This document shows, one piece after another, positions 1 through 64,000 of a stretch of DNA of 64,000 bases. Under the pieces are notes generated by a model that made no database searches, was not told the DNA's origin, and was given only the letters and a program-made list of their open reading frames with translations. The stretch is taken from positions 1 through 64,000 of the forward strand of contig NZ_JAQSDK010000026.1 in assembly GCF_029945885.1 (NCBI RefSeq). The letters run 5' to 3'. How positions within the stretch are numbered: position 1 is the first letter of the stretch; the number at the start of each line of letters is the position of its first letter. The position numbers and the translations under genes were made by a program. The stretch comes from Brevundimonas sp. (GTDB taxonomy: Bacteria > Pseudomonadota > Alphaproteobacteria > Caulobacterales > Caulobacteraceae).

Positions 1-81
1 TTGCTACCCCGGTCTCGCCGACGGGCAGGGTTTCAGGCGCGCAGTTCGCGTGCCTGCAACCCATGCCCAAAGGAGGCAGAC

Positions 82-2097
82 ATGACTGCTCAATCCATCG
101 AAACCGTCGCGATTGAGGCGACCGAGGCGACCACGCCGCAGCACGGCGCGGAGCTCATCGTGCCGTTGAACCGGCTCAAGGCCTCGCCGAAGAATGCGAG
201 GAAGACGCCGCACAGCCCGGCGACCATCGAGGCCTTCGCCGCCTCCATCAAGGTCAAGGGGGTGTTGCAGCCGCCCGTGGTCGAGGTCGAGCGGGACGGG
301 GAGGGCGCGCCCACGGGGAACTACCTCGTCAGCATCGGCGAGGGTCGTCGGCAGGGGCTTCGGCTTCTGGCCAAGCGCAAGGCGATCAAGCGGACCCATC
401 CGGTCCGGGTGATCGTGGACGCCGAAAACGACGCCCATGAGATCAGCCTCGACGAGAACATGACCCGCGAGGCCATGCACCCCGCCGACCAGTTCGAGGC
501 CTTCCAGCGGCTGGCCGTGGAAAAGAGCTATGGGCCGGAGGAGATCGGCGCCCGGTTCGGGGTGTCGGCCCATGTGGTGCGCCAGCGGCTGCGGCTGGGA
601 TCGGCGGCGCCGGAGTTGATGGCGGCTTACAGGGCGGGGACGCTCGCGCTGGACCAGCTGACCGCCTTCTGCGTCAGCGAGGATCAGGACCGCCAGCGGC
701 AGGTGCTGGAGCAGATCGGTCCCCATACCCCGGCCTACGCCATCCGTCGCGCCATGACCGAGGCCAAGGTTCGCGTCGATGACCGGCGGGTCCGCTTCGT
801 CGGCGTCGAAGCCTATGAGGCCGAGGGCGGCGGAGTCCTGCGTGACTTGTTCACCGAGGACGGCGGCGGCTGGTTGGAGGACGTGGTCCTTCTGGACCGG
901 CTGGTCAGCGACAAGCTGACCGGGCTGGCCGAGGAGGCGCGCGAGCGCGAGGGCTGGAAATGGGCCGAGGTCAGCATCGACTATCCGGATGTTTCGGCGT
1001 TCGGACGGGTCTATCCGGTGGCGGTCGAACGGTCCGAAGCGGACGCTGCCGAGATCACGGTTCTGTCCGAAGAATACGACCGTCTCGTCTCGGAGACGGA
1101 CGCGGCGGAGATGCTGCCGCCCGAGGTGGACGCCCGGCTGGAGGAGATCGACAAGGCCTTGCAAGCCTTCGGCCCGGACTTCGACTACGTCGCCGAGGCC
1201 AAGGCCAAGGCCGGAGTCGTGGTGATGCTGGGCCATGACGGCCTCGCCCGGTTCGAGCGGGGTCTGGTTCGGGTGGAGGATGTGGTGGTGGAACCGCCGT
1301 TGGAAGACGGCGCCGCCGAGGACGGCGAGACGGGGACTGGACCGGACGCCGGTGGTGACGCGGTGGAGGCCGAAGATGTGGGGCCGTCGCTGTCGGATCG
1401 GCTGGTCATCGACCTGACAGCCCACAAGACCATGGGGCTGCGCGACGCGGTGCAGGCCGATATGGGGGCGGCGCTGGCGACGGTGGTCCACGCCCTGGCC
1501 TTGCAGGTCTTCTACCCGACCTACGGCGTCTGGACGCCGTTGCAGCTTCGGCTGACGGTCACCGGGCTGGAGCGGCTGGCGCCGGGGGTGGGGGGCGGTC
1601 CCGCCGGGCGCCGGGTCAGCGACCGGTGCGAGGCGTGGGGCGCGCGTCTGCCCGAGCGGGCCGAAGACCTCTGGGGCGTGGTGGAAGGTCTGCCGCCGTC
1701 GGAGCAACTGGACCTGATGGCCTGCTGCGCCGGGGTCGGCCTCTACGCCGTGCGCGATCCGCACGACCGGAGGCCGGGCGCCTTGGCGCAGGCCGAGACG
1801 CTGGCGACGGCGGTCGAGCTGGACATGACCGGGACGTGGACCGCGACCGCCGCCAGCTATTTCACCCGCGTGTCCAAGGCGCGGGTGCTGGAGGCGGTGA
1901 CCGAGGCCGTCAACGCCGAGGAAGCGACCCGGATCACCGGGTTGAAGAAGGGCGACATGGCCGAGGCGGCGGAACGGCTGGTCGAGGCCAAGGGCTGGCT
2001 GCCTGCGGTGCTGCGCGTTGAGCCGCCCGAAACGGAAGGCGGAGACGGCGCGGATGCGCCGGTGACCGAGGACGGCTATTCGTTCGCGGCGGAGTGA
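82..2097 (+). CDS. ParB/RepB/Spo0J-like partition protein of a conjugative element
   Basis: A 671-residue protein. The start is placed at the ATG 6 bases after a strong AGGAGG rather than at the upstream open frame. The N-terminal part carries the ParB nuclease-like fold signature: a segment around residues 25-130 ending in DENMTREAMHPADQ, which corresponds to the ENxxRxxxxPxxxA ParB box. A helix-turn-helix follows (FGVSAHVVRQRLRLG, about residue 155). The long acidic C-terminal half is typical of the large ParB-like proteins of alphaproteobacterial plasmids and integrative elements, which are not paired with a ParA; no parA is seen here either. Role in DNA binding or element maintenance is inferred. 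It probably forms a transcription unit ending at the hairpin just downstream. Confidence 0.85.
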   Translation: MTAQSIETVAIEATEATTPQHGAELIVPLNRLKASPKNARKTPHSPATIEAFAASIKVKGVLQPPVVEVERDGEGAPTGNYLVSIGEGRRQGLRLLAKRKAIKRTHPVRVIVDAENDAHEISLDENMTREAMHPADQFEAFQRLAVEKSYGPEEIGARFGVSAHVVRQRLRLGSAAPELMAAYRAGTLALDQLTAFCVSEDQDRQRQVLEQIGPHTPAYAIRRAMTEAKVRVDDRRVRFVGVEAYEAEGGGVLRDLFTEDGGGWLEDVVLLDRLVSDKLTGLAEEAREREGWKWAEVSIDYPDVSAFGRVYPVAVERSEADAAEITVLSEEYDRLVSETDAAEMLPPEVDARLEEIDKALQAFGPDFDYVAEAKAKAGVVVMLGHDGLARFERGLVRVEDVVVEPPLEDGAAEDGETGTGPDAGGDAVEAEDVGPSLSDRLVIDLTAHKTMGLRDAVQADMGAALATVVHALALQVFYPTYGVWTPLQLRLTVTGLERLAPGVGGGPAGRRVSDRCEAWGARLPERAEDLWGVVEGLPPSEQLDLMACCAGVGLYAVRDPHDRRPGALAQAETLATAVELDMTGTWTATAASYFTRVSKARVLEAVTEAVNAEEATRITGLKKGDMAEAAERLVEAKGWLPAVLRVEPPETEGGDGADAPVTEDGYSFAAE

Positions 2098-2115
2098 TCT
2101 GAGAAGCCAGAGGTA

Positions 2116-2153
2116 GGCCGCGCGTCCCTTGCGGGCGCGCGGCCGCTTTGTTT
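2116..2153 (+). terminator. Rho-independent terminator after the parB-like gene
   Basis: GC-rich hairpin with a 12-13 bp stem (2116-2128 paired with 2133-2144, one bulged A, loop TTGC) followed by GCTTTGTTT. It lies 18 bases after the parB-like stop codon. Confidence 0.7.
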
Positions 2154-2241
2154 CGCGCCGCCCCGGCGCTCGCGCCCCCTGCGGAGGCGCTCGCGATGCG
2201 ATGGCTGCATGGTTCCCGCCATGCGGTATGACGGTGGTCCG

Positions 2242-2721
2242 ATGCGCGCAATGATTCTCGTTCTGGTTCTCCTCGCCGCCTGCACGCCGGCGGCGCCGAC
2301 CGTCATGGGCCGGGCGTCCGTGATCGACGGCGACACCCTCGAAATCCACGACCAACGCATCCGGCTGTGGGGCGTGGACGCGCCGGAAGGGCGGCAGTCG
2401 TGCGACGCCGCCGACGGCGCGGTCTACGCCTGCGGCCGACTGTCGGCCAATCGGCTCGATCAACACCTTCAGGACAAGACGGTCGCCTGTTTCGAGGAGG
2501 ACACGGACCGCTATGGCCGGATGGTCGCCCGCTGCGAGGTCGATGGCGAGGACGTGGGCGCATGGCTCGTGCGGCACGGCCATGCCGTTCGCTACGCCCG
2601 CTATGCCGGGACGGCCTACCTCGCCGAGGAGGCCGCCGCGAAGCAGGACGGCGCCGGCCTCTGGTCCGGGCGGTTCACCAACCCCGAAGACTGGCGCCGC
2701 GCGCAAAGCGGCGGGCGATGA
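2242..2721 (+). CDS. Thermonuclease-family (SNase-like) lipoprotein
   Basis: A 159-residue staphylococcal-nuclease-fold protein. The ATG at 2242 gives a short lipoprotein signal peptide with lipobox LLAAC; an earlier in-frame ATG (2221) would add seven residues before it. The SNase core is visible: VIDGDTLEI, IRLWGVDAPE with the catalytic Arg and Asp, and DRYGRMVARCEVDGEDVGAWLVRHGHA with the second catalytic Arg region. Such small exported nucleases are standard accessory genes next to ParB-like and DUF736 genes in alphaproteobacterial conjugative elements. The likely role is Ca2+-dependent nucleic acid cleavage in the periplasm or outside the cell; the physiological use is unknown. Confidence 0.85.
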   Translation: MRAMILVLVLLAACTPAAPTVMGRASVIDGDTLEIHDQRIRLWGVDAPEGRQSCDAADGAVYACGRLSANRLDQHLQDKTVACFEEDTDRYGRMVARCEVDGEDVGAWLVRHGHAVRYARYAGTAYLAEEAAAKQDGAGLWSGRFTNPEDWRRAQSGGR

Positions 2722-2906
2722 AGCCTGGCCATTCTTGCGCTGCGGCGAGATCGAACTATCTCCCTGTATAGCCTTGGAACGTTGGGCGCCCATTCCTCAC
2801 CGGAGGGTCGATCACCTACCTGCCTGCCTTCATCCTGACCTTCATTGTTCAGGTCCTTCTCCGCACCGCTACCGACGCAATTCTGCGCATCAAGGGAGGA
2901 ACGACC

Positions 2907-3080
2907 ATGACCAATCTGAACACCTGGACCAAGACCAAGCTTCGTAACGTTCCGCACTGTGCGGCCGAGATCGGCCTCAACTTCACGACTGCGGTGATCG
3001 CGACCATCGACGGCCCCGGCGGACAGCGCCGGGGCCGTTCTGTTTTCCCGGCGACAACGGCGACGGCGATTCACACCTGA
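2907..3080 (+). CDS. Small hypothetical protein (57 aa)
   Basis: An ATG preceded by a good GGGAGGA site opens a 57-residue frame starting MTNLNTWTKTKLRNVPHC. I do not recognise the family. Residues 1-39 (to DGPGG) look protein-like. The rest is encoded by the strong hairpin at 3012-3046 and beyond, so the functional peptide may be shorter, or this may be a leader or truncated gene that runs into its own terminator. No signal peptide or membrane segment is seen. Confidence 0.4.
   Translation: MTNLNTWTKTKLRNVPHCAAEIGLNFTTAVIATIDGPGGQRRGRSVFPATTATAIHT
3012..3046 (+). terminator. Terminator-like hairpin inside the small ORF
   Basis: A perfect 9-bp stem GGCCCCGGC/GCCGGGGCC (3012-3020 with 3028-3036), 7-base loop, then GTTCTGTTTT. 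This has the form of an intrinsic terminator or attenuator, but it lies within the 57-codon frame that begins at 2907. Confidence 0.6.
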
Positions 3081-3161
3081 TGGGCTGCGGCCCGCGACCA
3101 AATCTGACGTATCGCGTCTTGAAACTGGTCTCCGCCGGAGAATCGGCAGGCTAGTGGACGC

Positions 3162-4697
3162 ATGGCGCTCATCCTCGAACTCCCGGACCTGGCGGCCACG
3201 CCCGACGATGAGATGCAGCGGCTGTTCCCGTCCTTCGACGGACGCTGGAGCCAGCAGACGCATCAGCTGCTCGCTCAGCACGGGACGGCCCTGCTGAGCC
3301 TCAACGACAACTGGGCAGGCACCCCGCAGAACTGGTTCTGTCCGGTCTGCGGCCGGCACAAGCCCGAACTGGTCCGCCTCTCGGCTCAGAACGTCCTCCT
3401 GTGCCGGCTTCACCGGCACCACGACCATCTGCGCGACTGCGGCGAGAAGACCTTGCGCCGGGGTGTCCCCGTGCTCGACGACTCCGCCGCCCGGGCGATC
3501 CAGTTCAGCGCCGTCGCGGCCTGCAAGACCTCCGCTGAGCGCTTTCACGAGCGGCTGGTCTGCGAGGACTGCAACACTGCCGACGGGCGCGCCAAAGCGC
3601 TTTTGAAGGGGGTGGTCCACCCGGACTTCAGCTTCTCGCCGTCGGAGATCGCCCGGTTCATCGTTGTGACGCCGAACAGGCCTCACGAGGTCGACGAGGC
3701 GAAGGCGAGAGCGATCTGGGATCGCGTGGCCGACGATATCGGGGACCGGCTCGCCTTCATGGGACACCTCGCCGAGCGGGTGACGGCCGGACGCCATGTG
3801 CGGGAGGGCTCGAACTATCGACCCAATGAAACGCTCGCGCTGCTGGCCGACCTTACGAAGGCCCAGACTGAGCCATCGTCCAGCGTCTACAGTTTCAGGT
3901 ATGAGTTCACGGCGAGATCAACCTGCGACGACGCGGCGGGAACCTCGTCCAAACCGAAGGCCCGACGCCGCTTGCGGCTTCCGACCGAGGCAGACCTGGC
4001 TACGTTCAACGCCACCCACCCTGCGGACTCCCAGTGGTGGGCGGGCGGCCCGGACTGGACATGCGCAGGCTGCGACCGGACCCGCTTCCAGATGTTGCGT
4101 ATCTCCAACGCCGGCGAATGGACCGCCGGCGCCCATCGCCGTGCGGTGCAGATCGCCGAGGACCGACCGGAGGCCTTGCATTTCCGGCATGGCTGGTATG
4201 GCGCCGGACCGACCTACCGGGGCGAGGAGACCGCCTGGATATGCAAGGACTGCCGCCAGATCATCACGGACACCAAGACGGCCGGGACCGGTCTGACCGA
4301 CGACTGCCTGACGCTCGAGGATCTTCGCGCGGTGCTGACCGACGTGCGGCCCCATGAACGTCCCGATTACGACAGGACAGCCGCCGCCTTGCGCGCGGCG
4401 GAGAGCGCCGACCATGTCGACGGCGTCGCCGATCTCCATGAGCACCGGACCCGGTGTGCTGGGCCCTCGCGGATCGACGGGCGCAGTTGCGCCGCGGCGG
4501 CCTCTCCGAAACGGACGCGCGCGATTGGCTCGTGTCCGAGGTGGACGACCATCACCTGGACGCCTCGGAGTATCCGGCTCTGCTCGATTGGCGGCTGGGC
4601 GAGGCGGCGGCCTTCGCGGCGGCCTATGACCGCTATCGCTGGCCGCCGAAACGCCAGGCGCCCGCACCAGCCGCCATCAACCCCGCTTCCTGCCTGA
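3162..4697 (+). CDS. Zinc-ribbon hypothetical protein, probable frameshift near the 3' end
   Basis: A 511-codon frame of unknown family. Paired cysteines suggest several zinc-binding knuckles: CPVCG and C-x2-H near residue 65-85, CEDCN near 135, CAGC near 300 and CKDC near 365. The first 430 residues read as ordinary protein. After about position 4450 the frame turns into Arg/Pro/Thr-rich nonsense, while the +2 frame from 4454 to 4720 continues sensibly (for example DARDWLVSEVDDHHLDASEY). The natural product therefore probably crosses frames and ends at 4720. No enzyme motif is recognised; the knuckles suggest nucleic acid or metal binding. Confidence 0.6.
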   Translation: MALILELPDLAATPDDEMQRLFPSFDGRWSQQTHQLLAQHGTALLSLNDNWAGTPQNWFCPVCGRHKPELVRLSAQNVLLCRLHRHHDHLRDCGEKTLRRGVPVLDDSAARAIQFSAVAACKTSAERFHERLVCEDCNTADGRAKALLKGVVHPDFSFSPSEIARFIVVTPNRPHEVDEAKARAIWDRVADDIGDRLAFMGHLAERVTAGRHVREGSNYRPNETLALLADLTKAQTEPSSSVYSFRYEFTARSTCDDAAGTSSKPKARRRLRLPTEADLATFNATHPADSQWWAGGPDWTCAGCDRTRFQMLRISNAGEWTAGAHRRAVQIAEDRPEALHFRHGWYGAGPTYRGEETAWICKDCRQIITDTKTAGTGLTDDCLTLEDLRAVLTDVRPHERPDYDRTAAALRAAESADHVDGVADLHEHRTRCAGPSRIDGRSCAAAASPKRTRAIGSCPRWTTITWTPRSIRLCSIGGWARRRPSRRPMTAIAGRRNARRPHQPPSTPLPA

Positions 4698-4709
4698 ACC
4701 GGCGGCCCT

Positions 4710-5489
4710 CTACATCTTGAACGGGCCAGTCTCCGCAAAGCTGGAGGGGCGCACTCCGAGCGCCGCCGCCGTCTGCAGGCGGTGACGGCGGCAGTTCATG
4801 ACCGGGTGGCCATTGAACTGGAGCCAGGCGCCGTCGCGACGCTCCACCCAGCCGGAGGCGAACAGGTCGCCGGTCAGGAAGCCCGCATTGGCCGCGCCGA
4901 TCCATTGTTCGGCCTCGGGGCTGGGCCAGAGGGCGACATGGACGGTCAACTCGTCGAAGCCCGCGTCATCGACATGGGCGAGCCCGGGGATGCCGTCGAT
5001 CTCGAACCGGTAAACAGCGCCATGCGCGCGCGTCTTCGGGGCGGTCTTCCAGCGGTCGTCGCCGGGCCGCACGGTGAACAGGCGTTGTTCGACGCCCGCG
5101 TTCACCGCCGCGATCATGGCGTTGCGCCACGCCCGGTCGCGCGCGTTGGCGTAAGGAATTTCGTCGCCGCGCAAGGCCTGGGTCCGGATGATGTCCGGAT
5201 GGTCCGGGAAGGACAGCCAGTCGAACCAGATCGGATCATCGGCCAGGTCGGACATGGACGGATCGATCCGGCCGATACGGTCGATGAAGGCCTTGTCGTC
5301 CAGAAGGACGATGTGAGGATCGTGCGGATCCTGCTCGCGCACGTAAGCAAGCAGGGCGGCGTGGCTGCCGAACCCGCACGCCGAGGCGAGAGCCTCGGTG
5401 AGATGGGCCGAACGGGCGTCGGGATAGGCGTCGGCGAGCGCGCGCTTGGTGGCGCGCAGGGCGAATTCGGTGAGAGCGATAGCGGTCAT
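4710..5489 (-). CDS. Hypothetical protein (259 aa), cargo gene
   Basis: The start at 5489 is supported by AAGGA 8 bases upstream. The N-terminus (ALRATKRALADAYPDARSAH, then ACGFGSHAALLAYV) resembles the short helical domain at the N-terminus of proteins annotated as glyoxalase-related in plasmids and integrative elements. The rest is a soluble alpha/beta region with no motif I can name. It is convergent with the zinc-ribbon gene: its 3' end overlaps the likely frameshifted end of that gene around 4710-4720. Function unknown. Confidence 0.65.
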   Translation of the reverse strand: MTAIALTEFALRATKRALADAYPDARSAHLTEALASACGFGSHAALLAYVREQDPHDPHIVLLDDKAFIDRIGRIDPSMSDLADDPIWFDWLSFPDHPDIIRTQALRGDEIPYANARDRAWRNAMIAAVNAGVEQRLFTVRPGDDRWKTAPKTRAHGAVYRFEIDGIPGLAHVDDAGFDELTVHVALWPSPEAEQWIGAANAGFLTGDLFASGWVERRDGAWLQFNGHPVMNCRRHRLQTAAALGVRPSSFAETGPFKM

Positions 5490-5769
5490 GGGGGCCGTCC
5501 TTCAAATGATCGATGTTCGCCGGTTACCCATCGACCGTGATGAAGGTCGGAGCCGTCTGGTCTTCAAATGCCCGCTTTGACCCGGCGACAAGTCAGGCGA
5601 GGCTGCCTGCGGACAGCTTGCCTGAAATCCGATCCGGCTTCAAGGATCGGCGTGTAGTCAGCGCGGCTGACGCGGCCAGAACGGGGGCGAGAGATCGAAT
5701 GATCTCAGGCTGCGTCACGATCAGGGCTTGCCATACGCGGACAGCCCGCGGACGACGAAGGGCCGTCCG

Positions 5770-6708
5770 TCAGCGACACTCAACTGTCAGGTGCCCGAGC
5801 TCGTGGACCGGCCTCAGCCGGTCCCGCACGGTCTCGCCATCCACGCCGCCAGTTACGCTGACGATGGCGGCGTGGGCTTCCGGGCCGATCCGCCAGACGT
5901 GCAGGTCGGTGATCCGGGCGTCGCCCGGTCCCTCCACGAACTCGCGGACCTCGGCCTCGATGGCCTTGTCCGTCGTGTCCAGCAGCACGGCGGCGGTGTC
6001 GCGCATCAGGGTCCATGACCAGCGAGCGATGACAATGGCGCCGACGATACCCATCAGCGGATCCAGCCAGACCCAGCCGAGATAGCGGCCCGCGACCAGG
6101 GCGACGATGGCCAGGACCGAGGTCAGGGCGTCGGCGAGGACATGGAAATAGGCGGAGCGCAGGTTGTTGTCCCGATGGCCGCCATGGCCCTCGTGGCCAT
6201 GAGGGTGATCATCGTGATGATCATGCCCGTGGTGATGGCCATGATGACCATGGTGACCACCGCCGGCCAGCAGCAGGGCACTGACCAGATTGACCGCAAG
6301 GCCCAGGACGGCGACGAGCGTCGCCTGGCCGAAGGCGACCGACCGGGGATCGAGCAGGCGGACGACCGACTCGCCGGCGATGCCCAGCGCGACGATGCCC
6401 AGCACCAGCGCCGAGGCGAAGCCCGCCAGGTCGCCGACCTTGCCGGTCCCGAAGCTGAACCGGCGATTGGCTGAATGGCGCTTGGCGTAGGCATAGGCGC
6501 CGGCCGCTACCGCCAGGGCGCCGGCATGCGTCGCCATGTGGAAGCCGTCGGCCAGCAGGGCCATGGAGCCGTAGACCAGGCCGGCGATGATCTCGCCGAC
6601 CATCATCACCGCCGTCAGGCCGACGACCCACAGCGTGCGCCGCGCGCTGTCGTCGTGCGACCGGCTGAGGAAGTTGTGGTCGTGGGTCAGATGGTCGGTG
6701 GCGGCCAT
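5770..6708 (-). CDS. dmeF: Cation diffusion facilitator, DmeF-type Co/Ni exporter
   Basis: A 312-residue CDF transporter that exports divalent metal across the inner membrane in exchange for protons. Six membrane segments are visible. The metal site pairs are in place: HMATHAGAL in helix 2 (ADGFHMATH) and HVLADALTSVL in helix 5. A long His-rich cytoplasmic loop (about residues 150-180, HHGHHGHHHGHDHHDDH) is typical of DmeF. The cytoplasmic C-terminal ferredoxin-like domain contains DLHVWRIG. It lies 8 bases after the metal-sensing repressor gene, so the two form a dmeRF operon. Cobalt/nickel specificity is inferred from the regulator type. Confidence 0.9.
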   Translation of the reverse strand: MAATDHLTHDHNFLSRSHDDSARRTLWVVGLTAVMMVGEIIAGLVYGSMALLADGFHMATHAGALAVAAGAYAYAKRHSANRRFSFGTGKVGDLAGFASALVLGIVALGIAGESVVRLLDPRSVAFGQATLVAVLGLAVNLVSALLLAGGGHHGHHGHHHGHDHHDDHPHGHEGHGGHRDNNLRSAYFHVLADALTSVLAIVALVAGRYLGWVWLDPLMGIVGAIVIARWSWTLMRDTAAVLLDTTDKAIEAEVREFVEGPGDARITDLHVWRIGPEAHAAIVSVTGGVDGETVRDRLRPVHELGHLTVECR

Positions 6709-6716
6709 GTCAGGGC

Positions 6717-6992
6717 TTACTTCGAATAGCGGCGGATGATGGCGATCAGTTCGTCGGCGCCGCTCTGACGATCTTCGTCGCTGAGTTCAGGGTGGGCGAC
6801 GTGGTGGCGCAGGTGATCCTCGACCAGCTCCTCGAGCAGCCCGCCCATTGCGCCGCGGGCCGCCGCGACCTGCTGCAGGACCTGCGAACAGCCCGCCTCG
6901 GATTCGATCGCGCGTTCGATCGCGCCCAGTTGTCCCGCGATGCGCCGGACCCGGGCGACGAGCTTCTTCTTGTTGGTGATTGTGTGCGCCAT
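6717..6992 (-). CDS. dmeR: CsoR/RcnR-family metal-sensing repressor, DmeR-type
   Basis: A 91-residue all-helical repressor. The metal-ligand set characteristic of RcnR/DmeR is present at the expected positions: His3, Cys35, His60 and His64, rather than the Cys-His-Cys set of copper CsoR or the formaldehyde-sensing FrmR pattern. It is therefore predicted to sense Ni or Co and release DNA when metal binds. It is the first gene of the operon with the CDF exporter. The RcnR-like operator is located 3 bases upstream of the start codon, consistent with autoregulation. Confidence 0.9.
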   Translation of the reverse strand: MAHTITNKKKLVARVRRIAGQLGAIERAIESEAGCSQVLQQVAAARGAMGGLLEELVEDHLRHHVAHPELSDEDRQSGADELIAIIRRYSK

Positions 6993-6995
6993 GGA

Positions 6996-7010
6996 TACTC
7001 CCCTAGAGTA
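6996..7010. promoter_or_regulatory. RcnR/DmeR-type operator upstream of dmeRF
   Basis: Reading on the minus strand, TACTCTAGGGGAGTA fits the RcnR-class pattern TACT-N7-AGTA with a G tract in the centre. It lies at -4 to -18 relative to the dmeR start, so the bound repressor would block the promoter or ribosome site. Pattern seen directly; binding is inferred from the family. Confidence 0.65.
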
Positions 7011-7094
7011 CCTGGCGGTTTGGCGCCACACCAGCGCGCGTTCCACTTGGACGCGAGGCTTGCCGTTAGAGCCGCCATCAGGGAGACTCCGGCG

Positions 7095-8012
7095 ATGAAG
7101 AAGAGTCTCGATCATCTGCCGCTGCGGAAGCAGGCGGAACTGCGCCGCGTGGTCGAGGTGGTTCGCGAGTCGTTCGAGGAGGCGATCTCCACACGTCGCG
7201 CGGCGAGGCTGAAGAACGGCAAGATCCTCAAGATCATCCTGTACGGATCGTATGCGCGCGGCGACTGGGTGCATGATCCGGTCGGCCGCTACTTCTCGGA
7301 CTTCGACCTGCTGATCGTCGTCAATCATGAGGACCTGACCGACGGCGAGTTCTGGCATGACGCCGAGAACCGCCTGATGCCTCTCGGGCCGGACATCCGG
7401 ACGCCCGTCAGCCTCATCGTTCACGGCCTGGACGACGTGAACGAGCAACTGGATCGCGGGCGCTACTTCTTCGCGGACATCGTGCGGGAAGGCGTCGCCC
7501 TGCACGACACGCCGGGCGCTAAGCTACACAAGCCGGCGGACTTGAAAGCGGCCGTGGCGCTTGAAGAGGCCGAGCAGCACTTCGAAAAGTGGATGTCCAG
7601 CGCCGCAGGCGCTCAAAACGTTGCGCGGCTGTCCATTGAGACGAACCAGCCCAATTGGGCCGCCTTTATGCTCCACCAGACCGCCGAGCATCTTTACCAC
7701 TGCATCCTGCTGGTGGTGACGCTCTACAGCGCCAAGGCCCACAACCTCGCCTTCCTGCGCAAGAAGGGCGAGGCGATCGACGCGCGTCTGGCTGAGGCCT
7801 GGCCGCGCGAGACCAAGTTCGAGCGGCGCTGCTTCGAGCTGCTGCGCGAAGCCTACGTCAAGGCGCGGTACTCCAAACACTACAAGATCAGCGCTGAAGA
7901 GTTGGCCTGGTTGACTGAACGGGTCGAGGTGTTGCGCGGCTTGGCGACCGCCGTATGCGAGGAGCGCCTGACCCAGCTACGCGACGAGGTCGTCAATGAC
8001 CCTGCCGCGTGA
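7095..8012 (+). CDS. Fused nucleotidyltransferase (MNT) + HEPN domain protein
   Basis: The ATG at 7095 follows GGAGA. The 305-residue protein has an N-terminal Pol-beta-type nucleotidyltransferase domain with GSYARGDW (residues about 50-57) and the paired acidic motif SDFDLLIV (about 72-79). The C-terminal half is helical and HEPN-like, with FMLHQTAEHLYHCILL and KARYSKHYKIS giving an R-x3-H near the end. MNT and HEPN are normally separate antitoxin and toxin proteins (HEPN/MNT systems), in which the MNT enzyme AMPylates the HEPN RNase; single-chain fusions also exist. It overlaps the next gene by 17 bases, so the two are translationally coupled. Confidence 0.75.
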   Translation: MKKSLDHLPLRKQAELRRVVEVVRESFEEAISTRRAARLKNGKILKIILYGSYARGDWVHDPVGRYFSDFDLLIVVNHEDLTDGEFWHDAENRLMPLGPDIRTPVSLIVHGLDDVNEQLDRGRYFFADIVREGVALHDTPGAKLHKPADLKAAVALEEAEQHFEKWMSSAAGAQNVARLSIETNQPNWAAFMLHQTAEHLYHCILLVVTLYSAKAHNLAFLRKKGEAIDARLAEAWPRETKFERRCFELLREAYVKARYSKHYKISAEELAWLTERVEVLRGLATAVCEERLTQLRDEVVNDPAA

Positions 8013-9117
8013 CCTGTTCGACTCACGCCTGTTGGCGACCATGGAGGCGGCGCGGCTCGCCGCCGAGCCGTTCGAGAGCATACGGCGCGAAACCGCATTG
8101 ATGAGAGCGGCCGCAGGCTATGGCGCGACCGGCTTGGCGGCGCGCGAGAGTGCGATCGCCATGGCGGCGGCCGGAGCCTGGCCATCGTATGAGCGGATCG
8201 AGGGCCTGAGCGCCATCATGCGGGCGCAGGAGGAGTCGGACCGTCTCTATCGCGCCGCCTTCGCACCGGCCTTTGTCGATCGCGCCGAGCGCATCGCGCA
8301 ACTGGCCGCAGGCTACGCCCTGCCCAGCGTGCTGGAGCAGTTCCGGACGCCGACAGACGACTTCGTCGATCGCATCCTGCGAATGTCGGACAGCGGTCTG
8401 GGCGTCGCCTCCATCGCTCTGTCGGAACGGCCGCAGATCGAGGCTTTCGCCCGGGCGTCGGCGATGGCCGATATGTTCGCCGAAAGCGACCGGCTGACGC
8501 GCAGCATGCGAGAAGCCGTCGGCGTCTTCTCAATCACGGACATGCCGCAGTTCGCCAACCTGGCCGGCTATCGCAACTTCCTCGACGCCGCCGGTCTGCG
8601 GCTTTCGCACTGGCCGCGACGGCGCCTGTTGACGATGGCCGAGAAGCGGCGCCGGCTGAAGGCGCGGCTCCAGGCCAACTCCGCCCCGCCGCATGTAAAG
8701 CGGGCCAAGACCTTGGTGCACCGATACGAGTTGACCCTCCGCGAAATCCTGGATGCGGTGATGGCTGAGACCTACGGTGAGGACTGGCCGGATGAGCGTC
8801 TGCCGCTGTGCGACTGCAAGGATTTGCTCGGGAAGTGGAAGAACCGGGGAGGCGAGGTTTTCGACCACGCCGACTACACCCACTACGCGCGGATCATGAG
8901 CCATCCGGAACATTTCCAGGCGATCTTCGAGGCCGGGTTCGACGATCCCACGGCGGTATTCGATCTTCTGAAACAGGCTGGAAAGCTGCGCGCCGCGTCG
9001 CATCATGCGCACCTGTTCACGCCCGACGATCTCAAGGCGCTGCGCCTGACGTGGAACCAGATCGAAACAGGATTGCTCGCGCTCACCCCGGACTTCGATC
9101 TCGAGTGGGCGGGCTAG
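7996..9117 (+). CDS. Uncharacterised protein with HEPN-like C-terminus, partner of the MNT-HEPN gene
   Basis: A 373-residue soluble protein. The N-terminal 200 residues are Ala/Arg-rich and helical, with no motif I recognise. The middle (residues about 225-300, VHRYELTLREILDAVMAE ... DLLGKWKNRGG ... YTHYARIMSHPEHF) and the end (HLFTPDDLKALRLTWNQI) resemble the HEPN-type domains found in Swt1-like and abortive-infection proteins. Family membership is a guess from pattern. The start overlaps the previous stop by 17 bases, so this gene almost certainly works with the MNT-HEPN protein, perhaps as effector or second toxin. Confidence 0.55.
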   Translation: MTLPRDLFDSRLLATMEAARLAAEPFESIRRETALMRAAAGYGATGLAARESAIAMAAAGAWPSYERIEGLSAIMRAQEESDRLYRAAFAPAFVDRAERIAQLAAGYALPSVLEQFRTPTDDFVDRILRMSDSGLGVASIALSERPQIEAFARASAMADMFAESDRLTRSMREAVGVFSITDMPQFANLAGYRNFLDAAGLRLSHWPRRRLLTMAEKRRRLKARLQANSAPPHVKRAKTLVHRYELTLREILDAVMAETYGEDWPDERLPLCDCKDLLGKWKNRGGEVFDHADYTHYARIMSHPEHFQAIFEAGFDDPTAVFDLLKQAGKLRAASHHAHLFTPDDLKALRLTWNQIETGLLALTPDFDLEWAG

Positions 9118-9177
9118 AGGCTCACGGAACGCCTGCCGATCAGACGCGTGGCGTCGGCCGCTGCGCCCTACTCAGCC

Positions 9178-9390
9178 TTAGTGCAGCACTTCCCCGCCGA
9201 CCGGATCGACCTGGCGCAACTGGCCCACCGCGTCCTGGACGAAGACCTCGACCCGCTCGCCCCTGTCGATCAGGGTTGTCGCTTTCACAAGCGCGGACTC
9301 GATGGCGTCGACGCTGAAGTCGAAATGCCCGGAGTTCTGACCGTCGCGCAGGACTCGCCAGTCGCCGCCGCCACCGTGAACTGGATGGTG
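9178..9390 (-). CDS. Small DUF2188-like protein, start codon lost or atypical
   Basis: The minus strand encodes about 70 residues reading HHPVHGGGGDWRVLRDGQ and then SGHFDFSVDAIESALVKA, EVFVQDAVGQLRQVDP, stop. This is the W-x-V...A...V-x-G/D-x-x-G-x-hydrophobic layout of small DUF2188 proteins. A stop codon lies directly before the first His, and no ATG, GTG or TTG is available at the N-terminus. It is therefore either a decayed gene or one with a non-canonical start. Confidence 0.35.
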   Translation of the reverse strand, partial: HHPVHGGGGDWRVLRDGQNSGHFDFSVDAIESALVKATTLIDRGERVEVFVQDAVGQLRQVDPVGGEVLH

Positions 9391-9538
9391 TCAGGATGTG
9401 TCGCCAAGGGATTACTCCGTCCCTCGCCGTCCAGGAGCGCGGGCGGTCAGCCTTAACCTATCCGACTTCTCAGGGCAGGTTCAAATAGGTCCTGCGCCAT
9501 CGGCTTGACGGGCCCCCTCCCATTGCCGAGATGACGAG

Positions 9539-9800
9539 ATGGGCAAGTATGATCCGTTGGGCTATCTGCGGCGTCGGCATGAACCCGAAGTTCGCCTGAC
9601 CTTTCGCGACATCGAACGGATCGTCGGCGGCATCCTGCCGAAGGCGTCGAACGATTCCCGTTGGTGGTCCCAAAGCGCAGGCGACGCCGACGACGCGCCG
9701 CAGAAACAGGCCTGGACCTCGGCGCATTTCGTGGCCGAGGTCGATCTGAAGAGAGAGAGGCTGTCCGATTCATCCGCACGGGTGAGTGAGAGGGTGAGGG
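9539..9800 (+). pseudogene. DUF7662-like protein without its own stop
   Basis: From the ATG at 9539 the first about 80 residues (MGKYDPLGYLRRRHEPEVRL, then SRWWSQSAG and WTSAHFVAEVDLKRE) match the pattern of small MGKYDPL-type DUF7662 proteins, which normally end shortly after the VD(L) strand. Here the frame stays open to 10453, deep into the chromate transporter in another frame, and becomes Arg/Pro-rich. I therefore take the gene as 3'-eroded, or frameshifted before its stop. Function of the family is unknown to me. Confidence 0.4.
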
Positions 9801-9971
9801 AGCGCCGGTTCCCGAGACTCGGCAAAGGCATCAACTTGTCGATGCTTTTGCCGAGGCAGAATGTTAAACTGGCGATTATCACCGGGCCGACGCGGGCGCC
9901 CGGAAGATGGCGGCGACGTCGTCCAAGACCCGCTCCAGCCTGCGCCTTCGGCGCGGAAGGGAGCGCGTGTG

Positions 9972-11213
9972 ATGTCGGACGATTCAAGAGCCGGAGCGGA
10001 ATCCCCAGCGCCGACCGCCGGCGGAGAGCCTGCGCCCCCCCGAGATTTCATACGGAGCCCTGTTCGTTCGGTTTTTGGGCTTCGGCTCATGGCCTGGGGA
10101 GGACCCGTGGCGCAGATCGCCATGGTCCGCCGCGAACTGGTGGAGGAAGACCGCTGGATCTCCAGCGCACACTTCAACCGCTTGCTGGCGGTGATGCAGG
10201 TGCTGCCGGGGCCAGAGGCGCACGAGCTTTGCGTCCATCTGGGCATGCGGGCCAAGGGGCGCGTCGGCGGCATCCTGGCTGGCCTGGGCTTCATGCTGCC
10301 GGGGTTTTTGCTGATGCTGGCCCTGTCATGGGCCTATTTCGCCCTCGATATCGACGGCACGGCGCTGGGCGCCGTTTTCCTGGGCGTTCAGGCGGCCGTC
10401 ATCGCCCTGATCGTCCGGGCCGTGCACCGGATCGGCGCGCATGTCCTGCGTGATGCCGCCCTCTGGATCATCGCCATCGTCTGCGGCCTGGCGGCCTACC
10501 TCGGCACGCCCTTCTGGATCACCTTGCCCGCGGCCGGACTCGTCTACGCCCTCTTGAAGCTGCGCCGCCCTGTTGCTGCGGCGCTGGTCGCGATCGTCGC
10601 GCTCGCGGGAGCCCTGATCCTCATGCTTGGGACTCCCGCCGCCGGGCCAGGCGCCGTCGAGGCCATCGCCGGGGACGGCGATGTGGCCCTTCTCGTCCTG
10701 TTCGCCTCCGGGCTGAAGGCCGGGCTGCTCACCTTCGGCGGCGCCTATACGGCCATCCCGTTCATCCGCAACGACGCCGTGGGGCGAGGCTGGATGACCG
10801 ATGGACAGTTTCTCGACGGCCTGGCACTGTCGGGGGTGCTGCCCGCGCCGCTGATCATCTTCGCTACTTTCGTCGGTTATGTCGGCGGCGGGCCGATCGG
10901 CGCCGTGGTGATGACGGCCGGGGTGTTCCTGCCGGCGTTCGGCTTCTCCCTGGTCCTGTATGACCGCCTGGAGGCCGTTCTGGAGGACAGGCGGTTGCAT
11001 GCGTTGCTGGAGGGCGTCGCCGCCGCCGTGGTGGGCCTGATCGCGGCGACCACCGTGGACCTCGCCTTGGCGACGAGCGAGCGCATATCCCCGTTGGTCA
11101 TCGGCTTGGGGATTTTCGCCGCGTCGCTGGCGGTGCTCTACGTTTGGACCAGCAGGTTGAACATCGTGGCGGTGATCGCGGCGGCGGGGGTCGCCGGCGC
11201 CATTCTTCTCTGA
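9972..11213 (+). CDS. chrA: Chromate transporter ChrA
   Basis: A 413-residue inner-membrane protein of the CHR family, the long bidomain form with two homologous halves. It expels chromate taken up through sulfate routes. Family signatures are visible in the first half: FGLRLMAWGGPVAQIAMV, then QVLPGPEAHELCVHLG and GFMLPGFLLM. The second half repeats the pattern (SGLKAGLLTFGGAYTAIPF, LALSGVLPAPLIIFATFVGY). The start is taken at MSDDSRAG because GGAAGGGAG precedes it at a slightly long spacing. No chrB regulator is adjacent. Together with dmeRF it gives the element a heavy-metal resistance cargo. Confidence 0.9.
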   Translation: MSDDSRAGAESPAPTAGGEPAPPRDFIRSPVRSVFGLRLMAWGGPVAQIAMVRRELVEEDRWISSAHFNRLLAVMQVLPGPEAHELCVHLGMRAKGRVGGILAGLGFMLPGFLLMLALSWAYFALDIDGTALGAVFLGVQAAVIALIVRAVHRIGAHVLRDAALWIIAIVCGLAAYLGTPFWITLPAAGLVYALLKLRRPVAAALVAIVALAGALILMLGTPAAGPGAVEAIAGDGDVALLVLFASGLKAGLLTFGGAYTAIPFIRNDAVGRGWMTDGQFLDGLALSGVLPAPLIIFATFVGYVGGGPIGAVVMTAGVFLPAFGFSLVLYDRLEAVLEDRRLHALLEGVAAAVVGLIAATTVDLALATSERISPLVIGLGIFAASLAVLYVWTSRLNIVAVIAAAGVAGAILL

Positions 11214-11584
11214 GCCTAAGCATTGGGGGCGCGTGCCTAGAGCGAAGGCAGGATGTCGATCGCCGGAGGCCGCCCGTTGCCGGGTGACCGAGGCGCGGAC
11301 AGGCCGGCTCTCCTGGCAGCGGGGCTCAGCCTTGTGCGGCCTCTCAATGGGCTTGATCTGACCGAAAGCCGGTCGTCTTCCGCAACCGGGCGGGGCGAGT
11401 TTCTTCCCCGGCCTGGCGGCCTCCTCGCGCAAGCCAAGAAACACGCCCCGTCCGGTCCTCCTCGTGCGCTGCGGGGTCTCTCTCGCCTGCGGCGCTCCGA
11501 CCTGCGGGCCGCCCGTCTCCCGGTCCACCGATCGCCATCGAGGCCGCGGCAGGCGTGGCCCGAGATCAGCAAGGAGAGACGACC
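11214..11584. other. Intergenic stretch between chrA and the DUF736 gene
   Basis: 371 bases with no convincing gene on either strand; open frames here are compositional shadows. The last 15 bases hold the AAGGAGA ribosome site of the DUF736 gene. A long 5' leader for that gene is possible. Confidence 0.5.
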
Positions 11585-11881
11585 ATGGCCACCATCGGCA
11601 CCTTCACCCAGCAAGCGGACGGCGCCTACAGCGGTTCGATCAAGACCCTGACCCTCAACGTCAAGTCGGCCCAGCTGCGGGCCAACGAGAAGACCGACGA
11701 GAAGGCTCCCGACTTCCGCATCTTCTCCGGTCAGACCGAGTTCGGCGCCGCCTGGAAGAAGACGAGCCAGCAGAACCGCGACTACCTCTCGGTCAAGCTC
11801 GACGACCCCAGCTTCCCCGCTCCGATCTACGCCTCCCTGGTCGAGATCGACGGCGGGCACAGCCTGATCTGGTCCCGCTGA
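11585..11881 (+). CDS. DUF736 family protein
   Basis: A 98-residue single-domain protein with the DUF736 pattern: [19 protein letters not shown] at the start, [16 protein letters not shown] in the middle and [19 protein letters not shown] near the end. The ATG is preceded by AAGGAGA at good spacing. DUF736 proteins are small, abundant and found almost only on plasmids and integrative elements of Alphaproteobacteria, usually near parB-like and transfer genes, as here. The molecular role is not established. Confidence 0.9.
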
Positions 11882-11941
11882 CCGTGCCGCGGGGGCGCTG
11901 ACGAAGCGCCGCCGCTTCTTCCGAGGGGACCGAGGGCGCGG

Positions 11942-13276
11942 CTAAGACGCCGCGAGTGTGTGTTCCGGGGTCGGAACAGGGTCCGCTCCCACTACACGGC
12001 GGATAAGCGAGCGCAGCAAATCAGCGAGCGCCACGAGGGTCTCGTCATCCTCGCGGCTCGAATAGGGTGAAACGAGATTCCCATGCATCACCGCGTTTCT
12101 GATCTTCTGCCAGGCCTTCATCTGGTCGCGGGTGATCACGCCCTGCGCGACCAAGGTCCGCAGCGCGACCGCCACCGTCACCTCCGCCGTGCGCTGGACC
12201 GCGCGGATGGCGGCCTCCTTCAGCGCATGGTTCCCCGACCAAGCTCGGATGTGACAGATCAGTGCGGTGCTCGCCTCCATGTCGATGTCGTCGCGCCGAG
12301 AGTTGCGCGGATAGAGCATGGTCACCAGCCCCTCGATGCTGCTGGCCAAGGTCATGGCCCAAACCCAGCGTGATCCCCGTACGGCTTGGATCACCTCTTC
12401 GTGGAAATGCGTCACGGGATTGGCCTCGAAATTTGGACCCTCGTCGGTGCGGGCGGTGGCGATATGGGCGAGCAGCTTGGCGTAGAGAGCCCAGAAGTCA
12501 GCCTTGTCTCGCTCGGCCCGACCGCCCATCCAAAGCGCCGTCCAGTCGGAATCCGGCGACCAGGACGGGCTTCGTCGGACGGACAGCATGGCGCTTCCTT
12601 CTTTGAAGATGCGGGCCACGAGCCGGGGGAAGATCAACTGCCCGAACAGAATCCGCAGCGGCTCGCCTAGCCAGTTCTCGGTATAGGTCAGGGGAAAGGC
12701 CTCGGAGGCGGGCGTCGAGATCGTCAGGGTGCTCGCGTGGCTGTCGAAGACGAAGGTTACCGTCTCGCCGAGAACCTCGAGCTCGTATCTCGGGACTGGC
12801 CGCCCAGCCTCCTGCGGAGTCGAAACGAACCGGGCGAGCATCAGGGACACGTGGTGATCCTTGGGAATGTCGAATCGCGCTTCGGTGGAGCCGGACGGCG
12901 ACGGCTCTGTCTGCCCGTCACCGATAAGAGATTCTCCGACACCCTCGAACGACCAGCCCTCCGCCCCGGTGTCGATGCGCGGCACCGTCCAACCGCCGGA
13001 ATACTCCTTGCCGTCTGCGTCTTCGAGCACGAGGCGAAATCGCTTCAGACCATCATACCGATTGTCCCGCTGCCGACGCATCTGCTCGATGACGTAACCC
13101 GGGTTCTCGGGGACGCCCACCAAGGTGTACTCGAACCGGGTGGGGGAGACGATCCGCAGCTCGCCCGAGCCCACTACGAGGTGAGGTTCGTGATCGCCCG
13201 CCATCAGCCACATGCGAGGGAAGGGGTGGGTCGCGGGGAATTCAGCAAAGCGGGAGAAGTCGTCGAGGAGCGACAT
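11942..13276 (-). CDS. HEPN-domain protein, ApeA-like architecture (candidate defence protein)
   Basis: A 444-residue protein. The N-terminal about 250 residues are beta-rich (MSLLDDFSRFAEFPATHPFP onward). The C-terminal 180 residues are helical and end with WQKIRNAVMHGNLVSPY, an R-N-x3-H motif that matches the HEPN ribonuclease active site. This layout, a large beta-rich N-terminal region plus a terminal HEPN with RNxxxH, is that of ApeA-like abortive infection proteins. Role in phage defence by RNA cleavage is inferred. It is transcribed away from mobC, in the accessory part of the conjugative element. Confidence 0.6.
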   Translation of the reverse strand: MSLLDDFSRFAEFPATHPFPRMWLMAGDHEPHLVVGSGELRIVSPTRFEYTLVGVPENPGYVIEQMRRQRDNRYDGLKRFRLVLEDADGKEYSGGWTVPRIDTGAEGWSFEGVGESLIGDGQTEPSPSGSTEARFDIPKDHHVSLMLARFVSTPQEAGRPVPRYELEVLGETVTFVFDSHASTLTISTPASEAFPLTYTENWLGEPLRILFGQLIFPRLVARIFKEGSAMLSVRRSPSWSPDSDWTALWMGGRAERDKADFWALYAKLLAHIATARTDEGPNFEANPVTHFHEEVIQAVRGSRWVWAMTLASSIEGLVTMLYPRNSRRDDIDMEASTALICHIRAWSGNHALKEAAIRAVQRTAEVTVAVALRTLVAQGVITRDQMKAWQKIRNAVMHGNLVSPYSSREDDETLVALADLLRSLIRRVVGADPVPTPEHTLAAS

Positions 13277-13344
13277 GAAGAGGTGGACCTGCGGCGTACC
13301 AGATGGGACCGTGACGTGCCTGCAGGCGCGGACATTTGTCGAGT

Positions 13345-13380
13345 GCCCGCCCGGCTGGGGTGCCCCTCAGGGCGGCGGGC
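13345..13380. repeat. Long hairpin upstream of mobC-relaxase, candidate oriT element
   Basis: In the 228-base region between the divergent HEPN gene and mobC, arms GCCCGCC (13345-13351) and GGCGGGC (13374-13380) enclose an inner stem CTGGGG/CCCCTCAG with one bulge. Origins of transfer commonly lie just upstream of the relaxosome genes and contain such inverted repeats. Identity as oriT is inference. Confidence 0.35.
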
Positions 13381-13504
13381 GAGCGGCCGTGGAACGGACG
13401 CCGAGGGGAGGGCGGGGAGCACCGGAGACCTACGGGGCGGAGGGGATCGCGGTCTAGGGCAGGATAGGCTTTGCGCCGGCAATGTCTGACAGACCCCAAT
13501 TCCC

Positions 13505-14026
13505 ATGGACCGCCTCACCCTTCGCCTTCCGCCCGATCTGGTCCGCCGCTTCGACGCCGCCGCGGCCGGCCGGGGCGGACGCTCGCGGTTTCTGCGCCGG
13601 CTTATGGAAGAGGCGGCCCAGGCCCCGCTGCCGGCGCCCGTTGCGGCGACGCCGGCGGGCCGGACGGGCAAGCTGACCTTGCGCCTCGCCGAGGCGGACC
13701 TGGCCCTGCTGGAGGCCGAGGCGGCGGTCCTGGGCCTGTCCCGCACCCAGTGGAGCGTCGCCCTGATCCGGCGCCGTCTGCAACGCCGGCCGCAGCTGAC
13801 GCCGCCGGAGGCGGTCGCCTTCATCGAGGTGCAGCGTGAGCTGCGGCGGATCGGGGTCAACATCAACCAGATCGCCCGGGCGATGAACACCGCCGTGCTT
13901 GAGGGGACGGTGCTCGATCTGGAGGTGGCCCAGCTCGCCGCCTTCGGGGACGAAATCCGGGCGCACCTGACGGGCCTGCGGGCGGCCTTCGAGGGCAACC
14001 TCGCCTACTGGTCCGACGGAACATGA
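13505..14026 (+). CDS. mobC: MobC-like relaxosome accessory protein
   Basis: A 173-residue DNA-binding protein. The N-terminus (MDRLTLRLPPDLVRRFDAAA) looks like a ribbon-helix-helix, and a second one follows at residues about 57-90 (KLTLRLAEADLALLEAEA). The MobC signature LRRIGVNINQIARAMN is at about residue 118. In the family it binds oriT and helps the relaxase open the DNA. Its last 4 bases overlap the relaxase start, so the two are coupled. Confidence 0.85.
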   Translation: MDRLTLRLPPDLVRRFDAAAAGRGGRSRFLRRLMEEAAQAPLPAPVAATPAGRTGKLTLRLAEADLALLEAEAAVLGLSRTQWSVALIRRRLQRRPQLTPPEAVAFIEVQRELRRIGVNINQIARAMNTAVLEGTVLDLEVAQLAAFGDEIRAHLTGLRAAFEGNLAYWSDGT

Positions 14027-15030
14027 GCGACTTCCGGACTCCCATCGGATTCGAGGAGGCGCTGCGGCCCCCGGTCGACGTCCGGCGCGCCCGGGTGACG
14101 CCCGGCGTTCTCGGCCGGCGAGCGGCCGGGGAGGACGCCCGGGCCCAGTTGATGAGGGTCGCGCGGCGGGTTCCGGAGGTGATGGTCAAGATCACCGGCC
14201 GCACCCGCGACGGCGGTCATCTGCAGCGGCATCTGGATTACATCTCCCGCAACGGCAAGCTTGTGCTGGAGGGGCCTGACGGCGAACGGCTGGAGGGGCG
14301 GGCCGCCGTCCGCACCCTGGGGGAGGACTGGGCCGCCGAACGGGCGGTCGAGCCGGGACGTCGTCGCGACGCGCCCGTGTCCCTGTCGGTCGTCCTGAGC
14401 ATGCCGGCCGGGACCGACCCCTTGCGCGTGCGCGACAGCGCCCGCGCCTTCGCGATGGCGAGCTTCGGCGATCGCTTTCCCTGGGTGTTCGCCCTGCACA
14501 CCGACGACCGTCATCCCCACGTCCATCTGACAGTCCGCATGCTGGGGCGGGACGGCGAGCGGCTGAACCCGCGCAAGGCCGATCTTCAGGCCTGGCGGGA
14601 GGGGTTTGCCCGGGCCCTGCGCGCCAGAGGGGTCGAGGCCGAGGCGACGCCTCGCCGGGCACGCGGCGTCGTGAGGAAACCGGAGCGCATATCAGTGCGG
14701 AAGCTCAGGGAGCGCTATGTGAGCGGAGAGGGACCGATCCCGCGCGTCCTGGCCGGGGCTGCGGCCGAGGCGAGCCGGGCGGGAGATGATGCCGGGCCCT
14801 GGCGTGACGCCGTCCGCGAACGCCAGCTAGGGATCCGCCGCTCCCTCGTTGCGGAAGTGTTGAGACTGGGTCGATCAGAGAAGGCCGGCGATCGCGTCGC
14901 CGCGGAGGTCGTGGAGCGCTTCGTGCGGACCATGCCGGCCGTCGAAACGCAGCGGGATCGGATTGCGCGGCGGCTCGGTGGCAAGGAAACCGATGTGGAC
15001 CATCGGTCGGAGCGACCTCGGCGCCGGTGA
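14023..15030 (+). CDS. VirD2-type relaxase (MobA/MobP family)
   Basis: A 335-residue relaxase. The three-His metal site is explicit: HTDDRHPHVHLTVRML at about residue 162-177. Upstream is the RTRDGGHLQRHLDYISR segment typical of the VirD2/MobP family. The N-terminal region should carry the catalytic Tyr, which is not obvious here: the only early Tyr is in HLDYISR. It nicks oriT and pilots the strand through the type IV channel encoded downstream. It lacks the long C-terminal extension of large relaxases; a separate LPD7-domain protein is encoded in the transfer operon. Confidence 0.85.
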   Translation: MSDFRTPIGFEEALRPPVDVRRARVTPGVLGRRAAGEDARAQLMRVARRVPEVMVKITGRTRDGGHLQRHLDYISRNGKLVLEGPDGERLEGRAAVRTLGEDWAAERAVEPGRRRDAPVSLSVVLSMPAGTDPLRVRDSARAFAMASFGDRFPWVFALHTDDRHPHVHLTVRMLGRDGERLNPRKADLQAWREGFARALRARGVEAEATPRRARGVVRKPERISVRKLRERYVSGEGPIPRVLAGAAAEASRAGDDAGPWRDAVRERQLGIRRSLVAEVLRLGRSEKAGDRVAAEVVERFVRTMPAVETQRDRIARRLGGKETDVDHRSERPRRR

Positions 15031-15695
15031 ACCAGAGAGCGAGCATGGCGCCGCCGAGCGGCTGAGGGAGGGGAATGGTCGGGACAGGCGGAGGAGGTTG
15101 CTCATCGGTTGGACGTCTCCGGCTTTCGAGGAAATCCGAATGAACCAGCAGGCTCTCGCCAATCCCCGCGGGGTCCAGCCACGGCGGCCAACGCCCGTTC
15201 GGCGGATCTGAGGCCAGGCGGCGCGATCATGTACCGACGCTCCGTCCCGCGCATCCATGAGCGCGGCGTACCGGAGCGTTCTCCCGGCGGCCGCAGGCGA
15301 AGCGCGGGGGACGCGCGCCACCACGGGGGCTTCCGGCTTGGCGGACATCGGCCGGGTCAGGTCCTTTTGCAGGACCGGCAATTGGCATGCATCTCTCCCC
15401 GTAGCGATACGAGCGGCCAGGGAACGGAGCGGCGACGCGCCAATTGTGACTGGCGGTTGGTTGGAACGGCCCGTTCAGTTTGCTCGATGTCCTCCCAGGC
15501 CCCTTGTTCTGGTGCGCCGGGTCCTCCTTTTTGGAGTGTAGACTCCAGGCGCGAGGGTCCAAAATGATGCGGAAAACGACTGCCGCCTCAGGAAAAATCG
15601 ACGTGATGGTCGGATGGTGCGGATCATCCATGAGGTTGAGCCGTTCGTGGATGTCGCGCCACCCGCGCCGTGCTCTCTCACCCGCAAGGATTTGG
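15031..15695. other. Gene-poor stretch after the relaxase
   Basis: 665 bases in which I see no supportable gene. Frames on both strands are Arg/Pro/Ser-rich shadows. The end holds the AAGGA ribosome site of the following lipoprotein gene. Confidence 0.45.
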
Positions 15696-16475
15696 ATGAC
15701 CCGCTTAACCATCGTGCGTTGCGCACTGCCACTGGGATTCGCACTGCTCGTCGGCGCCTGTCAGACGACGCCTGTCGCCAATGCAGGGTTCCTGACCTCA
15801 TACCAAGGGCTTCAGACCAAGGAGGGGACATTGAGGGTGGCGGTTCGAGATCGCCGCGACGAAGCGCTCGCGTCTCAGATCGACCATATCGTCATCGAAC
15901 CGGCGCAGCTTGTCCCCGGCGCGGCCGGCGAAGGCTTGAGCGCCGAGGATGTCGCCAAAGTCTTGGGCGAGGTCGATCGGCAAGTCTGTTACGAACTGAG
16001 CGAGCGGTTCACGATCCGCTCCGGGGCGGACGCGGACACCTCCACGGTTCGTGTCGCGGTGACGCGCATCGCGCCTACGGAGCCCGTGTCCTCCGGTGCG
16101 GCGGCTGTAGTGAACGTCTTCATCCCAGGACCCGTGGGCGTACGCGCGCCGGGCTCGACAGGCGGCCTTGCCGCCGAGGCAGAGCTTCTTGCCGTTGATG
16201 GCCGCCAGGCTGCCGCGGTCGCCTTTGCGAGGTCGGCGAATGTGATCGGCATGGACACGCCATCCCTGTCTCGGGTCGGTGACGCGCTCCAGTTCGCCGA
16301 AGTGTTCGGGGATCAGGTCGGCGACAGTTTCGCGCCCGAAGACCGGCCGGTTCGGCCTATTCCTACGCCGGATCCCTGCGGCCGCTTCGGATCGCGAGAC
16401 CGGCCCGCCGGTTTCCTGACCCGTCTTGTGACCGGCCTGTACGTGCCGGAGGCCGAAGGTGTCCGACCGCAGTGA
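15696..16475 (+). CDS. DUF3313-like lipoprotein
   Basis: A 259-residue predicted lipoprotein. The ATG at 15696 follows CAAGGA and gives a signal peptide with lipobox LLVGAC. The mature start (GFLTSYQGLQ), the following charged region and the later IGMDTPSLSRVGDALQFAEVFGDQ segment match the general layout of DUF3313 proteins, beta-rich outer-membrane-anchored lipoproteins of unknown function. It sits alone between the relaxase and hipBA, and nothing nearby suggests a partner. Confidence 0.65.
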   Translation: MTRLTIVRCALPLGFALLVGACQTTPVANAGFLTSYQGLQTKEGTLRVAVRDRRDEALASQIDHIVIEPAQLVPGAAGEGLSAEDVAKVLGEVDRQVCYELSERFTIRSGADADTSTVRVAVTRIAPTEPVSSGAAAVVNVFIPGPVGVRAPGSTGGLAAEAELLAVDGRQAAAVAFARSANVIGMDTPSLSRVGDALQFAEVFGDQVGDSFAPEDRPVRPIPTPDPCGRFGSRDRPAGFLTRLVTGLYVPEAEGVRPQ

Positions 16476-16893
16476 CCAGAGATCAGCTACGCGGCGGCAT
16501 CAAATTTCCGTCGTCAGACGGCGTGACAAACGTCTGACTGCGACAGGCGACCGCTGTGGTTGTCCGCACGAGCGAAGTCCTCGCCGAAGCGCGGCAGCCG
16601 CTCAGACCAACGGCTGAAATCGTCGAGACGGTCGGGCTTGCCCACGAGGACAAGGCCGTGCGCGTTGCGTCCCAAGGCACAAACGCCGAGGCGCCTCGGA
16701 TCAGTCTGTCCAACCGCCCTCCTGCACGGGGGCTTCATGCGTCAGGTCAGGTGCCGCTCGCCCACGCCCTGATCGTGCCGAATAGCTGGTCAGCCTGGGG
16801 TCGGAGCAGAGGATCGCTCCTGGCTTCCCTGAACGTCTGGTCTCCGGGCGTCGGCGAATCCGCCTGGCGCAGAAGACACCTCAAGCTTCACCC
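16476..16893. other. Intergenic stretch with a possible gene remnant
   Basis: 418 bases without a firm gene. On the minus strand around 16514-16660 a frame reads HGLVLVGKPDRLDDFSRWSE and then LPRFGEDFARADNHSG, which looks like real protein but is too short and has no good start. It may be a remnant of an unknown gene. Confidence 0.35.
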
Positions 16894-18213
16894 TCACGAG
16901 GTTGAGGCGGCCGGCGTGAGATCCAGGCGCAGCGAGCGGTTGATGCGGACGGCGTCGGGCTCGTGAACGCCGGCGGCGTCGGCGTAGGCGCGCCAGTCGC
17001 GGACGCGGCCGGCGATCGCCTGCACCATGCCGAGGGTCTTGCGGCGCTTGAAACCGCAGTGGGCGCCGAAGGCGACCAGGTCTTCGAGCGTGAAGCCGTC
17101 GCGCTTGCCGTTGAAGGTCATCTGGTGGGTGCTGGTCCAGGGGCCCGACGGATTGTAGGCGTAGCCGACGTCGAAGGCCGGGGAGAGCCGCCAGCCGCCG
17201 GAGCGGTCCATCAGGAAGGCGATGTTCTTCACGTGATCGTCCTGGTTGCGGATGAACAGGTTGAAGACGGCGCGGCGGAACTGCTGCTCGATATCGGCGG
17301 CCCCGAGGCCGAGCAGGCGGAGGGTCTCGACGGCCTGTTCGTAGCTGTAGGCGCCGGCGGCGTTGAAGTCGAAATGCCGGAGCGCGCCGAGGGACTGCAT
17401 GTGCAGCTTGCGGCCGTCCGGCGTGCGGTCGAAGCGCCGGGTCATGAAATGGCTGCGCCCGCCCTCGTGGTGCAGGCGGCATTCGGCCATGTCGATGCCG
17501 ACGTCGGCGGCCATCCTGGAGAAGGCGTATTCGATCAGGCCGAAACCCTGCGGATCGGCCAGCTCCCTGTCGCGGTTGTTGCTGACGCCGTCGAACTTCA
17601 TCAGCCAGTAGGAGAAGCCTTCGCCCGCCGGGGCCTGGCCGGAGCGGAACTCGCCGGTCTCCTCGTTCCAGGCCAGCACAGCCTTGGCGCGGGCGCCGCC
17701 GGCGGAGGTGCCGACCCGCAGAATCTCCTCGAGGGTGTCGTGGTCGTCCTCGCCCGATAGCACGCCCTTCATGTCCTGGCGCATGGACAGGACCTGGTTG
17801 GCCAGATCGACCAGGGCCTCGATCTGCAGCCGGCGCGAGCGGCGGGCGGCCTTCATCAGGGTGGGATGGAACTCCAGCGCGCCCATGCCGCGGGCGCCGA
17901 TGTAGCAGAGCCGTTCGACCGGGTTGAACGACCGGACGTCACGGCCCTGCCGGGCCAGCCAGGCGTCGATCAGGGCGTTTCCGTATTTGTCGGGCAGGGA
18001 GTCGGCCAGCAGGCCGGGCAGGCCCTTGAAGGCGTCGCGGGGCAGTTCGGGAAAGGCGTAGGGGGCCAGGCTCGGCGGCATCACCAGCGGGGAGACGGCG
18101 ATGCGGCTGGCGACGAACTCGGGGACGTACTGGAACACCGCATGGTCGCGGTCCTCCAGCCAGCTGACCGCGCCGATGTCGCGGCCCCACAGGCGGATGG
18201 TGGCGTCGGTCAC
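16894..18213 (-). CDS. hipA: HipA-family serine/threonine kinase toxin
   Basis: A 439-residue HipA kinase. The start is the GTG at 18213, overlapping the hipB stop (GTGA). Kinase motifs: GTSAGGARAKAVLAW for the nucleotide loop (about residue 150), FNLFIRNQDDHVKNIAF with the catalytic N-x-D pair (about 300), and SPAFDVGYA for the Mg-binding Asp. In the family it phosphorylates an aminoacyl-tRNA synthetase and stops growth unless bound by HipB. It forms a two-gene operon with hipB inside the transfer region, so it probably stabilises the element. Confidence 0.9.
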   Translation of the reverse strand: MTDATIRLWGRDIGAVSWLEDRDHAVFQYVPEFVASRIAVSPLVMPPSLAPYAFPELPRDAFKGLPGLLADSLPDKYGNALIDAWLARQGRDVRSFNPVERLCYIGARGMGALEFHPTLMKAARRSRRLQIEALVDLANQVLSMRQDMKGVLSGEDDHDTLEEILRVGTSAGGARAKAVLAWNEETGEFRSGQAPAGEGFSYWLMKFDGVSNNRDRELADPQGFGLIEYAFSRMAADVGIDMAECRLHHEGGRSHFMTRRFDRTPDGRKLHMQSLGALRHFDFNAAGAYSYEQAVETLRLLGLGAADIEQQFRRAVFNLFIRNQDDHVKNIAFLMDRSGGWRLSPAFDVGYAYNPSGPWTSTHQMTFNGKRDGFTLEDLVAFGAHCGFKRRKTLGMVQAIAGRVRDWRAYADAAGVHEPDAVRINRSLRLDLTPAASTS

Positions 18214-18557
18214 TGGTCGTCTTCCCAGGTCCAGGGCGTGGCGGGGCCCCCGGCGCCCGCGCCGCTGGCGCGCCGGCGTTCGCGCCCGGCGGCGATGCGC
18301 ACCCGGTCGACCGGCCGGATGTCGGCGGGCGGGGCGAGGGCCTCCAGCCGGTCCCCCAGGCCGAGCGCTTCCAGCACCCGGATCAGGGTGTCGAGGGAGA
18401 CGTTTTCTCCGGCCTCGAGCCGGCGCAGGGTGTTGAGGGCGACGCCAGCGTCGTCGGCGAGCTGGCGCTGGGTCAGGTTGCGGTTCAGCCGCTGCGCCGC
18501 CAGACGGTCGCCCAGTTGCTCCGCACGGGTCAGGAGGGTGGCTTCGGCGGTTGACAT
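18210..18557 (-). CDS. hipB: HipB-like XRE antitoxin
   Basis: A 115-residue XRE-type helix-turn-helix protein with LGDRLAAQRLNRNLTQRQLA followed by GVALNTLRRLEAGENVSLDT, then a Pro/Arg-rich tail. It is the first gene of hipBA, overlapping hipA by 4 bases. HipB binds palindromes in its own promoter and neutralises HipA. The inverted repeats at 18613-18696 just upstream are the likely operators. Confidence 0.88.
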   Translation of the reverse strand: MSTAEATLLTRAEQLGDRLAAQRLNRNLTQRQLADDAGVALNTLRRLEAGENVSLDTLIRVLEALGLGDRLEALAPPADIRPVDRVRIAAGRERRRASGAGAGGPATPWTWEDDQ

Positions 18558-18612
18558 TCAAGAACCCTCATACGGGTGTTTGTCGGCAGTATGAGCTATT
18601 ATCGCTAATGTA

Positions 18613-18696
18613 TGGGTGCTTATGGTTTCGATCAAGAGAGAATATATAAAGGCCCATACATGGGTGATTCATGGCGTTAGGGATCATAAGCACCCA
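18613..18696. promoter_or_regulatory. Perfect 12-bp inverted repeat upstream of hipBA
   Basis: TGGGTGCTTATG (18613-18624) and CATAAGCACCCA (18685-18696) are exact reverse complements separated by 60 bases. Further half-sites CATACGGGTG and CATACATGGGTG occur nearby. The region is AT-rich against the surrounding GC-rich coding, as expected of a promoter with cooperative HipB sites. Function inferred from position. Confidence 0.6.
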
Positions 18697-18735
18697 GTTA
18701 TGGATATTTGCGGACCATCCCGAGCAACCCGCCCG

Positions 18736-19422
18736 TCAGCGTTTGCGGCGCCTGTCAGCATCCGGGCGGTCCCTTGTCGGCGACCGTTCGAGGTCCGGCG
18801 GCGGCCGGAACGCATGGCCGCGTTCGAGGTGGGCCGCGGCCCGCGCCCAGGCGCGTTCGAGCAGTCGCGTCCGCGCCGCCGGATCGGCGACCAGGGTCTG
18901 GACGGCCGCGGCGGCCAGCCGCATCCGGGCTTCGAGCGGCGGGGACGGGACGAACGGGCGCTCGGTGGGGCGTGGGCGATCGGGGTCCCGGGCGGTGGTC
19001 CGGGCCCCGCCCGCCTGGCGGTCCCGTTCGGTGGGGCGATAGCCCTGAACCGCGATGTCCATGGCCTGGGCCTGGACCCAGACCTCGCGGCGGAAGGCCG
19101 GATCGCCCTCGACGCGGACCTGAGTCCAGCCGCGATGGCGCGCGATCGTGAGCATGTCGGCGACGACGTCGGGATAGGCGCTGGCGGCCGTCAGGGCCCG
19201 GCCCGCGTCGCGGAAGGCCGGCGCGTCGGCGCGGTGGTCGCGAAAAAAGCGCTCGGCCCGGCCGCGGCCGTCGTGTTCGATCAGATAGCGGTCGAGGATC
19301 GACGGCGGCAGGTCGCCCTTGATGCGCGAGACCGTCGCGCGGTCCGGGCCGGCCGGCGTCAGCCGGCTTTCGGCGGGCGCGTCCCGTTCGGGTTTGTCGG
19401 ATGAGGGCGCGGCGGCGGCCAT
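18736..19422 (-). CDS. LPD7-domain protein of the transfer operon
   Basis: A 228-residue protein whose centre (DRYLIEHDGRGRAERFFRDH, then ASAYPDVVADMLTIARHRGW and VWVQAQAMDIAVQGYRPTE) matches the LPD7 domain commonly fused to relaxases or other large plasmid proteins. Here it stands as a separate gene, last in the virB-virD4 operon, its ATG overlapping the virD4 stop. The separate short relaxase and LPD7 protein may together do what a fused relaxase does elsewhere; this is inference. Confidence 0.7.
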   Translation of the reverse strand: MAAAAPSSDKPERDAPAESRLTPAGPDRATVSRIKGDLPPSILDRYLIEHDGRGRAERFFRDHRADAPAFRDAGRALTAASAYPDVVADMLTIARHRGWTQVRVEGDPAFRREVWVQAQAMDIAVQGYRPTERDRQAGGARTTARDPDRPRPTERPFVPSPPLEARMRLAAAAVQTLVADPAARTRLLERAWARAAAHLERGHAFRPPPDLERSPTRDRPDADRRRKR

Positions 19423-21290
19423 CAGCGGTCACGCGTGGGATCGAGGGCCGGGGCGGGCGCGCGGACGCCCGCGTCGATCATCCGGTCCAGCCAGTCGCCC
19501 ACCGCCGCCTCGTCGGCGCCCGGCGCCGGCGGGGGCGCCCCCTCCGCGGCGAAGGCGCGGGCGATGGCGTCGAACTCGAACATCGCAGTCTCGTCGGCGG
19601 CGGGGACGGGATCGACCGGCTCGGGGGTGGGCGGATCGACGCGCGGCGCGACGGGGACGAGCGGCGGTGGGCGGCGGCGGCGGACAAAGACGCGCTCGCG
19701 CCAGGAGACGATCTTGCGCCCCCGAGTCGGCGGCAGGCCGGCCTTGAGCACGATGAGGTCGCCGGGCGGCAGCTGCATCAGTTCCTGCGGCAGCATCAGG
19801 GCGCGGCGCTGGTCTGAGGCGGTGGTGCTGCGCCGCCCCGGGGCCAGGCCCGTGGGCCGGCTGCGGCTGCGGGCGCTGTAGGTGTAGAAGCCGAGCCGCT
19901 CGCTGAGGTCCTGGGCGACCTTGAGCTCCTTGGGGGCGAAGACGACCTCGACGCCGCAGTTGGTGAGGATTTCCTCGGCGACGTCGGGGCCATAGAGGGC
20001 GCGCAGCTGGGACGGGCTCTGGATCACCGGCAGCAGGCGCAGGCCGTAGCCGGCGACGAAGGAAAAGGCGTGGGCGAGGACCGGCGCGGGGCCGAGGCGG
20101 GCGAACTCGTCGAGCAGCACCAGCGCCGGCCGGTCGCCGGGGCCGGGAAGGGCGCGGCTGTTGAGATCGACGAGCTGCTGGAACAGCAGGCTGTAGAGCG
20201 GCGCGACCCGCTGCATATTGTCGGGGGCGGCCCCGAGATAGAGGGAGATCCCGCCGCGGCGCAGGGCGCGCAGGTCGAAGTCGCTGGCGGCGGTGGCGGC
20301 GTCCACCGCCGGGTTCAGCCACAGGCCCATGCGGGTGGTGATGGTCTGGCGCACCGAGGCGAAGGTGTTCTCGCCGGCGCTGCAGAAGTCGGTCAGGGCC
20401 GAGACGCAGGGGCCCGACAGCGGCCGGTCGGCGCGCCGCCGTTCGGCGATCAGGGCCGGAAACCGCGTGCGCGGATCGCCCCGGGTCAGCTGGCGGAAGA
20501 TCTCGCCGAGGGTGAAGGGCAGGGCGGGGGTTTCGGCCACGAAGGCGCCGACGCCGATGAAGCCGATGCGGGCCGCTTCCGACCAGAAGGGGTCGGCGTG
20601 GTCATGGCCGGGGAAGAGCATCACCGCCATCCGCTGCAGTTCGTCGAGCACGATCTCGGGCCGGTCGCGCGCGACATGGCCGAGCGGGTTGTAGCGAGCC
20701 GTGCGGCCGTCGAGGGCCAGGGGGTCGAACATCAGCACCCTCTGGCCTGAGGCGGCGCGAAAGCCGGCCGTGGCCAGAAAGTTCTCGCGCTTGATGTCGA
20801 GCACGACGACCGAGCCGGGCCAGGCCAGCAGATTGGGGATGACCACGCCGACACCCTTGCCGGTGCGGGTCGGGGCGTAGACGATCACATGCTCGGGCCC
20901 GTCCGAGATCAGCAGGCCTCCCCCGGCGCGCCCCAGCACAACGCCCTGTCGCGCCCGCAGGCCGGCGCGGCGTTGCTCGCCCGCCGTCGACCAGCGCGCG
21001 GCGCCGTGCAGGGGGCGGCGGCGGTTGGCGATGCCGACGACGATGAGGATCAGCAGCAGCAGGCCATGCCCGGCCGCGCCGATGCGCAGCCAGCGGCGCA
21101 CCAGCGGATCGTCGCGATAATACCAGAACCAGCCGGGGACGCGGGCCAGGTCGATATCCGCCTCCAGTCGGCCGAGGCCGGCGAGGGCGACGAGCGCGGT
21201 TCCCGAAAGCGCGATCGCCAGCAGGGCGGCGAAGGCGAGGGCGACGAGGGCGGCCCTAGCCGCGGGGCTGACGCTTGCGAGCCGGCTCAT
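19422..21290 (-). CDS. virD4: Type IV coupling protein (VirD4/TraG)
   Basis: A 622-residue inner-membrane ATPase that delivers the relaxase-DNA complex to the channel. Two N-terminal membrane segments (about residues 12-38 and 72-90) precede the Walker A APTRTGKGVGVVIPNLL (about 145). Walker B is ALVLLDEFARLG (about 375). The Pro-rich C-terminal tail is variable in the family. Start ATG at 21290; its 5' end overlaps virB11 by 35 bases and its 3' end overlaps the LPD7 gene. Confidence 0.93.
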   Translation of the reverse strand: MSRLASVSPAARAALVALAFAALLAIALSGTALVALAGLGRLEADIDLARVPGWFWYYRDDPLVRRWLRIGAAGHGLLLLILIVVGIANRRRPLHGAARWSTAGEQRRAGLRARQGVVLGRAGGGLLISDGPEHVIVYAPTRTGKGVGVVIPNLLAWPGSVVVLDIKRENFLATAGFRAASGQRVLMFDPLALDGRTARYNPLGHVARDRPEIVLDELQRMAVMLFPGHDHADPFWSEAARIGFIGVGAFVAETPALPFTLGEIFRQLTRGDPRTRFPALIAERRRADRPLSGPCVSALTDFCSAGENTFASVRQTITTRMGLWLNPAVDAATAASDFDLRALRRGGISLYLGAAPDNMQRVAPLYSLLFQQLVDLNSRALPGPGDRPALVLLDEFARLGPAPVLAHAFSFVAGYGLRLLPVIQSPSQLRALYGPDVAEEILTNCGVEVVFAPKELKVAQDLSERLGFYTYSARSRSRPTGLAPGRRSTTASDQRRALMLPQELMQLPPGDLIVLKAGLPPTRGRKIVSWRERVFVRRRRPPPLVPVAPRVDPPTPEPVDPVPAADETAMFEFDAIARAFAAEGAPPPAPGADEAAVGDWLDRMIDAGVRAPAPALDPTRDR

Positions 21291-22263
21291 GCCAGACCTC
21301 CGTCATGCGGAACCGGCCGTCGATCTTCTTCATCTGCACCACCACGTCGACGAGCAGATGAAGCAGGGCGCGGATGTCCTCGCGCGGCAGGTCGCGTCCG
21401 CCCTCGGACTCGCGCACCAGCAGGGTGAGCTGCTCGAAGGCCAGGGCGGCGGAGTCCGCGTGCACCGTGGTGATCGAGCCCGGATGGCCGGAGTTGACGT
21501 TGCGCAGATAGAAGAAGGCCGTGCCGTCGCGCAGTTCCTGCAGCAGGATGCGGTCCGGCCGCATGCGCAGGGCGCTCTCCAGCAGCGCCTTGGGGCCGAC
21601 CCGGGCCAGGCCCTGTCCCTCCTTCGAATAGAGCAGGTGGACGACATTGCGGTGGGGGACGGTCAGTTCGCGGGTGTCCTCTATGGTCAGCAGCCGCTCG
21701 TGGGCGGGGATCAGCTCGACCAGTCCCTTGGCGAAGGTGGTCTTGCCCGACCCCGTCGCCCCGGAGATCAGAATGTTGCGGCGGCCCTCGACGGCGAGGC
21801 GGAAGAATCCGGTCCAGTCGCCGGCGGCCCGGCGTTCGATCAGGGCGGCGTCCACATCGTCAACGCCGCCGACGTCGGCGGCGCGCGTGTCGGCGAACAG
21901 GCCGGCGGTCTCGAAGTCGCTGAGGCCCATGCGCCGGTGCGATGGCTTGCGGATCGTCAGGGACACGGTTCCGGCGGGCGCCGCGGGCGGCAGGACGATC
22001 TGGCAGCGGGCCTCGCCGGGCAGGACGGTGGAGCAGATCGGCCGTTCGGCGTCGACGTCCTGTTTGGTGTAGGCGGCGGCGGCGACCGCCAGGGTGCGCA
22101 GCCAGGGCTCGGTCAGCCCGGGCGTCTCGTGCCAGCGCCAGCCGCCGGCCTGTTCGACCCCGACCTCGCCCGGACGGTTGATCACCACTTCGGTCACGTC
22201 GTCCGGCTCGAGAAAAGGCCGCAAGGGGGCCAGATAGTGATCGAGGACCGATGTGTCGTCCAT
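21256..22263 (-). CDS. virB11: VirB11 traffic ATPase
   Basis: A 335-residue hexameric secretion ATPase on the cytoplasmic face of the channel. The start at 22263 overlaps the virB10 stop. Walker A is ILISGATGSGKTTFAKG (about residue 170), the Asp box is LLTIEDTREL, Walker B-like is RPDRILLQELRD, and the His box is SGHPGSITTVHADS. Length is normal for the family. Confidence 0.93.
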   Translation of the reverse strand: MDDTSVLDHYLAPLRPFLEPDDVTEVVINRPGEVGVEQAGGWRWHETPGLTEPWLRTLAVAAAAYTKQDVDAERPICSTVLPGEARCQIVLPPAAPAGTVSLTIRKPSHRRMGLSDFETAGLFADTRAADVGGVDDVDAALIERRAAGDWTGFFRLAVEGRRNILISGATGSGKTTFAKGLVELIPAHERLLTIEDTRELTVPHRNVVHLLYSKEGQGLARVGPKALLESALRMRPDRILLQELRDGTAFFYLRNVNSGHPGSITTVHADSAALAFEQLTLLVRESEGGRDLPREDIRALLHLLVDVVVQMKKIDGRFRMTEVWHEPARKRQPRG

Positions 22264-23414
22264 CACCGGGCCCGCAGCCGGTAGACCCCGGAGAAGTCGA
22301 GGTCCTGGGCGACGAAGATGGAGACCTCCGCGCCCTGGGCCTTGCGCAGGGTCGGCGGGATGCCGACCGAGTTCTGCAGCGCCACGGCGGCGGCGTCCGA
22401 CGGGACGCGGGCGGTGGATTGAACGCCGCGGTCCTCGCCGGCGGCGGCCTGGACGCCGTCGTCGACGATCGACAGCAGCAGGGCCCCGCCGAAGCGGTCC
22501 CAGAAATGGGCGTCCACCGACCCGTCGAAGCCCGCGCGACCGAGGGCGTCGGCGGCGGGGGAGGCGAGGGAGACGGCGACGCCGCCGGGGGTGACGGCGC
22601 GGGTCCACAGCACGAACAGCCGTCCGCGGCCCGGCTCGAGCCCGCCGCGGTACTCGCCGAGCACCCGGCTGCCCCGCTCCATCAGGACGACGGCGCCGTT
22701 GTCGGACCAGACGTCGCTCGGCAGGACGCAGCTGACATAGCCGGGCGTGGCGCTATCCATTGCCGTCTGCAGCACGCACGGGACGCTGGTTCCGGCGGTC
22801 AGCAGCAGGTTGCGGTGGGGCAGGCGGCCGGCCTGGCTCAGGGCGATCGGGCTGACCCGGCGCAACTGGTCGAGCGAGGAGGGGTCCGCCACCCGATCGT
22901 CCGCCCGGGCCGGGGCTCGCGCGGGCCGCTCCGGCGTCGTGGACCCGGCCGGGCCGGGCCGACTGTAGGCCAGGACCGGTGCGCGGCGGGCGCTTTCGGC
23001 CAGCGCCTGGCGCTCGTCCGCGGGCGAAGGTCCGCCCGCCGGGACCGGGTCGGACGTTCGCGCGCCGTCCAGCGCGGGGATGCGGTCCGCTTCGTCGATC
23101 AACAGCGGCGCCGAGGGATCGGAGGCCGCCTCGCTCAGCAGCGGCGGATCCACGGGGCGGCGCGCCGGCTCGAACGGAGTCGACGGGCGCACCGGTTCGT
23201 CGGCGGACGCAGGGTCGCGGCGGCCGGCGTCGCCCCGGTCCCATGTGGCGAACAGGAAGACGCCGCAGCCCAGGGCCAGGGCGGCCAGGGCCGTCATCTT
23301 GCTGTGTCGCCCGCCGAGCCGACCGGCGATGGGCGAGACGCCCCGGTCCTGGACGGGCTCAGGACCGTCCGCACCCGGCGGCGGTTCGGACGGCGAAGGG
23401 TGTTCATGTGTCAT
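22263..23414 (-). CDS. virB10: VirB10 channel protein
   Basis: A 383-residue protein spanning both membranes. A cytoplasmic N-terminus precedes one inner-membrane helix (MTALAALALGCGVFLFATW, about residue 40-58) and a Pro-rich periplasmic linker. The conserved C-terminal TrbI/VirB10 beta-barrel domain contains LLLTAGTSVPCVLQTAMDS, GRLFVLWTRAVTPGG and FDGSVDAHFWDRFGGALLLS. The start at 23414 overlaps the virB9 stop by 4 bases. Confidence 0.93.
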   Translation of the reverse strand: MTHEHPSPSEPPPGADGPEPVQDRGVSPIAGRLGGRHSKMTALAALALGCGVFLFATWDRGDAGRRDPASADEPVRPSTPFEPARRPVDPPLLSEAASDPSAPLLIDEADRIPALDGARTSDPVPAGGPSPADERQALAESARRAPVLAYSRPGPAGSTTPERPARAPARADDRVADPSSLDQLRRVSPIALSQAGRLPHRNLLLTAGTSVPCVLQTAMDSATPGYVSCVLPSDVWSDNGAVVLMERGSRVLGEYRGGLEPGRGRLFVLWTRAVTPGGVAVSLASPAADALGRAGFDGSVDAHFWDRFGGALLLSIVDDGVQAAAGEDRGVQSTARVPSDAAAVALQNSVGIPPTLRKAQGAEVSIFVAQDLDFSGVYRLRAR

Positions 23415-24235
23415 GGCCGGTCTCCGGCGGGGGCGCGCTCGACGACGGGGGAGGCGGTGCCGGTCCCGACGGCCCGGCCCCGCCCGTCCCGGGCCTCGTT
23501 GAACAGGCACAGGACCGAACGGCCGCGGCGCAGGCGCAGGCCCCGGGGGACGCCGTGGATGACGACGAACTCGCCGCGGACGTCATAGGGGACGAGGCGC
23601 TCGCCGCCGTCCTCGCCGACCTCGAACAGAGCCGGCACGGCCTGGTTTCCGGGGAAACGCAGAACGGTGAAGCTGCCGTTGTCGCTGACCTCGGACGGCT
23701 GCAGGGCGGGATCGCCCTGGGCCGACCAGGCCAGATTGCGGGGGCCTTCGAGCGCGCCTCGCGCCAGTTCGAGTCCGATCAGCCGGGTTTCGGCGGCGCG
23801 GGCCGCCGCGGCGAGCGCCCCGGCGGCGGCCGTCTGGTCGTCGCCGGGATAGCGGAAGCGGATCTGCCAGGCGACGGGGCCGCGCGCGTCGGGGTCCCGG
23901 GCCTGGAGTTCGAAGGCGTAGTGGCGCGCCTCGCCATCGCGGTCGGTGACCACCAGCAGATTGGTGGCCGGGTGGCGTTCGCGCGGCTTCAGGAACAGGA
24001 CCGAGCCCTCGGCCGCGACCTCCCAGGCCACGCTGTCTCCGATGGCGGCGTGACGGATCGTCTCCCGGGGCGAGAAGATGATCTGGGTCGCGGTGCGCCA
24101 CGCCCCGGAGACCGGATAGACGGCGCCCGGCTCATAGGCGACCTCGCGGACGCGGGGATCGGTCGGCGCCTGGGCCAGAACGGGCGAGGCGACGGCGAGG
24201 AGGGCGGCGGCGAGGGCGGCGGCGGGAAATCTCAT
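23411..24235 (-). CDS. virB9: VirB9 outer-membrane complex protein
   Basis: A 274-residue secreted protein with a clear signal peptide (cleavage after VASPVLA). The N-terminal domain has the VirB9/CagX pattern IIFSPRETIRHAAIGDSVAW and LLVVTDRDGEARHYAFEL. The C-terminal beta domain (SFTVLRFPGNQAVPALFEV, VIHGVPRGLRLRRG) packs with VirB7 and VirB10 in the outer-membrane core. It overlaps virB8 and virB10 by 4 bases each. Confidence 0.92.
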   Translation of the reverse strand: MRFPAAALAAALLAVASPVLAQAPTDPRVREVAYEPGAVYPVSGAWRTATQIIFSPRETIRHAAIGDSVAWEVAAEGSVLFLKPRERHPATNLLVVTDRDGEARHYAFELQARDPDARGPVAWQIRFRYPGDDQTAAAGALAAAARAAETRLIGLELARGALEGPRNLAWSAQGDPALQPSEVSDNGSFTVLRFPGNQAVPALFEVGEDGGERLVPYDVRGEFVVIHGVPRGLRLRRGRSVLCLFNEARDGRGRAVGTGTASPVVERAPAGDRP

Positions 24236-24915
24236 CGGATGACCTCCGGATCGGCGCGATAGGAGACCACCTGGAAGCCGAGCGGGTTTCTCAGCCGGTC
24301 GGCCTCGGTCATCGGCGCGCGGGTGTAAGAAAAGGCGATGGTGGCGATCCAGTCGCTCTCCACCGTCTGCCGGGCCTGGCGGACCGTGCGGCGGAAGCGG
24401 ACGTTGGCGACCTCGTCATTGATGAAGCCGATGGCGCGGATGGCGATGACCGCCTCGCCGTCGGGACCGTAGAGGTTCTGCGGGCTCTGCGGATTGGAGC
24501 CTCGGTAGAGGTCGGCCCAGCGGCGCTGTTCGGCGGGGCCCGAAAGGATCGACACCAGGCGGAAGGCGTCCTCGGCGGCGGGATCGAGGTAGCCCTCGCG
24601 GGCCCTCACGTACTGGGCGAGGAAATATTTGCTGACGGCCTCGTCGTAGCGCGCCGGCCCATCCTCGCCGGACAGGCCCCGGACGACGTCGACCGCGCCG
24701 GTGGCCTGGTCGACGCGGATGACGAAGGGTTCGGTCGTCTTCAGCGGGGTCAGCAGGGCGACGGCGAGGGTGGCCGACGCCGCCAGGGCCGTGGCGGCGC
24801 CGGCCGCGATCCAGGCGAGGCGCCGCGAGCGCAGGGCCTCGGCGAGCCGGTCCTGGTCCCAGCGCCGCGCCTCCGCGAAATAGCGTTTCAGCTCGGGTGA
24901 GGGGGCGCCGGTCAT
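24232..24915 (-). CDS. virB8: VirB8 inner-membrane assembly factor
   Basis: A 227-residue bitopic protein. A short cytoplasmic region (YFAEARRWDQDRLAEALRSR) is followed by a membrane helix at about residues 32-54 and a periplasmic NTF2-like domain with the VirB8 pattern YDEAVSKYFLAQYVRAREGY. The start at 24915 overlaps the small lipoprotein gene upstream. VirB8 nucleates channel assembly. Confidence 0.92.
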   Translation of the reverse strand: MTGAPSPELKRYFAEARRWDQDRLAEALRSRRLAWIAAGAATALAASATLAVALLTPLKTTEPFVIRVDQATGAVDVVRGLSGEDGPARYDEAVSKYFLAQYVRAREGYLDPAAEDAFRLVSILSGPAEQRRWADLYRGSNPQSPQNLYGPDGEAVIAIRAIGFINDEVANVRFRRTVRQARQTVESDWIATIAFSYTRAPMTEADRLRNPLGFQVVSYRADPEVIR

Positions 24916-25151
24916 GCGCAGCCTCCCGACGCGTCCCCGGGCGACGTCGGCGCCGGGGCCGGCGCCGGGGGGGACGCGGCCGGCGGGGTGGGGAGGACCG
25001 GCGCCGGCGCCGATGGCGAGAGCAGGATCGAGCCGTGGGGATTGGCCGGGCGGCGGGCGGCGCCGTCGCAGACCGGCAGGTCGGGACGGGCGAGGCCGGC
25101 GCAGCCGCCGAGCGCGGCGCAGGCGAGCATCAGGATCAGGCGATGGGACAT
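24912..25151 (-). CDS. virB7: VirB7-like small lipoprotein
   Basis: 79 residues with a lipoprotein signal MSHRLILMLACAALGGC and a Pro/Ala-rich mature part ending in Cys. There is no sequence motif beyond the lipobox; the VirB7 assignment rests on size, lipobox and position between virB6 and virB8, where VirB7 anchors the VirB9-VirB10 core. The usual VirB7 partner motif is not apparent, so the call is positional. Confidence 0.6.
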   Translation of the reverse strand: MSHRLILMLACAALGGCAGLARPDLPVCDGAARRPANPHGSILLSPSAPAPVLPTPPAASPPAPAPAPTSPGDASGGCA

Positions 25152-25153
25152 GG

Positions 25154-26080
25154 TCAGGCTCCGGAAGGTCGGATGGATCCGCCGCCCTTCGGCGGCCGGC
25201 GGTCGGCCTCGAGGGGGCCGCGGGCGCGGCCCGAGCCGCTCGAGCCCAGCGCCGCCGCATTGGCGAAGTCGGCGAGGCCCGCGCTGGCCCCGCCGGCGAT
25301 GCCGGCGGCGATGGCCGGGGTCTGCAGGAAGAAGATGCCGCCGAGCAGGCACAGGGCGATGAAGATCAGACCGCCCATCATCGGGTCCTGGCCCTGGATG
25401 GCGCCCCACTGGTCGCGCACCAGCGACAGCACCAGCTGGAAGATGACGATGATCAGGGCGAACAGGACGAGATAGTTCACCGCCTGGCCCAGCCAGCCGA
25501 AGAAGAAGCGCCGGGTGGCGTCGAACAGGGTGCAGGCGACAAAGATGGGTCCGAGCGCGACCAGCAGGGCCAGGGCCAGCTTGGCCAGCATGACGACCCC
25601 GAAGCCGAGGGCGCAGGCCAGGGCGCCGATGACCAGAACGGCCGCCGAGACGATCCAGGGGCCGGGATCGAAGGCCGAGCCCTCGCGCGCGATCGTCTCG
25701 GCGAGATAGCCGGCGTAGGCGAGGAACTGGTCGAAGGCGGGGCCGACGCCCGGCGTCTCGGCGCCGCTAACGGCCCGGGTCAGGGCGTTGGGCAGGCCGG
25801 TGAACAGCGGTTCGGTGACGAAGGTCGAATAGGCGGCCGTCGTCGCCAGGGCGTAGATCAGGGCCAGTTTGATCGAGCGGACCGCGAAATCCATCACCGG
25901 CTCGCTGATGGCCCCGCGCAGGATGGCGAAGCCGTAGAGGACGACATAGAGAACCAGGGCGATCCGCAGCGGGCCGTCGACTTCGGCGATGACCGAGGCG
26001 AGGCGCTCGCCGAGGAATTCATTCAGCCGGGCGTCGATGAAATCGTAGCTCGGCTCGAAGACCCGGAAGCTCATCGTCAC
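25154..26080 (-). CDS. virB6: VirB6 polytopic inner-membrane protein
   Basis: A 308-residue TrbL/VirB6 family protein with at least five membrane segments, for example IALVLYVVLYGFAILRGAI, the Ala-rich WIVSAAVLVIGALACALGFG region and LVLFALIIVIFQLVLSLV. A hydrophilic, Gly/Arg-rich tail follows. Start GTG at 26080 (ATG two codons later). It forms part of the inner-membrane platform of the channel. It overlaps the entry-exclusion gene by 4 bases. Confidence 0.9.
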   Translation of the reverse strand: MTMSFRVFEPSYDFIDARLNEFLGERLASVIAEVDGPLRIALVLYVVLYGFAILRGAISEPVMDFAVRSIKLALIYALATTAAYSTFVTEPLFTGLPNALTRAVSGAETPGVGPAFDQFLAYAGYLAETIAREGSAFDPGPWIVSAAVLVIGALACALGFGVVMLAKLALALLVALGPIFVACTLFDATRRFFFGWLGQAVNYLVLFALIIVIFQLVLSLVRDQWGAIQGQDPMMGGLIFIALCLLGGIFFLQTPAIAAGIAGGASAGLADFANAAALGSSGSGRARGPLEADRRPPKGGGSIRPSGA

Positions 26081-26301
26081 CCTCCCTGCGCCGTGCGCGC
26101 GTAGGCGGCCAGGCGATCACGACGCCTGGCTTCGCCCAGGCCGCGCCGCGCCGTCTCGCAGTCGCGGCGTGTCCGGCCGGCGTCGCAGGCGGCGATGACG
26201 GCCTTCGCCGCCGCCGGATCAGCCGCGAAGGCCTCGACGCCGCGCTCCGGCGCGGTGCAGCCGCACAGGGCCGCGAGGACGAGTCCGGCGGCGCGTTTCA
26301 C
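26077..26301 (-). CDS. EexN/TrbK-like entry-exclusion lipoprotein
   Basis: 74 residues, GTG start, with lipobox VLAALCGC and a short charged mature part in which FAADPAAAKAVIAACDAG and a later Cys (RRDCETA) match the two-Cys layout of EexN/TrbK proteins. These prevent redundant transfer into cells already carrying the element. The position next to virB5-virB6 is usual for the family. Assignment is by pattern and place. Confidence 0.65.
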   Translation of the reverse strand: MKRAAGLVLAALCGCTAPERGVEAFAADPAAAKAVIAACDAGRTRRDCETARRGLGEARRRDRLAAYARTAQGG

Positions 26302-27032
26302 CGGAAGGCCCGCTCATAGGCGTCCAGGCGGGCGGCGCGGGCGGCCTCGGCCCGTTCGCGGGCGCGCTGTTCCTCCAGCCGGGCCTCGGCCTCCCGCGTC
26401 AGGGCCAGACCCTGCAGCCGGACCTGTTCGTTCTGGACCAGGGCCTGCTCGGCGGCCAGCCGCGCCTCCAGGTCCATCACCGCACGGGCGTTGGGGGCGG
26501 TGTCGAGGGCGCGCCTGAGCGTTTCCAGACCTTCCAGCCTGTGGTCGGCGGCCTCGCCGATCGCCTCCCCGACGGCGAGGTCGCGGGCGCCGCGCGCCCC
26601 GGCCCGTTCCAGACTGTCGCGATACCAGGCCTCGGCGGCGGGCAAATCGCCGGACGGCGGCGTGTAGAGCCGGTGCTCGGCGCGGATCGCATCGGCGCGC
26701 TCGGCCAGCCGGCCCAGGGCCGACAGGTCGCCGTCGGCGGCGGCGCGCAGGGCCGCCAGGTCCGGCAGGGGGTTGCGGACCTCGGGCAGGCCGAGCGCGC
26801 TGGCCAGCGCATTGACGTCGGAGAGGTCGTTGAGGCTGTCGAACAGCTGACGGCCCTGTTCGACCTGGGCCTGAAGGGCCTGGAGCTGCTGCAGGGCCGT
26901 GCGGGCCTCCTCGACCATCTTGGCGTAGGCGGTGGGATCGTGAACGATCTGCTGGGCCCGGGCGCCCGGCGCGGCGGCGAGGACGAGCACAAGGGCGGCG
27001 GCCGGGGCCGCGAGCAGGGAGCGGGGTTTCAC
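26298..27032 (-). CDS. virB5: VirB5 minor pilus protein
   Basis: A 244-residue secreted, almost wholly helical protein. The GTG at 27032 is chosen because AAGGAG precedes it and because it overlaps the virB4 stop (GTGA). The signal peptide ends at AAPGARA, and the mature part starts QQIVHDPTAYAKMVEEARTA, the standard VirB5/TrbJ start. Coiled-coil-like Gln/Ala/Glu-rich repeats make up the rest. It is predicted to sit at the pilus tip. Confidence 0.9.
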   Translation of the reverse strand: MKPRSLLAAPAAALVLVLAAAPGARAQQIVHDPTAYAKMVEEARTALQQLQALQAQVEQGRQLFDSLNDLSDVNALASALGLPEVRNPLPDLAALRAAADGDLSALGRLAERADAIRAEHRLYTPPSGDLPAAEAWYRDSLERAGARGARDLAVGEAIGEAADHRLEGLETLRRALDTAPNARAVMDLEARLAAEQALVQNEQVRLQGLALTREAEARLEEQRARERAEAARAARLDAYERAFR

Positions 27033-29404
27033 AGCAATCTCCTTTCGGCGTGGAAGCGATCGCGCCATTGCGCGTAGGCGTCGCCGGTCTCGCCGCGCAG
27101 GCGGTCGAGCAGGGCGACGGTCTCGGTGCGGCCGGACAGGATGGCGAGGGCGTCGTCCAGACCGGCCAGGTCCAGTTCGACGACCACGCTGTCGTGGCCC
27201 TGTTTGACGAGAAAGCGGCCCGATCCGGGCACGAGCACCTCGCGCACCTGACGGAACTCCTCCCCGGTCAGGCCGAAGCCCTCGACATAGTCGCGCGCCT
27301 GCCCGTGCGGATTGGGCAGAAAGATCTTGGTCGCGCACTGTTCGAGGATGGCGTGGGCGATCGGCGAGCGCAGGGCGTCGGCCGGGGACTGGGTCCCGAA
27401 CACCATGAAGGCGTTCTGCTTGCGCCAGGTCTTGAGCCCGTCCTGGGCCAGGTCGGTGAAGGCCGGGTCGCCCAGCACCTTCCAGAACTCGTCGATGTCC
27501 AGAACCAGCCGGCGCCCGTCGACGCGTTCGGCGATGCGGTGAAACAGATAGAGGATGGCCGGGGTGCGGACCTCGTCGTGATCCAGCAGCTGGGTGATGT
27601 CGAAGCCCGCGAAGCGCGCGTCCAGGGTCAGGGCGTCCTCGTCATTGTCGAGCACCCAGCCCAGAGGTCCGCCGCGCTGCCAGCGTTCGAGCCGGGCCCC
27701 GACGCCGCCGGCGTCGCCCTGGCCGAGCAGGCTGCGCAGGGCGGCGATCGAGCGGCGTTCGCGCGGCAGGGCCTCCAGCGCCGCAACGCCCTGGTCTATC
27801 GCGCGCGCCTCGGCCACGCCGAGGGTCTCGCCCGGCCGCGCGACGAGGGCGCGCACCAGCCGCACCAGAAAGGCGCGATTGGCGGGTGACGGAGCCAGGG
27901 CCTTGAAGGGGGCGAAGCCGGTCGGCTCGCCGTTGCGCAGCGCCAGATAGGTCCCGCCGCAGGCGCGCACGAACAGTTCGGCGCCGCGGTCCTTGTCAAT
28001 GAACAGCTGCCGGGCGTCGAACCGTTCGAGCTGGGCCAGCATGAAGTTCTGCACCACGGTCTTGCCGGAGCCGGACGGGCCGCAGATGAAGGTGTGGCCG
28101 AGATCGCCGACGTGGAAGTTGAAGTGGAAGGGCGAGCCGGCCGTGGTCCGCAGGGTCGCCACCGCCTCGCCCCAGTGGTTGCCCCGCGCCTTGCCGACCG
28201 GATGGGCGTGGAAGGGGGCGAGCGCCGCGAAATTGCGCGAGGTGATGGCGGCGGGCCGGGTGCGGCGCGCGAAATTGCCGGGAAACTGGGCCCAAAAGGC
28301 CGCCTCCAGACCGAGGTCCTCGCGCGCCACGACCAGGCCGGAGTCCGCCAGGATGGCGCGGGCGCGCGACAGATGATCGGCCAGGGCCGACGGGGTGTCG
28401 CCGTGCACCAGCACCGAGGCGTGGTGTTCGCCCATGACGAACCGGTTGCTGACCAGGTCGTCGAGCGCCTCCGACAGGCCTGCGATCTGGGAGGCGGCGC
28501 GGTCGCGCGCCGAGACCATCTGGTTCTGTTTGCGCTCCATCACGGCGCGCGAGGAGGCCTTGGACAGGAAGGCGAAGGACTGGCTGGCGACGAAGTCGAA
28601 CCGGGCGCTGAGCAGGGCGTCCCAAAGGCCAGGGCGGGTCGCCGCCGGATATTCCTTGATGGCCAGGACGCCGGCGTAACGGGCGTCCGAGACGTCGCGC
28701 AGTTCCAGCGTCTCGCGGCCGAAGATGGCGCGGACGGTGTAGATCGCCGATCCGAGATGGCCATGGACGAGGGGGACGGCGGACCGGCGGCCGGTCAGCA
28801 CCAGCCGCATCACCTCCATCGGTTCGGAGAACCACAGGCCCGACCGCTCGTACAGGCCCAGCCGCCGCGGGGCGTAGCGGCCGAGGTACTGAACCAGATC
28901 GCGCCCGGCCTCCTCGAGGCGCCGGATGTGGTCGTGCAGCGCCTCGGTCCCGTCCCGGCGGGCCGATTTCAGCCGCTGCAACAGGGCCGCGGCGCGGTCT
29001 CCGGCGTCCCGGCCGGGATGCAGCACCAGGGTGACGAACAGTTCGTTGACCCGCAGCGGGCGCTCGGCGATCCGCGCGTCATAGGCCGCGCCTAGTTCGG
29101 CGGCGAAGGTCGAGCGATAGCCGCTCGATGGCAGGGGCGCGGCCTCGCGCCGGACCACATGCTGCCAGACCGCGAGACGTTCATCGGCGAGGTTGCGCCA
29201 GGCCTGGTTGAGCTTGACGTGCCAGTCGTTGAGATCGCGGGCGTCGGCGGTCTCGAAGCTGGCCCCGTCGATCTGGAACACCATCATCAGGGCGCCGCTG
29301 TCGAGCGCGACGACATGGTCGCTGACGTGGCGCGCATAGGGCAGGTTCGGGCGCACCTCGCCCTCGCGCCGCAGCCGGGCGACGGAGACGGCGCCCTCAG
29401 CCAC
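27029..29404 (-). CDS. virB4: VirB4 secretion ATPase
   Basis: A 791-residue ATPase, the largest and most conserved T4SS component. The N-terminal VirB4 domain includes VALDSGALMMVFQIDGASFE; the C-terminal RecA-like domain has Walker A HTFICGPSGSGKTVVQNFML (about residue 430) and Walker B RLVLDIDEFWKVLGDP. Start GTG at 29404, overlapping virB3 by 8 bases. It energises pilus assembly and substrate transfer. Confidence 0.94.
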   Translation of the reverse strand: MAEGAVSVARLRREGEVRPNLPYARHVSDHVVALDSGALMMVFQIDGASFETADARDLNDWHVKLNQAWRNLADERLAVWQHVVRREAAPLPSSGYRSTFAAELGAAYDARIAERPLRVNELFVTLVLHPGRDAGDRAAALLQRLKSARRDGTEALHDHIRRLEEAGRDLVQYLGRYAPRRLGLYERSGLWFSEPMEVMRLVLTGRRSAVPLVHGHLGSAIYTVRAIFGRETLELRDVSDARYAGVLAIKEYPAATRPGLWDALLSARFDFVASQSFAFLSKASSRAVMERKQNQMVSARDRAASQIAGLSEALDDLVSNRFVMGEHHASVLVHGDTPSALADHLSRARAILADSGLVVAREDLGLEAAFWAQFPGNFARRTRPAAITSRNFAALAPFHAHPVGKARGNHWGEAVATLRTTAGSPFHFNFHVGDLGHTFICGPSGSGKTVVQNFMLAQLERFDARQLFIDKDRGAELFVRACGGTYLALRNGEPTGFAPFKALAPSPANRAFLVRLVRALVARPGETLGVAEARAIDQGVAALEALPRERRSIAALRSLLGQGDAGGVGARLERWQRGGPLGWVLDNDEDALTLDARFAGFDITQLLDHDEVRTPAILYLFHRIAERVDGRRLVLDIDEFWKVLGDPAFTDLAQDGLKTWRKQNAFMVFGTQSPADALRSPIAHAILEQCATKIFLPNPHGQARDYVEGFGLTGEEFRQVREVLVPGSGRFLVKQGHDSVVVELDLAGLDDALAILSGRTETVALLDRLRGETGDAYAQWRDRFHAERRLL

Positions 29405-29747
29405 GAGTCAGCTCCGCCGGACGATAGCGCCGCGCCAGGGGGAGGGGCGAGGCCGAGCTGCCGCCCCACAGGGCGCCGTTGCGCGCGCGGCCCTTGGTGT
29501 CGACATGGACGAGCAGCAGCCGGAAGGCGTTGTGGTCGGCCCGGCAGATGGCGCGGAACACCAGGTGCACGGCGGGGGCGACCAGCAGATAGAGCAGGCT
29601 GCCGCCGACCAGGAAGACGATGCCCGAGACGATGAGGTTGACGCCCATCGCCTCCATCGGCACCCCCATGACCATGGCCGGACGGGTGCAGGCCAGAAAA
29701 AGCGGATCCTCGATCAGCTTCTCCTCAATCAGGCGGGCCTCAGCCAT
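29397..29747 (-). CDS. virB3: VirB3
   Basis: A 116-residue inner-membrane protein. The early IEDPLFLACTRPAMVMGVPM segment is the VirB3/TrbD signature, followed by two close membrane segments (about residues 36-62). It overlaps virB4 at its 3' end and the small membrane gene upstream by 8 bases. Confidence 0.9.
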   Translation of the reverse strand: MAEARLIEEKLIEDPLFLACTRPAMVMGVPMEAMGVNLIVSGIVFLVGGSLLYLLVAPAVHLVFRAICRADHNAFRLLLVHVDTKGRARNGALWGGSSASPLPLARRYRPAELTRG

Positions 29748-29919
29748 GGGGCCCTCCCGGCGCGAGGCGGGCGGCGACGAAGCCGAGTAACAGTCCGGTC
29801 AGCAGGCCGGCGACGATGCGGGCGAAGCGGCCGGGGGAGATCAGTCGCTGGCCCAGCATCAGTCCGGGTCCGAGGACGGCCGCGCCGGTGGTGATCAGCC
29901 AGGGGACGAACGGCTCCAT
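29740..29919 (-). CDS. Small two-helix membrane protein between virB2 and virB3
   Basis: 59 residues beginning MEPFVPWLITTGAAVLGPGL, with a second hydrophobic segment (FARIVAGLLTGLLLGFVAA). It starts one base into the virB2 stop codon and overlaps virB3 by 8 bases, so it is translated as part of the operon. It is not one of the canonical VirB proteins. It could be an inner-membrane assembly helper or a pilin-related peptide; function unknown. Confidence 0.6.
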   Translation of the reverse strand: MEPFVPWLITTGAAVLGPGLMLGQRLISPGRFARIVAGLLTGLLLGFVAARLAPGGPHG

Positions 29920-30221
29920 CAGGCGCCGCCCGTGATCAGGTTGACGATCTCGGCGGCGCCGAAGACGACGACGATGCCCAGCACCACGATCGCCGCCCGG
30001 CGCAGGTCGAACAGGCCGAACATCCACAGGATGCCGACGACGACCACGGCGAGCACCGCCAGCAGGCGCGCGGTGTTGCCCGTCAGCATGTCGACGACGT
30101 TCTGCAGCAGGCCCTCGACATTGGCCGAGGCGAAGGCCGGCTGGACCAGGATCAGGGTGGCGGCGGCGGCGATGGCGCCGGTGGCGCAGACGCGGCGCGC
30201 GCGGGCGGGGCGAGGGGTCAT
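29919..30221 (-). CDS. virB2: VirB2 major pilin precursor
   Basis: A 100-residue TrbC/VirB2 family pilin. A long signal sequence (about residues 1-31, ending PAFASA) is followed by two membrane helices, LLAVLAVVVVGILWMFGLF and AAIVVLGIVVVFGAAEIV, joined by a short basic loop (DLRR) in the usual pilin layout. It precedes virB3 and virB4, as in most VirB operons. Confidence 0.88.
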   Translation of the reverse strand: MTPRPARARRVCATGAIAAAATLILVQPAFASANVEGLLQNVVDMLTGNTARLLAVLAVVVVGILWMFGLFDLRRAAIVVLGIVVVFGAAEIVNLITGGA

Positions 30222-30865
30222 CTCGGGTCTCTCCAGCTGGGTTCGGATGGCGCGAAGGCGAGGGTCGCGCTGAAGCGGGCGCGGCCGAACACGTCCCAGG
30301 CCGGCGTGTCGGACCTCCGCGGCGAGGGGGCCGGCGTCGCCAGGCGAAGGACGACCGGCGCTTCGGCGGGGGCGGTTTCTGCGGCGGGTCGGGGCGGGGC
30401 CAGCGACAGGGCGACGGCGGCTCGCTCGACGCGCGCGACATAGCCGTTGCGGAAGCCACGGTCGGGATGTCCGGTGTTGTAGCGCGACAGGGCGACCCGC
30501 AGCGCCGCCTGGCGGTCGCCGTCCCGAGCGGGCCGGTAGCCGGCGCGCAGCACGACGCCGGCGGCGGACAGGTTGCGGCAGGGATCGAACGCCGCCTCGA
30601 CCGACAGGCCGAGCCAGGCCAGGTTGGCGCTGTTGATCTGGGCCAGGCCGAGGTCGAGGTTGGCGCCCCGCGCCAGCAGATCGCGGGCGATCCGGGCGGC
30701 GTCGACGGCGTCGCGGGGCCGCCGGGCGGGCCGGGGGCCGCGGTTCACCCCGATGGCCAGCGGATCGAACCGGCTTTCGGTCCAGGCGATGGCGGCCATG
30801 GTCTGCGGCGCCGCCTGGGGGGCGCAGGCCTGGGACAGGGCGAGGATGAGATTGAGGTCCAGCAA
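30218..30865 (-). CDS. virB1: VirB1-type lytic transglycosylase
   Basis: A 215-residue SLT-family enzyme that opens the peptidoglycan for the channel. The catalytic Glu is in IAWTESRFDPLAIG (about residue 30), with DLGLAQINSANLAWLG and LSRYNTGHPDRGF as the other lysozyme-fold motifs. A TTG start at 30865 is indicated by GGAG 7 bases upstream. It has a Pro/Ala-rich tail. No signal peptide is evident; the hydrophobic start LLDLNLILALSQACA may be the beginning of the catalytic domain. First gene of the transfer operon. Confidence 0.88.
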   Translation of the reverse strand: MLDLNLILALSQACAPQAAPQTMAAIAWTESRFDPLAIGVNRGPRPARRPRDAVDAARIARDLLARGANLDLGLAQINSANLAWLGLSVEAAFDPCRNLSAAGVVLRAGYRPARDGDRQAALRVALSRYNTGHPDRGFRNGYVARVERAAVALSLAPPRPAAETAPAEAPVVLRLATPAPSPRRSDTPAWDVFGRARFSATLAFAPSEPSWRDPR

Positions 30866-30941
30866 GGCGGGCTCCGTTCAGGGCCCCCAGCAAACCCGAT
30901 CCCGCCCGCCGCTCGCGACCCGCGGGCGGCCCGTCGGAGAT

Positions 30942-31238
30942 CTACGGTAGGAAGCTGCGGGACTCCGGGTCCGGCCCGGTGCGGGCGGCGAGGCGGGCGA
31001 CCGCCTGGATCCGGGTGCGCACGCCCAGAGTTCGGCAGGCCCGCATCAGGTGTTCGTCGACGGTGCGTCCGGAGATGCCGAGACGCTCGCCGATCGCCGC
31101 CGAGGTCAGACCGCGCGCGGCGAGGGCGAGGCAGTCGCGTTGCCGCGCCGAAAGGGGCTCGTCGGAGGCGGGTGGCGCGGCGTGCGGGCGCGGAGACGGC
31201 GGCGTCATGGCCCCAGCAGACGGCCGAACGAAATCCAC
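30942..31238 (-). CDS. LuxR-type helix-turn-helix regulator (98 aa)
   Basis: A short protein that is essentially only a LuxR/GerE DNA-binding domain: LSARQRDCLALAARGLTSAA, then IGERLGISGRTVDEHLMRAC and LGVRTRIQAVARLAA. There is no receiver or ligand domain. The GTG at 31238 and the ATG at 31208 are both possible starts; neither has a strong ribosome site. It lies just upstream of virB1 on the same strand, so it is a likely regulator of the transfer operon. Confidence 0.75.
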   Translation of the reverse strand: MDFVRPSAGAMTPPSPRPHAAPPASDEPLSARQRDCLALAARGLTSAAIGERLGISGRTVDEHLMRACRTLGVRTRIQAVARLAARTGPDPESRSFLP

Positions 31239-31267
31239 GGCCAGACCGCAGCTTTCCGGCGGGGCGT

Positions 31268-31774
31268 CTACGGTCGCGAATTCCCGGCGCCGCCCTCGTC
31301 CTCGCCCCCGGCGGGGGTGACCAGCTTCGCGACCCGTGTCTCGAGCCAGTCTTGGGCCGCGCTGTCGCGGCGGACCGCCTGCAGCGCCAGGTCCTTCATC
31401 GTACGGGTGAAGGCGTTGATCAGGGTGCGGGCGTCGAGTTCGACGATGACGTCGCCGAGCGTCTCGTCGAACTCCTGCAGGGCGACGGTCAGGATGGTCA
31501 TCAGCTTGTTGTCGGCGCTCCGCAGGGCGAACCTGGGCGAGCCCAGGGCGAGGGCCGCGAGGATGGCGTAGGGGTCGGAATCCGTAACCTCCGCAAAGCG
31601 ATGGATGCGTTCCAGATTGATGCGGCCGCCGCCGGCCTCGAAATGTTCATAGGACCGCTGGGCCATGCCCATGGCCTCCGCGACCTCGGCGGACTTCATC
31701 CGGCGATGGGCGCGGATCAGACGCAGGGCCGAAGACAGGGTCTCGCTCTGCGACTGACGTTCGGCGGGATCCAT
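31268..31774 (-). CDS. XRE-family regulator, conjugative-element type
   Basis: A 168-residue protein with an N-terminal XRE helix-turn-helix (LIRAHRRMKSAEVAEAMGMA, then QRSYEHFEAGGGRI) and a helical C-terminal part (ALQEFDETLGDVIVELDART) of unknown function. The start at 31774 (MDPAERQ) was chosen over a longer frame because the upstream part is Arg-rich and unstructured. This regulator type recurs beside transfer regions. With the LuxR-like gene it probably controls transfer. The 8-kb virB operon follows on the same strand. Confidence 0.75.
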   Translation of the reverse strand: MDPAERQSQSETLSSALRLIRAHRRMKSAEVAEAMGMAQRSYEHFEAGGGRINLERIHRFAEVTDSDPYAILAALALGSPRFALRSADNKLMTILTVALQEFDETLGDVIVELDARTLINAFTRTMKDLALQAVRRDSAAQDWLETRVAKLVTPAGGEDEGGAGNSRP

Positions 31775-31892
31775 CGTCCGGACTCTTCCACATCCATGAG
31801 GTCGCCGGACTCGTCCTTCCGTACCCCTGCTGGTTGAAAAATGGGGCAATCGCGCTTCAAATGAAAGTCGTGAAAGCCACGGGGCCGAAAGT

Positions 31893-31910
31893 CTTGCGCG
31901 CGTGCGCAAG
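31893..31910. promoter_or_regulatory. Palindrome between the XRE and GntR genes
   Basis: CTTGCGC (31893-31899) and GCGCAAG (31904-31910) form a perfect 7-bp inverted repeat with a 4-base spacer. A further TTGCG half-site follows at about 31926. It lies in the 233-base divergent region and could bind either regulator. Confidence 0.4.
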
Positions 31911-32007
31911 AAACCTGCGCGCACCTTGCGAGACCTTGAAGAGCGTTAATGGATACACGATCACTCGCCGACCATGAGTCGCCGGACGGGGCCCGGGCCG
32001 GAGCGGC

Positions 32008-32637
32008 GTGGCCGGACCGGGGGCCGTGAAGGCGCGCGATCCCTATCATCTCGCCGTGGCCGCCCTGACGGATTTCGCCTCCGAAGGCCGGTTCGGCTGG
32101 GGCCGGCCGCTGGTCGCCACCGCCCTGGCGACCGAACTTGGCCTCAGCCCCACGCCGGTCCGCGAGGCCCTCGCCCGACTTTCCGGCGAGGGCGTGCTGG
32201 AGCACCGACCCGGGCACGGCTATTTCGCGCCGAGCCCGACGGCGTCGGACATCGCCGATCTCTATGAACTGCATTGGCGGCTGGCCGGATGGGCCATCGA
32301 GCGGATTCCGCCGGGCGCGCGGCCGCCGCGCCTGGAGGCGTCGCCTCGCCCCCGGATCGAGGCCTTCTACGACAACCTGCTGGCCTGGGCGGGCAATGAT
32401 GTGCTCGACCGGGTCTACCGCCGCACGGCGCTTCAGCTGCGTCCGGTCCGCCGGGTCGAGCGCGTCGTCGATCCGATCGCCGACGAGGCGGTCGCGCGTC
32501 AGGAGCAACTCTTTCTCGAAGGCCGGATCAGCGATCTCAGGCCGGCGATCGACGCCTACCATCGCAACCGGATCGCGGCCGCCCAGTCCGTGTTTTCAGT
32601 CATGCGACGGTCGGCGGAAAGTATAGACCGAATATAG
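32008..32637 (+). CDS. GntR-family regulator of the lasso locus
   Basis: A 209-residue regulator with an N-terminal winged helix: LATELGLSPTPVREALARLS and GEGVLEHRPGHGYF at residues about 45-80. The C-terminal effector region is short and helical, FCD-like but reduced. Start GTG at 32008 has GGAG close by; GTG at 32026 is an alternative. GntR-type regulators are part of lasso-peptide loci in Caulobacterales. The gene ends 72 bases before the precursor gene on the same strand. Confidence 0.8.
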   Translation: MAGPGAVKARDPYHLAVAALTDFASEGRFGWGRPLVATALATELGLSPTPVREALARLSGEGVLEHRPGHGYFAPSPTASDIADLYELHWRLAGWAIERIPPGARPPRLEASPRPRIEAFYDNLLAWAGNDVLDRVYRRTALQLRPVRRVERVVDPIADEAVARQEQLFLEGRISDLRPAIDAYHRNRIAAAQSVFSVMRRSAESIDRI

Positions 32638-32709
32638 TTTGAAAATAGGACCTGGCGGGCGCGGACTGGCGCGACGGGGCGATGGGCCCCGTTGACAGGA
32701 GGTTACGTC

Positions 32710-32937
32710 ATGAAGACCGCGACCACGCCGCGCCTGATCGGTCTGGGCTCCGCCCGGATCGCCACCCGCGCGGACGCCACCGAAGGCGACATGGAGCAGA
32801 TTCCGGTGCGACTCTATGAGAGCGCCGGCGTCCGCGCCGATCTCGTCCGGCTCGGCTCGGCCGAACAGGCCACCCGCGCCGATTCCACCACCGGGGATTT
32901 CGAACAGATCCCGGTGCGGCTCTGGCAGCAGGGCTGA
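32710..32937 (+). CDS. Lasso-peptide precursor with two tandem leader-core units
   Basis: 75 residues, ATG 7 bases after AGGAGG. It resembles astexin/caulonodin-type precursors, whose leaders carry an L-x-x-LG-x-A...TR pattern directly before the core. That pattern occurs twice: RLIGLGSARIATR (8-20) and DLVRLGSAEQATR (44-56), each with Thr at -2 and Arg at -1. The predicted cores are ADATEGDMEQIPVRLYES (21-38) and ADSTTGDFEQIPVRLWQQG (57-75). Each has Ala at position 1, Asp7 and Glu9 as possible ring acceptors (a 9-residue A1-E9 ring is likely), the shared segment EQIPVRL, and an aromatic residue at 16 as possible plug. Where core 1 ends is unclear because unit 2 follows directly. Ala1 lasso peptides are known from Caulobacter; tandem units in one precursor are unusual. 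Confidence 0.85.
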   Translation: MKTATTPRLIGLGSARIATRADATEGDMEQIPVRLYESAGVRADLVRLGSAEQATRADSTTGDFEQIPVRLWQQG

Positions 32938-32942
32938 CGGCG

Positions 32943-32969
32943 GGGGCGCCGGCTTCGCGCCGGCGCCCC
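32943..32969 (+). promoter_or_regulatory. Intercistronic hairpin between precursor and protease genes
   Basis: A perfect 11-bp stem (32943-32953 paired with 32959-32969, loop TTCGC) starts 6 bases after the precursor stop. It lacks a proper T tract. Such hairpins after RiPP precursor genes can stabilise the precursor transcript or partly terminate, raising precursor over enzyme expression; that role is inference. Confidence 0.55.
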
Positions 32970-32992
32970 TCGTCTGTCCGACCGCTTCGGCG

Positions 32993-33628
32993 ATGACCCT
33001 GTATCTCCGACATGACGTCCACGCCGTCGCCATCGGCGAGGATCTCGCCCTGCTCGACCTCGCGCGTGACGCCTATCTTTGCCTGCCCGGCGGCGCCGTC
33101 GCCCTGGAGCCGGGCGCCCGGGACGTGATACGGTCGGGGGCGGTGGCCGACGCCCTGCTGGCCGGGGGCGTGCTGGGTCCGGAGCCGCCGGCCGCGCGGT
33201 CCGCCCCGCCGCCGCTTCCGACGCGGACCCTCATCCATCAGCCCCTGTCCCGCGCCGTGTCGCCCCGGGTTCTCGCCGCCGCCGTCGCCGTGCCGGCGGA
33301 CATCCGCCGGGCCCGACGGGGCGAGGGGCTCGCCGCCTGGCTGGCGCTCGCCGAGGCCCGCCGTCCCCTGTCGCGCGATGCGGAGGCGGTAGAGGCGGCG
33401 GCGCGGCAGTTCTGGACCGTCGGCGCCTGGTTGCCGATCGAGGGCGAATGTCTGGTGCGCTCCGCCATGCTGGTCGCCTTCCTGCGCCGCATGGGCCTTT
33501 CCGCGGACTGGGTGTTCGGGGTCCGGCTCTGGCCCTTTGCCGCCCACTGCTGGGTGCAGTTCGGCGAGGTCTGTCTCAACGACGACGTCGAGCGGCTGTG
33601 GCCCTATACGCCCCTGTACCGCCGATGA
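32993..33628 (+). CDS. Lasso-peptide B protein (RRE-fused transglutaminase-like leader protease)
   Basis: A 211-residue protein. Residues 1-60 form a PqqD-like RiPP recognition element (MTLYLRHDVHAVAIGEDLAL, AYLCLPGG) that would bind the leader. Residues about 85-211 are the transglutaminase-like Cys protease: Cys153 in GECLVRSAML, His185 in FAAHCWVQFG and Asp197/198 in CLNDD form the expected triad. It removes the leader after the Thr-x site. In many Gram-positive loci RRE and protease are separate; the fusion is the proteobacterial form. The start at 32993 has no strong ribosome site. Its stop overlaps the cyclase start (ATGA). Confidence 0.9.
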   Translation: MTLYLRHDVHAVAIGEDLALLDLARDAYLCLPGGAVALEPGARDVIRSGAVADALLAGGVLGPEPPAARSAPPPLPTRTLIHQPLSRAVSPRVLAAAVAVPADIRRARRGEGLAAWLALAEARRPLSRDAEAVEAAARQFWTVGAWLPIEGECLVRSAMLVAFLRRMGLSADWVFGVRLWPFAAHCWVQFGEVCLNDDVERLWPYTPLYRR

Positions 33629-35418
33629 CGGTCCCGGGGCCCGCAGACCACGGCTATCTGATCCTTGACCGGCGCGGCCTCGGCGAGGCGTACCGCGCGC
33701 CCTTCGAGGCTGCGGTCGCGGACCTGGTGCGCCAGGGATGGCGCGCATCGCACGCGGTCGAGGACCTGCAGGTCCTGCTCGGTCCGCGAGCGCGTCTCAA
33801 GGTCCGCCAGGTCGGCCGTCGTCATTTCCTGATCGGCGACTGGCGCGGGCCGAAACCGCTGTCGACCCTTGTGGCCGTCAACAGCCGACCGGCGGACCTT
33901 GCCCGGTCGGTCGTCGGCGCCGGCTGGGGGCGCTACATCCTGACTTGGCGGGACGACGACGGCCGTCTCGCCCTGCTGCGCGATCCCACCGGGGCCATCG
34001 ATTGCGTCTGGTGGCGCCATGGCGGGGCTGTGCTGGCGGTCGCGGAGCCGCCGCGAGAACTCGATCCCCTCCTGCCCGCGGACCTGGCCATCGACTGGAC
34101 CGTGCTGCGGGAGATCGCCGAGGCGCCCGAGCTGCTCGGCGACCGTCTGGCGCTGACGGGGCTGACCGCGGTCAACCCCGGGACGCTCGCCCTGATCTCC
34201 GGGAACCATGCGTCCGTGCCGGTGTGGCGGCCCTCGACCTTCTGCCGGTCGGGCGCCGGGTGGGACGAAAGCCTCGGCGGCCTGGCCGGGGTGGTGGATG
34301 AAACGGTCGTCGACCTGGTCGATCCGCACCGCCGGGTCGTGGCCGAACTCTCCGGCGGACTGGATTCGGCTATCGTCGCCGGCAGTCTGGCTGCGACCGG
34401 GCTGGCCGGGCGGGCCCGGTTCCTCAACTTCCATGGCGACTGGCGCGAAGGCGACGAGCGGCCATGGGCCGAGGCGGTCGCCCGGAGGCTGGAGCTCGAC
34501 CTCGTCAGGGTCCGCAAGCCGGTCGAGGCCATCACCGTGCGCCAGCTCCGCCCCCTCGGTGAAAGCGTGCGGCCGGCGCTCCAGGGGGTCGACGTCACCT
34601 ATGACGGCGAGGTCGCCGCGCGCATGCGCCGGGGCCGCGCCACAGCCCTGGTGACGGGGCAGGGCGGCGACGCGGTCTTCTTCCAGGCGCCCGATCCCGC
34701 CGTGGCGGCCGACCGGTTCCGGCGCGAGGGACCGCCCGGCCTGTCCCCGGCCTTTCTTGCGGCGGTCGGACGTTGGACGCGCCATTCGGCCTGGACGGTG
34801 CTCGGCTGCGCCCTCGGGCTGCGCGCGACCGGACCCCGGCCCGCATCCGGGCGGCGGCATCCCTGGCTGGAGGACATCGAGGACCTGCCGCCGGCCAAGA
34901 CCGGGCAACTGCGCCAGTTCGTCAACGCCCAGCTGTTCTGGGGCGACTGCCTGCGCGCCCGCGCCGGGGATCTGCTCCATCCGCTACTGAGCCAGCCGGT
35001 GGTCGAGCATTGCCTCGCCATCCCCGCCGACCGGCTGATCGCGGGCGTGCGCGATCGCGGCCTGGCGCGTCAGGCCTTCTGCGGCCGCCTGCCGCCGATG
35101 CTGATCGAGCGCCGCAACAAGGGCGATCTCAGCTGCTTCTACGGCCATGTCACCCGCGCCAGTCTCGCGACTTTGAGGCCGCTGCTGCTCAACGGCCTTC
35201 AGGTCGACCAGGGGCTGCTCGACGGCAAGGCCCTGGAGCGCGACCTGGCGGAGGACCGGCTGATCGTCGGGCCGGGCTACAACCGGTTGCTGGTCGGGGC
35301 CGTGCTGGAGGTCTGGGCGCAGCACTGGGAGGGACGGATCGCCGACATCCGGTCGTCCGGATCGCGGCTCCGCCCGGCGAGGATCAGGAGGGGAGGCGGC
35401 GCAGACCGGCCGGGCTGA
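33625..35418 (+). CDS. Lasso-peptide C protein (asparagine-synthetase-like macrolactam cyclase)
   Basis: A 597-residue cyclase. The ATG at 33625 overlaps the B stop by 4 bases. The N-terminal half is glutaminase-like (YILTWRDDDGRLALLRDPTG) but lacks the N-terminal catalytic Cys, as in lasso cyclases. The ATP-pyrophosphatase motif SGGLDS is at 243-248, followed by LVTGQGGDAVFFQ. It adenylates the ring Asp/Glu side chain and closes the macrolactam onto residue 1. With A and B this is a complete minimal biosynthetic set. A related but broken copy of the last about 70 codons occurs at 60897-61110. Confidence 0.92.
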   Translation: MTVPGPADHGYLILDRRGLGEAYRAPFEAAVADLVRQGWRASHAVEDLQVLLGPRARLKVRQVGRRHFLIGDWRGPKPLSTLVAVNSRPADLARSVVGAGWGRYILTWRDDDGRLALLRDPTGAIDCVWWRHGGAVLAVAEPPRELDPLLPADLAIDWTVLREIAEAPELLGDRLALTGLTAVNPGTLALISGNHASVPVWRPSTFCRSGAGWDESLGGLAGVVDETVVDLVDPHRRVVAELSGGLDSAIVAGSLAATGLAGRARFLNFHGDWREGDERPWAEAVARRLELDLVRVRKPVEAITVRQLRPLGESVRPALQGVDVTYDGEVAARMRRGRATALVTGQGGDAVFFQAPDPAVAADRFRREGPPGLSPAFLAAVGRWTRHSAWTVLGCALGLRATGPRPASGRRHPWLEDIEDLPPAKTGQLRQFVNAQLFWGDCLRARAGDLLHPLLSQPVVEHCLAIPADRLIAGVRDRGLARQAFCGRLPPMLIERRNKGDLSCFYGHVTRASLATLRPLLLNGLQVDQGLLDGKALERDLAEDRLIVGPGYNRLLVGAVLEVWAQHWEGRIADIRSSGSRLRPARIRRGGGADRPG

Positions 35419-35578
35419 CGACAGCCCCGATGGACGGACCAGGGGCAGCGATGCAGCCGCGCGCCTGGACCTGACCATGACCCCGGCGACAGTCGTCGCT
35501 GAAAATCGGATCTGGAAATGGAACGGTTGGGTACCCGTCCACGTTTCCAGTCAGTTCAAAGTGAACGTCCTTCCTCCC

Positions 35579-35609
35579 GGACCGGCACGGTTGACGATCG
35601 TGCCGGTCC
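35579..35609. terminator. Hairpin downstream of the lasso operon
   Basis: A perfect 11-bp stem GGACCGGCACG/CGTGCCGGTCC (35579-35589 with 35599-35609) with a 9-base loop, 160 bases after the cyclase stop and 28 bases before the next gene. There is no T tract, so it is an uncertain terminator; it could also act as an operator. Confidence 0.4.
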
Positions 35610-35636
35610 ACCCCCGCTTCAGCCATCAGGCGAACC

Positions 35637-36176
35637 ATGATCAGAGCGCGACATTCGATGGCCGTCATCCTGTCCGCTGGAGCGCTCGCGGCGTGCAACG
35701 GCGGGCAGTCTCTCGACCGAGGGATAGAGACCTTCGGCCAGGGCGTGGGCGGCGCGGCGGCGACGCCTCTGGAGGATTTGAACATACGGCCCGCTGAAAT
35801 CCCGACGGTGCTGATTCAGGCCGCTGAACGGCCCTATGACTTGGCCGGCCTTGGTCGCTGCAGCGCCATATCGGCCGAGATCACGCGCCTGGATGAGGCG
35901 CTCGGACCTGATCTCGACGATCCGACGCGGGTTCAAGCGGAGCAAATGGAGGATGTGGCGGCCGAAGCGGCGCTCGATGTGGTTCGAGACACCGTAACGG
36001 ACTTCATTCCGATGCGGAGCTGGGTGCGTCGTCTGACCGGAGCCGAGCAGCATAGCCAGCGCGTTCAGCAATCCATCCAGGCCGGGCTCGTGCGGCGATC
36101 CTTCCTGAAAGGGGTCGGCCTGCAAAGACACTGCCGGCCGCCCGCCGCTCCGCTCGGCGTTCGCCCTCTCAGGTAG
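35637..36176 (+). CDS. Orphan lipoprotein of unknown family
   Basis: A 179-residue protein. A lipoprotein signal (MAVILSAGALAAC) follows a short N-terminal extension; the ATG at 35658 is an alternative start. The mature part is helical: TPLEDLNIRPAEIPTVLIQA, LGRCSAISAEITRLDEALGP, then EAALDVVRDTVTDFIPMRS and a basic tail. I do not recognise the family. A decayed paralogue lies at 46738-47165, and both copies have a shared GGAACG...GGGTACCC block upstream (35520-35536 here). That suggests a duplicated gene with its promoter. Confidence 0.6.
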   Translation: MIRARHSMAVILSAGALAACNGGQSLDRGIETFGQGVGGAAATPLEDLNIRPAEIPTVLIQAAERPYDLAGLGRCSAISAEITRLDEALGPDLDDPTRVQAEQMEDVAAEAALDVVRDTVTDFIPMRSWVRRLTGAEQHSQRVQQSIQAGLVRRSFLKGVGLQRHCRPPAAPLGVRPLR

Positions 36177-36444
36177 CTTCATCGGACACGCGCTCCGAGC
36201 GCAGCCCCTCGGGTCGTCCGTGCTCCCGGCTTGGGGGTGGGGCGGCGCCTCACCGAAGTCGATCGGTCATCCCGATCCCGCCGTGTAGACGCCCTGATTA
36301 CGTCCGGCAGGTGCTGCGAAGATCGTGAGGGCGTATGCAACCCCCCGGGCGCCAAAACCGTCGCAGGGCTTCAGAATCGACCTGTACTGTTCATCATGAC
36401 TTAGTCGATTGCCGCCATCATGGTCCTGTGATGGGAGACATCTT

Positions 36445-38223
36445 GTGGCTGCGTCGGATATGGCCGAGCTGGAGACACGACCGATCGGACCGGTGACCCG
36501 CCGGATGCTCGCTGTCGTGGCCGCGGGCCATTTGCGCTACTGGATCATCGGCAGCTGGGCGCTTGCGCTGGTCACCGCCGTGCCCTGGCGGACGGCGTTG
36601 ATCTGGTATGGGATCACGACCGCCCTGGGATTGCTGCGCGGCCTGGTGGACAGACCCGTCGGCGGCGCGCCCCGGCTGCGCCTGCCTGTGGCGACAGTGT
36701 CCTGCATCGCCTGGGCGGTTGCGCCCCTGCTGGTCTGGTTCAGCGATGCGACCCATGGCGAGGCGCTCGCCATCGGTTTGCTGTGCGCGGGGTTCACCCT
36801 GGTGTTCACCCAGATGCGGGCCGCGCCGAAGGAGGCGCTCATCGTTTCCTCGCCGTACAGTCTGGTGGTCTTGCTGATCATTCTCAGCCTCTGGGGGCAG
36901 CCGGGCTTCTGGCAGTTGATGGCCGTCGCGCCGGTGCTGGGGCTGGCGATGCTGATCAAGCTGATGGTCACCCTGATGAAGGACAACGAGATCGCCGCCG
37001 TCGTCGGCCGCCAGCGGGAACTGATCGCCGATCTGGAACAGGCTCGGGATCAGGCCCAGGCGGCCAATCAGGCCAAGTCGAGCTTCCTCGGAATCATCTC
37101 GCACGAGTTGCGCACGCCCATGAACGGGGTGCTCGGCGCCGCCCAGCTGCTCGAGGCGCGTCCGATCGGCGAGGTCGAGCGGAGCTACGTCTCGATGATC
37201 CGCACCAGCGGCGAGGGGCTGCTTGCGTTGCTCAACGACATTCTCGACGTGACCAAGATGGAGGCGGGGCGTCTTGACCTCAAAGTGCGATCCACGCCGA
37301 CGACCGAGGCGTGGGAACAGGCGGTCAGGATCTGCCGGGCCCAGGCCGAGGCCCGGGATATGGCCGTCGAAGTGGACCTGCGGGGCGACATCCCACACCG
37401 CGTCATCACCGACCCCCTTCGCGTCGGCCAGATCCTCACCAACCTGCTCGGCAATGCGGTCAAATTCACGGATGTCGGAACGGTGCGTCTGACCATCACC
37501 GGCGAGCGGCTCGCTGAGGCGGAGGTGCGACTGAGCTTCGCCGTCACCGACACCGGACCGGGCATCAGCGAGGCCGATCAGGCCCGCCTGTTCCAGCCCT
37601 TCACCCAGGTCGACACCTCGAGCACCCGCCAGGCGAGCGGGACGGGACTGGGGCTGACGATTTCCCGGCGGCTGGCGCACATGCTGGCCGGCGAGATCGC
37701 CGTGGCCTCCAGGCCCGGCGAAGGGGCGACCTTCACCTTCGTTGCGCCATTCCCGGTCGAGGCCTGGACGGGATCGAACCTCCCTGAAATGGCGGCCGCC
37801 CAGTCCGAGGGGACCGTCGCACTCCGGGTGCTGGTTGTCGAAGACCATCCGGTCAACCGGCTGATCCTGGAGACCTGGCTGACGGGCCAGGGGCACAGCG
37901 TGTTTACGGCCGAGAATGGCGAGATCGCGCTGGAGATGGCGGCGGGACAGGCGTTCGACATGATCGTCATGGACGTGAACATGCCGGTGATGGACGGCCT
38001 GACGGCGACGCGCAGAATTCGCAGCGAGGCGGGCGCCAACCGGCACACGCCCATCGTCATCCTTTCGGCTTCGGCGCGACCCGAGGATCTGGAGCAGGGC
38101 TGGGCTGCGGGCGCCGACAGCTATGTGGTCAAACCGGTCGATTTCGCCAGATTATCCGCGGTGCTGAGCCAGGCCGGGGACGGACGAGACGCCCTGAGAC
38201 GCGACGCCAATCAGGCCGCCTGA
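36445..38223 (+). CDS. Hybrid sensor histidine kinase with receiver domain
   Basis: A 592-residue membrane sensor. The N-terminal region has about six membrane segments (residues 30-185, for example WALALVTAVPWRTALIWYGI and GFWQLMAVAPVLGLAMLIKL). A short coiled coil (DLEQARDQAQAANQAKS) leads to HisKA with SHELRTPMNGVLGAAQLLE, then the ATPase domain with NLLGNAVKFTD, DTGPGISEADQARLFQPF and GTGLGLTIS. The C-terminal receiver has VVEDHPVN, DMIVMDVNMPVMDG with the phospho-Asp, and YVVKPVDF. No partner regulator is adjacent. The GTG at 36445 follows GGGAG; ATG at 36460 is the alternative. Signal unknown. Confidence 0.88.
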   Translation: MAASDMAELETRPIGPVTRRMLAVVAAGHLRYWIIGSWALALVTAVPWRTALIWYGITTALGLLRGLVDRPVGGAPRLRLPVATVSCIAWAVAPLLVWFSDATHGEALAIGLLCAGFTLVFTQMRAAPKEALIVSSPYSLVVLLIILSLWGQPGFWQLMAVAPVLGLAMLIKLMVTLMKDNEIAAVVGRQRELIADLEQARDQAQAANQAKSSFLGIISHELRTPMNGVLGAAQLLEARPIGEVERSYVSMIRTSGEGLLALLNDILDVTKMEAGRLDLKVRSTPTTEAWEQAVRICRAQAEARDMAVEVDLRGDIPHRVITDPLRVGQILTNLLGNAVKFTDVGTVRLTITGERLAEAEVRLSFAVTDTGPGISEADQARLFQPFTQVDTSSTRQASGTGLGLTISRRLAHMLAGEIAVASRPGEGATFTFVAPFPVEAWTGSNLPEMAAAQSEGTVALRVLVVEDHPVNRLILETWLTGQGHSVFTAENGEIALEMAAGQAFDMIVMDVNMPVMDGLTATRRIRSEAGANRHTPIVILSASARPEDLEQGWAAGADSYVVKPVDFARLSAVLSQAGDGRDALRRDANQAA

Positions 38224-38327
38224 CGAGAGTCCCTGGTTCGACGGCGCGCCGCCCGGACGGCAACGCTTGTTGCGGCCATGCTCGGAGCGCAGACCCGGCG
38301 GCCCCACCTTGGCATTCATGCTGGCGA

Positions 38328-38560
38328 CGGGCAGATCGTGCGTATGGACGGCGGCCCCGCGAACACGCACGCTGTCCGGGCTGCGATGCGGCGATCGAAG
38401 GCTCCGCTCAAAAGCTGGCGGCGCAGCATGGCCTCAACCCCCAGGACCGTCGCCAAACAGCGCAGGCGGGCCTTCGTTCATGAGGCGCCGATGGGGCCGA
38501 AGACGGTCCGGCGGACGGTTCTGACGTCGGAAGAAAGGACGATCGTCGCCGCCTGCCTCG
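38328..38560 (+). mobile_element. IS481-like transposase 5' remnant
   Basis: The plus strand encodes GQIVRMDGGPANTHAVRAAM, RRSKAPLK, then (shifted frame) KLAAQHGLNP and (back in frame) RTVAKQRRR ... HEAPMGPKTVRRTVLTSEER. This is the order of the N-terminus of IS481-family transposases (TRAAIQxSx...LAxxxGxNxKTVAKWRKR...MGPKxxxSTVLTxEEE). Two compensating frameshifts and loss of everything after about 75 residues show it is dead. No inverted-repeat ends could be assigned. Confidence 0.6.
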
Positions 38561-38591
38561 ACGCCGCAACTTCGCCGAACGGCTCAAGACC

Positions 38592-40055
38592 TTACGTGGC
38601 CTCACCCGCTCCCTCGGGACCGAACACCTGACCCCAGCCCCCCGCCAGCGCCTTGAACAGGGCGATCTGATAGGTGGTCACCAGGGCGTCCGAGGCGGCC
38701 AGCTGGGCGTCGGCGGCGGCCAGGGTCCGCTCGGCGTCGAGCACCGACAGGAAGCTGTCCACCCCGGCGTCCAAGCGCAGCCGCGACAACCGCGCCGCCT
38801 CGGCGGCCTGATCGCGCGCGGCCTGCAACGCGACGCGGCGGTCCAGCTCGTTGGCATAGTTGGCCAGCGCCGTCTCGGTCTCCTGCAAGGCGACCAGAAC
38901 CGTCTGGTCGAAGCGCGCCAGCGCCGCCTCGGAGGCCGCGTCGGCCTGCTCGATCCGCGCCCGGGCGGCGAAGACGTTGGGGAAGGACCAGGTGATCAGC
39001 GGGCCGACGCTGAAGCGAAAGTTCTCGCTGTCGCCCAACCCGCCGGCGTCCAGGGCCGTGGCGCCGAGGCCGCCGCCGAGCGTGATGCGCGGAAACAGGT
39101 CGGCCGTCGCCACGTTGACCCGCGCGGCGGCGGCGGCGAGTTCACGCTCCGCCCGGCGAACGTCGGGGCGACGAGCCAGCAGTCGGGCGCCGTCGCCAAT
39201 GGGGACGGGCTGGGTCAGCTGGGGCGGCCGGGCGCAGCTCCGCGCCGCCTCGCTGCTCTCCGCCGGGGTCCGGCCGGTCAGGGTAGCGAGGCGGAACAGG
39301 GCGCCGTCGCGTTCGGCGCGCAGTGGGGGCAGGGACGCACGGGTGGTCTCCAGCGCCGAGCGGGCGCGGGCGACGTCCAGGCCGTTGCCGGAACCGGCGT
39401 CCAGAAGCGTCCGGGTCAGCTCCATCGTCCGGGTCTGCAGCTCGACGGTGCGCTGCGCCACGTCGATGCGGGCGTTGGCCGAGCAGGCGTCGGCGTAGGC
39501 GCGGGCGGTTTCGGCGGCGACACTGACGCGGACCACGTCGAGGGCCGCCGCGGCCGCATCGGCGTCGGCGCGCGCGGCGCGAATGACCGACCCGACCCGG
39601 CCGAACAGATCGACCTCATAGGCGACGTCGAGGCCGACGTCATAGGTGTCCGTCTCGGGCGCTTCCGTCCCGGGCGGGAGACCGGGGACGGTTGCGGCCG
39701 AGGGGCGGCCGGTGCTGTAGGCGGCGCTGGTCGTGGTTCCGGGCAGGCGGGCGGTGCGCGCCTCGCCCAGCGCCGCGCGGACCCGGCGCAGGTTCGCGGC
39801 CGCCGCCTCGAGCTCGTTGTTGTTGGCCAGCGCCTCGGCGACCAGCGCGTCCAGCGCCGGGTCCTGGTAGAGCCGCCACCAGTCGTCACGCGCCGCTTCG
39901 GCGGACACGGCGGGGGTGACCGCGCCGATGAAGGCGCCCGACGCGGAGGGGGGAAGGGCCGCGTCGGGGGCCGTCGGCCCGACCGCGCATGACGCCAGGA
40001 CCAGACTGGCGCCGGCGGCCGCGGTCAGGAACCGGAGAGAGGGTCGGTGGATCAT
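38592..40055 (-). CDS. NodT-family outer-membrane efflux lipoprotein
   Basis: A 487-residue TolC-like channel of the NodT/OprM type. The lipobox is SLVLASCAVGP. Two repeated OEP domains contain LVAEALANNNELEAAAANLRR and YEVDLFGRVGS, with a later RRPDVRRAERELAAAAARV that is diagnostic for NodT/OprM. The start at 40055 overlaps the RND pump stop (ATGA). It is the last gene of a three-gene efflux operon and provides the outer-membrane exit. Confidence 0.92.
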   Translation of the reverse strand: MIHRPSLRFLTAAAGASLVLASCAVGPTAPDAALPPSASGAFIGAVTPAVSAEAARDDWWRLYQDPALDALVAEALANNNELEAAAANLRRVRAALGEARTARLPGTTTSAAYSTGRPSAATVPGLPPGTEAPETDTYDVGLDVAYEVDLFGRVGSVIRAARADADAAAAALDVVRVSVAAETARAYADACSANARIDVAQRTVELQTRTMELTRTLLDAGSGNGLDVARARSALETTRASLPPLRAERDGALFRLATLTGRTPAESSEAARSCARPPQLTQPVPIGDGARLLARRPDVRRAERELAAAAARVNVATADLFPRITLGGGLGATALDAGGLGDSENFRFSVGPLITWSFPNVFAARARIEQADAASEAALARFDQTVLVALQETETALANYANELDRRVALQAARDQAAEAARLSRLRLDAGVDSFLSVLDAERTLAAADAQLAASDALVTTYQIALFKALAGGWGQVFGPEGAGEAT

Positions 40056-43000
40056 CAGGCGTCTCCCGTCCGCGGCGAGGCGGACTGGGTTTCGAGGTGA
40101 GGGGGCATGCCCTCGGTGGTCGGAATCGTCCGCTCCTTTTCCGGGGCCTTGGGCATCCTGGAGGCAAGCCAGCGGCATACGACGTAGAAGATGGGGGTGA
40201 AAATCAGGCCGAAGAAGGTGACGCCGATCATGCCCCAGACGACCGAGATGCCCAGCGACTGCCGCATCTCGGCGCCCGGTCCGCTGGCGATGGCCAGAGG
40301 AAGCACGCCGAAGATAAAGGCGAAGGAGGTCATGAGAATCGGGCGCAGCCGCTGCCGACCCGCCTGCACCGCGGCATCAAAACGGTTCAGACCTTCCTCG
40401 TCCTCGGCCTGTTTGGCGAATTCGACGATAAGGATGGCGTTCTTGGCCGCGAGGCCGATCAGCACCACCAGTCCCGCCTGCACCAGGATGTTGTTGTCGA
40501 GGCCGTTGACGTTGACCCCGATCAGGGCGGCCAGCACGCACATCGGCACGATCAGGATGACGGCGAGCGGCAGGGTGAGCGATTCATAGTTCGCCGCCAG
40601 CACCAGGAAGACGAACACCACCGCCAGCAGGAAGACCAGGACGGCCGAACTGCCCGCAGCCTTCTCCTGCAGCGCCAACTCCGTCCATTCGAAGTCAAAG
40701 CCGTCGGGCAGGGTTTCCGCAGCCATGGCCTCCATGATCGCCAGCGCCTCGCCCGATGACACGCCCGGCGCGGCCTGACCTTGCAGCTCGGAGGCCGGGA
40801 ACAGATTGTAGCGGACGACGCGGGCAGGGCCGGAGTCGTTTCGCAGCGTGGCCACCGAACCGATGGGCACCATGTTTCCGGAGGCCGAGCGCACCTCCAG
40901 GTCGGCGATGTCAGCCAGGTCGTCGCGATAGGCAGGCTCGGCCTGGGCGGTGACCCGGAAGGTTCGGCCCAGCAGGTTGAAGTCGTTGATGTAGTTGGAG
41001 CCGAGATAGGTGCCGAGGGTGCTGAACACATCCGCCGGCTGGACACCCATCATCAGGGCGCGCTCACGATCGACATCGGCCTCAACCCGCGGCGAGCCGG
41101 TGTTGTAGGTGGAGAACACCTGCTGCACCTGCTCCGGCGACTGCGCCGCCGCGCCCATCATGGCCATGGTGGCGCCTTCCAGCGCCTGATAGCCCGCGCC
41201 GGATCGGTCCTGGATCATCATCTTGAAGCCCCCGCCGGCGCCGAGGCCGGGCACGGCCGGGGGAGAGATCATGAAGATGTTCGCTTCTTCGATCACCCCG
41301 GTGGCGCCGCTCAGGGCGCCGGCCAGCGCCGCCGCCTGCAACTCGGGCGTCTCGCGCTCGCTCCAGTCGTCCAGCTTGATGAACATGGTCGCCGCGTTTG
41401 AGGCGGCTGAGAAGCTGGAGCCGTCGAGGCCGGCCAGCGCCGTGACCTCGGTCACGCCTTCGGCTTCGCGGATGATGGCCACGGCTTCGTTCAGCGCCTC
41501 GGTGGTGCGCTCCAGCGAGGCGCCGGCGGGCAACTGGACCACGCCGATCAGCACGCCCTGGTCCTGATCCGGGATGAAGCCGCCCGGAGTGTCCATGAGG
41601 CGCCAGCCGGTCAGGCCCAAGAGACCCGCGTAAATGATCAGCATAATGCCGACGGTCCGCACGAGCCGCGCCGTCAGCCACCCGTAGCGGTCCGACAACC
41701 AATCGAAACCCTCGTTGAATCGGGCCCCGGCCGCGCCGAGGTAGTGGAACGCCGTGCCGATGGGTCCCTTCTTGCGAGCGGAATGGTCGTGCGGCTTGTG
41801 CGGCTTGAGCAGCAGAGCCGCCAGCGCGGGCGACAGCGTGAGCGAAATCAGCAGCGAGATCAGCGTCGCCGAGGCGATGGTGACGGCGAACTGACGGAAG
41901 AAAATGCCGGGAATGCCGGGGATGAAGGCCGTCGGCACGAACACGGAGGTCAGGACCAGTCCGATCGCCACGAGGGCGCCCGACACCTCCTTCATCGACC
42001 GGTGGGCGGCCTCGCGCGGCGTCAGGCCCTCGCGGATATAGCGCTCGACGTTCTCGACCACGATGATGGCGTCGTCGACGACGATGCCGACCGCCAGCAC
42101 CAGTGCGAAAAGGGACAGGGAGTTGATCGAATAGCCCAGGGCGAGTTGCACGGCGAAGGTGCCGACCAGGGCGACCGGGATGGCGAGCACCGGAATGATG
42201 GCGGCGCGCCAGGTCTGAAGGAAGACCAGAACGACGAGGGCGACCAGGATGACCGCCTCCATCACCGTGTGCTGCACCGCCTCGACCGAGGCCGCGACGT
42301 ATTCGGTCGGGTTGTAGGGAATGGTGTAGTTGACGCCGGGCGGGAAGTCGGCCGCGATGGCGTCCAGCTCGGCCAACACCGCCTCTGCTGTCGACAAGGC
42401 ATTGGCGCCCGGCTGCTGGACGACGGCCAGGGCGATCCCGGGCTTGCCGGTGAAGTAGGCGTTGATGCCGTAGTCCTGCGAGCCCAGTTCGACCCGCGCG
42501 ACGTCACGGACGCGCGTCATGCGACCCTGGGCGTCGGTCTTCAGGACCACGTCGGCGAACTGCTCCGGATCCGTCAGGCGGCCCTGGACCTGCACCGGCA
42601 GCTGGAAGGCGGAGGCGTTGGTGGCGAACGGCGGCTGGCCGATCGCGCCGGCCGCGGCCTGGACGTTCTGCGAACGCAGGGCCGCGACGATTTCCGTCGC
42701 GGTCAGGTCTCGCGCGGCGGCCTTGGCCGGGTCGATCCAGATCCGCATGGAATAGTTGCCGCCGCCGAACACCTGAACCTCTCCCACGCCGTCGAGCCTC
42801 AGAATCCGGTCGCGGATGGTGGAGTTGGCGAAATTGCCTAGGTAGTTGACGTCGAGACCGGGGTCGCTGGACGTCAGGGCCGCCAGCATCAGAAAGCCGG
42901 TGGACTGCTTGGTCACCGAGATTCCAGACTGGCGCACTTGCTCGGGCAGCCTCGGCTCGGCCCGGGCGACCCGGTTCTGGATCAGCACCTGGGCGGTATC

Positions 43001-43306
43001 GAGGTCGGTGCCGGGCTCGAAGGCCACGGTCAGGCTCACCGCTCCGTCGGAGGTCGAGGACGAGGTCATGTACAGCATGCCCTCGACGCCGTTGACCTCC
43101 TGCTCGATCGGCGCCGCCACGGTCTCGGCGAGCGTCTCCGCAGAGGCTCCCGCATAGGCCGTGCGGATGCTGATCGTGGGCGGCGCGATCTCCGGGTACT
43201 GCGCCAGCGGCAGGGCCGGATAGGCGAAGGCGCCGATCAGGGTGATGAAGACCGCGATGACGATCGCGAAGATCGGCCGGTCGATGAAGAAACGCGAGAC
43301 ATTCAT
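40055..43306 (-). CDS. RND multidrug efflux pump, AcrB/MexB type (HAE1)
   Basis: A 1083-residue inner-membrane proton antiporter starting MNVSRFFIDRPIFAIVIAVF, the standard HAE1 start. The proton-relay Asp pair is in LALVLAVGIVVDDAIIVVEN. The periplasmic pore loops and the second membrane half (GLAAKNAILIVEFAKQAEDE) are complete, and length is normal. It lies 4 bases after the periplasmic adaptor gene. The NodT channel follows. Substrate range unknown; solvents, dyes or drugs are usual for the family. Confidence 0.94.
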   Translation of the reverse strand: MNVSRFFIDRPIFAIVIAVFITLIGAFAYPALPLAQYPEIAPPTISIRTAYAGASAETLAETVAAPIEQEVNGVEGMLYMTSSSTSDGAVSLTVAFEPGTDLDTAQVLIQNRVARAEPRLPEQVRQSGISVTKQSTGFLMLAALTSSDPGLDVNYLGNFANSTIRDRILRLDGVGEVQVFGGGNYSMRIWIDPAKAAARDLTATEIVAALRSQNVQAAAGAIGQPPFATNASAFQLPVQVQGRLTDPEQFADVVLKTDAQGRMTRVRDVARVELGSQDYGINAYFTGKPGIALAVVQQPGANALSTAEAVLAELDAIAADFPPGVNYTIPYNPTEYVAASVEAVQHTVMEAVILVALVVLVFLQTWRAAIIPVLAIPVALVGTFAVQLALGYSINSLSLFALVLAVGIVVDDAIIVVENVERYIREGLTPREAAHRSMKEVSGALVAIGLVLTSVFVPTAFIPGIPGIFFRQFAVTIASATLISLLISLTLSPALAALLLKPHKPHDHSARKKGPIGTAFHYLGAAGARFNEGFDWLSDRYGWLTARLVRTVGIMLIIYAGLLGLTGWRLMDTPGGFIPDQDQGVLIGVVQLPAGASLERTTEALNEAVAIIREAEGVTEVTALAGLDGSSFSAASNAATMFIKLDDWSERETPELQAAALAGALSGATGVIEEANIFMISPPAVPGLGAGGGFKMMIQDRSGAGYQALEGATMAMMGAAAQSPEQVQQVFSTYNTGSPRVEADVDRERALMMGVQPADVFSTLGTYLGSNYINDFNLLGRTFRVTAQAEPAYRDDLADIADLEVRSASGNMVPIGSVATLRNDSGPARVVRYNLFPASELQGQAAPGVSSGEALAIMEAMAAETLPDGFDFEWTELALQEKAAGSSAVLVFLLAVVFVFLVLAANYESLTLPLAVILIVPMCVLAALIGVNVNGLDNNILVQAGLVVLIGLAAKNAILIVEFAKQAEDEEGLNRFDAAVQAGRQRLRPILMTSFAFIFGVLPLAIASGPGAEMRQSLGISVVWGMIGVTFFGLIFTPIFYVVCRWLASRMPKAPEKERTIPTTEGMPPHLETQSASPRTGDA

Positions 43307-43310
43307 CGGC

Positions 43311-44519
43311 TCAGTCGCCCGAAACGGAGGCTGCCGGGAGGGAGCCGGTCAGCGTCGCCGCCGAGGCGGGCGGCGCCGTCGTCGTGGGAACCTCCGTCGT
43401 CGTGGGCCTGGCCGTGATGCGAGTCGCCCGCGGCGTAACCTTTTGGCCGGGCCGGGCCCTCTGGACTCCGGTGACGATAACCCGATCTGTGGGGGCCAGA
43501 CCGGAGCGGACGACCCGCAGGTCGCCGGCCAGCGGGCCCAGTTCGACGGCTTTGGCCGCGACGGTCCCATCGGCGGCCACGACATAGACCACCTTGCGGG
43601 CGCCATCGGTGACGATGGCGGCGTCGGGCACGAGCATGCCGGAATAGGTCGTCGTCCCGGCGAGCCGGCCGCGCCCGAACATGCCGGGCTTCAGGAAGCC
43701 GTCGGCGTTCGCGATGACCGCGCGAAGGCGCACGGTGCCTGAAGAACCGTCGATCGCATTGTCGGTGAAGTCCAGCGTGCCCGATCGGCTGAAACCGGAT
43801 TCGTCCTGCAGCCGGACCTGTATCGGCGCGGCGCCGTTGCGGGCCTGGCGCTGGTATTTCAGCAGCACCGCCTCGGAACCGTCGAAGACGAAGTGGATCG
43901 GCGCGCTGGAGACGATGGTGGTCAGCACGTCGCCGGCCGAGGAGCCGCCCGCAACGAGGTTGCCCGGGTCCACCCGACGGTCTGACACACGGCCAGAGAT
44001 GGGCGCGGTGACGCGTGTGAACTCCAGGTCCAGCTGCCGCGCCCGGACGTTGGCGTTGCCGGCGGCGATGGCGGCCTGCGCCGTCTGCAGGGCGCCGCGG
44101 CGGGTGTCGGCCTCGGCCTGCGAGATGGCCTGAGATTCCAGCAGGGTCTCGGCCCGGGTCAGCTCACTCCGGGCCAGGGTCAGCTGGGCCTGGGCCTGGG
44201 CCAGCTGCGCCCGGGCCGAGGCCAGGGCCGCCTGGGCGGGACGCGGGTCGAGCGAGAACAGCAGCTGGCCGCGCCGCACATAGTCGCCGTCGCGGAAATG
44301 GACGCCCGAAACATAGCCGCCGACGCGCGCCCGCACCTCGACCGACTGGGTCGCCTCGAACCGGCCGGTGAACTCGTCCCAGTCCTGCACCGCCTGGACC
44401 AGCGGAACCGCCACCGTCACCGACGGCGCGGGCGGGGCCTGGGCCTCGCTCCTCGGAGAACAGCCATAGAGCGCGGCCGCCACAAGGGTGGACGCTGCCA
44501 CGAGTTTCGCCGTGTGCAT
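43311..44519 (-). CDS. RND periplasmic adaptor (MFP, AcrA/MexA type) lipoprotein
   Basis: A 402-residue adaptor with lipobox AAALYGC. The lipoyl half-motifs (VEVRARVGGYVSGVHFRDGD and RQLDLEFTRVTAPISGRVSD) flank an alpha-helical hairpin (ALASARAQLAQAQAQLTLA). A beta barrel and a Thr/Pro-rich tail follow. First gene of the efflux operon; a TetR-family regulator is divergently transcribed 125 bases away, so that regulator probably represses this operon. Confidence 0.93.
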   Translation of the reverse strand: MHTAKLVAASTLVAAALYGCSPRSEAQAPPAPSVTVAVPLVQAVQDWDEFTGRFEATQSVEVRARVGGYVSGVHFRDGDYVRRGQLLFSLDPRPAQAALASARAQLAQAQAQLTLARSELTRAETLLESQAISQAEADTRRGALQTAQAAIAAGNANVRARQLDLEFTRVTAPISGRVSDRRVDPGNLVAGGSSAGDVLTTIVSSAPIHFVFDGSEAVLLKYQRQARNGAAPIQVRLQDESGFSRSGTLDFTDNAIDGSSGTVRLRAVIANADGFLKPGMFGRGRLAGTTTYSGMLVPDAAIVTDGARKVVYVVAADGTVAAKAVELGPLAGDLRVVRSGLAPTDRVIVTGVQRARPGQKVTPRATRITARPTTTEVPTTTAPPASAATLTGSLPAASVSGD

Positions 44520-44644
44520 GAAGGCCAGTCTCCGAGTGGGAAGAGGGAATTCCCTGTCTTTGTTGACGGCGGTTATCGGGGAGGAGCCGCGTAGTCAACG
44601 CCGGATGATTTAATGGTAACCGGGGTTGCGGTTGTCAATGGCTG

Positions 44645-45256
44645 ATGCCAGAGGCTTATGGACGAAGGGCTCAAGGAGCCAAGTCATTGTTTCGTCATGT
44701 CGCGCCCCGGCCGAGAAACTCCGGGGCGACCCGCGCCGCTATCCTGGACGCCGCGCGCGAACGGTTCGCGCGCGAAAGCTACGACGCCGTCGGCACGCGG
44801 GATATCTGCCGCGACGTAGGCGTCGACGCGGCTCTGGTTCCCCGCTATTTCGGCTCCAAGGCTGAGCTCTTCACCGCCGTCCTCGACAGCTATGAGAACG
44901 GCGCGGAGCTGATGGCGGGGGACCGATCGACTTTCGGCCGGCGCGTCGCCCACGAGGTGATCTACGAGGCCATGAACGAGAGCAAGCTCAGGGGCTTGCT
45001 GGTTCTGCTGCGGTCGGTCGGATCGATCAAGGCGATGGAACTGGTCCAACGCACCGGGAACGAGCGTTTCTTCAATCCCTTCGCTGAATGGGTGGGGGGG
45101 CGCGACGCGGCCGTCCGCGCCCGGCTCGCCGCCGCCTTCGTGATGGGCATGGTGGTCAGCCGCGAGATCACCGGCGGGTTCGGCCTCAAGCCGGCGGAGT
45201 GCAAACGGATGTGCGACCGGATGGCGACCATCCTCCAGGACATCGTGGACGGCTGA
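44645..45256 (+). CDS. TetR-family regulator of the RND operon
   Basis: A 203-residue TetR regulator. The N-terminal helix-turn-helix is ATRAAILDAARERFARESYD followed by VGTRDICRDVGVDAALVPRYFGSK. The C-terminal ligand domain is helical. The exact start is uncertain (ATG at 44645 or a later TTG). It is divergent from the adaptor-pump-channel operon, the usual arrangement for a local repressor of RND efflux. Confidence 0.85.
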   Translation: MPEAYGRRAQGAKSLFRHVAPRPRNSGATRAAILDAARERFARESYDAVGTRDICRDVGVDAALVPRYFGSKAELFTAVLDSYENGAELMAGDRSTFGRRVAHEVIYEAMNESKLRGLLVLLRSVGSIKAMELVQRTGNERFFNPFAEWVGGRDAAVRARLAAAFVMGMVVSREITGGFGLKPAECKRMCDRMATILQDIVDG

Positions 45257-45867
45257 CGGTCAGCGGCGCGGCCCGCATTTCCGGATCTCGCCCGGGAAGG
45301 TCACCGGGGTGTGCTCGCCGGAGTGGGTCTGCCCGCCACGGGGCCGGTCTCTTGCCGGGGGCCCGCCCTTGGGCCGCGGAGGTCGAGGTGGCGCTCCAGG
45401 ACGAACGGCGCCGCAAGGTGCGGCTGCTCGACCCTGAGGACGCCCACGAACCTGGCCGTCCTCAGGGTCGGCGGCGGCCGCTTCGTCGTGAGCTTTGCGG
45501 AACCGCGCGGTCCAGGGGAAGGAAGGGCCCGGGCGGACCGGCCGGAGGCGGTTATCGCCCGACCTGTCAAAGCCCTGACCCCGATGAGGACATGACGCCC
45601 CTCGACGGCGTGCAAGGTCGGGGAGACTGGCCGGCCGGCGACGCAACCGCTTCGCCCCGGCCCGCGCGAGGGCAGAGCCCTTCCATGTCCATTTTCAAGT
45701 GTAGAAGTGAGAAGGCCCCTCCGCACCTCCGCCCGGGTCGCCGTCGACACGGTGACGCCGGCGTCGGAAAGTTCTGCTTCCCCTGGCCCCCCTCAACCTC
45801 CGACACCGTCAGGTGGAGACGTCCGGACGCGTGTGCCGCACCCAGTTCACCCCGATCACCAAGTGTT
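45257..45867. other. Gene-poor stretch between TetR and DUF4142 genes
   Basis: 611 bases without a supportable gene. Two short plus-strand pieces in different frames (VEVALQDERRRKVRLLDPED near 45388 and TNLAVLRVGGGRFVVSFAEP near 45450) look protein-like and might be parts of a frameshifted gene. I cannot name a family. Confidence 0.4.
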
Positions 45868-46458
45868 TCAGGCGGCCAGGGGCCGCAGCTTGTCACCCCC
45901 GAGGCGACGGATTTCGTCCAGATGGTTCTGGGCCGAGAGGCTGGCTGCCTGGGCGTGAGACTTCAGCCGCGGATCGTCGGCGTGAAGGGAGAAGGTGGTG
46001 TGCAGCAGAGAGGATTCGAGCAACACCGTGATTTGCTGCGCCAACCAGAGCCGATCACGCTCCCGCGGAGCGGCGGCTTCGAGATCAGCGACATAGGCGG
46101 CATGTCGGGCCGACAGGCGCGAGGGGACCGCTGCCCCGCCGAGATCCGCCAGAAAGGTTGACTGAATCGCCAGCGACTGGACGTGTTGTGTCTCCAGGAG
46201 GGTGGCTAGAGCCCTGATCTCTGGGTCCGGGGATCGGGCCTTGATCGCCTTTGCCGCTGCGAGGACATAGAGGTCGTCATAGCAGGCCGCGACAAGATAT
46301 CCCTCGGGCGTATGGACGTCCTTGATCACCGGGTCAGCGGTGGCCGCCATTGGGGTCTCCAGAGGAACCGCGTCGACCGGTTCCGGACCCCCATTCTTCT
46401 GTTCGCAGGCCGCGACGCCCACCACAGCGCAAGCCATCAGCATCCTAATTTTCCGCAC
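45868..46458 (-). CDS. DUF4142-like exported protein
   Basis: About 196 residues. A lipoprotein-like signal (MLMACAVVGVAAC) precedes a helical mature domain with the DUF4142 pattern: YLVAACYDDLYVLAAAKAIK, then LATLLETQHVQSLAIQSTFL. GTG at 46458 or ATG at 46443 could start it. DUF4142 proteins are ferritin-like helical exported proteins of unknown function, often stress-related. No partner is evident nearby. Confidence 0.7.
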   Translation of the reverse strand: MRKIRMLMACAVVGVAACEQKNGGPEPVDAVPLETPMAATADPVIKDVHTPEGYLVAACYDDLYVLAAAKAIKARSPDPEIRALATLLETQHVQSLAIQSTFLADLGGAAVPSRLSARHAAYVADLEAAAPRERDRLWLAQQITVLLESSLLHTTFSLHADDPRLKSHAQAASLSAQNHLDEIRRLGGDKLRPLAA

Positions 46459-46737
46459 AGGGTAACCCGCCGCAAAGCGCCTTCAAGACGAAGGCCCGAA
46501 ATGGAACGCTCGGGTACCCTAATCAGTTCGTCAATGCCCTTGTCTGGGTGTCTTTCCCCCGAGGCCAGCGCGGTCCTCGGCGCTGGGTTTTCCTGCGCTT
46601 GGGCCGCCCGATTCGTCACACAAAGAAATCCATGGTGTTACTCCTGCTCGTCGTCCCGCAGGCGGCCCGCAATGCGGCATGTCCATTGACCGGAGGATGC
46701 AGACGGTCAGGGCGGGTGTCGGCGACGCCGCAGCGCA

Positions 46738-47165
46738 CCGCTTGAAGATCTGAATGTGCGCCGCGACCTCATTCCGGCCGTTCTGACCGAAGCAAGCGCC
46801 CATCCCTATCAGCTTGCAGGCCCCAGCGGGCGCCGACCGATATCGGCCGGGGTCTCACGCCTGGCGAGGCGTTGGGCCCCGATCGGCGATCCTGAATGGG
46901 GGAGCGTCGAACGAGCGGAAGGCATCGCCCGTGGCGCGGCGACGGACGTCGTGCGAGACACGGTCACGGACTTCATTCGCATGCGTAGCCGGGTGCGCCG
47001 TTTTTGTGCGGCGCGGAACACCACAGCCGACGGGTTCAGTATCGACTCAGGCGGGGTTGGTGCGCCGATCGTTCCTCCATGGCATGGGCCGGCAAAGAAA
47101 CTGCCGCCGGCCGTCGGCCGCGCCGCTGGGCGTTCGCCCCCTGCGCGAAGGCTGGCGTTCCACCC
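46738..47165 (+). pseudogene. Decayed paralogue of the lipoprotein at 35637
   Basis: Reading from 46738, LEDLNVRRDLIPAVL, SAHPYQLAGPSGRRPISAGV, and then AATDVVRDTVTDFIRMRSRV follow the intact lipoprotein at 35637 in order (LEDLNIRPAEIPTVL ... ALDVVRDTVTDFIPMRSWV). The end, QAGLVRRSFLHGMGRQRNC ... PLGVRPLR, is in another frame. The signal peptide is missing. A GGAACG...GGGTACCC block, shared with the intact copy's upstream region, remains at about 46502-46518. A frameshifted, 5'-deleted duplicate. Confidence 0.65.
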
Positions 47166-47197
47166 GACGGTCGTTGGAGTCCCACCGTGAAGAGGGA

Positions 47198-47815
47198 CTA
47201 TGTTTCCTCGCGCCCGCACCCATACAGCCGTAGAAATCGGTCAGCGGCGGTGCGGGCCTCTTTTGAGGCGTCGCCGATCTCGGCGGCGTCGAACAAGCCC
47301 GCGAGCATGCGCAGTTGGGTCCGCGTCAACGTCATGGCGCGAAACTCAGCGGCGGCCTCGTCCGGATCCGCGCCCTCCAGGCGTCCTGCTCTCATCTCCC
47401 GCTCAAGGAAGTCTCTGAGGCTCGACGTGCACGCTTCCGAGATTTCAGCGCAAATCGCATTCGCCAGGGTCTTGTCGTCGGGCAGGACCCGGCCGACGGC
47501 GCGGATCGCGCGCTGGTACCGGGCGGTGCGCATATGCCTCAAGGCGGATTCCGCATAGGCGGCCAAGGTGGTTCGGGTGTCCGATTGGGCGGGAAAGTTC
47601 TCAAACGGTTCCCGGAGCGCTGCCTCGCACCAGTTGAGAACCGCACGCCTCAGGCCCTGCGCGTCGCCGAACTGATTGTATACGGTCTGGCGTGATACCC
47701 GCGCCCTGCTGGCGACCGCGGCCAGGGAGGGCCTTGCGCCGCCCGCAACATCGATCGCCGCCTCAAGAATGGCTTTCTGCTTGTCCCGGTCGATCGCTCC
47801 GCTTTGTCGACTCAA
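47198..47815 (-). CDS. TetR-family regulator
   Basis: About 205 residues. The TetR helix-turn-helix is DKQKAILEAAIDVAGGARPS followed by VASRARVSRQTVYNQFGDA. The C-terminal part (RYQRAIRAVGRVLPDDKTLA) is helical. A TTG start at 47815 fits the usual distance to the first helix; an ATG at 47899 would add a low-complexity extension. The nearest co-oriented genes (PagL-like, patatin-like) lie upstream; no target is obvious. Confidence 0.75.
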   Translation of the reverse strand: MSRQSGAIDRDKQKAILEAAIDVAGGARPSLAAVASRARVSRQTVYNQFGDAQGLRRAVLNWCEAALREPFENFPAQSDTRTTLAAYAESALRHMRTARYQRAIRAVGRVLPDDKTLANAICAEISEACTSSLRDFLEREMRAGRLEGADPDEAAAEFRAMTLTRTQLRMLAGLFDAAEIGDASKEARTAADRFLRLYGCGREET

Positions 47816-48016
47816 CCTGCGGCCTCCGCCGATCAACCGGCCTCCCGAAGGTCCAGGACGCTCCGCGAGACCGCGCTCGCGCGCCAAAGGCGAGGACAAC
47901 CGAAGCGCTGAGTTGACGCCCCTCTTCCGTCTCCGTCAACTCAGGCGGGCGAAAGTCTTGACTGCCCGGGAGCCGCCACGGCGGAGTGGAATCTCCTGGG
48001 CAGGCATCCCTGTCCG

Positions 48017-48601
48017 TCATCGAAACCGGTAGGTCATCACCAGGCCGGCGGTGTCGATCCCCTGATTGCGTCCATCTCCCAAGACCTGTCCATGGGACAG
48101 ATGCACCCATTGCACCCCGATGCTGACGTCCGCGGAGACTTCCCAGTCAAGACCCAGGGCGGTCCGGAAGAGATCTCGCGAGCCCAGCAGAAGCCGGGAC
48201 CGCGCCTCCACGGGATCGTCCGTGTCCAGCACCCCGTCATGTACGGCATAACCGAACTGAAACTCCCCGCTGACCCGGTCCGAGACGGCGCGGCGCCAGG
48301 ACAGCCCGATCGAAGCGAAATTCGTGTCGCCGTCGCTGTTCAGCGAGCCGCTCAGATAGGCCCGGGGCCGGCCGACCGCGTCGAGGGCGGTGATGGGACG
48401 GCTCAGCAGCGCCACCTCCAGATTGGCTCCGCCTTCGCGATCGGCGGACCCGGGGTGAAGAACGTCGTGCTGCATCACGGCGACCCGGACTTCGCGGGTG
48501 TCTTCCTGGGCGCTGGCCGTGGTTGAGAGGGCCATCACGGCCAGGCAAGCGACCGCGGCCTCCGACGGAATCCGTCGGGGAGTTCTTCTCGTCTCTGTCA
48601 T
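48017..48601 (-). CDS. PagL-like lipid A 3-O-deacylase / acyloxyacyl hydrolase
   Basis: A 194-residue outer-membrane beta-barrel enzyme. The signal peptide ends TTASAQ; alternating strands follow and the C-terminus is Phe-Arg (VMTYRFR). The active-site region WVHLSHGQVLGDGRNQGID has the family His-x-Ser pair and the N-x-G-x-D/E end, although the residue after Ser is His rather than the common Asn. In the family it removes the 3-O acyl chain of lipid A. It lies 13 bases after the patatin-like gene on the same strand, so a two-gene envelope-lipid operon is plausible. Confidence 0.75.
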   Translation of the reverse strand: MTETRRTPRRIPSEAAVACLAVMALSTTASAQEDTREVRVAVMQHDVLHPGSADREGGANLEVALLSRPITALDAVGRPRAYLSGSLNSDGDTNFASIGLSWRRAVSDRVSGEFQFGYAVHDGVLDTDDPVEARSRLLLGSRDLFRTALGLDWEVSADVSIGVQWVHLSHGQVLGDGRNQGIDTAGLVMTYRFR

Positions 48602-48614
48602 TTTGTGCCGGGGG

Positions 48615-49829
48615 TTACTGGTGTTCGGAAGCCGGTTCGGCGGGGCGGGCGACGTCCGGCGGGGAGGGGGGCTCCACCAGTTCGATGTCCAACGGGTCCC
48701 AGGCGGCGCCGCTCGCCGCGCGGCGGCGACCCTCTTCGAAGAGGGTCATCATGGCGTTCTGATCGAAATCGAGCGCAGACGCTTCGACCTCCGGCGGAAT
48801 GGCGGCCACGCTCACGCGCATGCCGTTGCGGCGCGCGAAAGCTCCCTGGGCGGCGAGACTGGTGCGCAGCGACGCCCGGCTCATGCTGTTGTACGAACGG
48901 GCAAGGACCGCCGGCAGACTTCCCCGTGTCTCGCGGGATTCCTGTGCCAACTTGCCGTTGACGATGATGAACAGCTCGCTGCCACGCCAGCCGGGCAGCG
49001 TTTCCGCGCTCAGGATCATGCCTTCCGGAACCCCCAGGAAGGGCGTGTTCACGCCCCCGTCGACGTGCATCTCCTGACGCACCGTCCCGCCCTCGGTCAC
49101 CCCCGCGATCAGCACCGGAGGGAAGACGCCCGGGATGCTCGCCGACGCGAGCAGAACCTGGCGGAACAGGCGCAGAGCGTTTTCGTCGCCCGCCTCCGCC
49201 ATGAGTCCCATGTCCCAGATGACCGTTTCGCCTGAATCCAGATTGGTGGTGGCGACAAAGAGCCTTCGACCCTCCCGGTTCTCCCGAGCGATTTCCGCCA
49301 GCAAGGCTGGCGTCACGTGCTCTTCGACGAGGGCTTCCAGCGTTCGGGGACTGAAAAGCCCCGGGGAGAGAAAGGCGGCGAAGCTGCGCCAGCTCAGCAG
49401 CCCCTCCGTCTTGCCTTCGGAATAGGCCGCCGCCAGCTCGTCGTCCCAGTCCGGGCCGAGGAAGGCATAGGGCGCCGCAAGCGCGCCGGTGCTCACGCCC
49501 GTCACGATGTCGAACTCGGGCCGGTCGCCCCGCTGGGTCCAGCCGACCACAAGGCCTGCGCCGTACGCTCCGTTTGCACCCCCTCCCGACAGGGCGAGGA
49601 TGGATCGGCGATGATCGCTGCCCGCGAGCCGCCTCCGGAAGTCCTCGGCGATTCGCTCCAGCCGGGCTTCATCGCCAGGGGCGATTCTCGGATCCTGGGT
49701 GGCGATCAGGCCCCGCTCCAGCTCCGCAAGCGACATTTCCGGCGCGCGATCCACGGTCGCGCAGGCGCTCAGGGTCAACCCAAGAAATGCAATCAGCGCG
49801 GCACGAAGGTTCTGCATGGGCTCGTCCAT
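48615..49829 (-). CDS. Patatin-like phospholipase lipoprotein
   Basis: About 404 residues. The lipobox LTLSACA places it in the envelope. Patatin motifs are complete: oxyanion loop LSGGGANGAYGAG (about residue 80), nucleophile GVSTGALAAP with Ser in GxSxG, and the catalytic Asp in MHVDGGVNTPF. It starts at ATG 49829 or 49817. Patatins hydrolyse phospholipids or lysophospholipids. Next to a PagL-like deacylase it suggests outer-membrane lipid remodelling. Divergent from a TetR gene across a region with two palindromes. Confidence 0.88.
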   Translation of the reverse strand: MDEPMQNLRAALIAFLGLTLSACATVDRAPEMSLAELERGLIATQDPRIAPGDEARLERIAEDFRRRLAGSDHRRSILALSGGGANGAYGAGLVVGWTQRGDRPEFDIVTGVSTGALAAPYAFLGPDWDDELAAAYSEGKTEGLLSWRSFAAFLSPGLFSPRTLEALVEEHVTPALLAEIARENREGRRLFVATTNLDSGETVIWDMGLMAEAGDENALRLFRQVLLASASIPGVFPPVLIAGVTEGGTVRQEMHVDGGVNTPFLGVPEGMILSAETLPGWRGSELFIIVNGKLAQESRETRGSLPAVLARSYNSMSRASLRTSLAAQGAFARRNGMRVSVAAIPPEVEASALDFDQNAMMTLFEEGRRRAASGAAWDPLDIELVEPPSPPDVARPAEPASEHQ

Positions 49830-49836
49830 CAACAAG

Positions 49837-49890
49837 GGTAATACGCCGTACCGTTACCGCCTTGGAACTCGCTCATTGAGGCCGAGTTCC
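49837..49890. promoter_or_regulatory. Two palindromes between the patatin and TetR genes
   Basis: GGTAA (49837-49841)/TTACC (49854-49858) and the stronger GGAACTCG (49864-49871)/CGAGTTCC (49883-49890, perfect 8-bp arms, 11-base spacer). They lie within the 68-base divergent region, the expected place for TetR operators. Function inferred. Confidence 0.5.
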
Positions 49891-49897
49891 CTACAAC

Positions 49898-50584
49898 GTG
49901 GAAATGCCTCCGAACGCCTCCGCTTTTGACAAGTCGACCGCGCGTGCTCCCAGGGTCGGACGTCCGCCACACGACAAGGCTGAGCTCATAGAGCCGGACC
50001 TGCTGGCCGCGACGTGGCGGATCTTCGTCGACCAGGGGTATTCCCGCACCACCATCGAAGCGGTGGCGCGTCATGCGCGCATGAGCAAACGGACGATCTA
50101 TCAACGGTATAACTCCAAGGACCAGCTCATCGAGGCCGCCATCCGGGACGCGCTGGAGCGTTGGCGCTCGCATGTTCGGGCATCCCTGACGGACGCGGGC
50201 CAAGGGGAAGACTGGTTGGAGGAGTTCGTGCGTCGGTGTCTTGAGATCCTGGTCGCGCCGGAAGGGTGTGCCCTCATGGGATTCCTGCTCACCGAGGACG
50301 AGACCTTTCACACCGTCCGGGAAACGGTCGCGACGTCGGTCGGGCAAAGCGTGGGCGTATTTTCGGCGCTGCTGGCGCAGCGGACCCCCGGCTTGCCGCC
50401 CGAGCTCGCCGAGGACATCGCTCTCGCCGTGCTCGATCTGATGATCGGCTTCGCCACGCGACTCAACGCCTTGCAGCCGCACTTCGCGCGCGAGCAAATC
50501 CGGGCGCGCGGCCCCCGGTTCACCGCCGTCGTGCGCACCTTGGTGGACATTCAGTCCTCATCCATTCGCCCGGAAAACGACTGA
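49898..50584 (+). CDS. TetR/AcrR-family regulator
   Basis: A 228-residue regulator. The helix-turn-helix WRIFVDQGYSRTTIEAVARH is followed by ARMSKRTIYQRYNSKDQLIE. The C-terminal domain is helical with EEFVRRCLEILVAPEGCALM. GTG at 49898 or ATG at 49904 starts it. It is divergent from the patatin-PagL pair and convergent with emrB; the palindromes in the divergent region point to control of itself and the patatin gene. Confidence 0.82.
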   Translation: MEMPPNASAFDKSTARAPRVGRPPHDKAELIEPDLLAATWRIFVDQGYSRTTIEAVARHARMSKRTIYQRYNSKDQLIEAAIRDALERWRSHVRASLTDAGQGEDWLEEFVRRCLEILVAPEGCALMGFLLTEDETFHTVRETVATSVGQSVGVFSALLAQRTPGLPPELAEDIALAVLDLMIGFATRLNALQPHFAREQIRARGPRFTAVVRTLVDIQSSSIRPEND

Positions 50585-50601
50585 AGCGCTCTACGACGTC
50601 G

Positions 50602-52269
50602 TCATGCCGCGCCGCGCTTTCCCTGGGGACCGGGATCATCCGCCAGGACCGGTTCGAGCGCGAACCCGGCTTCGATGTCGCCCTCGGCCTCCAGCGCCGT
50701 CGGCGGTGCGGCGGAAGGCTTGCGGTTCGATTGCAGGGCGCGATGAAGAATGTAAGTGGGCAGGAGGGCTCCCGCGAAGACGACCGCCGTGATCAGAAAC
50801 CCGTCGCGATAGGCGGCGGCCGCGGCCTGATAGACGACCGTCTGGCCCAACAGCCAACCGGAGGCGGCGGCCTGGTCCAGCCCGCTGACGCCGAGTTCGC
50901 CGATCACCCGGCCGGCGCCCTGAACATAGGCCGAGGTGGCGACGTTGTCCGGCGTCTGGGTTGCGGCGATGAGATCGCCATGGAAGGAGGTGCGCCGTTC
51001 CACGATGACCGCAAGCAGGCCGGTGCCGAGGGCGCCGCCGAGTTGTCGGGTGAAATTCATCGCGCCTGACCCCTGGCTGAGGAGCTGTGGCGGCAGGACG
51101 GTCAGCGAACCGGCGCTCAGCGACGGAAAGACGAACCCCATGCCGACCCGGCTGATCACCGTCCACCAGGCCAACGTCCAGAAGGCGGTATCGACGTTGA
51201 CATGCGAGAGCAACCACGAGGCATAGGCGAAAATGGCCATGCCGAGACCGATGAGCACGCCCGGCGGGGCCGTGTCGCTGAGCTTGCCGGCGAGGGGAAA
51301 TACGATGACGAGGGCGAACCCGGCCGGCATCAGCAGAAGCCCGGCCTGGGTCGGCGTCAGATTCTGGATCTGCTGGACAAAGATGGGCAGGAGATAGGTC
51401 GAGCCGAACAGTCCGGCCCCCAGGACGAAGCTGACGACGCACGCTGCGGCGAACGGCCCGTTGGAGAACAGTCGCAGATCGAGCATCGGGTGCGGGGTTC
51501 GGTGTTCATGCCAGAGGAAGGCGCAGCCGGCCGCGACGGCCAGGGCGATCTCACCGATCACGATGTTGGAATCCCAACCCAGCCGCTGGCCGCTCGAGAT
51601 GGCCTGGAGGACCGACAGCAGAAACACGGAGAGATAGACGATGGCCGGCCAGTCGAGCCGGCGCCGCTCGAGGTCCGGATTCCGACCCGGCAGGAACAGG
51701 TTGGCGAGAACGATGCCGACGACCCCGAACGGAATCCCCAGATAGAAGAGGAAGCGCCAATCGAAATTGTCCATCAGCACCCCGCCCACCCAGGGACCGA
51801 GGGCCGGCGCCAGCACGACCCCGATGCCGAAAATGCCCATCGCCGCCCCTCGCTGCTGCGGCGGGAAGACCTGGAACATCACCACCATGGCCAGCGGCTG
51901 GACGAGGCCGGCGGCCAGACCCTGAAGGATGCGTGAAATGACCAGCACCGTCTGATCCGGCGCGACGCCGCCGACAACGGAGCCGAACAGGAACAGCGCC
52001 AGCGCGCCGATCATCGTCATCCGCTGGCCGAACGCGCGTTCGCACCATGCCGTCATCAGCATGGTCACCGTCATGGCCGCCAGAAAACCGGTCGACAGCC
52101 ACTGGGCCTGGATCGAGTCGATGCCGAACTGGCCCATGATCGCGGGGATCGCGACATTGACGATCGTCGACGACAGCACGACCGCGACGGCGGCGACCAT
52201 CGCGGTCAGGGTGGCCAGCCAGCGGTAGCCCGGGCCGAAGCGGACGAAGAAGGCGTCAGTCGACGACAT
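50602..52269 (-). CDS. emrB: DHA2-type MFS multidrug exporter (EmrB)
   Basis: A 555-residue 14-TM drug:proton antiporter. Family motifs: the start has VNVAIPAIMGQFGIDSIQAQ, the motif-C-like region is FGIGVVLAPALGPWVGGVL, and the MFS motif near LPGRNPDLERRR is intact. It overlaps emrA by 14 bases. It pumps drugs into the EmrA-linked path across the envelope. No TolC gene lies beside it; the NodT protein elsewhere in the window, or a chromosomal TolC, could serve. Confidence 0.92.
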   Translation of the reverse strand: MSSTDAFFVRFGPGYRWLATLTAMVAAVAVVLSSTIVNVAIPAIMGQFGIDSIQAQWLSTGFLAAMTVTMLMTAWCERAFGQRMTMIGALALFLFGSVVGGVAPDQTVLVISRILQGLAAGLVQPLAMVVMFQVFPPQQRGAAMGIFGIGVVLAPALGPWVGGVLMDNFDWRFLFYLGIPFGVVGIVLANLFLPGRNPDLERRRLDWPAIVYLSVFLLSVLQAISSGQRLGWDSNIVIGEIALAVAAGCAFLWHEHRTPHPMLDLRLFSNGPFAAACVVSFVLGAGLFGSTYLLPIFVQQIQNLTPTQAGLLLMPAGFALVIVFPLAGKLSDTAPPGVLIGLGMAIFAYASWLLSHVNVDTAFWTLAWWTVISRVGMGFVFPSLSAGSLTVLPPQLLSQGSGAMNFTRQLGGALGTGLLAVIVERRTSFHGDLIAATQTPDNVATSAYVQGAGRVIGELGVSGLDQAAASGWLLGQTVVYQAAAAAYRDGFLITAVVFAGALLPTYILHRALQSNRKPSAAPPTALEAEGDIEAGFALEPVLADDPGPQGKRGAA

Positions 52270-53380
52270 CTATCGTCACCTCGACCATCATGCCAGGACG
52301 CAACCGCCCTTCCTGCTGGGCGACCTCCAGGCGAACCGGGATACGCTGGGTGACCTTGGTGAAATTCCCGCTGGGATTGGGGTTGGGAAGCAGGGCGAAC
52401 TGACTGGTCGCGGCCCCGCCCACCTGAGAGACCCGAGCCTCGAAAGTCTGGCCGGGATAGGCGTCGATCTTCACCCGCGCAGGGGCCCCGATGGTGATCT
52501 TGCGGACATCGGTCTCCTTCACGTTAACATCGATCCAGATCTCCGACGGGTTGTGATACATCAGCAGCCGCGTGCCGGCGGCGACGAACTCTCCCGGATC
52601 GACGAACGTCTGATCGATCACGCCGTCGAACGCGGCGCGAATTTCCCGACGGCCGAGATCCAGATTCTGCTGACCGCGTTGAGCCCGCAACCCTTGCTTC
52701 TGAGCCTCGAGGGCGGCGACCTGCGCCTCGAGCACCTCGACCTCGCTGGAGCCTTCGCGGGTGACGCCGACCTGGGCCCGCGACCCCGCAATCTGCGCCT
52801 GGGCCCGCGCCGCATTTTGTTCGGCCGCGCGAAGCCGGGCCTGATCCTCGTCAAAACGGCTTTGGGCCACCAAGCCTCGCTCGAACAGGGTCCTTGACCG
52901 CTCGAAGGCGCTGCGCGCCGCAGCGACTTCCGCCTGACGGGCCAGAGCCTCCGCCTGGGCCGCTGACACTCCGGCCGCCGACACGCCCATCTGCTCTCCG
53001 ACGCGTCTCACCACCGCCGCCTGTTGCGCCCGGAGCTGGCTCTGCTGGGCCTCGATCCGCGCGATCTCCGCATCGATCCGTTCGAGGGCCAGTCGAGAGT
53101 CCGCGGGATCAATTCGCGCCAGGAGCTGCCCGGCGCGGACCCGTTGGCCCGCGCGGACCTGAAGATCAACCACCCGTCCCGAGACCTCGCTGCTGACGGC
53201 GACGACGTGAGCGGCGATGCGCGCGTCGTTGGCCGACACCTTTCCCGCCCGCAAGTGCATCCAGCCGAAAACGAGTGCGACGACGGCTACGACGACGCCG
53301 ACGAGGATGATCAGCCTGCGCCGCCCTCGTTTGGACTTTTCCTTCGGGGCGGCGGGGGGAGGCGAGGGAGCGTCGCTCAT
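52256..53380 (-). CDS. emrA: HlyD/EmrA-family membrane fusion protein
   Basis: A 374-residue adaptor with one N-terminal membrane helix (LIILVGVVVAVVALVFGWMH). The barrel-sandwich motifs (VVAVSSEVSGRVVDLQVRAG and LDLGRREIRAAFDGVIDQT) flank a long coiled-coil hairpin (residues about 90-190, Ala/Gln/Arg-rich). It overlaps the marR stop by 4 bases and emrB by 14, so all three are one operon. Confidence 0.92.
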   Translation of the reverse strand: MSDAPSPPPAAPKEKSKRGRRRLIILVGVVVAVVALVFGWMHLRAGKVSANDARIAAHVVAVSSEVSGRVVDLQVRAGQRVRAGQLLARIDPADSRLALERIDAEIARIEAQQSQLRAQQAAVVRRVGEQMGVSAAGVSAAQAEALARQAEVAAARSAFERSRTLFERGLVAQSRFDEDQARLRAAEQNAARAQAQIAGSRAQVGVTREGSSEVEVLEAQVAALEAQKQGLRAQRGQQNLDLGRREIRAAFDGVIDQTFVDPGEFVAAGTRLLMYHNPSEIWIDVNVKETDVRKITIGAPARVKIDAYPGQTFEARVSQVGGAATSQFALLPNPNPSGNFTKVTQRIPVRLEVAQQEGRLRPGMMVEVTIDVVD

Positions 53381-53820
53381 TTGTCGTCTAGTCTTTCGTT
53401 GATGTGCGCAATGACCCGGGTGGCGGTGGTCAGGTCGTCCCTGGACAATCCCCCGGTGATCTCGCGCCGGACCTGTTCGGCGATCTCCAGAATCGCATCC
53501 AGAACGGGCCCGGCGGCCTCTGTCAGGTAGACAGCGTTGACCCGGCGGTCTCCTTCGATCGCCTCTCGGCGAACAAGTCCGCGCCGTTCGAGGTCGTCCA
53601 GCTGACGGACGAGCGTGGGAGGCTCGATGCCGATGCGCGCCGCCAGATCTTTTTGGCTCAACATCTTGTCCGCTTTTCTGAGTTCAAGCAGCACATGCCA
53701 ACGGGCCTGGGTCAGGTCGAGGTGCCTGAGGCGTTCATCCAGACGCAGACGCCATTTGCGGCTTGCCAAGGCGATCGCGCGGCCGAGCGGGATGTTGGTG
53801 GTGGTGGTCATTCCCGCCAT
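53377..53820 (-). CDS. MarR-family regulator of emrAB
   Basis: A 147-residue winged-helix regulator with RWHVLLELRKADKMLSQKDL, RIGIEPPTLVRQLDDLERRG and LVRREAIEGDRRVNAVYLTE, the MarR recognition helix and wing. First gene of the marR-emrA-emrB operon, the same order as mprA-emrAB; probably a drug-responsive repressor of the operon. The ATG at 53820 or 53811 starts it. Confidence 0.88.
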   Translation of the reverse strand: MAGMTTTTNIPLGRAIALASRKWRLRLDERLRHLDLTQARWHVLLELRKADKMLSQKDLAARIGIEPPTLVRQLDDLERRGLVRREAIEGDRRVNAVYLTEAAGPVLDAILEIAEQVRREITGGLSRDDLTTATRVIAHINERLDDK

Positions 53821-53854
53821 ATAGGTTGCAAATAAATAGCAGGCAAATCATATT

Positions 53855-54199
53855 GTGCGCATGCATTTTGGGTTCGTTGCGAACGATGTCCTGGTCGCCG
53901 AAGACCTTGCATTCGTGCAATGGTTCGGTCTTTCCGCAGGCCGCGCCCGGGTCCTTTCCATGCTCTGGCGAGCCCAAGGCGAGATCGTGAGCGCCGGCTC
54001 ATTCGGTCTCAGTCGCCGTAGCACTTATGTTTACGTTTCAGATCTGCGCACCGCGCTTGATCCTGGCGCCATCCGCACACGGTCAAAATCGGGATACGCC
54101 TTGACCCAAACGGGCCTGAATGAATGCCAGGCCGCACTTGGGGCGATGCATCGCTGGTGGTCGTCAGAGCCCGCGGAATCGAGAAGCATCGCCGCTTAA
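53855..54199 (+). CDS. Small winged-helix-like protein
   Basis: 114 residues (GTG 53855; ATG 53861 alternative). The middle resembles an OmpR-type winged helix: ARVLSMLWRAQGEIVSAGSF, then RRSTYVYVSDLRTALDPGAI and TRSKSGYALTQTGL as recognition helix and hairpin wing. There is no receiver domain. It is divergent from the marR-emrAB operon with a 35-base gap, so it might share the promoter region. Function uncertain. Confidence 0.6.
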   Translation: MRMHFGFVANDVLVAEDLAFVQWFGLSAGRARVLSMLWRAQGEIVSAGSFGLSRRSTYVYVSDLRTALDPGAIRTRSKSGYALTQTGLNECQAALGAMHRWWSSEPAESRSIAA

Positions 54200-54233
54200 G
54201 CGGCCGAATGGGACGGCTCGGCGGGCGGTGACA

Positions 54234-54315
54234 TCAGTCGAGCGGGGTCCGGTAGGGCACGATCGCGAGGGCCGCCACCACGACGACAAAGGCGGTCAGC
54301 GTCATCATGACGACG
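54234..54315 (-). pseudogene. Duplicated C-terminal tail of the ABC-2 permease
   Basis: The minus strand reads MTLTAFVVVVAALAIVPYRT-PLD-stop. The intact permease ending at 56428 finishes VMALAAFVVAVTALAIVRYRT-TLD-stop. The DNA is clearly alignable across the stop and into the shared CAGTCGAGCG block. Only this tail exists, so it is a fragment left by duplication or recombination about 2.2 kb from the intact gene. Confidence 0.7.
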
Positions 54316-54480
54316 GTCGTGTCCGCACAGGCCGCCGGCGTGGGTCGGGTCCAGATCGTCGATCCGACGACCGGCGTGACCGGAAGGGGCGGACTTCAAG
54401 ATGCGAGGATTATCGTTCCAGAACAATGCCATCTCAATGGGGCGACGGCCCGGTCGGCATTGGAGCCGTCGAGATTCAAT

Positions 54481-54532
54481 TTTGGAGAAGAAGATCAAAA
54501 CAATCGTTTGGAGAAGAAGATCAAAACAATCG
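54481..54532. repeat. Perfect 26-bp tandem repeat (two copies)
   Basis: Copies at 54481-54506 and 54507-54532 are identical. The unit runs from TTTGGAGAAG to CAAAACAATCG and is purine- and A-rich, unlike the GC-rich surroundings. It lies between the permease tail fragment and the AraC-family gene. Just downstream is the end of that gene. Confidence 0.85.
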
Positions 54533-54559
54533 CGCCGGAGCAGGAACCGTTGATGAACG

Positions 54560-55342
54560 TCAGAGGCTGGAAGCTTGGACTTTGAAGTAGCGCGCGGGTG
54601 TCGTACCGAATGACTGCCTGAACGCGGCGATGTACGCGCTCGCGGACGCGAACCCCGCGTCCGCCGCCGCGGTCTTGACCTGCGCGCCCGACGCGATGAG
54701 CTCCAGCCCCTTGAGCAGCCTCGCTTGCTGTTGCCAGCGCCCGGGCGTGAGGCCGGTCTCCGCGCGGAAGCGACGCTCGAGCGTCCGGGCGCCGATACCG
54801 ACGATCCTGGCGACCGACGCCAGGTTGCCTGTGCCCGGCGCGGCGCAGGTGATCAACCGGGCCGCCCGCACCGTGACCTCGCTGGTCGGCTGTGGCAGCG
54901 TAAAGGGCGGCGGCCCCGCCAGTCCAAGTTCGGCGACCAGAAGTCTCGACATCGCCGCCTCCGTTTCATTGCGCTCATCCAGCATGCCCAGCTCCACAGT
55001 TCGCAGGATGAGCGCCCGAAGCAGCGGTGACACGGCGAGCGAACAGCTATTTTCGGGCAGTTCAGGGCGCTGATCCGGTCGGAGATAGATCGTTCGCAGG
55101 CTGCTCCGGCTGATGAAGCGGATTGCATGCCTGCTATCGACCGGCACCCAGACCGCCCAGTCGGGCGGCGCGATCCACGACCCCCTTTCGGTGTCCACCG
55201 CCATCACGCGGGAAGCGATATGGACGAGTTGATTCCATCCGTGACGGTGGTGGGCGATCACGGCGCCGCTCGCCTGCTCCGATGCGAACGAACGAACGAG
55301 CAGGAAAGGCTCGTCGGCGGCAGAGCGACGTTTTCGCGACAT
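54560..55342 (-). CDS. AraC-family regulator
   Basis: A 260-residue regulator. The N-terminal cupin-like part holds AHHRHGWNQLVHIASRVMAV and GSWIAPPDWAVWVPVDSRHA. The C-terminal double helix-turn-helix has LASVARIVGIGARTLERRFR and AAADAGFASASAYIAAFRQS, ending FGTTPARYFK. The start at 55342 (MSRKRRS) was preferred to a longer frame. It is divergent from a VOC-domain gene, which it may control. Confidence 0.88.
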   Translation of the reverse strand: MSRKRRSAADEPFLLVRSFASEQASGAVIAHHRHGWNQLVHIASRVMAVDTERGSWIAPPDWAVWVPVDSRHAIRFISRSSLRTIYLRPDQRPELPENSCSLAVSPLLRALILRTVELGMLDERNETEAAMSRLLVAELGLAGPPPFTLPQPTSEVTVRAARLITCAAPGTGNLASVARIVGIGARTLERRFRAETGLTPGRWQQQARLLKGLELIASGAQVKTAAADAGFASASAYIAAFRQSFGTTPARYFKVQASSL

Positions 55343-55399
55343 CGTTTGAGCGTGTAGCGGGATTGCGGCGGCTCGGCCATCGCTGATAGCGTTCGCGCC

Positions 55400-55785
55400 A
55401 TGCCAAGCAACCTCGCCTCCTTCGCCATCCACGTCGACGACGTTGATCGGGCCCGCGCCTTCTACGAGGCCGTGTTTGGTTGGGCGTCCGAGCCCTGGGG
55501 GCCGCCCGGCTTCTACCTGATCCATACCGGAGACGAGGCGTCACCGGGCATCCAGGGACTGATGCACGTCCGGCGAAGTCCTCGCGGCGAAGGCGGCCTG
55601 AACGGGATCGAGGCGACCTTCGCCGTCGACGACGTCGATGCGGTCGCGCTCGCAGTTGAAGCGAACGGGGAAAGATCATCTTCCCCAGGTCGGTGATCCC
55701 GACCGTCGGCGCACTGATCCGCTTCCTCGATACAGAGGGCAACGATATGGGCGCCATGCAGTATGATACGCAGCCGCATACCTGA
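55400..55785 (+). pseudogene. VOC-superfamily (glyoxalase/bleomycin-resistance-like) gene with a 1-base frameshift
   Basis: The first about 93 codons read FAIHVDDVDRARAFYEAVFG, GFYLIHTGDEASPGIQGLMH and GIEATFAVDDVDAVALAVEA, a VOC fold. In frame the product then stops at 55696. One base added at the GGGG run near 55667-55670 restores GKIIFPRSVIPTVGALIRFL and DTEGNDMGAMQYD to a stop at 55785, the normal VOC ending. It is either a real frameshift or a base-calling error in the G run. Divergent from the AraC gene. Confidence 0.75.
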
Positions 55786-55815
55786 TTGCGCGATCCGGGT
55801 CCGGGGCTTGAGTGC

Positions 55816-56298
55816 ATGAACGCCGCAGGTCAGGTCGCCCTCGCCAAGGCGTTGCTGGACGCGATGCCGGGCGCCGCGGCCGAACCGGCGCGCGTCCACG
55901 GCGTGACCACTTACAAGCTGATGGGCAAGATGTTCGCGATCCTCTCGGCGCGCGGCGATGCCGCCGTCAGCCTGAAGTGCGATCCCCACCGGGCCGACCT
56001 GTTGCGCGAGCAATATTCAGGCATCGGGCATCGCTATCATCTCGACCGGCGCCATTGGATCAGCGTGGCGCTGGACCGGGACGTGCCTCGTGGCGAACTG
56101 GAACGCCTGATCGACCACTCCTACGCCCTGGTGATGGCAAAGCTGACGCGCTCCAGCGTGGGCCGGCATTGTATCCCGCCGGGCCGGGCCGCAGCAGAAC
56201 CGATTCAACGAGAGCTTCAACGACGGCAGGCTCCGGGAGAAGACGCGGGCGAGCGAAACATTCTGCTGGTTTCCGCCGCCCGCTCGCGTGATGCCTGA
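55816..56298 (+). CDS. MmcQ/YjbR-family protein
   Basis: A 160-residue protein. The first 115 residues match the YjbR fold: RVHGVTTYKLMGKMFAILSA, VSLKCDPHRADLLREQYSGI, HRYHLDRRHWISVALDRDVP and LIDHSYALVMAKLTR. The remaining 45 residues are longer than the family norm and poorly conserved, so the 3' end may have shifted frame. These are small CyaY-like-fold proteins, some said to bind DNA; role unknown. It directly follows the VOC gene. Confidence 0.78.
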   Translation: MNAAGQVALAKALLDAMPGAAAEPARVHGVTTYKLMGKMFAILSARGDAAVSLKCDPHRADLLREQYSGIGHRYHLDRRHWISVALDRDVPRGELERLIDHSYALVMAKLTRSSVGRHCIPPGRAAAEPIQRELQRRQAPGEDAGERNILLVSAARSRDA

Positions 56299-56427
56299 GA
56301 CTCGGCGGCGCGACTGAAGCCAACTCCAACGGCCCAGGCCACCAAAGGATTCTCGTCGGGGTGGGATGTGAGACGGGGTCCCGCAACCCGGACGGCCGGA
56401 CAATTCGACGGCCACCCGGAATTGGGA

Positions 56428-57552
56428 TCAGTCGAGCGTGGTCCGGTAGCGCACGATGGCGAGGGCGGTCACCGCGACGACGAAGGCGGCCAGCGCCATC
56501 ACGCTTGGCCAGGCGTCGGCCAGACCGACGCCCTTCAGCAGGGCGCCGCGGACGATCCTCAGAAAATGGGTGACCGGGATCAATGAGCCCAGGGCCTGGG
56601 CCCAGTCCGGCATGCCGCGGAAGGGGAACAGGAATCCGGAGAGCAGCATGGACGGCAGGATGTAGAAGATGGACATCTGCATGGCCTGCATCTGGGTCTG
56701 GGCGAGGGTGGACAGGAAGAAGCCGAGGGCCAACGATCCCACGATGAAGAGCATGACGCCGACGACAAGGGCGTCCCAGCCGCCGACCATGGGGACGTCG
56801 AACAGGAGCCGAGCCATCACCAGGAAGAGGGTCACCTGGACAACGCCCACCCCGACATAGGGGGCGAGCTTGCCGATCATGACTTCGAGCGGCCGCACGG
56901 GCGTCGCCAGCAGGCTTTCCAGCGTACCGCGCTCCCGCTCGCGCGCCATGGCGAGCGACGTCATCATGACCAGGGTCATCGACAGAATGACCCCGAGCAG
57001 GCCGGGAACGATGTTGAAGGCGGTTATGCCCTCCGGATTGTAACGCCTGTGAACGATGACCTCGAACGGGGCGCCCGGGGTCGACCGGACCAGCGGACCG
57101 GTCAGGTCGCGAGCCAGCGCTTGGCCCGGAAGGCCGGCGAGCGCGGCCAGAGCCCCGCCCGTCGCCGAAGGATCCGCGGCGTCGGCTTCGATCAGGATCG
57201 TGGGATTTTCCCCGCGGACAACCCGACGCGTGAAATCCTGCGGGATCACCACGGCGAACTGGACCTCGCCGCGAGCCAGGGACCTGTCCAGCTCGGCCTG
57301 GCTGTTCACCGACTGCGTTATGCGAAAATAGCCGCTGTTCGTCAGGGCGCTCAGGAACGAGCGAGAGAAGCTCCCATGATCCTGGACGTAGACGGCGGTC
57401 GGCAGATTCCGGGGATCGTCGTTGATCGCATAGCCGAACAAGACCAACTGAAGGATCGGCATGATGAGGATCATGGCGTAGGCGAGGTGATCGCGCGTGA
57501 GCTGGATGAATTCCTTGGCCATCACAGCCCAGATGCGAGTCGCAGAGAGCAT
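56428..57552 (-). CDS. ABC-2 type exporter permease
   Basis: A 374-residue inner-membrane protein of the YbhR/YhhJ type. One N-terminal membrane segment (LAYAMILIMPILQLVLFGYA) is followed by a large periplasmic domain and five C-terminal segments including FNIVPGLLGVILSMTLVMMT and ILPSMLLSGFLFPFRGMP. The permease motif ARERERGTLESLLATPVRP is intact. It overlaps the ATPase gene by one base. A fragment of its 3' end is duplicated at 54234-54315. Confidence 0.9.
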   Translation of the reverse strand: MLSATRIWAVMAKEFIQLTRDHLAYAMILIMPILQLVLFGYAINDDPRNLPTAVYVQDHGSFSRSFLSALTNSGYFRITQSVNSQAELDRSLARGEVQFAVVIPQDFTRRVVRGENPTILIEADAADPSATGGALAALAGLPGQALARDLTGPLVRSTPGAPFEVIVHRRYNPEGITAFNIVPGLLGVILSMTLVMMTSLAMARERERGTLESLLATPVRPLEVMIGKLAPYVGVGVVQVTLFLVMARLLFDVPMVGGWDALVVGVMLFIVGSLALGFFLSTLAQTQMQAMQMSIFYILPSMLLSGFLFPFRGMPDWAQALGSLIPVTHFLRIVRGALLKGVGLADAWPSVMALAAFVVAVTALAIVRYRTTLD

Positions 57553-58478
57553 CAGTCCGACTCTCGCTGAAGGTCGGCCGTCAACTGGATGAACACGTCC
57601 TCCAGGGTGGGCCGCGTCTCCTTCCAGACGACTTGCGGGCCGCGGAAGGGCGCGATGGCGTCTTCGAGCGCCGGGCGATCCCGGCCGGAGACGTGCAAGG
57701 TCGTGCCGAACACCGTCGCCATCTCGACGCCGGCCTGGTTCCGGAGGCGTGCAATAAGCCGCCCGACGTTCGGTCCTTCCGCGAGGAATGTGGTCAGGCC
57801 AGACTCATCGATGACCTGGTCGGCCGTACCCCGGGCAAGCGTTCGACCTCCGGCGATATAGGCGATCTCGTGACACCGTTCCGCCTCGTCCATGTAATGC
57901 GTGGAAACCAGAACGGTCATGCCCTCGTCGGAGAGAGCATGGATTTCGTCCCAGAAGGTCCGCCGGGCTTCGGGATCGACGCCGGCGGTCGGCTCGTCGA
58001 GCAGGAGCAACTCGGGTTCGTGCAGCGTCGCGGCGGCCAGCGCCAGACGTTGCTTCCAGCCGCCGGAGAGGGTGCCTGCCAGCTGTCGGCGCCGCTTGAC
58101 CAGCCCCAGACGTTCGAGCGCGGCCTCGACCCGGGCGGCGCGGCGGTCCAGTTCGTGAACCCGGCTGGTGAACACCAGGTTCTGCTCGATGGACAGGTCG
58201 TCATAGAGCGAGAATTTCTGCGTCATGTAGCCGACCCGACGTTTGATCAACTCGGACTGGCTCATGACGTTGTAGCCAAGAACCTCGCCCTCGCCGCTGT
58301 CTGGAGTCAGCAGGCCGCAAAGGAGACGAAGCGTGGTCGTCTTCCCGGCCCCGTTCGGACCGAGAAATCCGCATATTCTCCCCCGCTCGACGGTAATGCC
58401 GAAGTCCTGAACCGCGTGGAGGGCTCCGAACGACTTGTTAAGGCCCCGCACATCGATAACCGGACTTGCAACGGTCAT
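57552..58478 (-). CDS. ABC exporter ATP-binding protein
   Basis: A 308-residue ATPase. Walker A GFLGPNGAGKTTTLRLLCGL (about residue 38), signature GTLSGGWKQRLALAAA (note W in place of the common Q/M), Walker B LLLLDEPTAGVDPEA and H-loop VSTHYMDEAERC. It has the length and C-terminal extension of drug/lipid ABC-2 exporters. It overlaps the HlyD gene by 4 bases and the permease by 1. Confidence 0.92.
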   Translation of the reverse strand: MTVASPVIDVRGLNKSFGALHAVQDFGITVERGRICGFLGPNGAGKTTTLRLLCGLLTPDSGEGEVLGYNVMSQSELIKRRVGYMTQKFSLYDDLSIEQNLVFTSRVHELDRRAARVEAALERLGLVKRRRQLAGTLSGGWKQRLALAAATLHEPELLLLDEPTAGVDPEARRTFWDEIHALSDEGMTVLVSTHYMDEAERCHEIAYIAGGRTLARGTADQVIDESGLTTFLAEGPNVGRLIARLRNQAGVEMATVFGTTLHVSGRDRPALEDAIAPFRGPQVVWKETRPTLEDVFIQLTADLQRESD

Positions 58479-59458
58479 CTTGAGCCCCGCAACCGCTGAA
58501 CATCGACCGGCAAACCCGGCTGGAGCGAGCGTGGATTTTCCGGCGCCGCCTCGATCATGAAGACCAGCCGATCCCGGCTGCCCTGGCTGTAGAGGATAGG
58601 CGGGGTGAACTCGGGTCGCGGGCTGATCCAGGTGATCCGGGCCTTGCGCGGCGCACCGCAGCCGTCACAGCTGAACCTGACCACGCCCCCGGGTCGATAG
58701 TGGATCAACTCGCCTTCCGGCACGAAGAACCGCAACTTGACCTCGGCGTCGGGCAGCAGCGCAAGGACGGGTTGATTGGCGGGGACGAATTCGCCCTGGC
58801 GGAAGAAGATTTCCTCGACACGGGCTTCCACCGGCGCCCGGGGAGAGAGGGTGCGAAGGCGAACCTCGGCTTCGTTCAGCCCGCCTTCGGCTTGGCGGAT
58901 CTGTTGTTCGGCGGCCCGCAACGCGTCTTCCCGTGCGCCAAGCGTGGCCACCTCTCGGCGACGGCGGACGGCCTCGACCTGCGCCCTTGCCGTGTCCCGG
59001 TTCGCTCGCTCCTGGTCGAGCCTGGCCGGCGCGTAGATACCCCGGCGCACCAGGGGTTCGATCCGGGCATAGCTGGCTTCGGCTTCGCGGAGCTGCGCCT
59101 GGGCGGCGGCGAGTTCGGTGTCGAACACCTCGAGCTCCTGCGCCCTCTGGCCCGTGCGGAGGTCGTCCGCCCGGGCTCTGGCCGCCTCGACGGACGCGCT
59201 GGCGCCGCGCTCCTGGGCCTCTTGTACGCCGGCGTCGATCTGAAAGGTCACCGCGCCGGCCAGGACGCGGTCGCCTTCCCGTACATACAGGGCTTCGAGC
59301 GCGCCGGAGGCGGGCGCCGCGAGATAGACCGACTCGCCTTCGACGTAGCCGGAAAGGGGCCGGTTCGTCTGGTCGGTCGGTAGAAACGACCAGACCGCAG
59401 CCCCCGTCGCGACGACACCGACAACTGCGGCGATCCTGTAGATGAGCCGGCGCCTCAC
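58475..59458 (-). CDS. HlyD-family periplasmic adaptor of the ABC exporter
   Basis: A 327-residue adaptor, GTG start, with one membrane helix (IAAVVGVVATGAAVWSFL). The lipoyl-like motifs YLAAPASGALEALYVREGDR and RTLSPRAPVEARVEEIFFRQ flank a coiled-coil hairpin. It resembles YbhG in the tetR-ybhGFSR order. With the ATPase and single permease it makes an exporter to the periplasm or beyond; the outer-membrane component is not encoded here. Confidence 0.9.
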   Translation of the reverse strand: MRRRLIYRIAAVVGVVATGAAVWSFLPTDQTNRPLSGYVEGESVYLAAPASGALEALYVREGDRVLAGAVTFQIDAGVQEAQERGASASVEAARARADDLRTGQRAQELEVFDTELAAAQAQLREAEASYARIEPLVRRGIYAPARLDQERANRDTARAQVEAVRRRREVATLGAREDALRAAEQQIRQAEGGLNEAEVRLRTLSPRAPVEARVEEIFFRQGEFVPANQPVLALLPDAEVKLRFFVPEGELIHYRPGGVVRFSCDGCGAPRKARITWISPRPEFTPPILYSQGSRDRLVFMIEAAPENPRSLQPGLPVDVQRLRGSR

Positions 59459-60081
59459 GCCTTCATCCCCTTGAGGACCGTGTCCAGATGCTGGGATGCG
59501 AGCGCCTCAAGCGGCAACCTGTCGGCCCCGATGGGTTCGAAGGTTTCCCGCCACAGCAGCCCCAGCACCAGTGGACCCAACAGCCCCATGGCGAACAATT
59601 CGGGGTCGCCCGACCGGACTTCGCCGGACCGTTGACCGCGACGGATGATGTCTGAGACCAGCGAAAGCAGCGGCGTTATCACGGTTTGATGCCAGATCAG
59701 GGCCAGTTCGGGCAGGTTCCGGCTTTCCGCGACAATCAGCTTCAACACTCCGCCAATGCGGGGATTCGACTGGATCGCGGAGACGAGAACACCGACGCCC
59801 AGCCGCGCGGCTTCGTCGAAGGGGATTTCGGTCCCGGCTCCGGTTCGAATCTTCAGCAGTCTCGGTTCGATGGCGTCCTGCACCACGGCCTTGAACAGAT
59901 CCTGTTTCGTTTCGAAATACAGGTAGAGCGCGCCTTTCGAGACACCGGCCGCCTTGGCGATGTCGTCGAGCCGGGCGCGGGTGAAGCCGTGCTCGGAAAA
60001 GACCTCAAGCGCGGCCGCGATGATCTCTTTCGGCCGGTCAGCCGCGCGGCGGCGCCATTTGGGTTCACCAGGAGGCAACAT
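59455..60081 (-). CDS. TetR-family repressor of the ABC exporter operon
   Basis: A 208-residue TetR regulator: ALEVFSEHGFTRARLDDIAK and AAGVSKGALYLYFETKQDLF form the DNA-binding domain. First gene of a four-gene operon (tetR-hlyD-ATPase-permease, 60081 to 56428), with 4-base overlaps at the first two junctions and a single-base overlap at the last. A perfect palindrome 9 bases upstream of the ATG is the probable operator. Same layout as the cecR-ybhGFSR operon. Confidence 0.88.
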   Translation of the reverse strand: MLPPGEPKWRRRAADRPKEIIAAALEVFSEHGFTRARLDDIAKAAGVSKGALYLYFETKQDLFKAVVQDAIEPRLLKIRTGAGTEIPFDEAARLGVGVLVSAIQSNPRIGGVLKLIVAESRNLPELALIWHQTVITPLLSLVSDIIRRGQRSGEVRSGDPELFAMGLLGPLVLGLLWRETFEPIGADRLPLEALASQHLDTVLKGMKA

Positions 60082-60089
60082 CGAGGGTC

Positions 60090-60115
60090 CTAATAACTGA
60101 TCAGTCGGTTATTAG
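60090..60115. promoter_or_regulatory. TetR operator upstream of the ABC exporter operon
   Basis: CTAATAAC (60090-60097) and GTTATTAG (60108-60115) are perfect 8-bp arms around a 10-base centre containing TGATCA. AT-rich palindromes of this form directly before a tetR start are typical autoregulatory operators. Confidence 0.7.
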
Positions 60116-60896
60116 CGTGCTCGCGCTCCCGGAGCAAGGGGCCGGGGCATTTGGGGCTGCGGCCCACACCGGGTCGGCCTGACCTCCAGCCGTAGCCGCC
60201 GGGTTGATTGCTCGAGCATCGATGGGGAGCGGCCACCCACCCTGGCGTTGGCGAACAGAGCCGTCGCCGAAGCAGCGCCGCATGCCTGGAACGATCTCCC
60301 TCAGGCATGGCGGCGCCATGCGCAGACGGCCCCCGGCGCTGCATTGAGCCGCCACGGCAGCAAGCCACCGTCTTGATCCCCCGGCGTCCTCCGTAGGTCC
60401 GGCGCCGATCCCGGCGTTCCCGGCGTGAGTTTGAGGTTGGCGAGAGGATCAAGGTTGATCTCGGCCGGCCTCCGCTCTCCGGCGGGTCGCGGTGGGCTGG
60501 AAGTTCGCGTGCACCATGGTCGGCGAAACGCCTTCCGATGTCCGGCGACTCCGGGGCGCGTCCCCATTTACCGGGGGGGAAGCGTCGGGCGTGTGGCCCC
60601 GCACTTTCGGCAGACCTCCATTTGACGGCGTTCCGACCAGGAAAAGCTATGCCTGCAAATTAGTCGGCGAAGTGGCTTGAACATGGATGGCTGGCCTCCT
60701 CGAGAAAACTACATTCGTCACACCCGCCCCCAAAGCCTTCAATGGGCCCGGGGGTTTCGTTGACAACGCCTGGACGCGTCGCCTCCATCGGCGGCCTGCG
60801 CCTAGCTTGACATCTTTTACGCGCGTTTCGCACCGTTTCGATGTCCGCCCGCCGCCGTTTCATGACCTCCAGCTCGGGATTCCCGATCCGGCCGTG
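60116..60896. other. Gene-poor stretch before the lasso cyclase remnant
   Basis: 781 bases in which I find no supportable gene on either strand. TTGACA at about 60808 looks like a -35 element, but no gene follows it except the cyclase remnant. This may be eroded sequence of an older lasso locus. Confidence 0.4.
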
Positions 60897-61110
60897 TCAC
60901 CGCGCAGTCTCGCGACCCCGAGGCCGCTGCTGCAGAGCGACCTTCAGGTCAACCAGGGGCTGTTGGGCGGCAAGACCGTGGAGCGCGATCTGGGGGAGGA
61001 GCGGCTGATCGTCGGTCCCACTACAACCGGTTGCTGGTCGGGGTCTCGCTGGAGGAATGGACGTTGCACGGGGAGGATCGCCTCGCCGACGTTCGCCGGG
61101 CGCATCGGAC
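60897..61110 (+). pseudogene. Remnant of a lasso cyclase 3' end
   Basis: RSLATPRPLLQSDLQVNQGL, LGGKTVERDLGEERLIVGP follow the intact cyclase (ASLATLRPLLLNGLQVDQGL, LDGKALERDLAEDRLIVGP) at 35155-35360. A 1-base deletion at about 61019 (CGGTCCCACTAC against CGGGCCGGGCTAC) breaks the frame; the next frame continues YNRLLVGVSLEEWTLHGEDR and LADVRR. DNA identity is roughly four bases in five by eye. Orientation is the same as the intact copy. The rest of that cyclase is absent. Confidence 0.8.
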
Positions 61111-61203
61111 GAAGCGTTCCATCGTCTGCCGGCCTGGCGAAGCGCTCGCCGAGCGGGCGGCTCAGCTCGAGGGAATGCTCGCTGACCGGAAGCCGACGCG
61201 CGT

Positions 61204-63654
61204 TCAGGGCGGCGAGCCGGGAATCTGAGCGGCCGGCCCCGGAGCCCGGGCGGCGTCGCCGAGCTGCGCCGGGCCCAGATAGCGGTCCAGCCAGGCGAGG
61301 ATGCGCGCGTGGAGGTCGCGCAGATTGGCGGGGCTGACAAACACATGGCCTTCGCCTGAATAGGTCACGAGATCGGCCTCGCGTCCCAGCCGGTACAGGG
61401 CCCCGAACAGGACATCGCCGCCGGCCGGATCGAGGTCGCCCTCGATCAGCAGAATGGGTGTGCGGATCCGATCGGCGAGGTAGATCGGACTGTTTTCGAC
61501 ATAGGCGTCGGGTCGCGCCGGCAGGCTGGCGCCGATCGCGCCTTGACCGCTCTCGGCCCAGCCCGCCAGGGCGTTGATCGGCACCCCGTCGTCGGGGGAG
61601 ACCAGAAAATGCGGCGTCAGGGCATAGACCCGAGAGAGGTCTGCGTATCCGGCCGAGGCGACCACCGCGCGGAAGCGCTCGCTCCGGGCCGCCGTCAGCA
61701 GGGCCGCGTGACCGCCATAGCTGTGGCCGATCAGCGCCACGCGGGAGGGGTCGACCGGCGCCTGGCGCGCCGCCTGGTCGACGACGGCGCCGATCCGTCC
61801 GCCCAGATCGTCGAGCCCCGTCCCGGCGCCGGCGGGGCGCGGCAGGGAGGGCACGAGCACGGCATAGCCGTGGGCGGCCAGGACAGCCGGATTGATATGT
61901 CGCCGCTCCCCACCCGGCCGGAGCCAGGACGGCGGGGCGGCATAGTCGGCGCCGGGGTAGAGGACCACCGCCACGGGCGCCGTCCCGCCGCCCGGGTCCG
62001 GCGGCGGAAGCAGCAGCCAGCTGGTCAGGACCTGGCCGTCCGGCCCGGGGTGGGTGACGGCTTCGATCCGGCCCCAGGCCAGCGGGTCGAGCGCGAGGTT
62101 AAGCACGGCGAGCGGATGGTCGCCGTTCAGGTCGCGGCGCAGCAGGCGGGTCGATCCCGTGGCCGACAGGCTCTGGACGACCGCGAAGCGCGCGTCCGGG
62201 CTGGCGGCGACGAGGCTCTCGTCCGGGCCCAGGGGCGGCAGGCAGGCGCCGGATCGCGACGCGCCGAGGCGGGCGAGACAGCCGGCCTGCAGCAGGATGC
62301 CCGGCGCGGGGCCGATGTCGGCCGGGTTGGTTCGCGCCCGGCCGCCGCTGTCGGCGGCGCGCTCGGGGCTCTGCAAGCCCCCGGGAAGACCCGGAGCGTC
62401 CGAGGACGCGTCGAGGCGATGCAGCCCGTCTCCGCGTTCGATCCAGGCATGACCGCCGGCCTGAAGCAGGCGTTCCGACGGTTCGCGCACGGGGATGGTC
62501 CGGGGGGTCGGCGCCGCGCGGCGCCACATCCGGGCGCCGTCTGTCGTACGGACCTGGACGACGGGCGCTCCGCCGTCCCAGCCGGCCCGCACGAAGGGCA
62601 TGCCGTCGGCCTGTTCGCCGACCCAGGGCCGGGCGTCCCCGAGCGGCGCGGCCCGGGCTGGCCCGGTGCGGAGGAGACGCCAGAAGCGGCCGTCGTCCCA
62701 CGACCCGCCGGGAGTCCGGCCGAAGGCCAGCACGGCCCGTCCGTCCGGCGACCAGCTCAGCAGATGCGACAGGAAATCCTCATCGGGCAGGGGCTCGTGC
62801 ACCCGGCGTTCGGCGACGTCGACCAGCAGCAACCGTCTCCGCCGCGCCGGCGTCCCGACGCGCACCGGGGCGTCGCCGCTCGCCTGCAGGTCCTCGGCGT
62901 CGGCGAGGACCGCGACCGTGTTTCCGTCCGGGGACAGCTCGAAGTCGAAGAGCGCCCCGACGGCGAGTTCGGTCTGGGCGCCCGTGCCGAGATCGAGCCG
63001 GACCAGGCGCGCCGGTGCGGCGCGATCGCGGTCGCCGCGACGCGCGCCGCCGGGAATGGAGACCGCGGAGGGCGCGTGACCGGTCTCGAACCGTCGCCAC
63101 AGGGCCGCCTTGCGCGCCTGGGTCTGGCCGCCGAGACGGAACACCAGGGGAAGATCGTCGGGCGCGCGCGCGATCACGATCACCTCCGTCGGCGAGCGCC
63201 AGGCGACCGTGCGGCCGAGGCCCGTGTACTCCGGTGTCAGGGCGAACCACCGGGCTTCGCCGGTCGCCAGGGTCAGGACCCCGAGGCGCCAGCTCGTCTC
63301 GGTCAACCGGAAGACCAGCATCCGCTCGCCATCGGGGGAGAAGGGCCCGGAGACATAGCCGGTCGCGTGGCCGGGGTCGGAAATGACCCGCGGCGGCGCG
63401 TCGGATGTCGCGTCGTGTATCTCCAGACCGCTCAACAGCTGTGTCGTCATCAGCCCGAAGCGGTAGCTGGCCGCCGACGACCAGGCGGCGCGGCGCTCGA
63501 CGACGATCCAACGGCCGCCGGGTCCGATCCGGACCTGGCCGAGGCTTTCCTGGCCCAGCACGGCCTCGATGGTGACCGGCTGCGGCGTCTCGCCGACGGC
63601 CGGGCTGGCCGCCGTCCCGAGGACGGCGGCCAGCAGCAGACCGACCCCACGCAT
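61204..63654 (-). CDS. Atxe2-type lasso-peptide isopeptidase (S9 prolyl-oligopeptidase fold)
   Basis: About 816 residues with a signal peptide (GVGLLLAAVLGTAASPAVG). The N-terminal two thirds form a beta-propeller-like domain with LSPDGNTVAVLADAED and SWSPDGRAVLAFGR repeats. The C-terminal alpha/beta-hydrolase has Ser in GHSYGGHAALL, Asp in IEGDLDPAGGD and His in YSGEGHVFVSP. In Caulobacterales and Sphingomonads, isopeptidases of this type sit beside lasso genes and cut the macrolactam, linearising the peptide. At over 800 residues it is longer than the about 700 usual, with extra Gly/Arg/Pro-rich loops near residues 200-225 and 420-450. Its ATG shares a base with the TonB receptor stop. Confidence 0.85.
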   Translation of the reverse strand: MRGVGLLLAAVLGTAASPAVGETPQPVTIEAVLGQESLGQVRIGPGGRWIVVERRAAWSSAASYRFGLMTTQLLSGLEIHDATSDAPPRVISDPGHATGYVSGPFSPDGERMLVFRLTETSWRLGVLTLATGEARWFALTPEYTGLGRTVAWRSPTEVIVIARAPDDLPLVFRLGGQTQARKAALWRRFETGHAPSAVSIPGGARRGDRDRAAPARLVRLDLGTGAQTELAVGALFDFELSPDGNTVAVLADAEDLQASGDAPVRVGTPARRRRLLLVDVAERRVHEPLPDEDFLSHLLSWSPDGRAVLAFGRTPGGSWDDGRFWRLLRTGPARAAPLGDARPWVGEQADGMPFVRAGWDGGAPVVQVRTTDGARMWRRAAPTPRTIPVREPSERLLQAGGHAWIERGDGLHRLDASSDAPGLPGGLQSPERAADSGGRARTNPADIGPAPGILLQAGCLARLGASRSGACLPPLGPDESLVAASPDARFAVVQSLSATGSTRLLRRDLNGDHPLAVLNLALDPLAWGRIEAVTHPGPDGQVLTSWLLLPPPDPGGGTAPVAVVLYPGADYAAPPSWLRPGGERRHINPAVLAAHGYAVLVPSLPRPAGAGTGLDDLGGRIGAVVDQAARQAPVDPSRVALIGHSYGGHAALLTAARSERFRAVVASAGYADLSRVYALTPHFLVSPDDGVPINALAGWAESGQGAIGASLPARPDAYVENSPIYLADRIRTPILLIEGDLDPAGGDVLFGALYRLGREADLVTYSGEGHVFVSPANLRDLHARILAWLDRYLGPAQLGDAARAPGPAAQIPGSPP

Positions 63655-64000
63655 CACCAGGTCCGGGTCAGCTGCAGGGCGATGAAGCGGCCGATGACGC
63701 TGGTGTTGGCCGCATCATAGCCGATGCCTTCGGGCGCATCGTAGAAGGGCGGATCGTGATCGAACAGATTCTGCACCGTCAGGGCGACGGCCGACCCCTG
63801 GAACGGCCCGGTCTCGGGCGCATAGCGGATCTGGGCGTCGGCCGTGGTCCAGGAGCCGATGCGCGACCCGGCGAGGTCGCGGTAGGAATCGACGTACTGC
63901 AGCGAGGCCGAGGCGCTCCAGGGGCCGCGCGCCCAGCCCAGGGAGCCGCGGCCCCGCAGGCCGACCGGATAGTTGGGACGATCGCGCAGCGACTGCGGCG
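63654..64000 (-). CDS. TonB-dependent receptor, C-terminal part (runs off the window)
   Basis: The last about 115 residues of a beta-barrel receptor: GSLGWARGPWSASASLQYVD, SWTTADAQIRYAPETG, ALTVQNLFDHDPPFYDAPEG and the final FIALQLTRTW with a C-terminal aromatic. The NLFD...PP...Y motif is typical of TonB receptors. It lies directly upstream of the isopeptidase with overlapping stop and start, the known lasso import-and-cleavage pair. Substrate, presumably the lasso peptide, is inferred from position. Confidence 0.88.
   Translation of the reverse strand, partial: PQSLRDRPNYPVGLRGRGSLGWARGPWSASASLQYVDSYRDLAGSRIGSWTTADAQIRYAPETGPFQGSAVALTVQNLFDHDPPFYDAPEGIGYDAANTSVIGRFIALQLTRTW

Follow-up and report, generated by a model that had tools for sequence, protein, structure and literature searches.

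The window, a 64,000-nucleotide stretch of a Brevundimonas sp. contig, contains a lasso peptide operon formed by a precursor gene (A) and the adjoining genes of the B and C proteins, with a gene encoding a GntR-like regulator in front of it (Table 1). We divide the 75-residue precursor into MKTATTPRLIGLGSARIATR / ADATEGDMEQIPVRLYES / AGVRADLVRLGSAEQATR / ADSTTGDFEQIPVRLWQQG. In both units TR is followed by Ala. Thr occupies position −2, the first core residue is small, and an Asp or Glu acceptor is found at positions 7–9; according to the available text of PMC10368454, nearly every lasso precursor reported so far has Thr at −2. The usual, though not defining, trait of a single core per precursor is absent, as the window precursor has two units. 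The BLOSUM62 score of unit 1 against unit 2 over 29 residues is 99, while 5000 shuffles of unit 2 yield a mean of 19.6 (sd 4.1) and a maximum of 43, and hence the repeat is not due to chance. The earlier note claimed two complete leader–core units in one ORF, and the translation of 32710–32937, the repeat alignment and the conservation in the family bear this out. As both units sit in one ORF, leader 2 is also, as claimed, the C-terminal extension of core 1. An assembly artefact is ruled out as the source of the double unit, since many genomes and database proteins carry such precursors.

Table 1. Features of the lasso peptide locus in the window.
Feature	Position	Strand	Evidence
GntR-like regulator preceding the precursor	32008..32637	+	cluster c14, shared with the L035 protein matching Pfam GntR
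Shine-Dalgarno-like AGGAGG, 7 bases 5' of the precursor ATG	32697..32702	+	sequence
Precursor A, two leader–core units, 75 aa	32710..32937	+	translation, repeat alignment, homologues
Leader 1, residues 1–20, ending with GSARIATR	32710..32769	+	GxAxxxTR motif
Core 1, residues 21–38, Ala1/Glu9/Tyr16; C-terminus provisional, not readable from the sequence	32770..32823	+	alignment, pN/pS 0.33
Core 1 tail and leader 2, residues 39–56, ending with GSAEQATR	32824..32877	+	alignment, pN/pS 0.30
Core 2, residues 57–75, Ala1/Glu9/Trp16	32878..32934	+	alignment, pN/pS 0.30
Strong RNA hairpin at the precursor stop	32936..32978	+	folding
B protein, 211 aa, N-terminal recognition-like part and cysteine protease (Cys153, His185, Asp197)	32993..33628	+	PF13471, NF033537, AlphaFold model
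C protein, 597 aa, asparagine-synthase-like cyclase, SGGLDS motif	33625..35418	+	PF00733, motif
S9 peptidase, isopeptidase-like, 817 aa, about 26 kb from C	61204..63657	−	ORF, best NCBIfam match

Both adjacent genes expected for a lasso precursor, B and the Asn-synthase-like cyclase C, are thus present. B matches NF033537 with 70.9 bits (cut-off 33) and PF13471 with 73.8 bits (cut-off 26). Its three protease residues given in Table 1, presumably catalytic, are invariant in 12 B proteins, and the recognition part shows a moderate match in fold comparison of the AlphaFold model. C matches PF00733 with 73.2 bits (cut-off 21); its matches to the lasso cyclase models NF033561 and NF033535 are below the cut-offs. 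A sequence search of solved structures yielded no match for B or C. The 58 bases at 32935–32992 fold at −40.2 kcal/mol (z −3.9), and stable structures follow the precursor stop in all eight relatives that were folded, one of which holds masked bases. The hairpin is a probable attenuator between A and BC. The NCBIfam matches of the GntR-like protein itself are all below the cut-offs.

The neighbourhood was compared in 19 relative loci, where the TonB receptor gene is present in 19, the S9 peptidase gene in 17, FecR in 16, FecI in 15 and GntR in 10, these counts being those of clusters from a crude ORF caller, Pfam-checked in L035 only. The S9, TonB, FecR and FecI genes lie on the opposite strand after C, and GntR precedes the precursor; this is the gene set of isopeptidase-type lasso clusters, in the order given in the part of a review at hand (PMC9266682). 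Besides precursor genes, no further gene was seen between GntR and C in these 19 loci by the ORF caller, which takes ORFs of at least 70 residues and got several B and C genes wrong. Among NCBIfam models, NF033523 (AtxE2 isopeptidase) matches the window S9 peptidase best, with 70.4 bits against a cut-off of 400. The window genome has TonB and FecR genes beyond S9, assigned by size and sequence start; no FecI ORF was listed.

The segment between C and S9 in the window (35500–61200, about 26 kb) has a GC content of 67% vs. 74% and, by the look of the sequences, carries genes for a histidine kinase, for RND, MFS and ABC efflux, and for regulators. L033, a close relative, has its S9 gene directly after C, and the genes beside C in L164 (G044:C3) are similar to those of the window segment. 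Type IV secretion-like genes are situated upstream of the lasso operon, at 25–31 kb in the window and also in L033–L048 and L051. One such cluster, c0, is present in 17 of the 19 relative loci and missing in the two whose precursor genes are separate, L049 and L050. Among the type IV secretion-like genes the VirB1-like protein alone matched a model, below the cut-off.

Distribution and conservation of the multi-unit precursors

The precursor query matched 49 of 131 genomes of the genus at E ≤ 0.1, many of them weakly, and the precursor alignment matched 48 of 390 genomes of the bacterial family. Multi-unit precursors are present in 22 of these 390 genomes, the window genome included: 21 belong to the genus of the window and one to another genus of the family. 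Fourteen of the 22 have two units, seven have three units, and in one the frame of the first leader is broken. Of the 26 matching family genomes with no multi-unit precursor, nine were read, and the other matches span about one unit or hold a stop. The earlier note proposed a protein search for further ORFs with two motifs: 64 database protein matches raise the number of distinct complete multi-unit precursors to 64. Where the record is named, the precursor comes from a Brevundimonas species or from a genome titled Caulobacterales, Caulobacteraceae or Caulobacter. Among 385 genomes drawn from the class, no multi-unit precursor was found besides that of the window.

A self-repeat scan covered 424 ORFs of 50–250 residues upstream of B in 78 of 80 loci, the latter kept from 316 B-like places. 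Of the 17 loci known to be fused it picked up 14, missing L062, L070 and the frame-shifted L067, and hence is not fully sensitive. Outside the fused clade a few ORFs were flagged, and none of them was taken for a lasso precursor from its sequence; ORFs in L081 and L095, both outside this clade, scored well above their own shuffles.

For the analysis of conservation we used 71 distinct complete precursors (59 two-unit, five three-unit and seven single-unit), that is, 140 units. The units were defined by GxAxxxTR alone; the frequency of Ala1 rests on this set, unlike the core list, whose pattern presupposed Ala1. Fifteen of the 64 database proteins were dropped before the counts as fragments or chimeras (P0013, P0022, P0030, P0037, P0046, P0054, P0056–P0063, P0067). 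The frame-shifted L067 was also left out, and the single-gene precursors of L186–L193 and L052 were not entered, so the seven single-unit rows do not amount to a census.

Position 1 is Ala in 137 of the 140 units, Gly in two and Ser in one. The view of the earlier note that Ala1 is rare does not hold, and the available part of a review (PMC7549694) lists Ala as one of the residues with which lasso peptides commonly begin. Position 9 is Glu in all 140 units, while Asp is present at position 7 in only 30, and hence the predicted macrolactam ring is most likely Ala1–Glu9. Thus, of the two acceptor candidates named at first, Glu9 stands and Asp7 is rejected as an equal candidate. At position 16 all 69 non-terminal cores have Tyr, and the 64 terminal cores have Trp (53) or Tyr (11). 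The core-to-core spacing is 32–36 residues in all 69 cases, with every linker in frame, and Gly20 is present in 61 of the 69 linkers.

Close relatives were checked for a first unit that is absent or degenerate, the outcome that, according to the earlier note, would make unit 1 a dead extension of the leader. This outcome did not occur: 21 of the 22 genomes have a complete first unit that has kept its frame. In the window clade (six sequences) pN/pS is 0.75 for leader 1, 0.33 for core 1, 0.30 for leader 2 and 0.30 for core 2. Two further two-unit clades, with three sequences apiece, give 0.40 and 0.18 for core 1 and 0.21 and 0.34 for core 2. All these values pool non-independent pairs of short sequences. 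By this measure, core 1 is under purifying constraint, though not everywhere as strong as that on core 2, which argues against its being a dead extension of the leader.

In L067/L185 (B. albigilva, G003) the precursor has two units, but the start of leader 1 is out of frame with core 1; an intact close relative, P0047, is present in the databases. The 86-residue database protein P0030 looks like a unit-loss recombinant of a 105-residue three-unit precursor, and may be an assembly artefact.

Paired single-core genes and the probable origin by fusion

Clusters with a related B carry separate single-core genes. In seven loci of one type (L186–L189, L191–L193) the first gene has a Tyr16 core and the second a Trp16 core, the core pair being identical in L191 and L192. 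In L073 and L074 the separate genes have Phe16 and then Trp16. All these paired cores have Ala1 and Glu9; the third gene of L193 has a different core, lacking this pattern. The more distant two-gene clusters, L076 and L052 (the latter in the window genome), do not show the Tyr/Phe-then-Trp order. The presence of this order in the nine closest unfused loci suggests fusion of a gene pair, and the two-unit gene most likely arose from two neighbouring single-core genes.

A tree built from 47 B proteins unites the fused forms in one group of 23 with moderate support (SH-aLRT 92), where two rows, L053 and L055, have no precursor in view; L073 and L074 are sister to this group. The three-unit forms occur at two places of the tree. 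The simplest reading of these sequences would be one fusion of an ordered gene pair followed by gains of a unit in two lineages, although losses of a unit may also have occurred.

Proposed maturation and its alternatives

We consider it probable that the precursor is a fusion of two working units, with B cutting at both TR sites, C closing an Ala1–Glu9 ring in each core, and the tail of lasso 1 being trimmed afterwards. What the sequence itself shows of this scheme is the pair of units with their conservation, the conserved residues of the ring, and an isopeptidase-type cluster in which B and C adjoin the precursor. B would bind each leader through its N-terminal part and cut after each GxAxxxTR. 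Cuts at both TR sites would remove leader 1 and release core 2 in its final form and core 1 with leader 2 as a tail. C would then join the freed amine of Ala1 to Glu9 within each core, giving two lasso peptides with 9-residue rings. Lasso 1 would at first have 36 residues, 27 of them beyond the ring, and peptidases would shorten its tail towards the plug region near Tyr16, the least certain step of the scheme.

The tail need not block ring closure in core 1, since a lasso precursor with a 98-residue C-terminal extension is cleaved and cyclised by the pandonodin enzymes, as described in the part of PMC13003496 available to us. Trimming of the C-terminus by endogenous carboxypeptidases is reported in the accessible part of PMC13352647. 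In the unfused paired-gene loci the core of the Tyr16 type stops six residues past Tyr16, which suggests where core 1 may end. A novel maturation with an extra step, as envisaged initially, is not needed: two cuts by the usual B protease, ring closure by the usual cyclase and ordinary trimming of the C-terminus would be enough, so that maturation may proceed by known steps alone.

It is very unlikely that unit 1 is a dead remnant merely lengthening the leader of core 2, with a single lasso as the product. It is true that only core 2 has a free C-terminus, like ordinary precursors, and that in the window clade leader 1 is more variable than leader 2. However, across the family the non-terminal cores retain Ala1 or another small residue, Glu9 and Tyr16, the pN/pS of core 1 in the window clade is near that of core 2, three-unit forms occur at two tree positions, and the Tyr16-type core has its own gene in the unfused relatives. 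We give even less credence to the fusion being only apparent, with unit 2 translated separately from Met28. The ATG at residue 28 in the window is indeed preceded by GAAGGCGAC, but GAAGG is missing in four of the six sequences of the window clade, seven of 17 sequences from the family lack Met throughout residues 21–60, and all linkers remain in frame; an internal start is rejected as not conserved. Maturation of one unit per molecule, with the second leader raising local enzyme binding and a mixture as the output, seems improbable. An engineered graspetide was better modified with two leaders on one precursor, according to the available portion of PMC13003496, but avidity does not need the fixed difference between non-terminal and terminal cores at position 16, seen in most of the family.

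Two further alternatives concern the tail of lasso 1. The mature product might retain leader 2 as a functional tail and remain 36 residues long, which we regard as unlikely. The linker with leader 2 has the lowest pN in the precursor (0.048 in the window clade), and the pandonodin enzymes tolerate long fused tails, judging by the accessible text of PMC13003496. However, conservation of leader 2 is required anyway for the maturation of core 2, the core-to-core spacing varies, and the Tyr16-type core of the unfused loci ends soon after Tyr16. It is also rather unlikely that a dedicated enzyme, possibly the S9 peptidase of the cluster, cuts between core 1 and leader 2. Such a cut would agree with the frequent Gly20 of the linkers and with the S9 gene called beside the operon in 17 of the 19 loci. 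On the other hand, AtxE2 is the best-matching model, far below its cut-off, both for the window S9 and for its S9 counterpart in the two-gene cluster L052. Several terminal and single-core precursors likewise finish in a tail with Gly, which may hence be ancestral and not a cut site.

Relation to known systems

The isopeptidase-type lasso clusters of Proteobacteria, such as those of the astexins, benenodin and sphingopyxin, share with the loci considered here the GntR-like gene, B, C, S9, TonB and FecR/FecI. The precursors known from these clusters carry one core each, whereas here two or three units are encoded by one ORF. The two-gene clusters of the same bacterial family (L186–L189, L191–L193, L073, L074) resemble the fused form in that the first two cores have Ala1, Glu9 and an aromatic residue at position 16, Trp in the second core, but there the cores are in separate genes. 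Multi-core precursors are familiar from graspetides and cyanobactins, where often one leader serves several cores; the chemistry is different, and the cores considered here come with one leader each. A long C-terminal extension past the threaded part is also present in pandonodin and in engineered lasso fusions, as far as the available parts of PMC13352647 and PMC13003496 describe it; the tail is native or engineered there, whereas here it is a second leader and a second lasso core. A partial, limited literature search found no report of a multi-core lasso precursor.

A lasso precursor is commonly taken to hold a single core. Here, peptides that mostly come from a gene of their own appear to be produced as a polyprotein. 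If so, a natural leader–core concatemer would demonstrate B and C working repeatedly on one chain, and would provide a design for several lasso peptides from a single gene. Genome mining would be affected as well: with a tool built for single cores, the leader would be put in the wrong place or core 1 overlooked. The pairing of a Tyr core with a following Trp core hints that lasso peptides from isopeptidase clusters may work jointly; their role is called enigmatic in the available part of a review (PMC9266682). More tentatively, the Tyr16 and Trp16 lassos might form an obligate two-component system, acting together and produced in a fixed ratio via the polyprotein here and via paired genes in relatives, the first of them passing through a natural lasso intermediate with an active leader as its tail. 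We regard this as possible but doubtful.

Some other lasso genes were seen in the same genomes. In L173, L175 and L177, whose two-unit precursors belong to another clade, a probable additional single-unit precursor gene, with the core starting with AC or AS, is situated between A and B. In L053/L164 (G044:C3) B (89% identical) and C are present, with no precursor or GntR gene seen adjoining them; genome G044 has a precursor-bearing cluster elsewhere. The second lasso cluster of the window genome, L052 (G000:C2, 226–246 kb), has two separate short single-core precursors. Cuts after TR or TQ would give these precursors cores starting with Asp, an unusual first residue.
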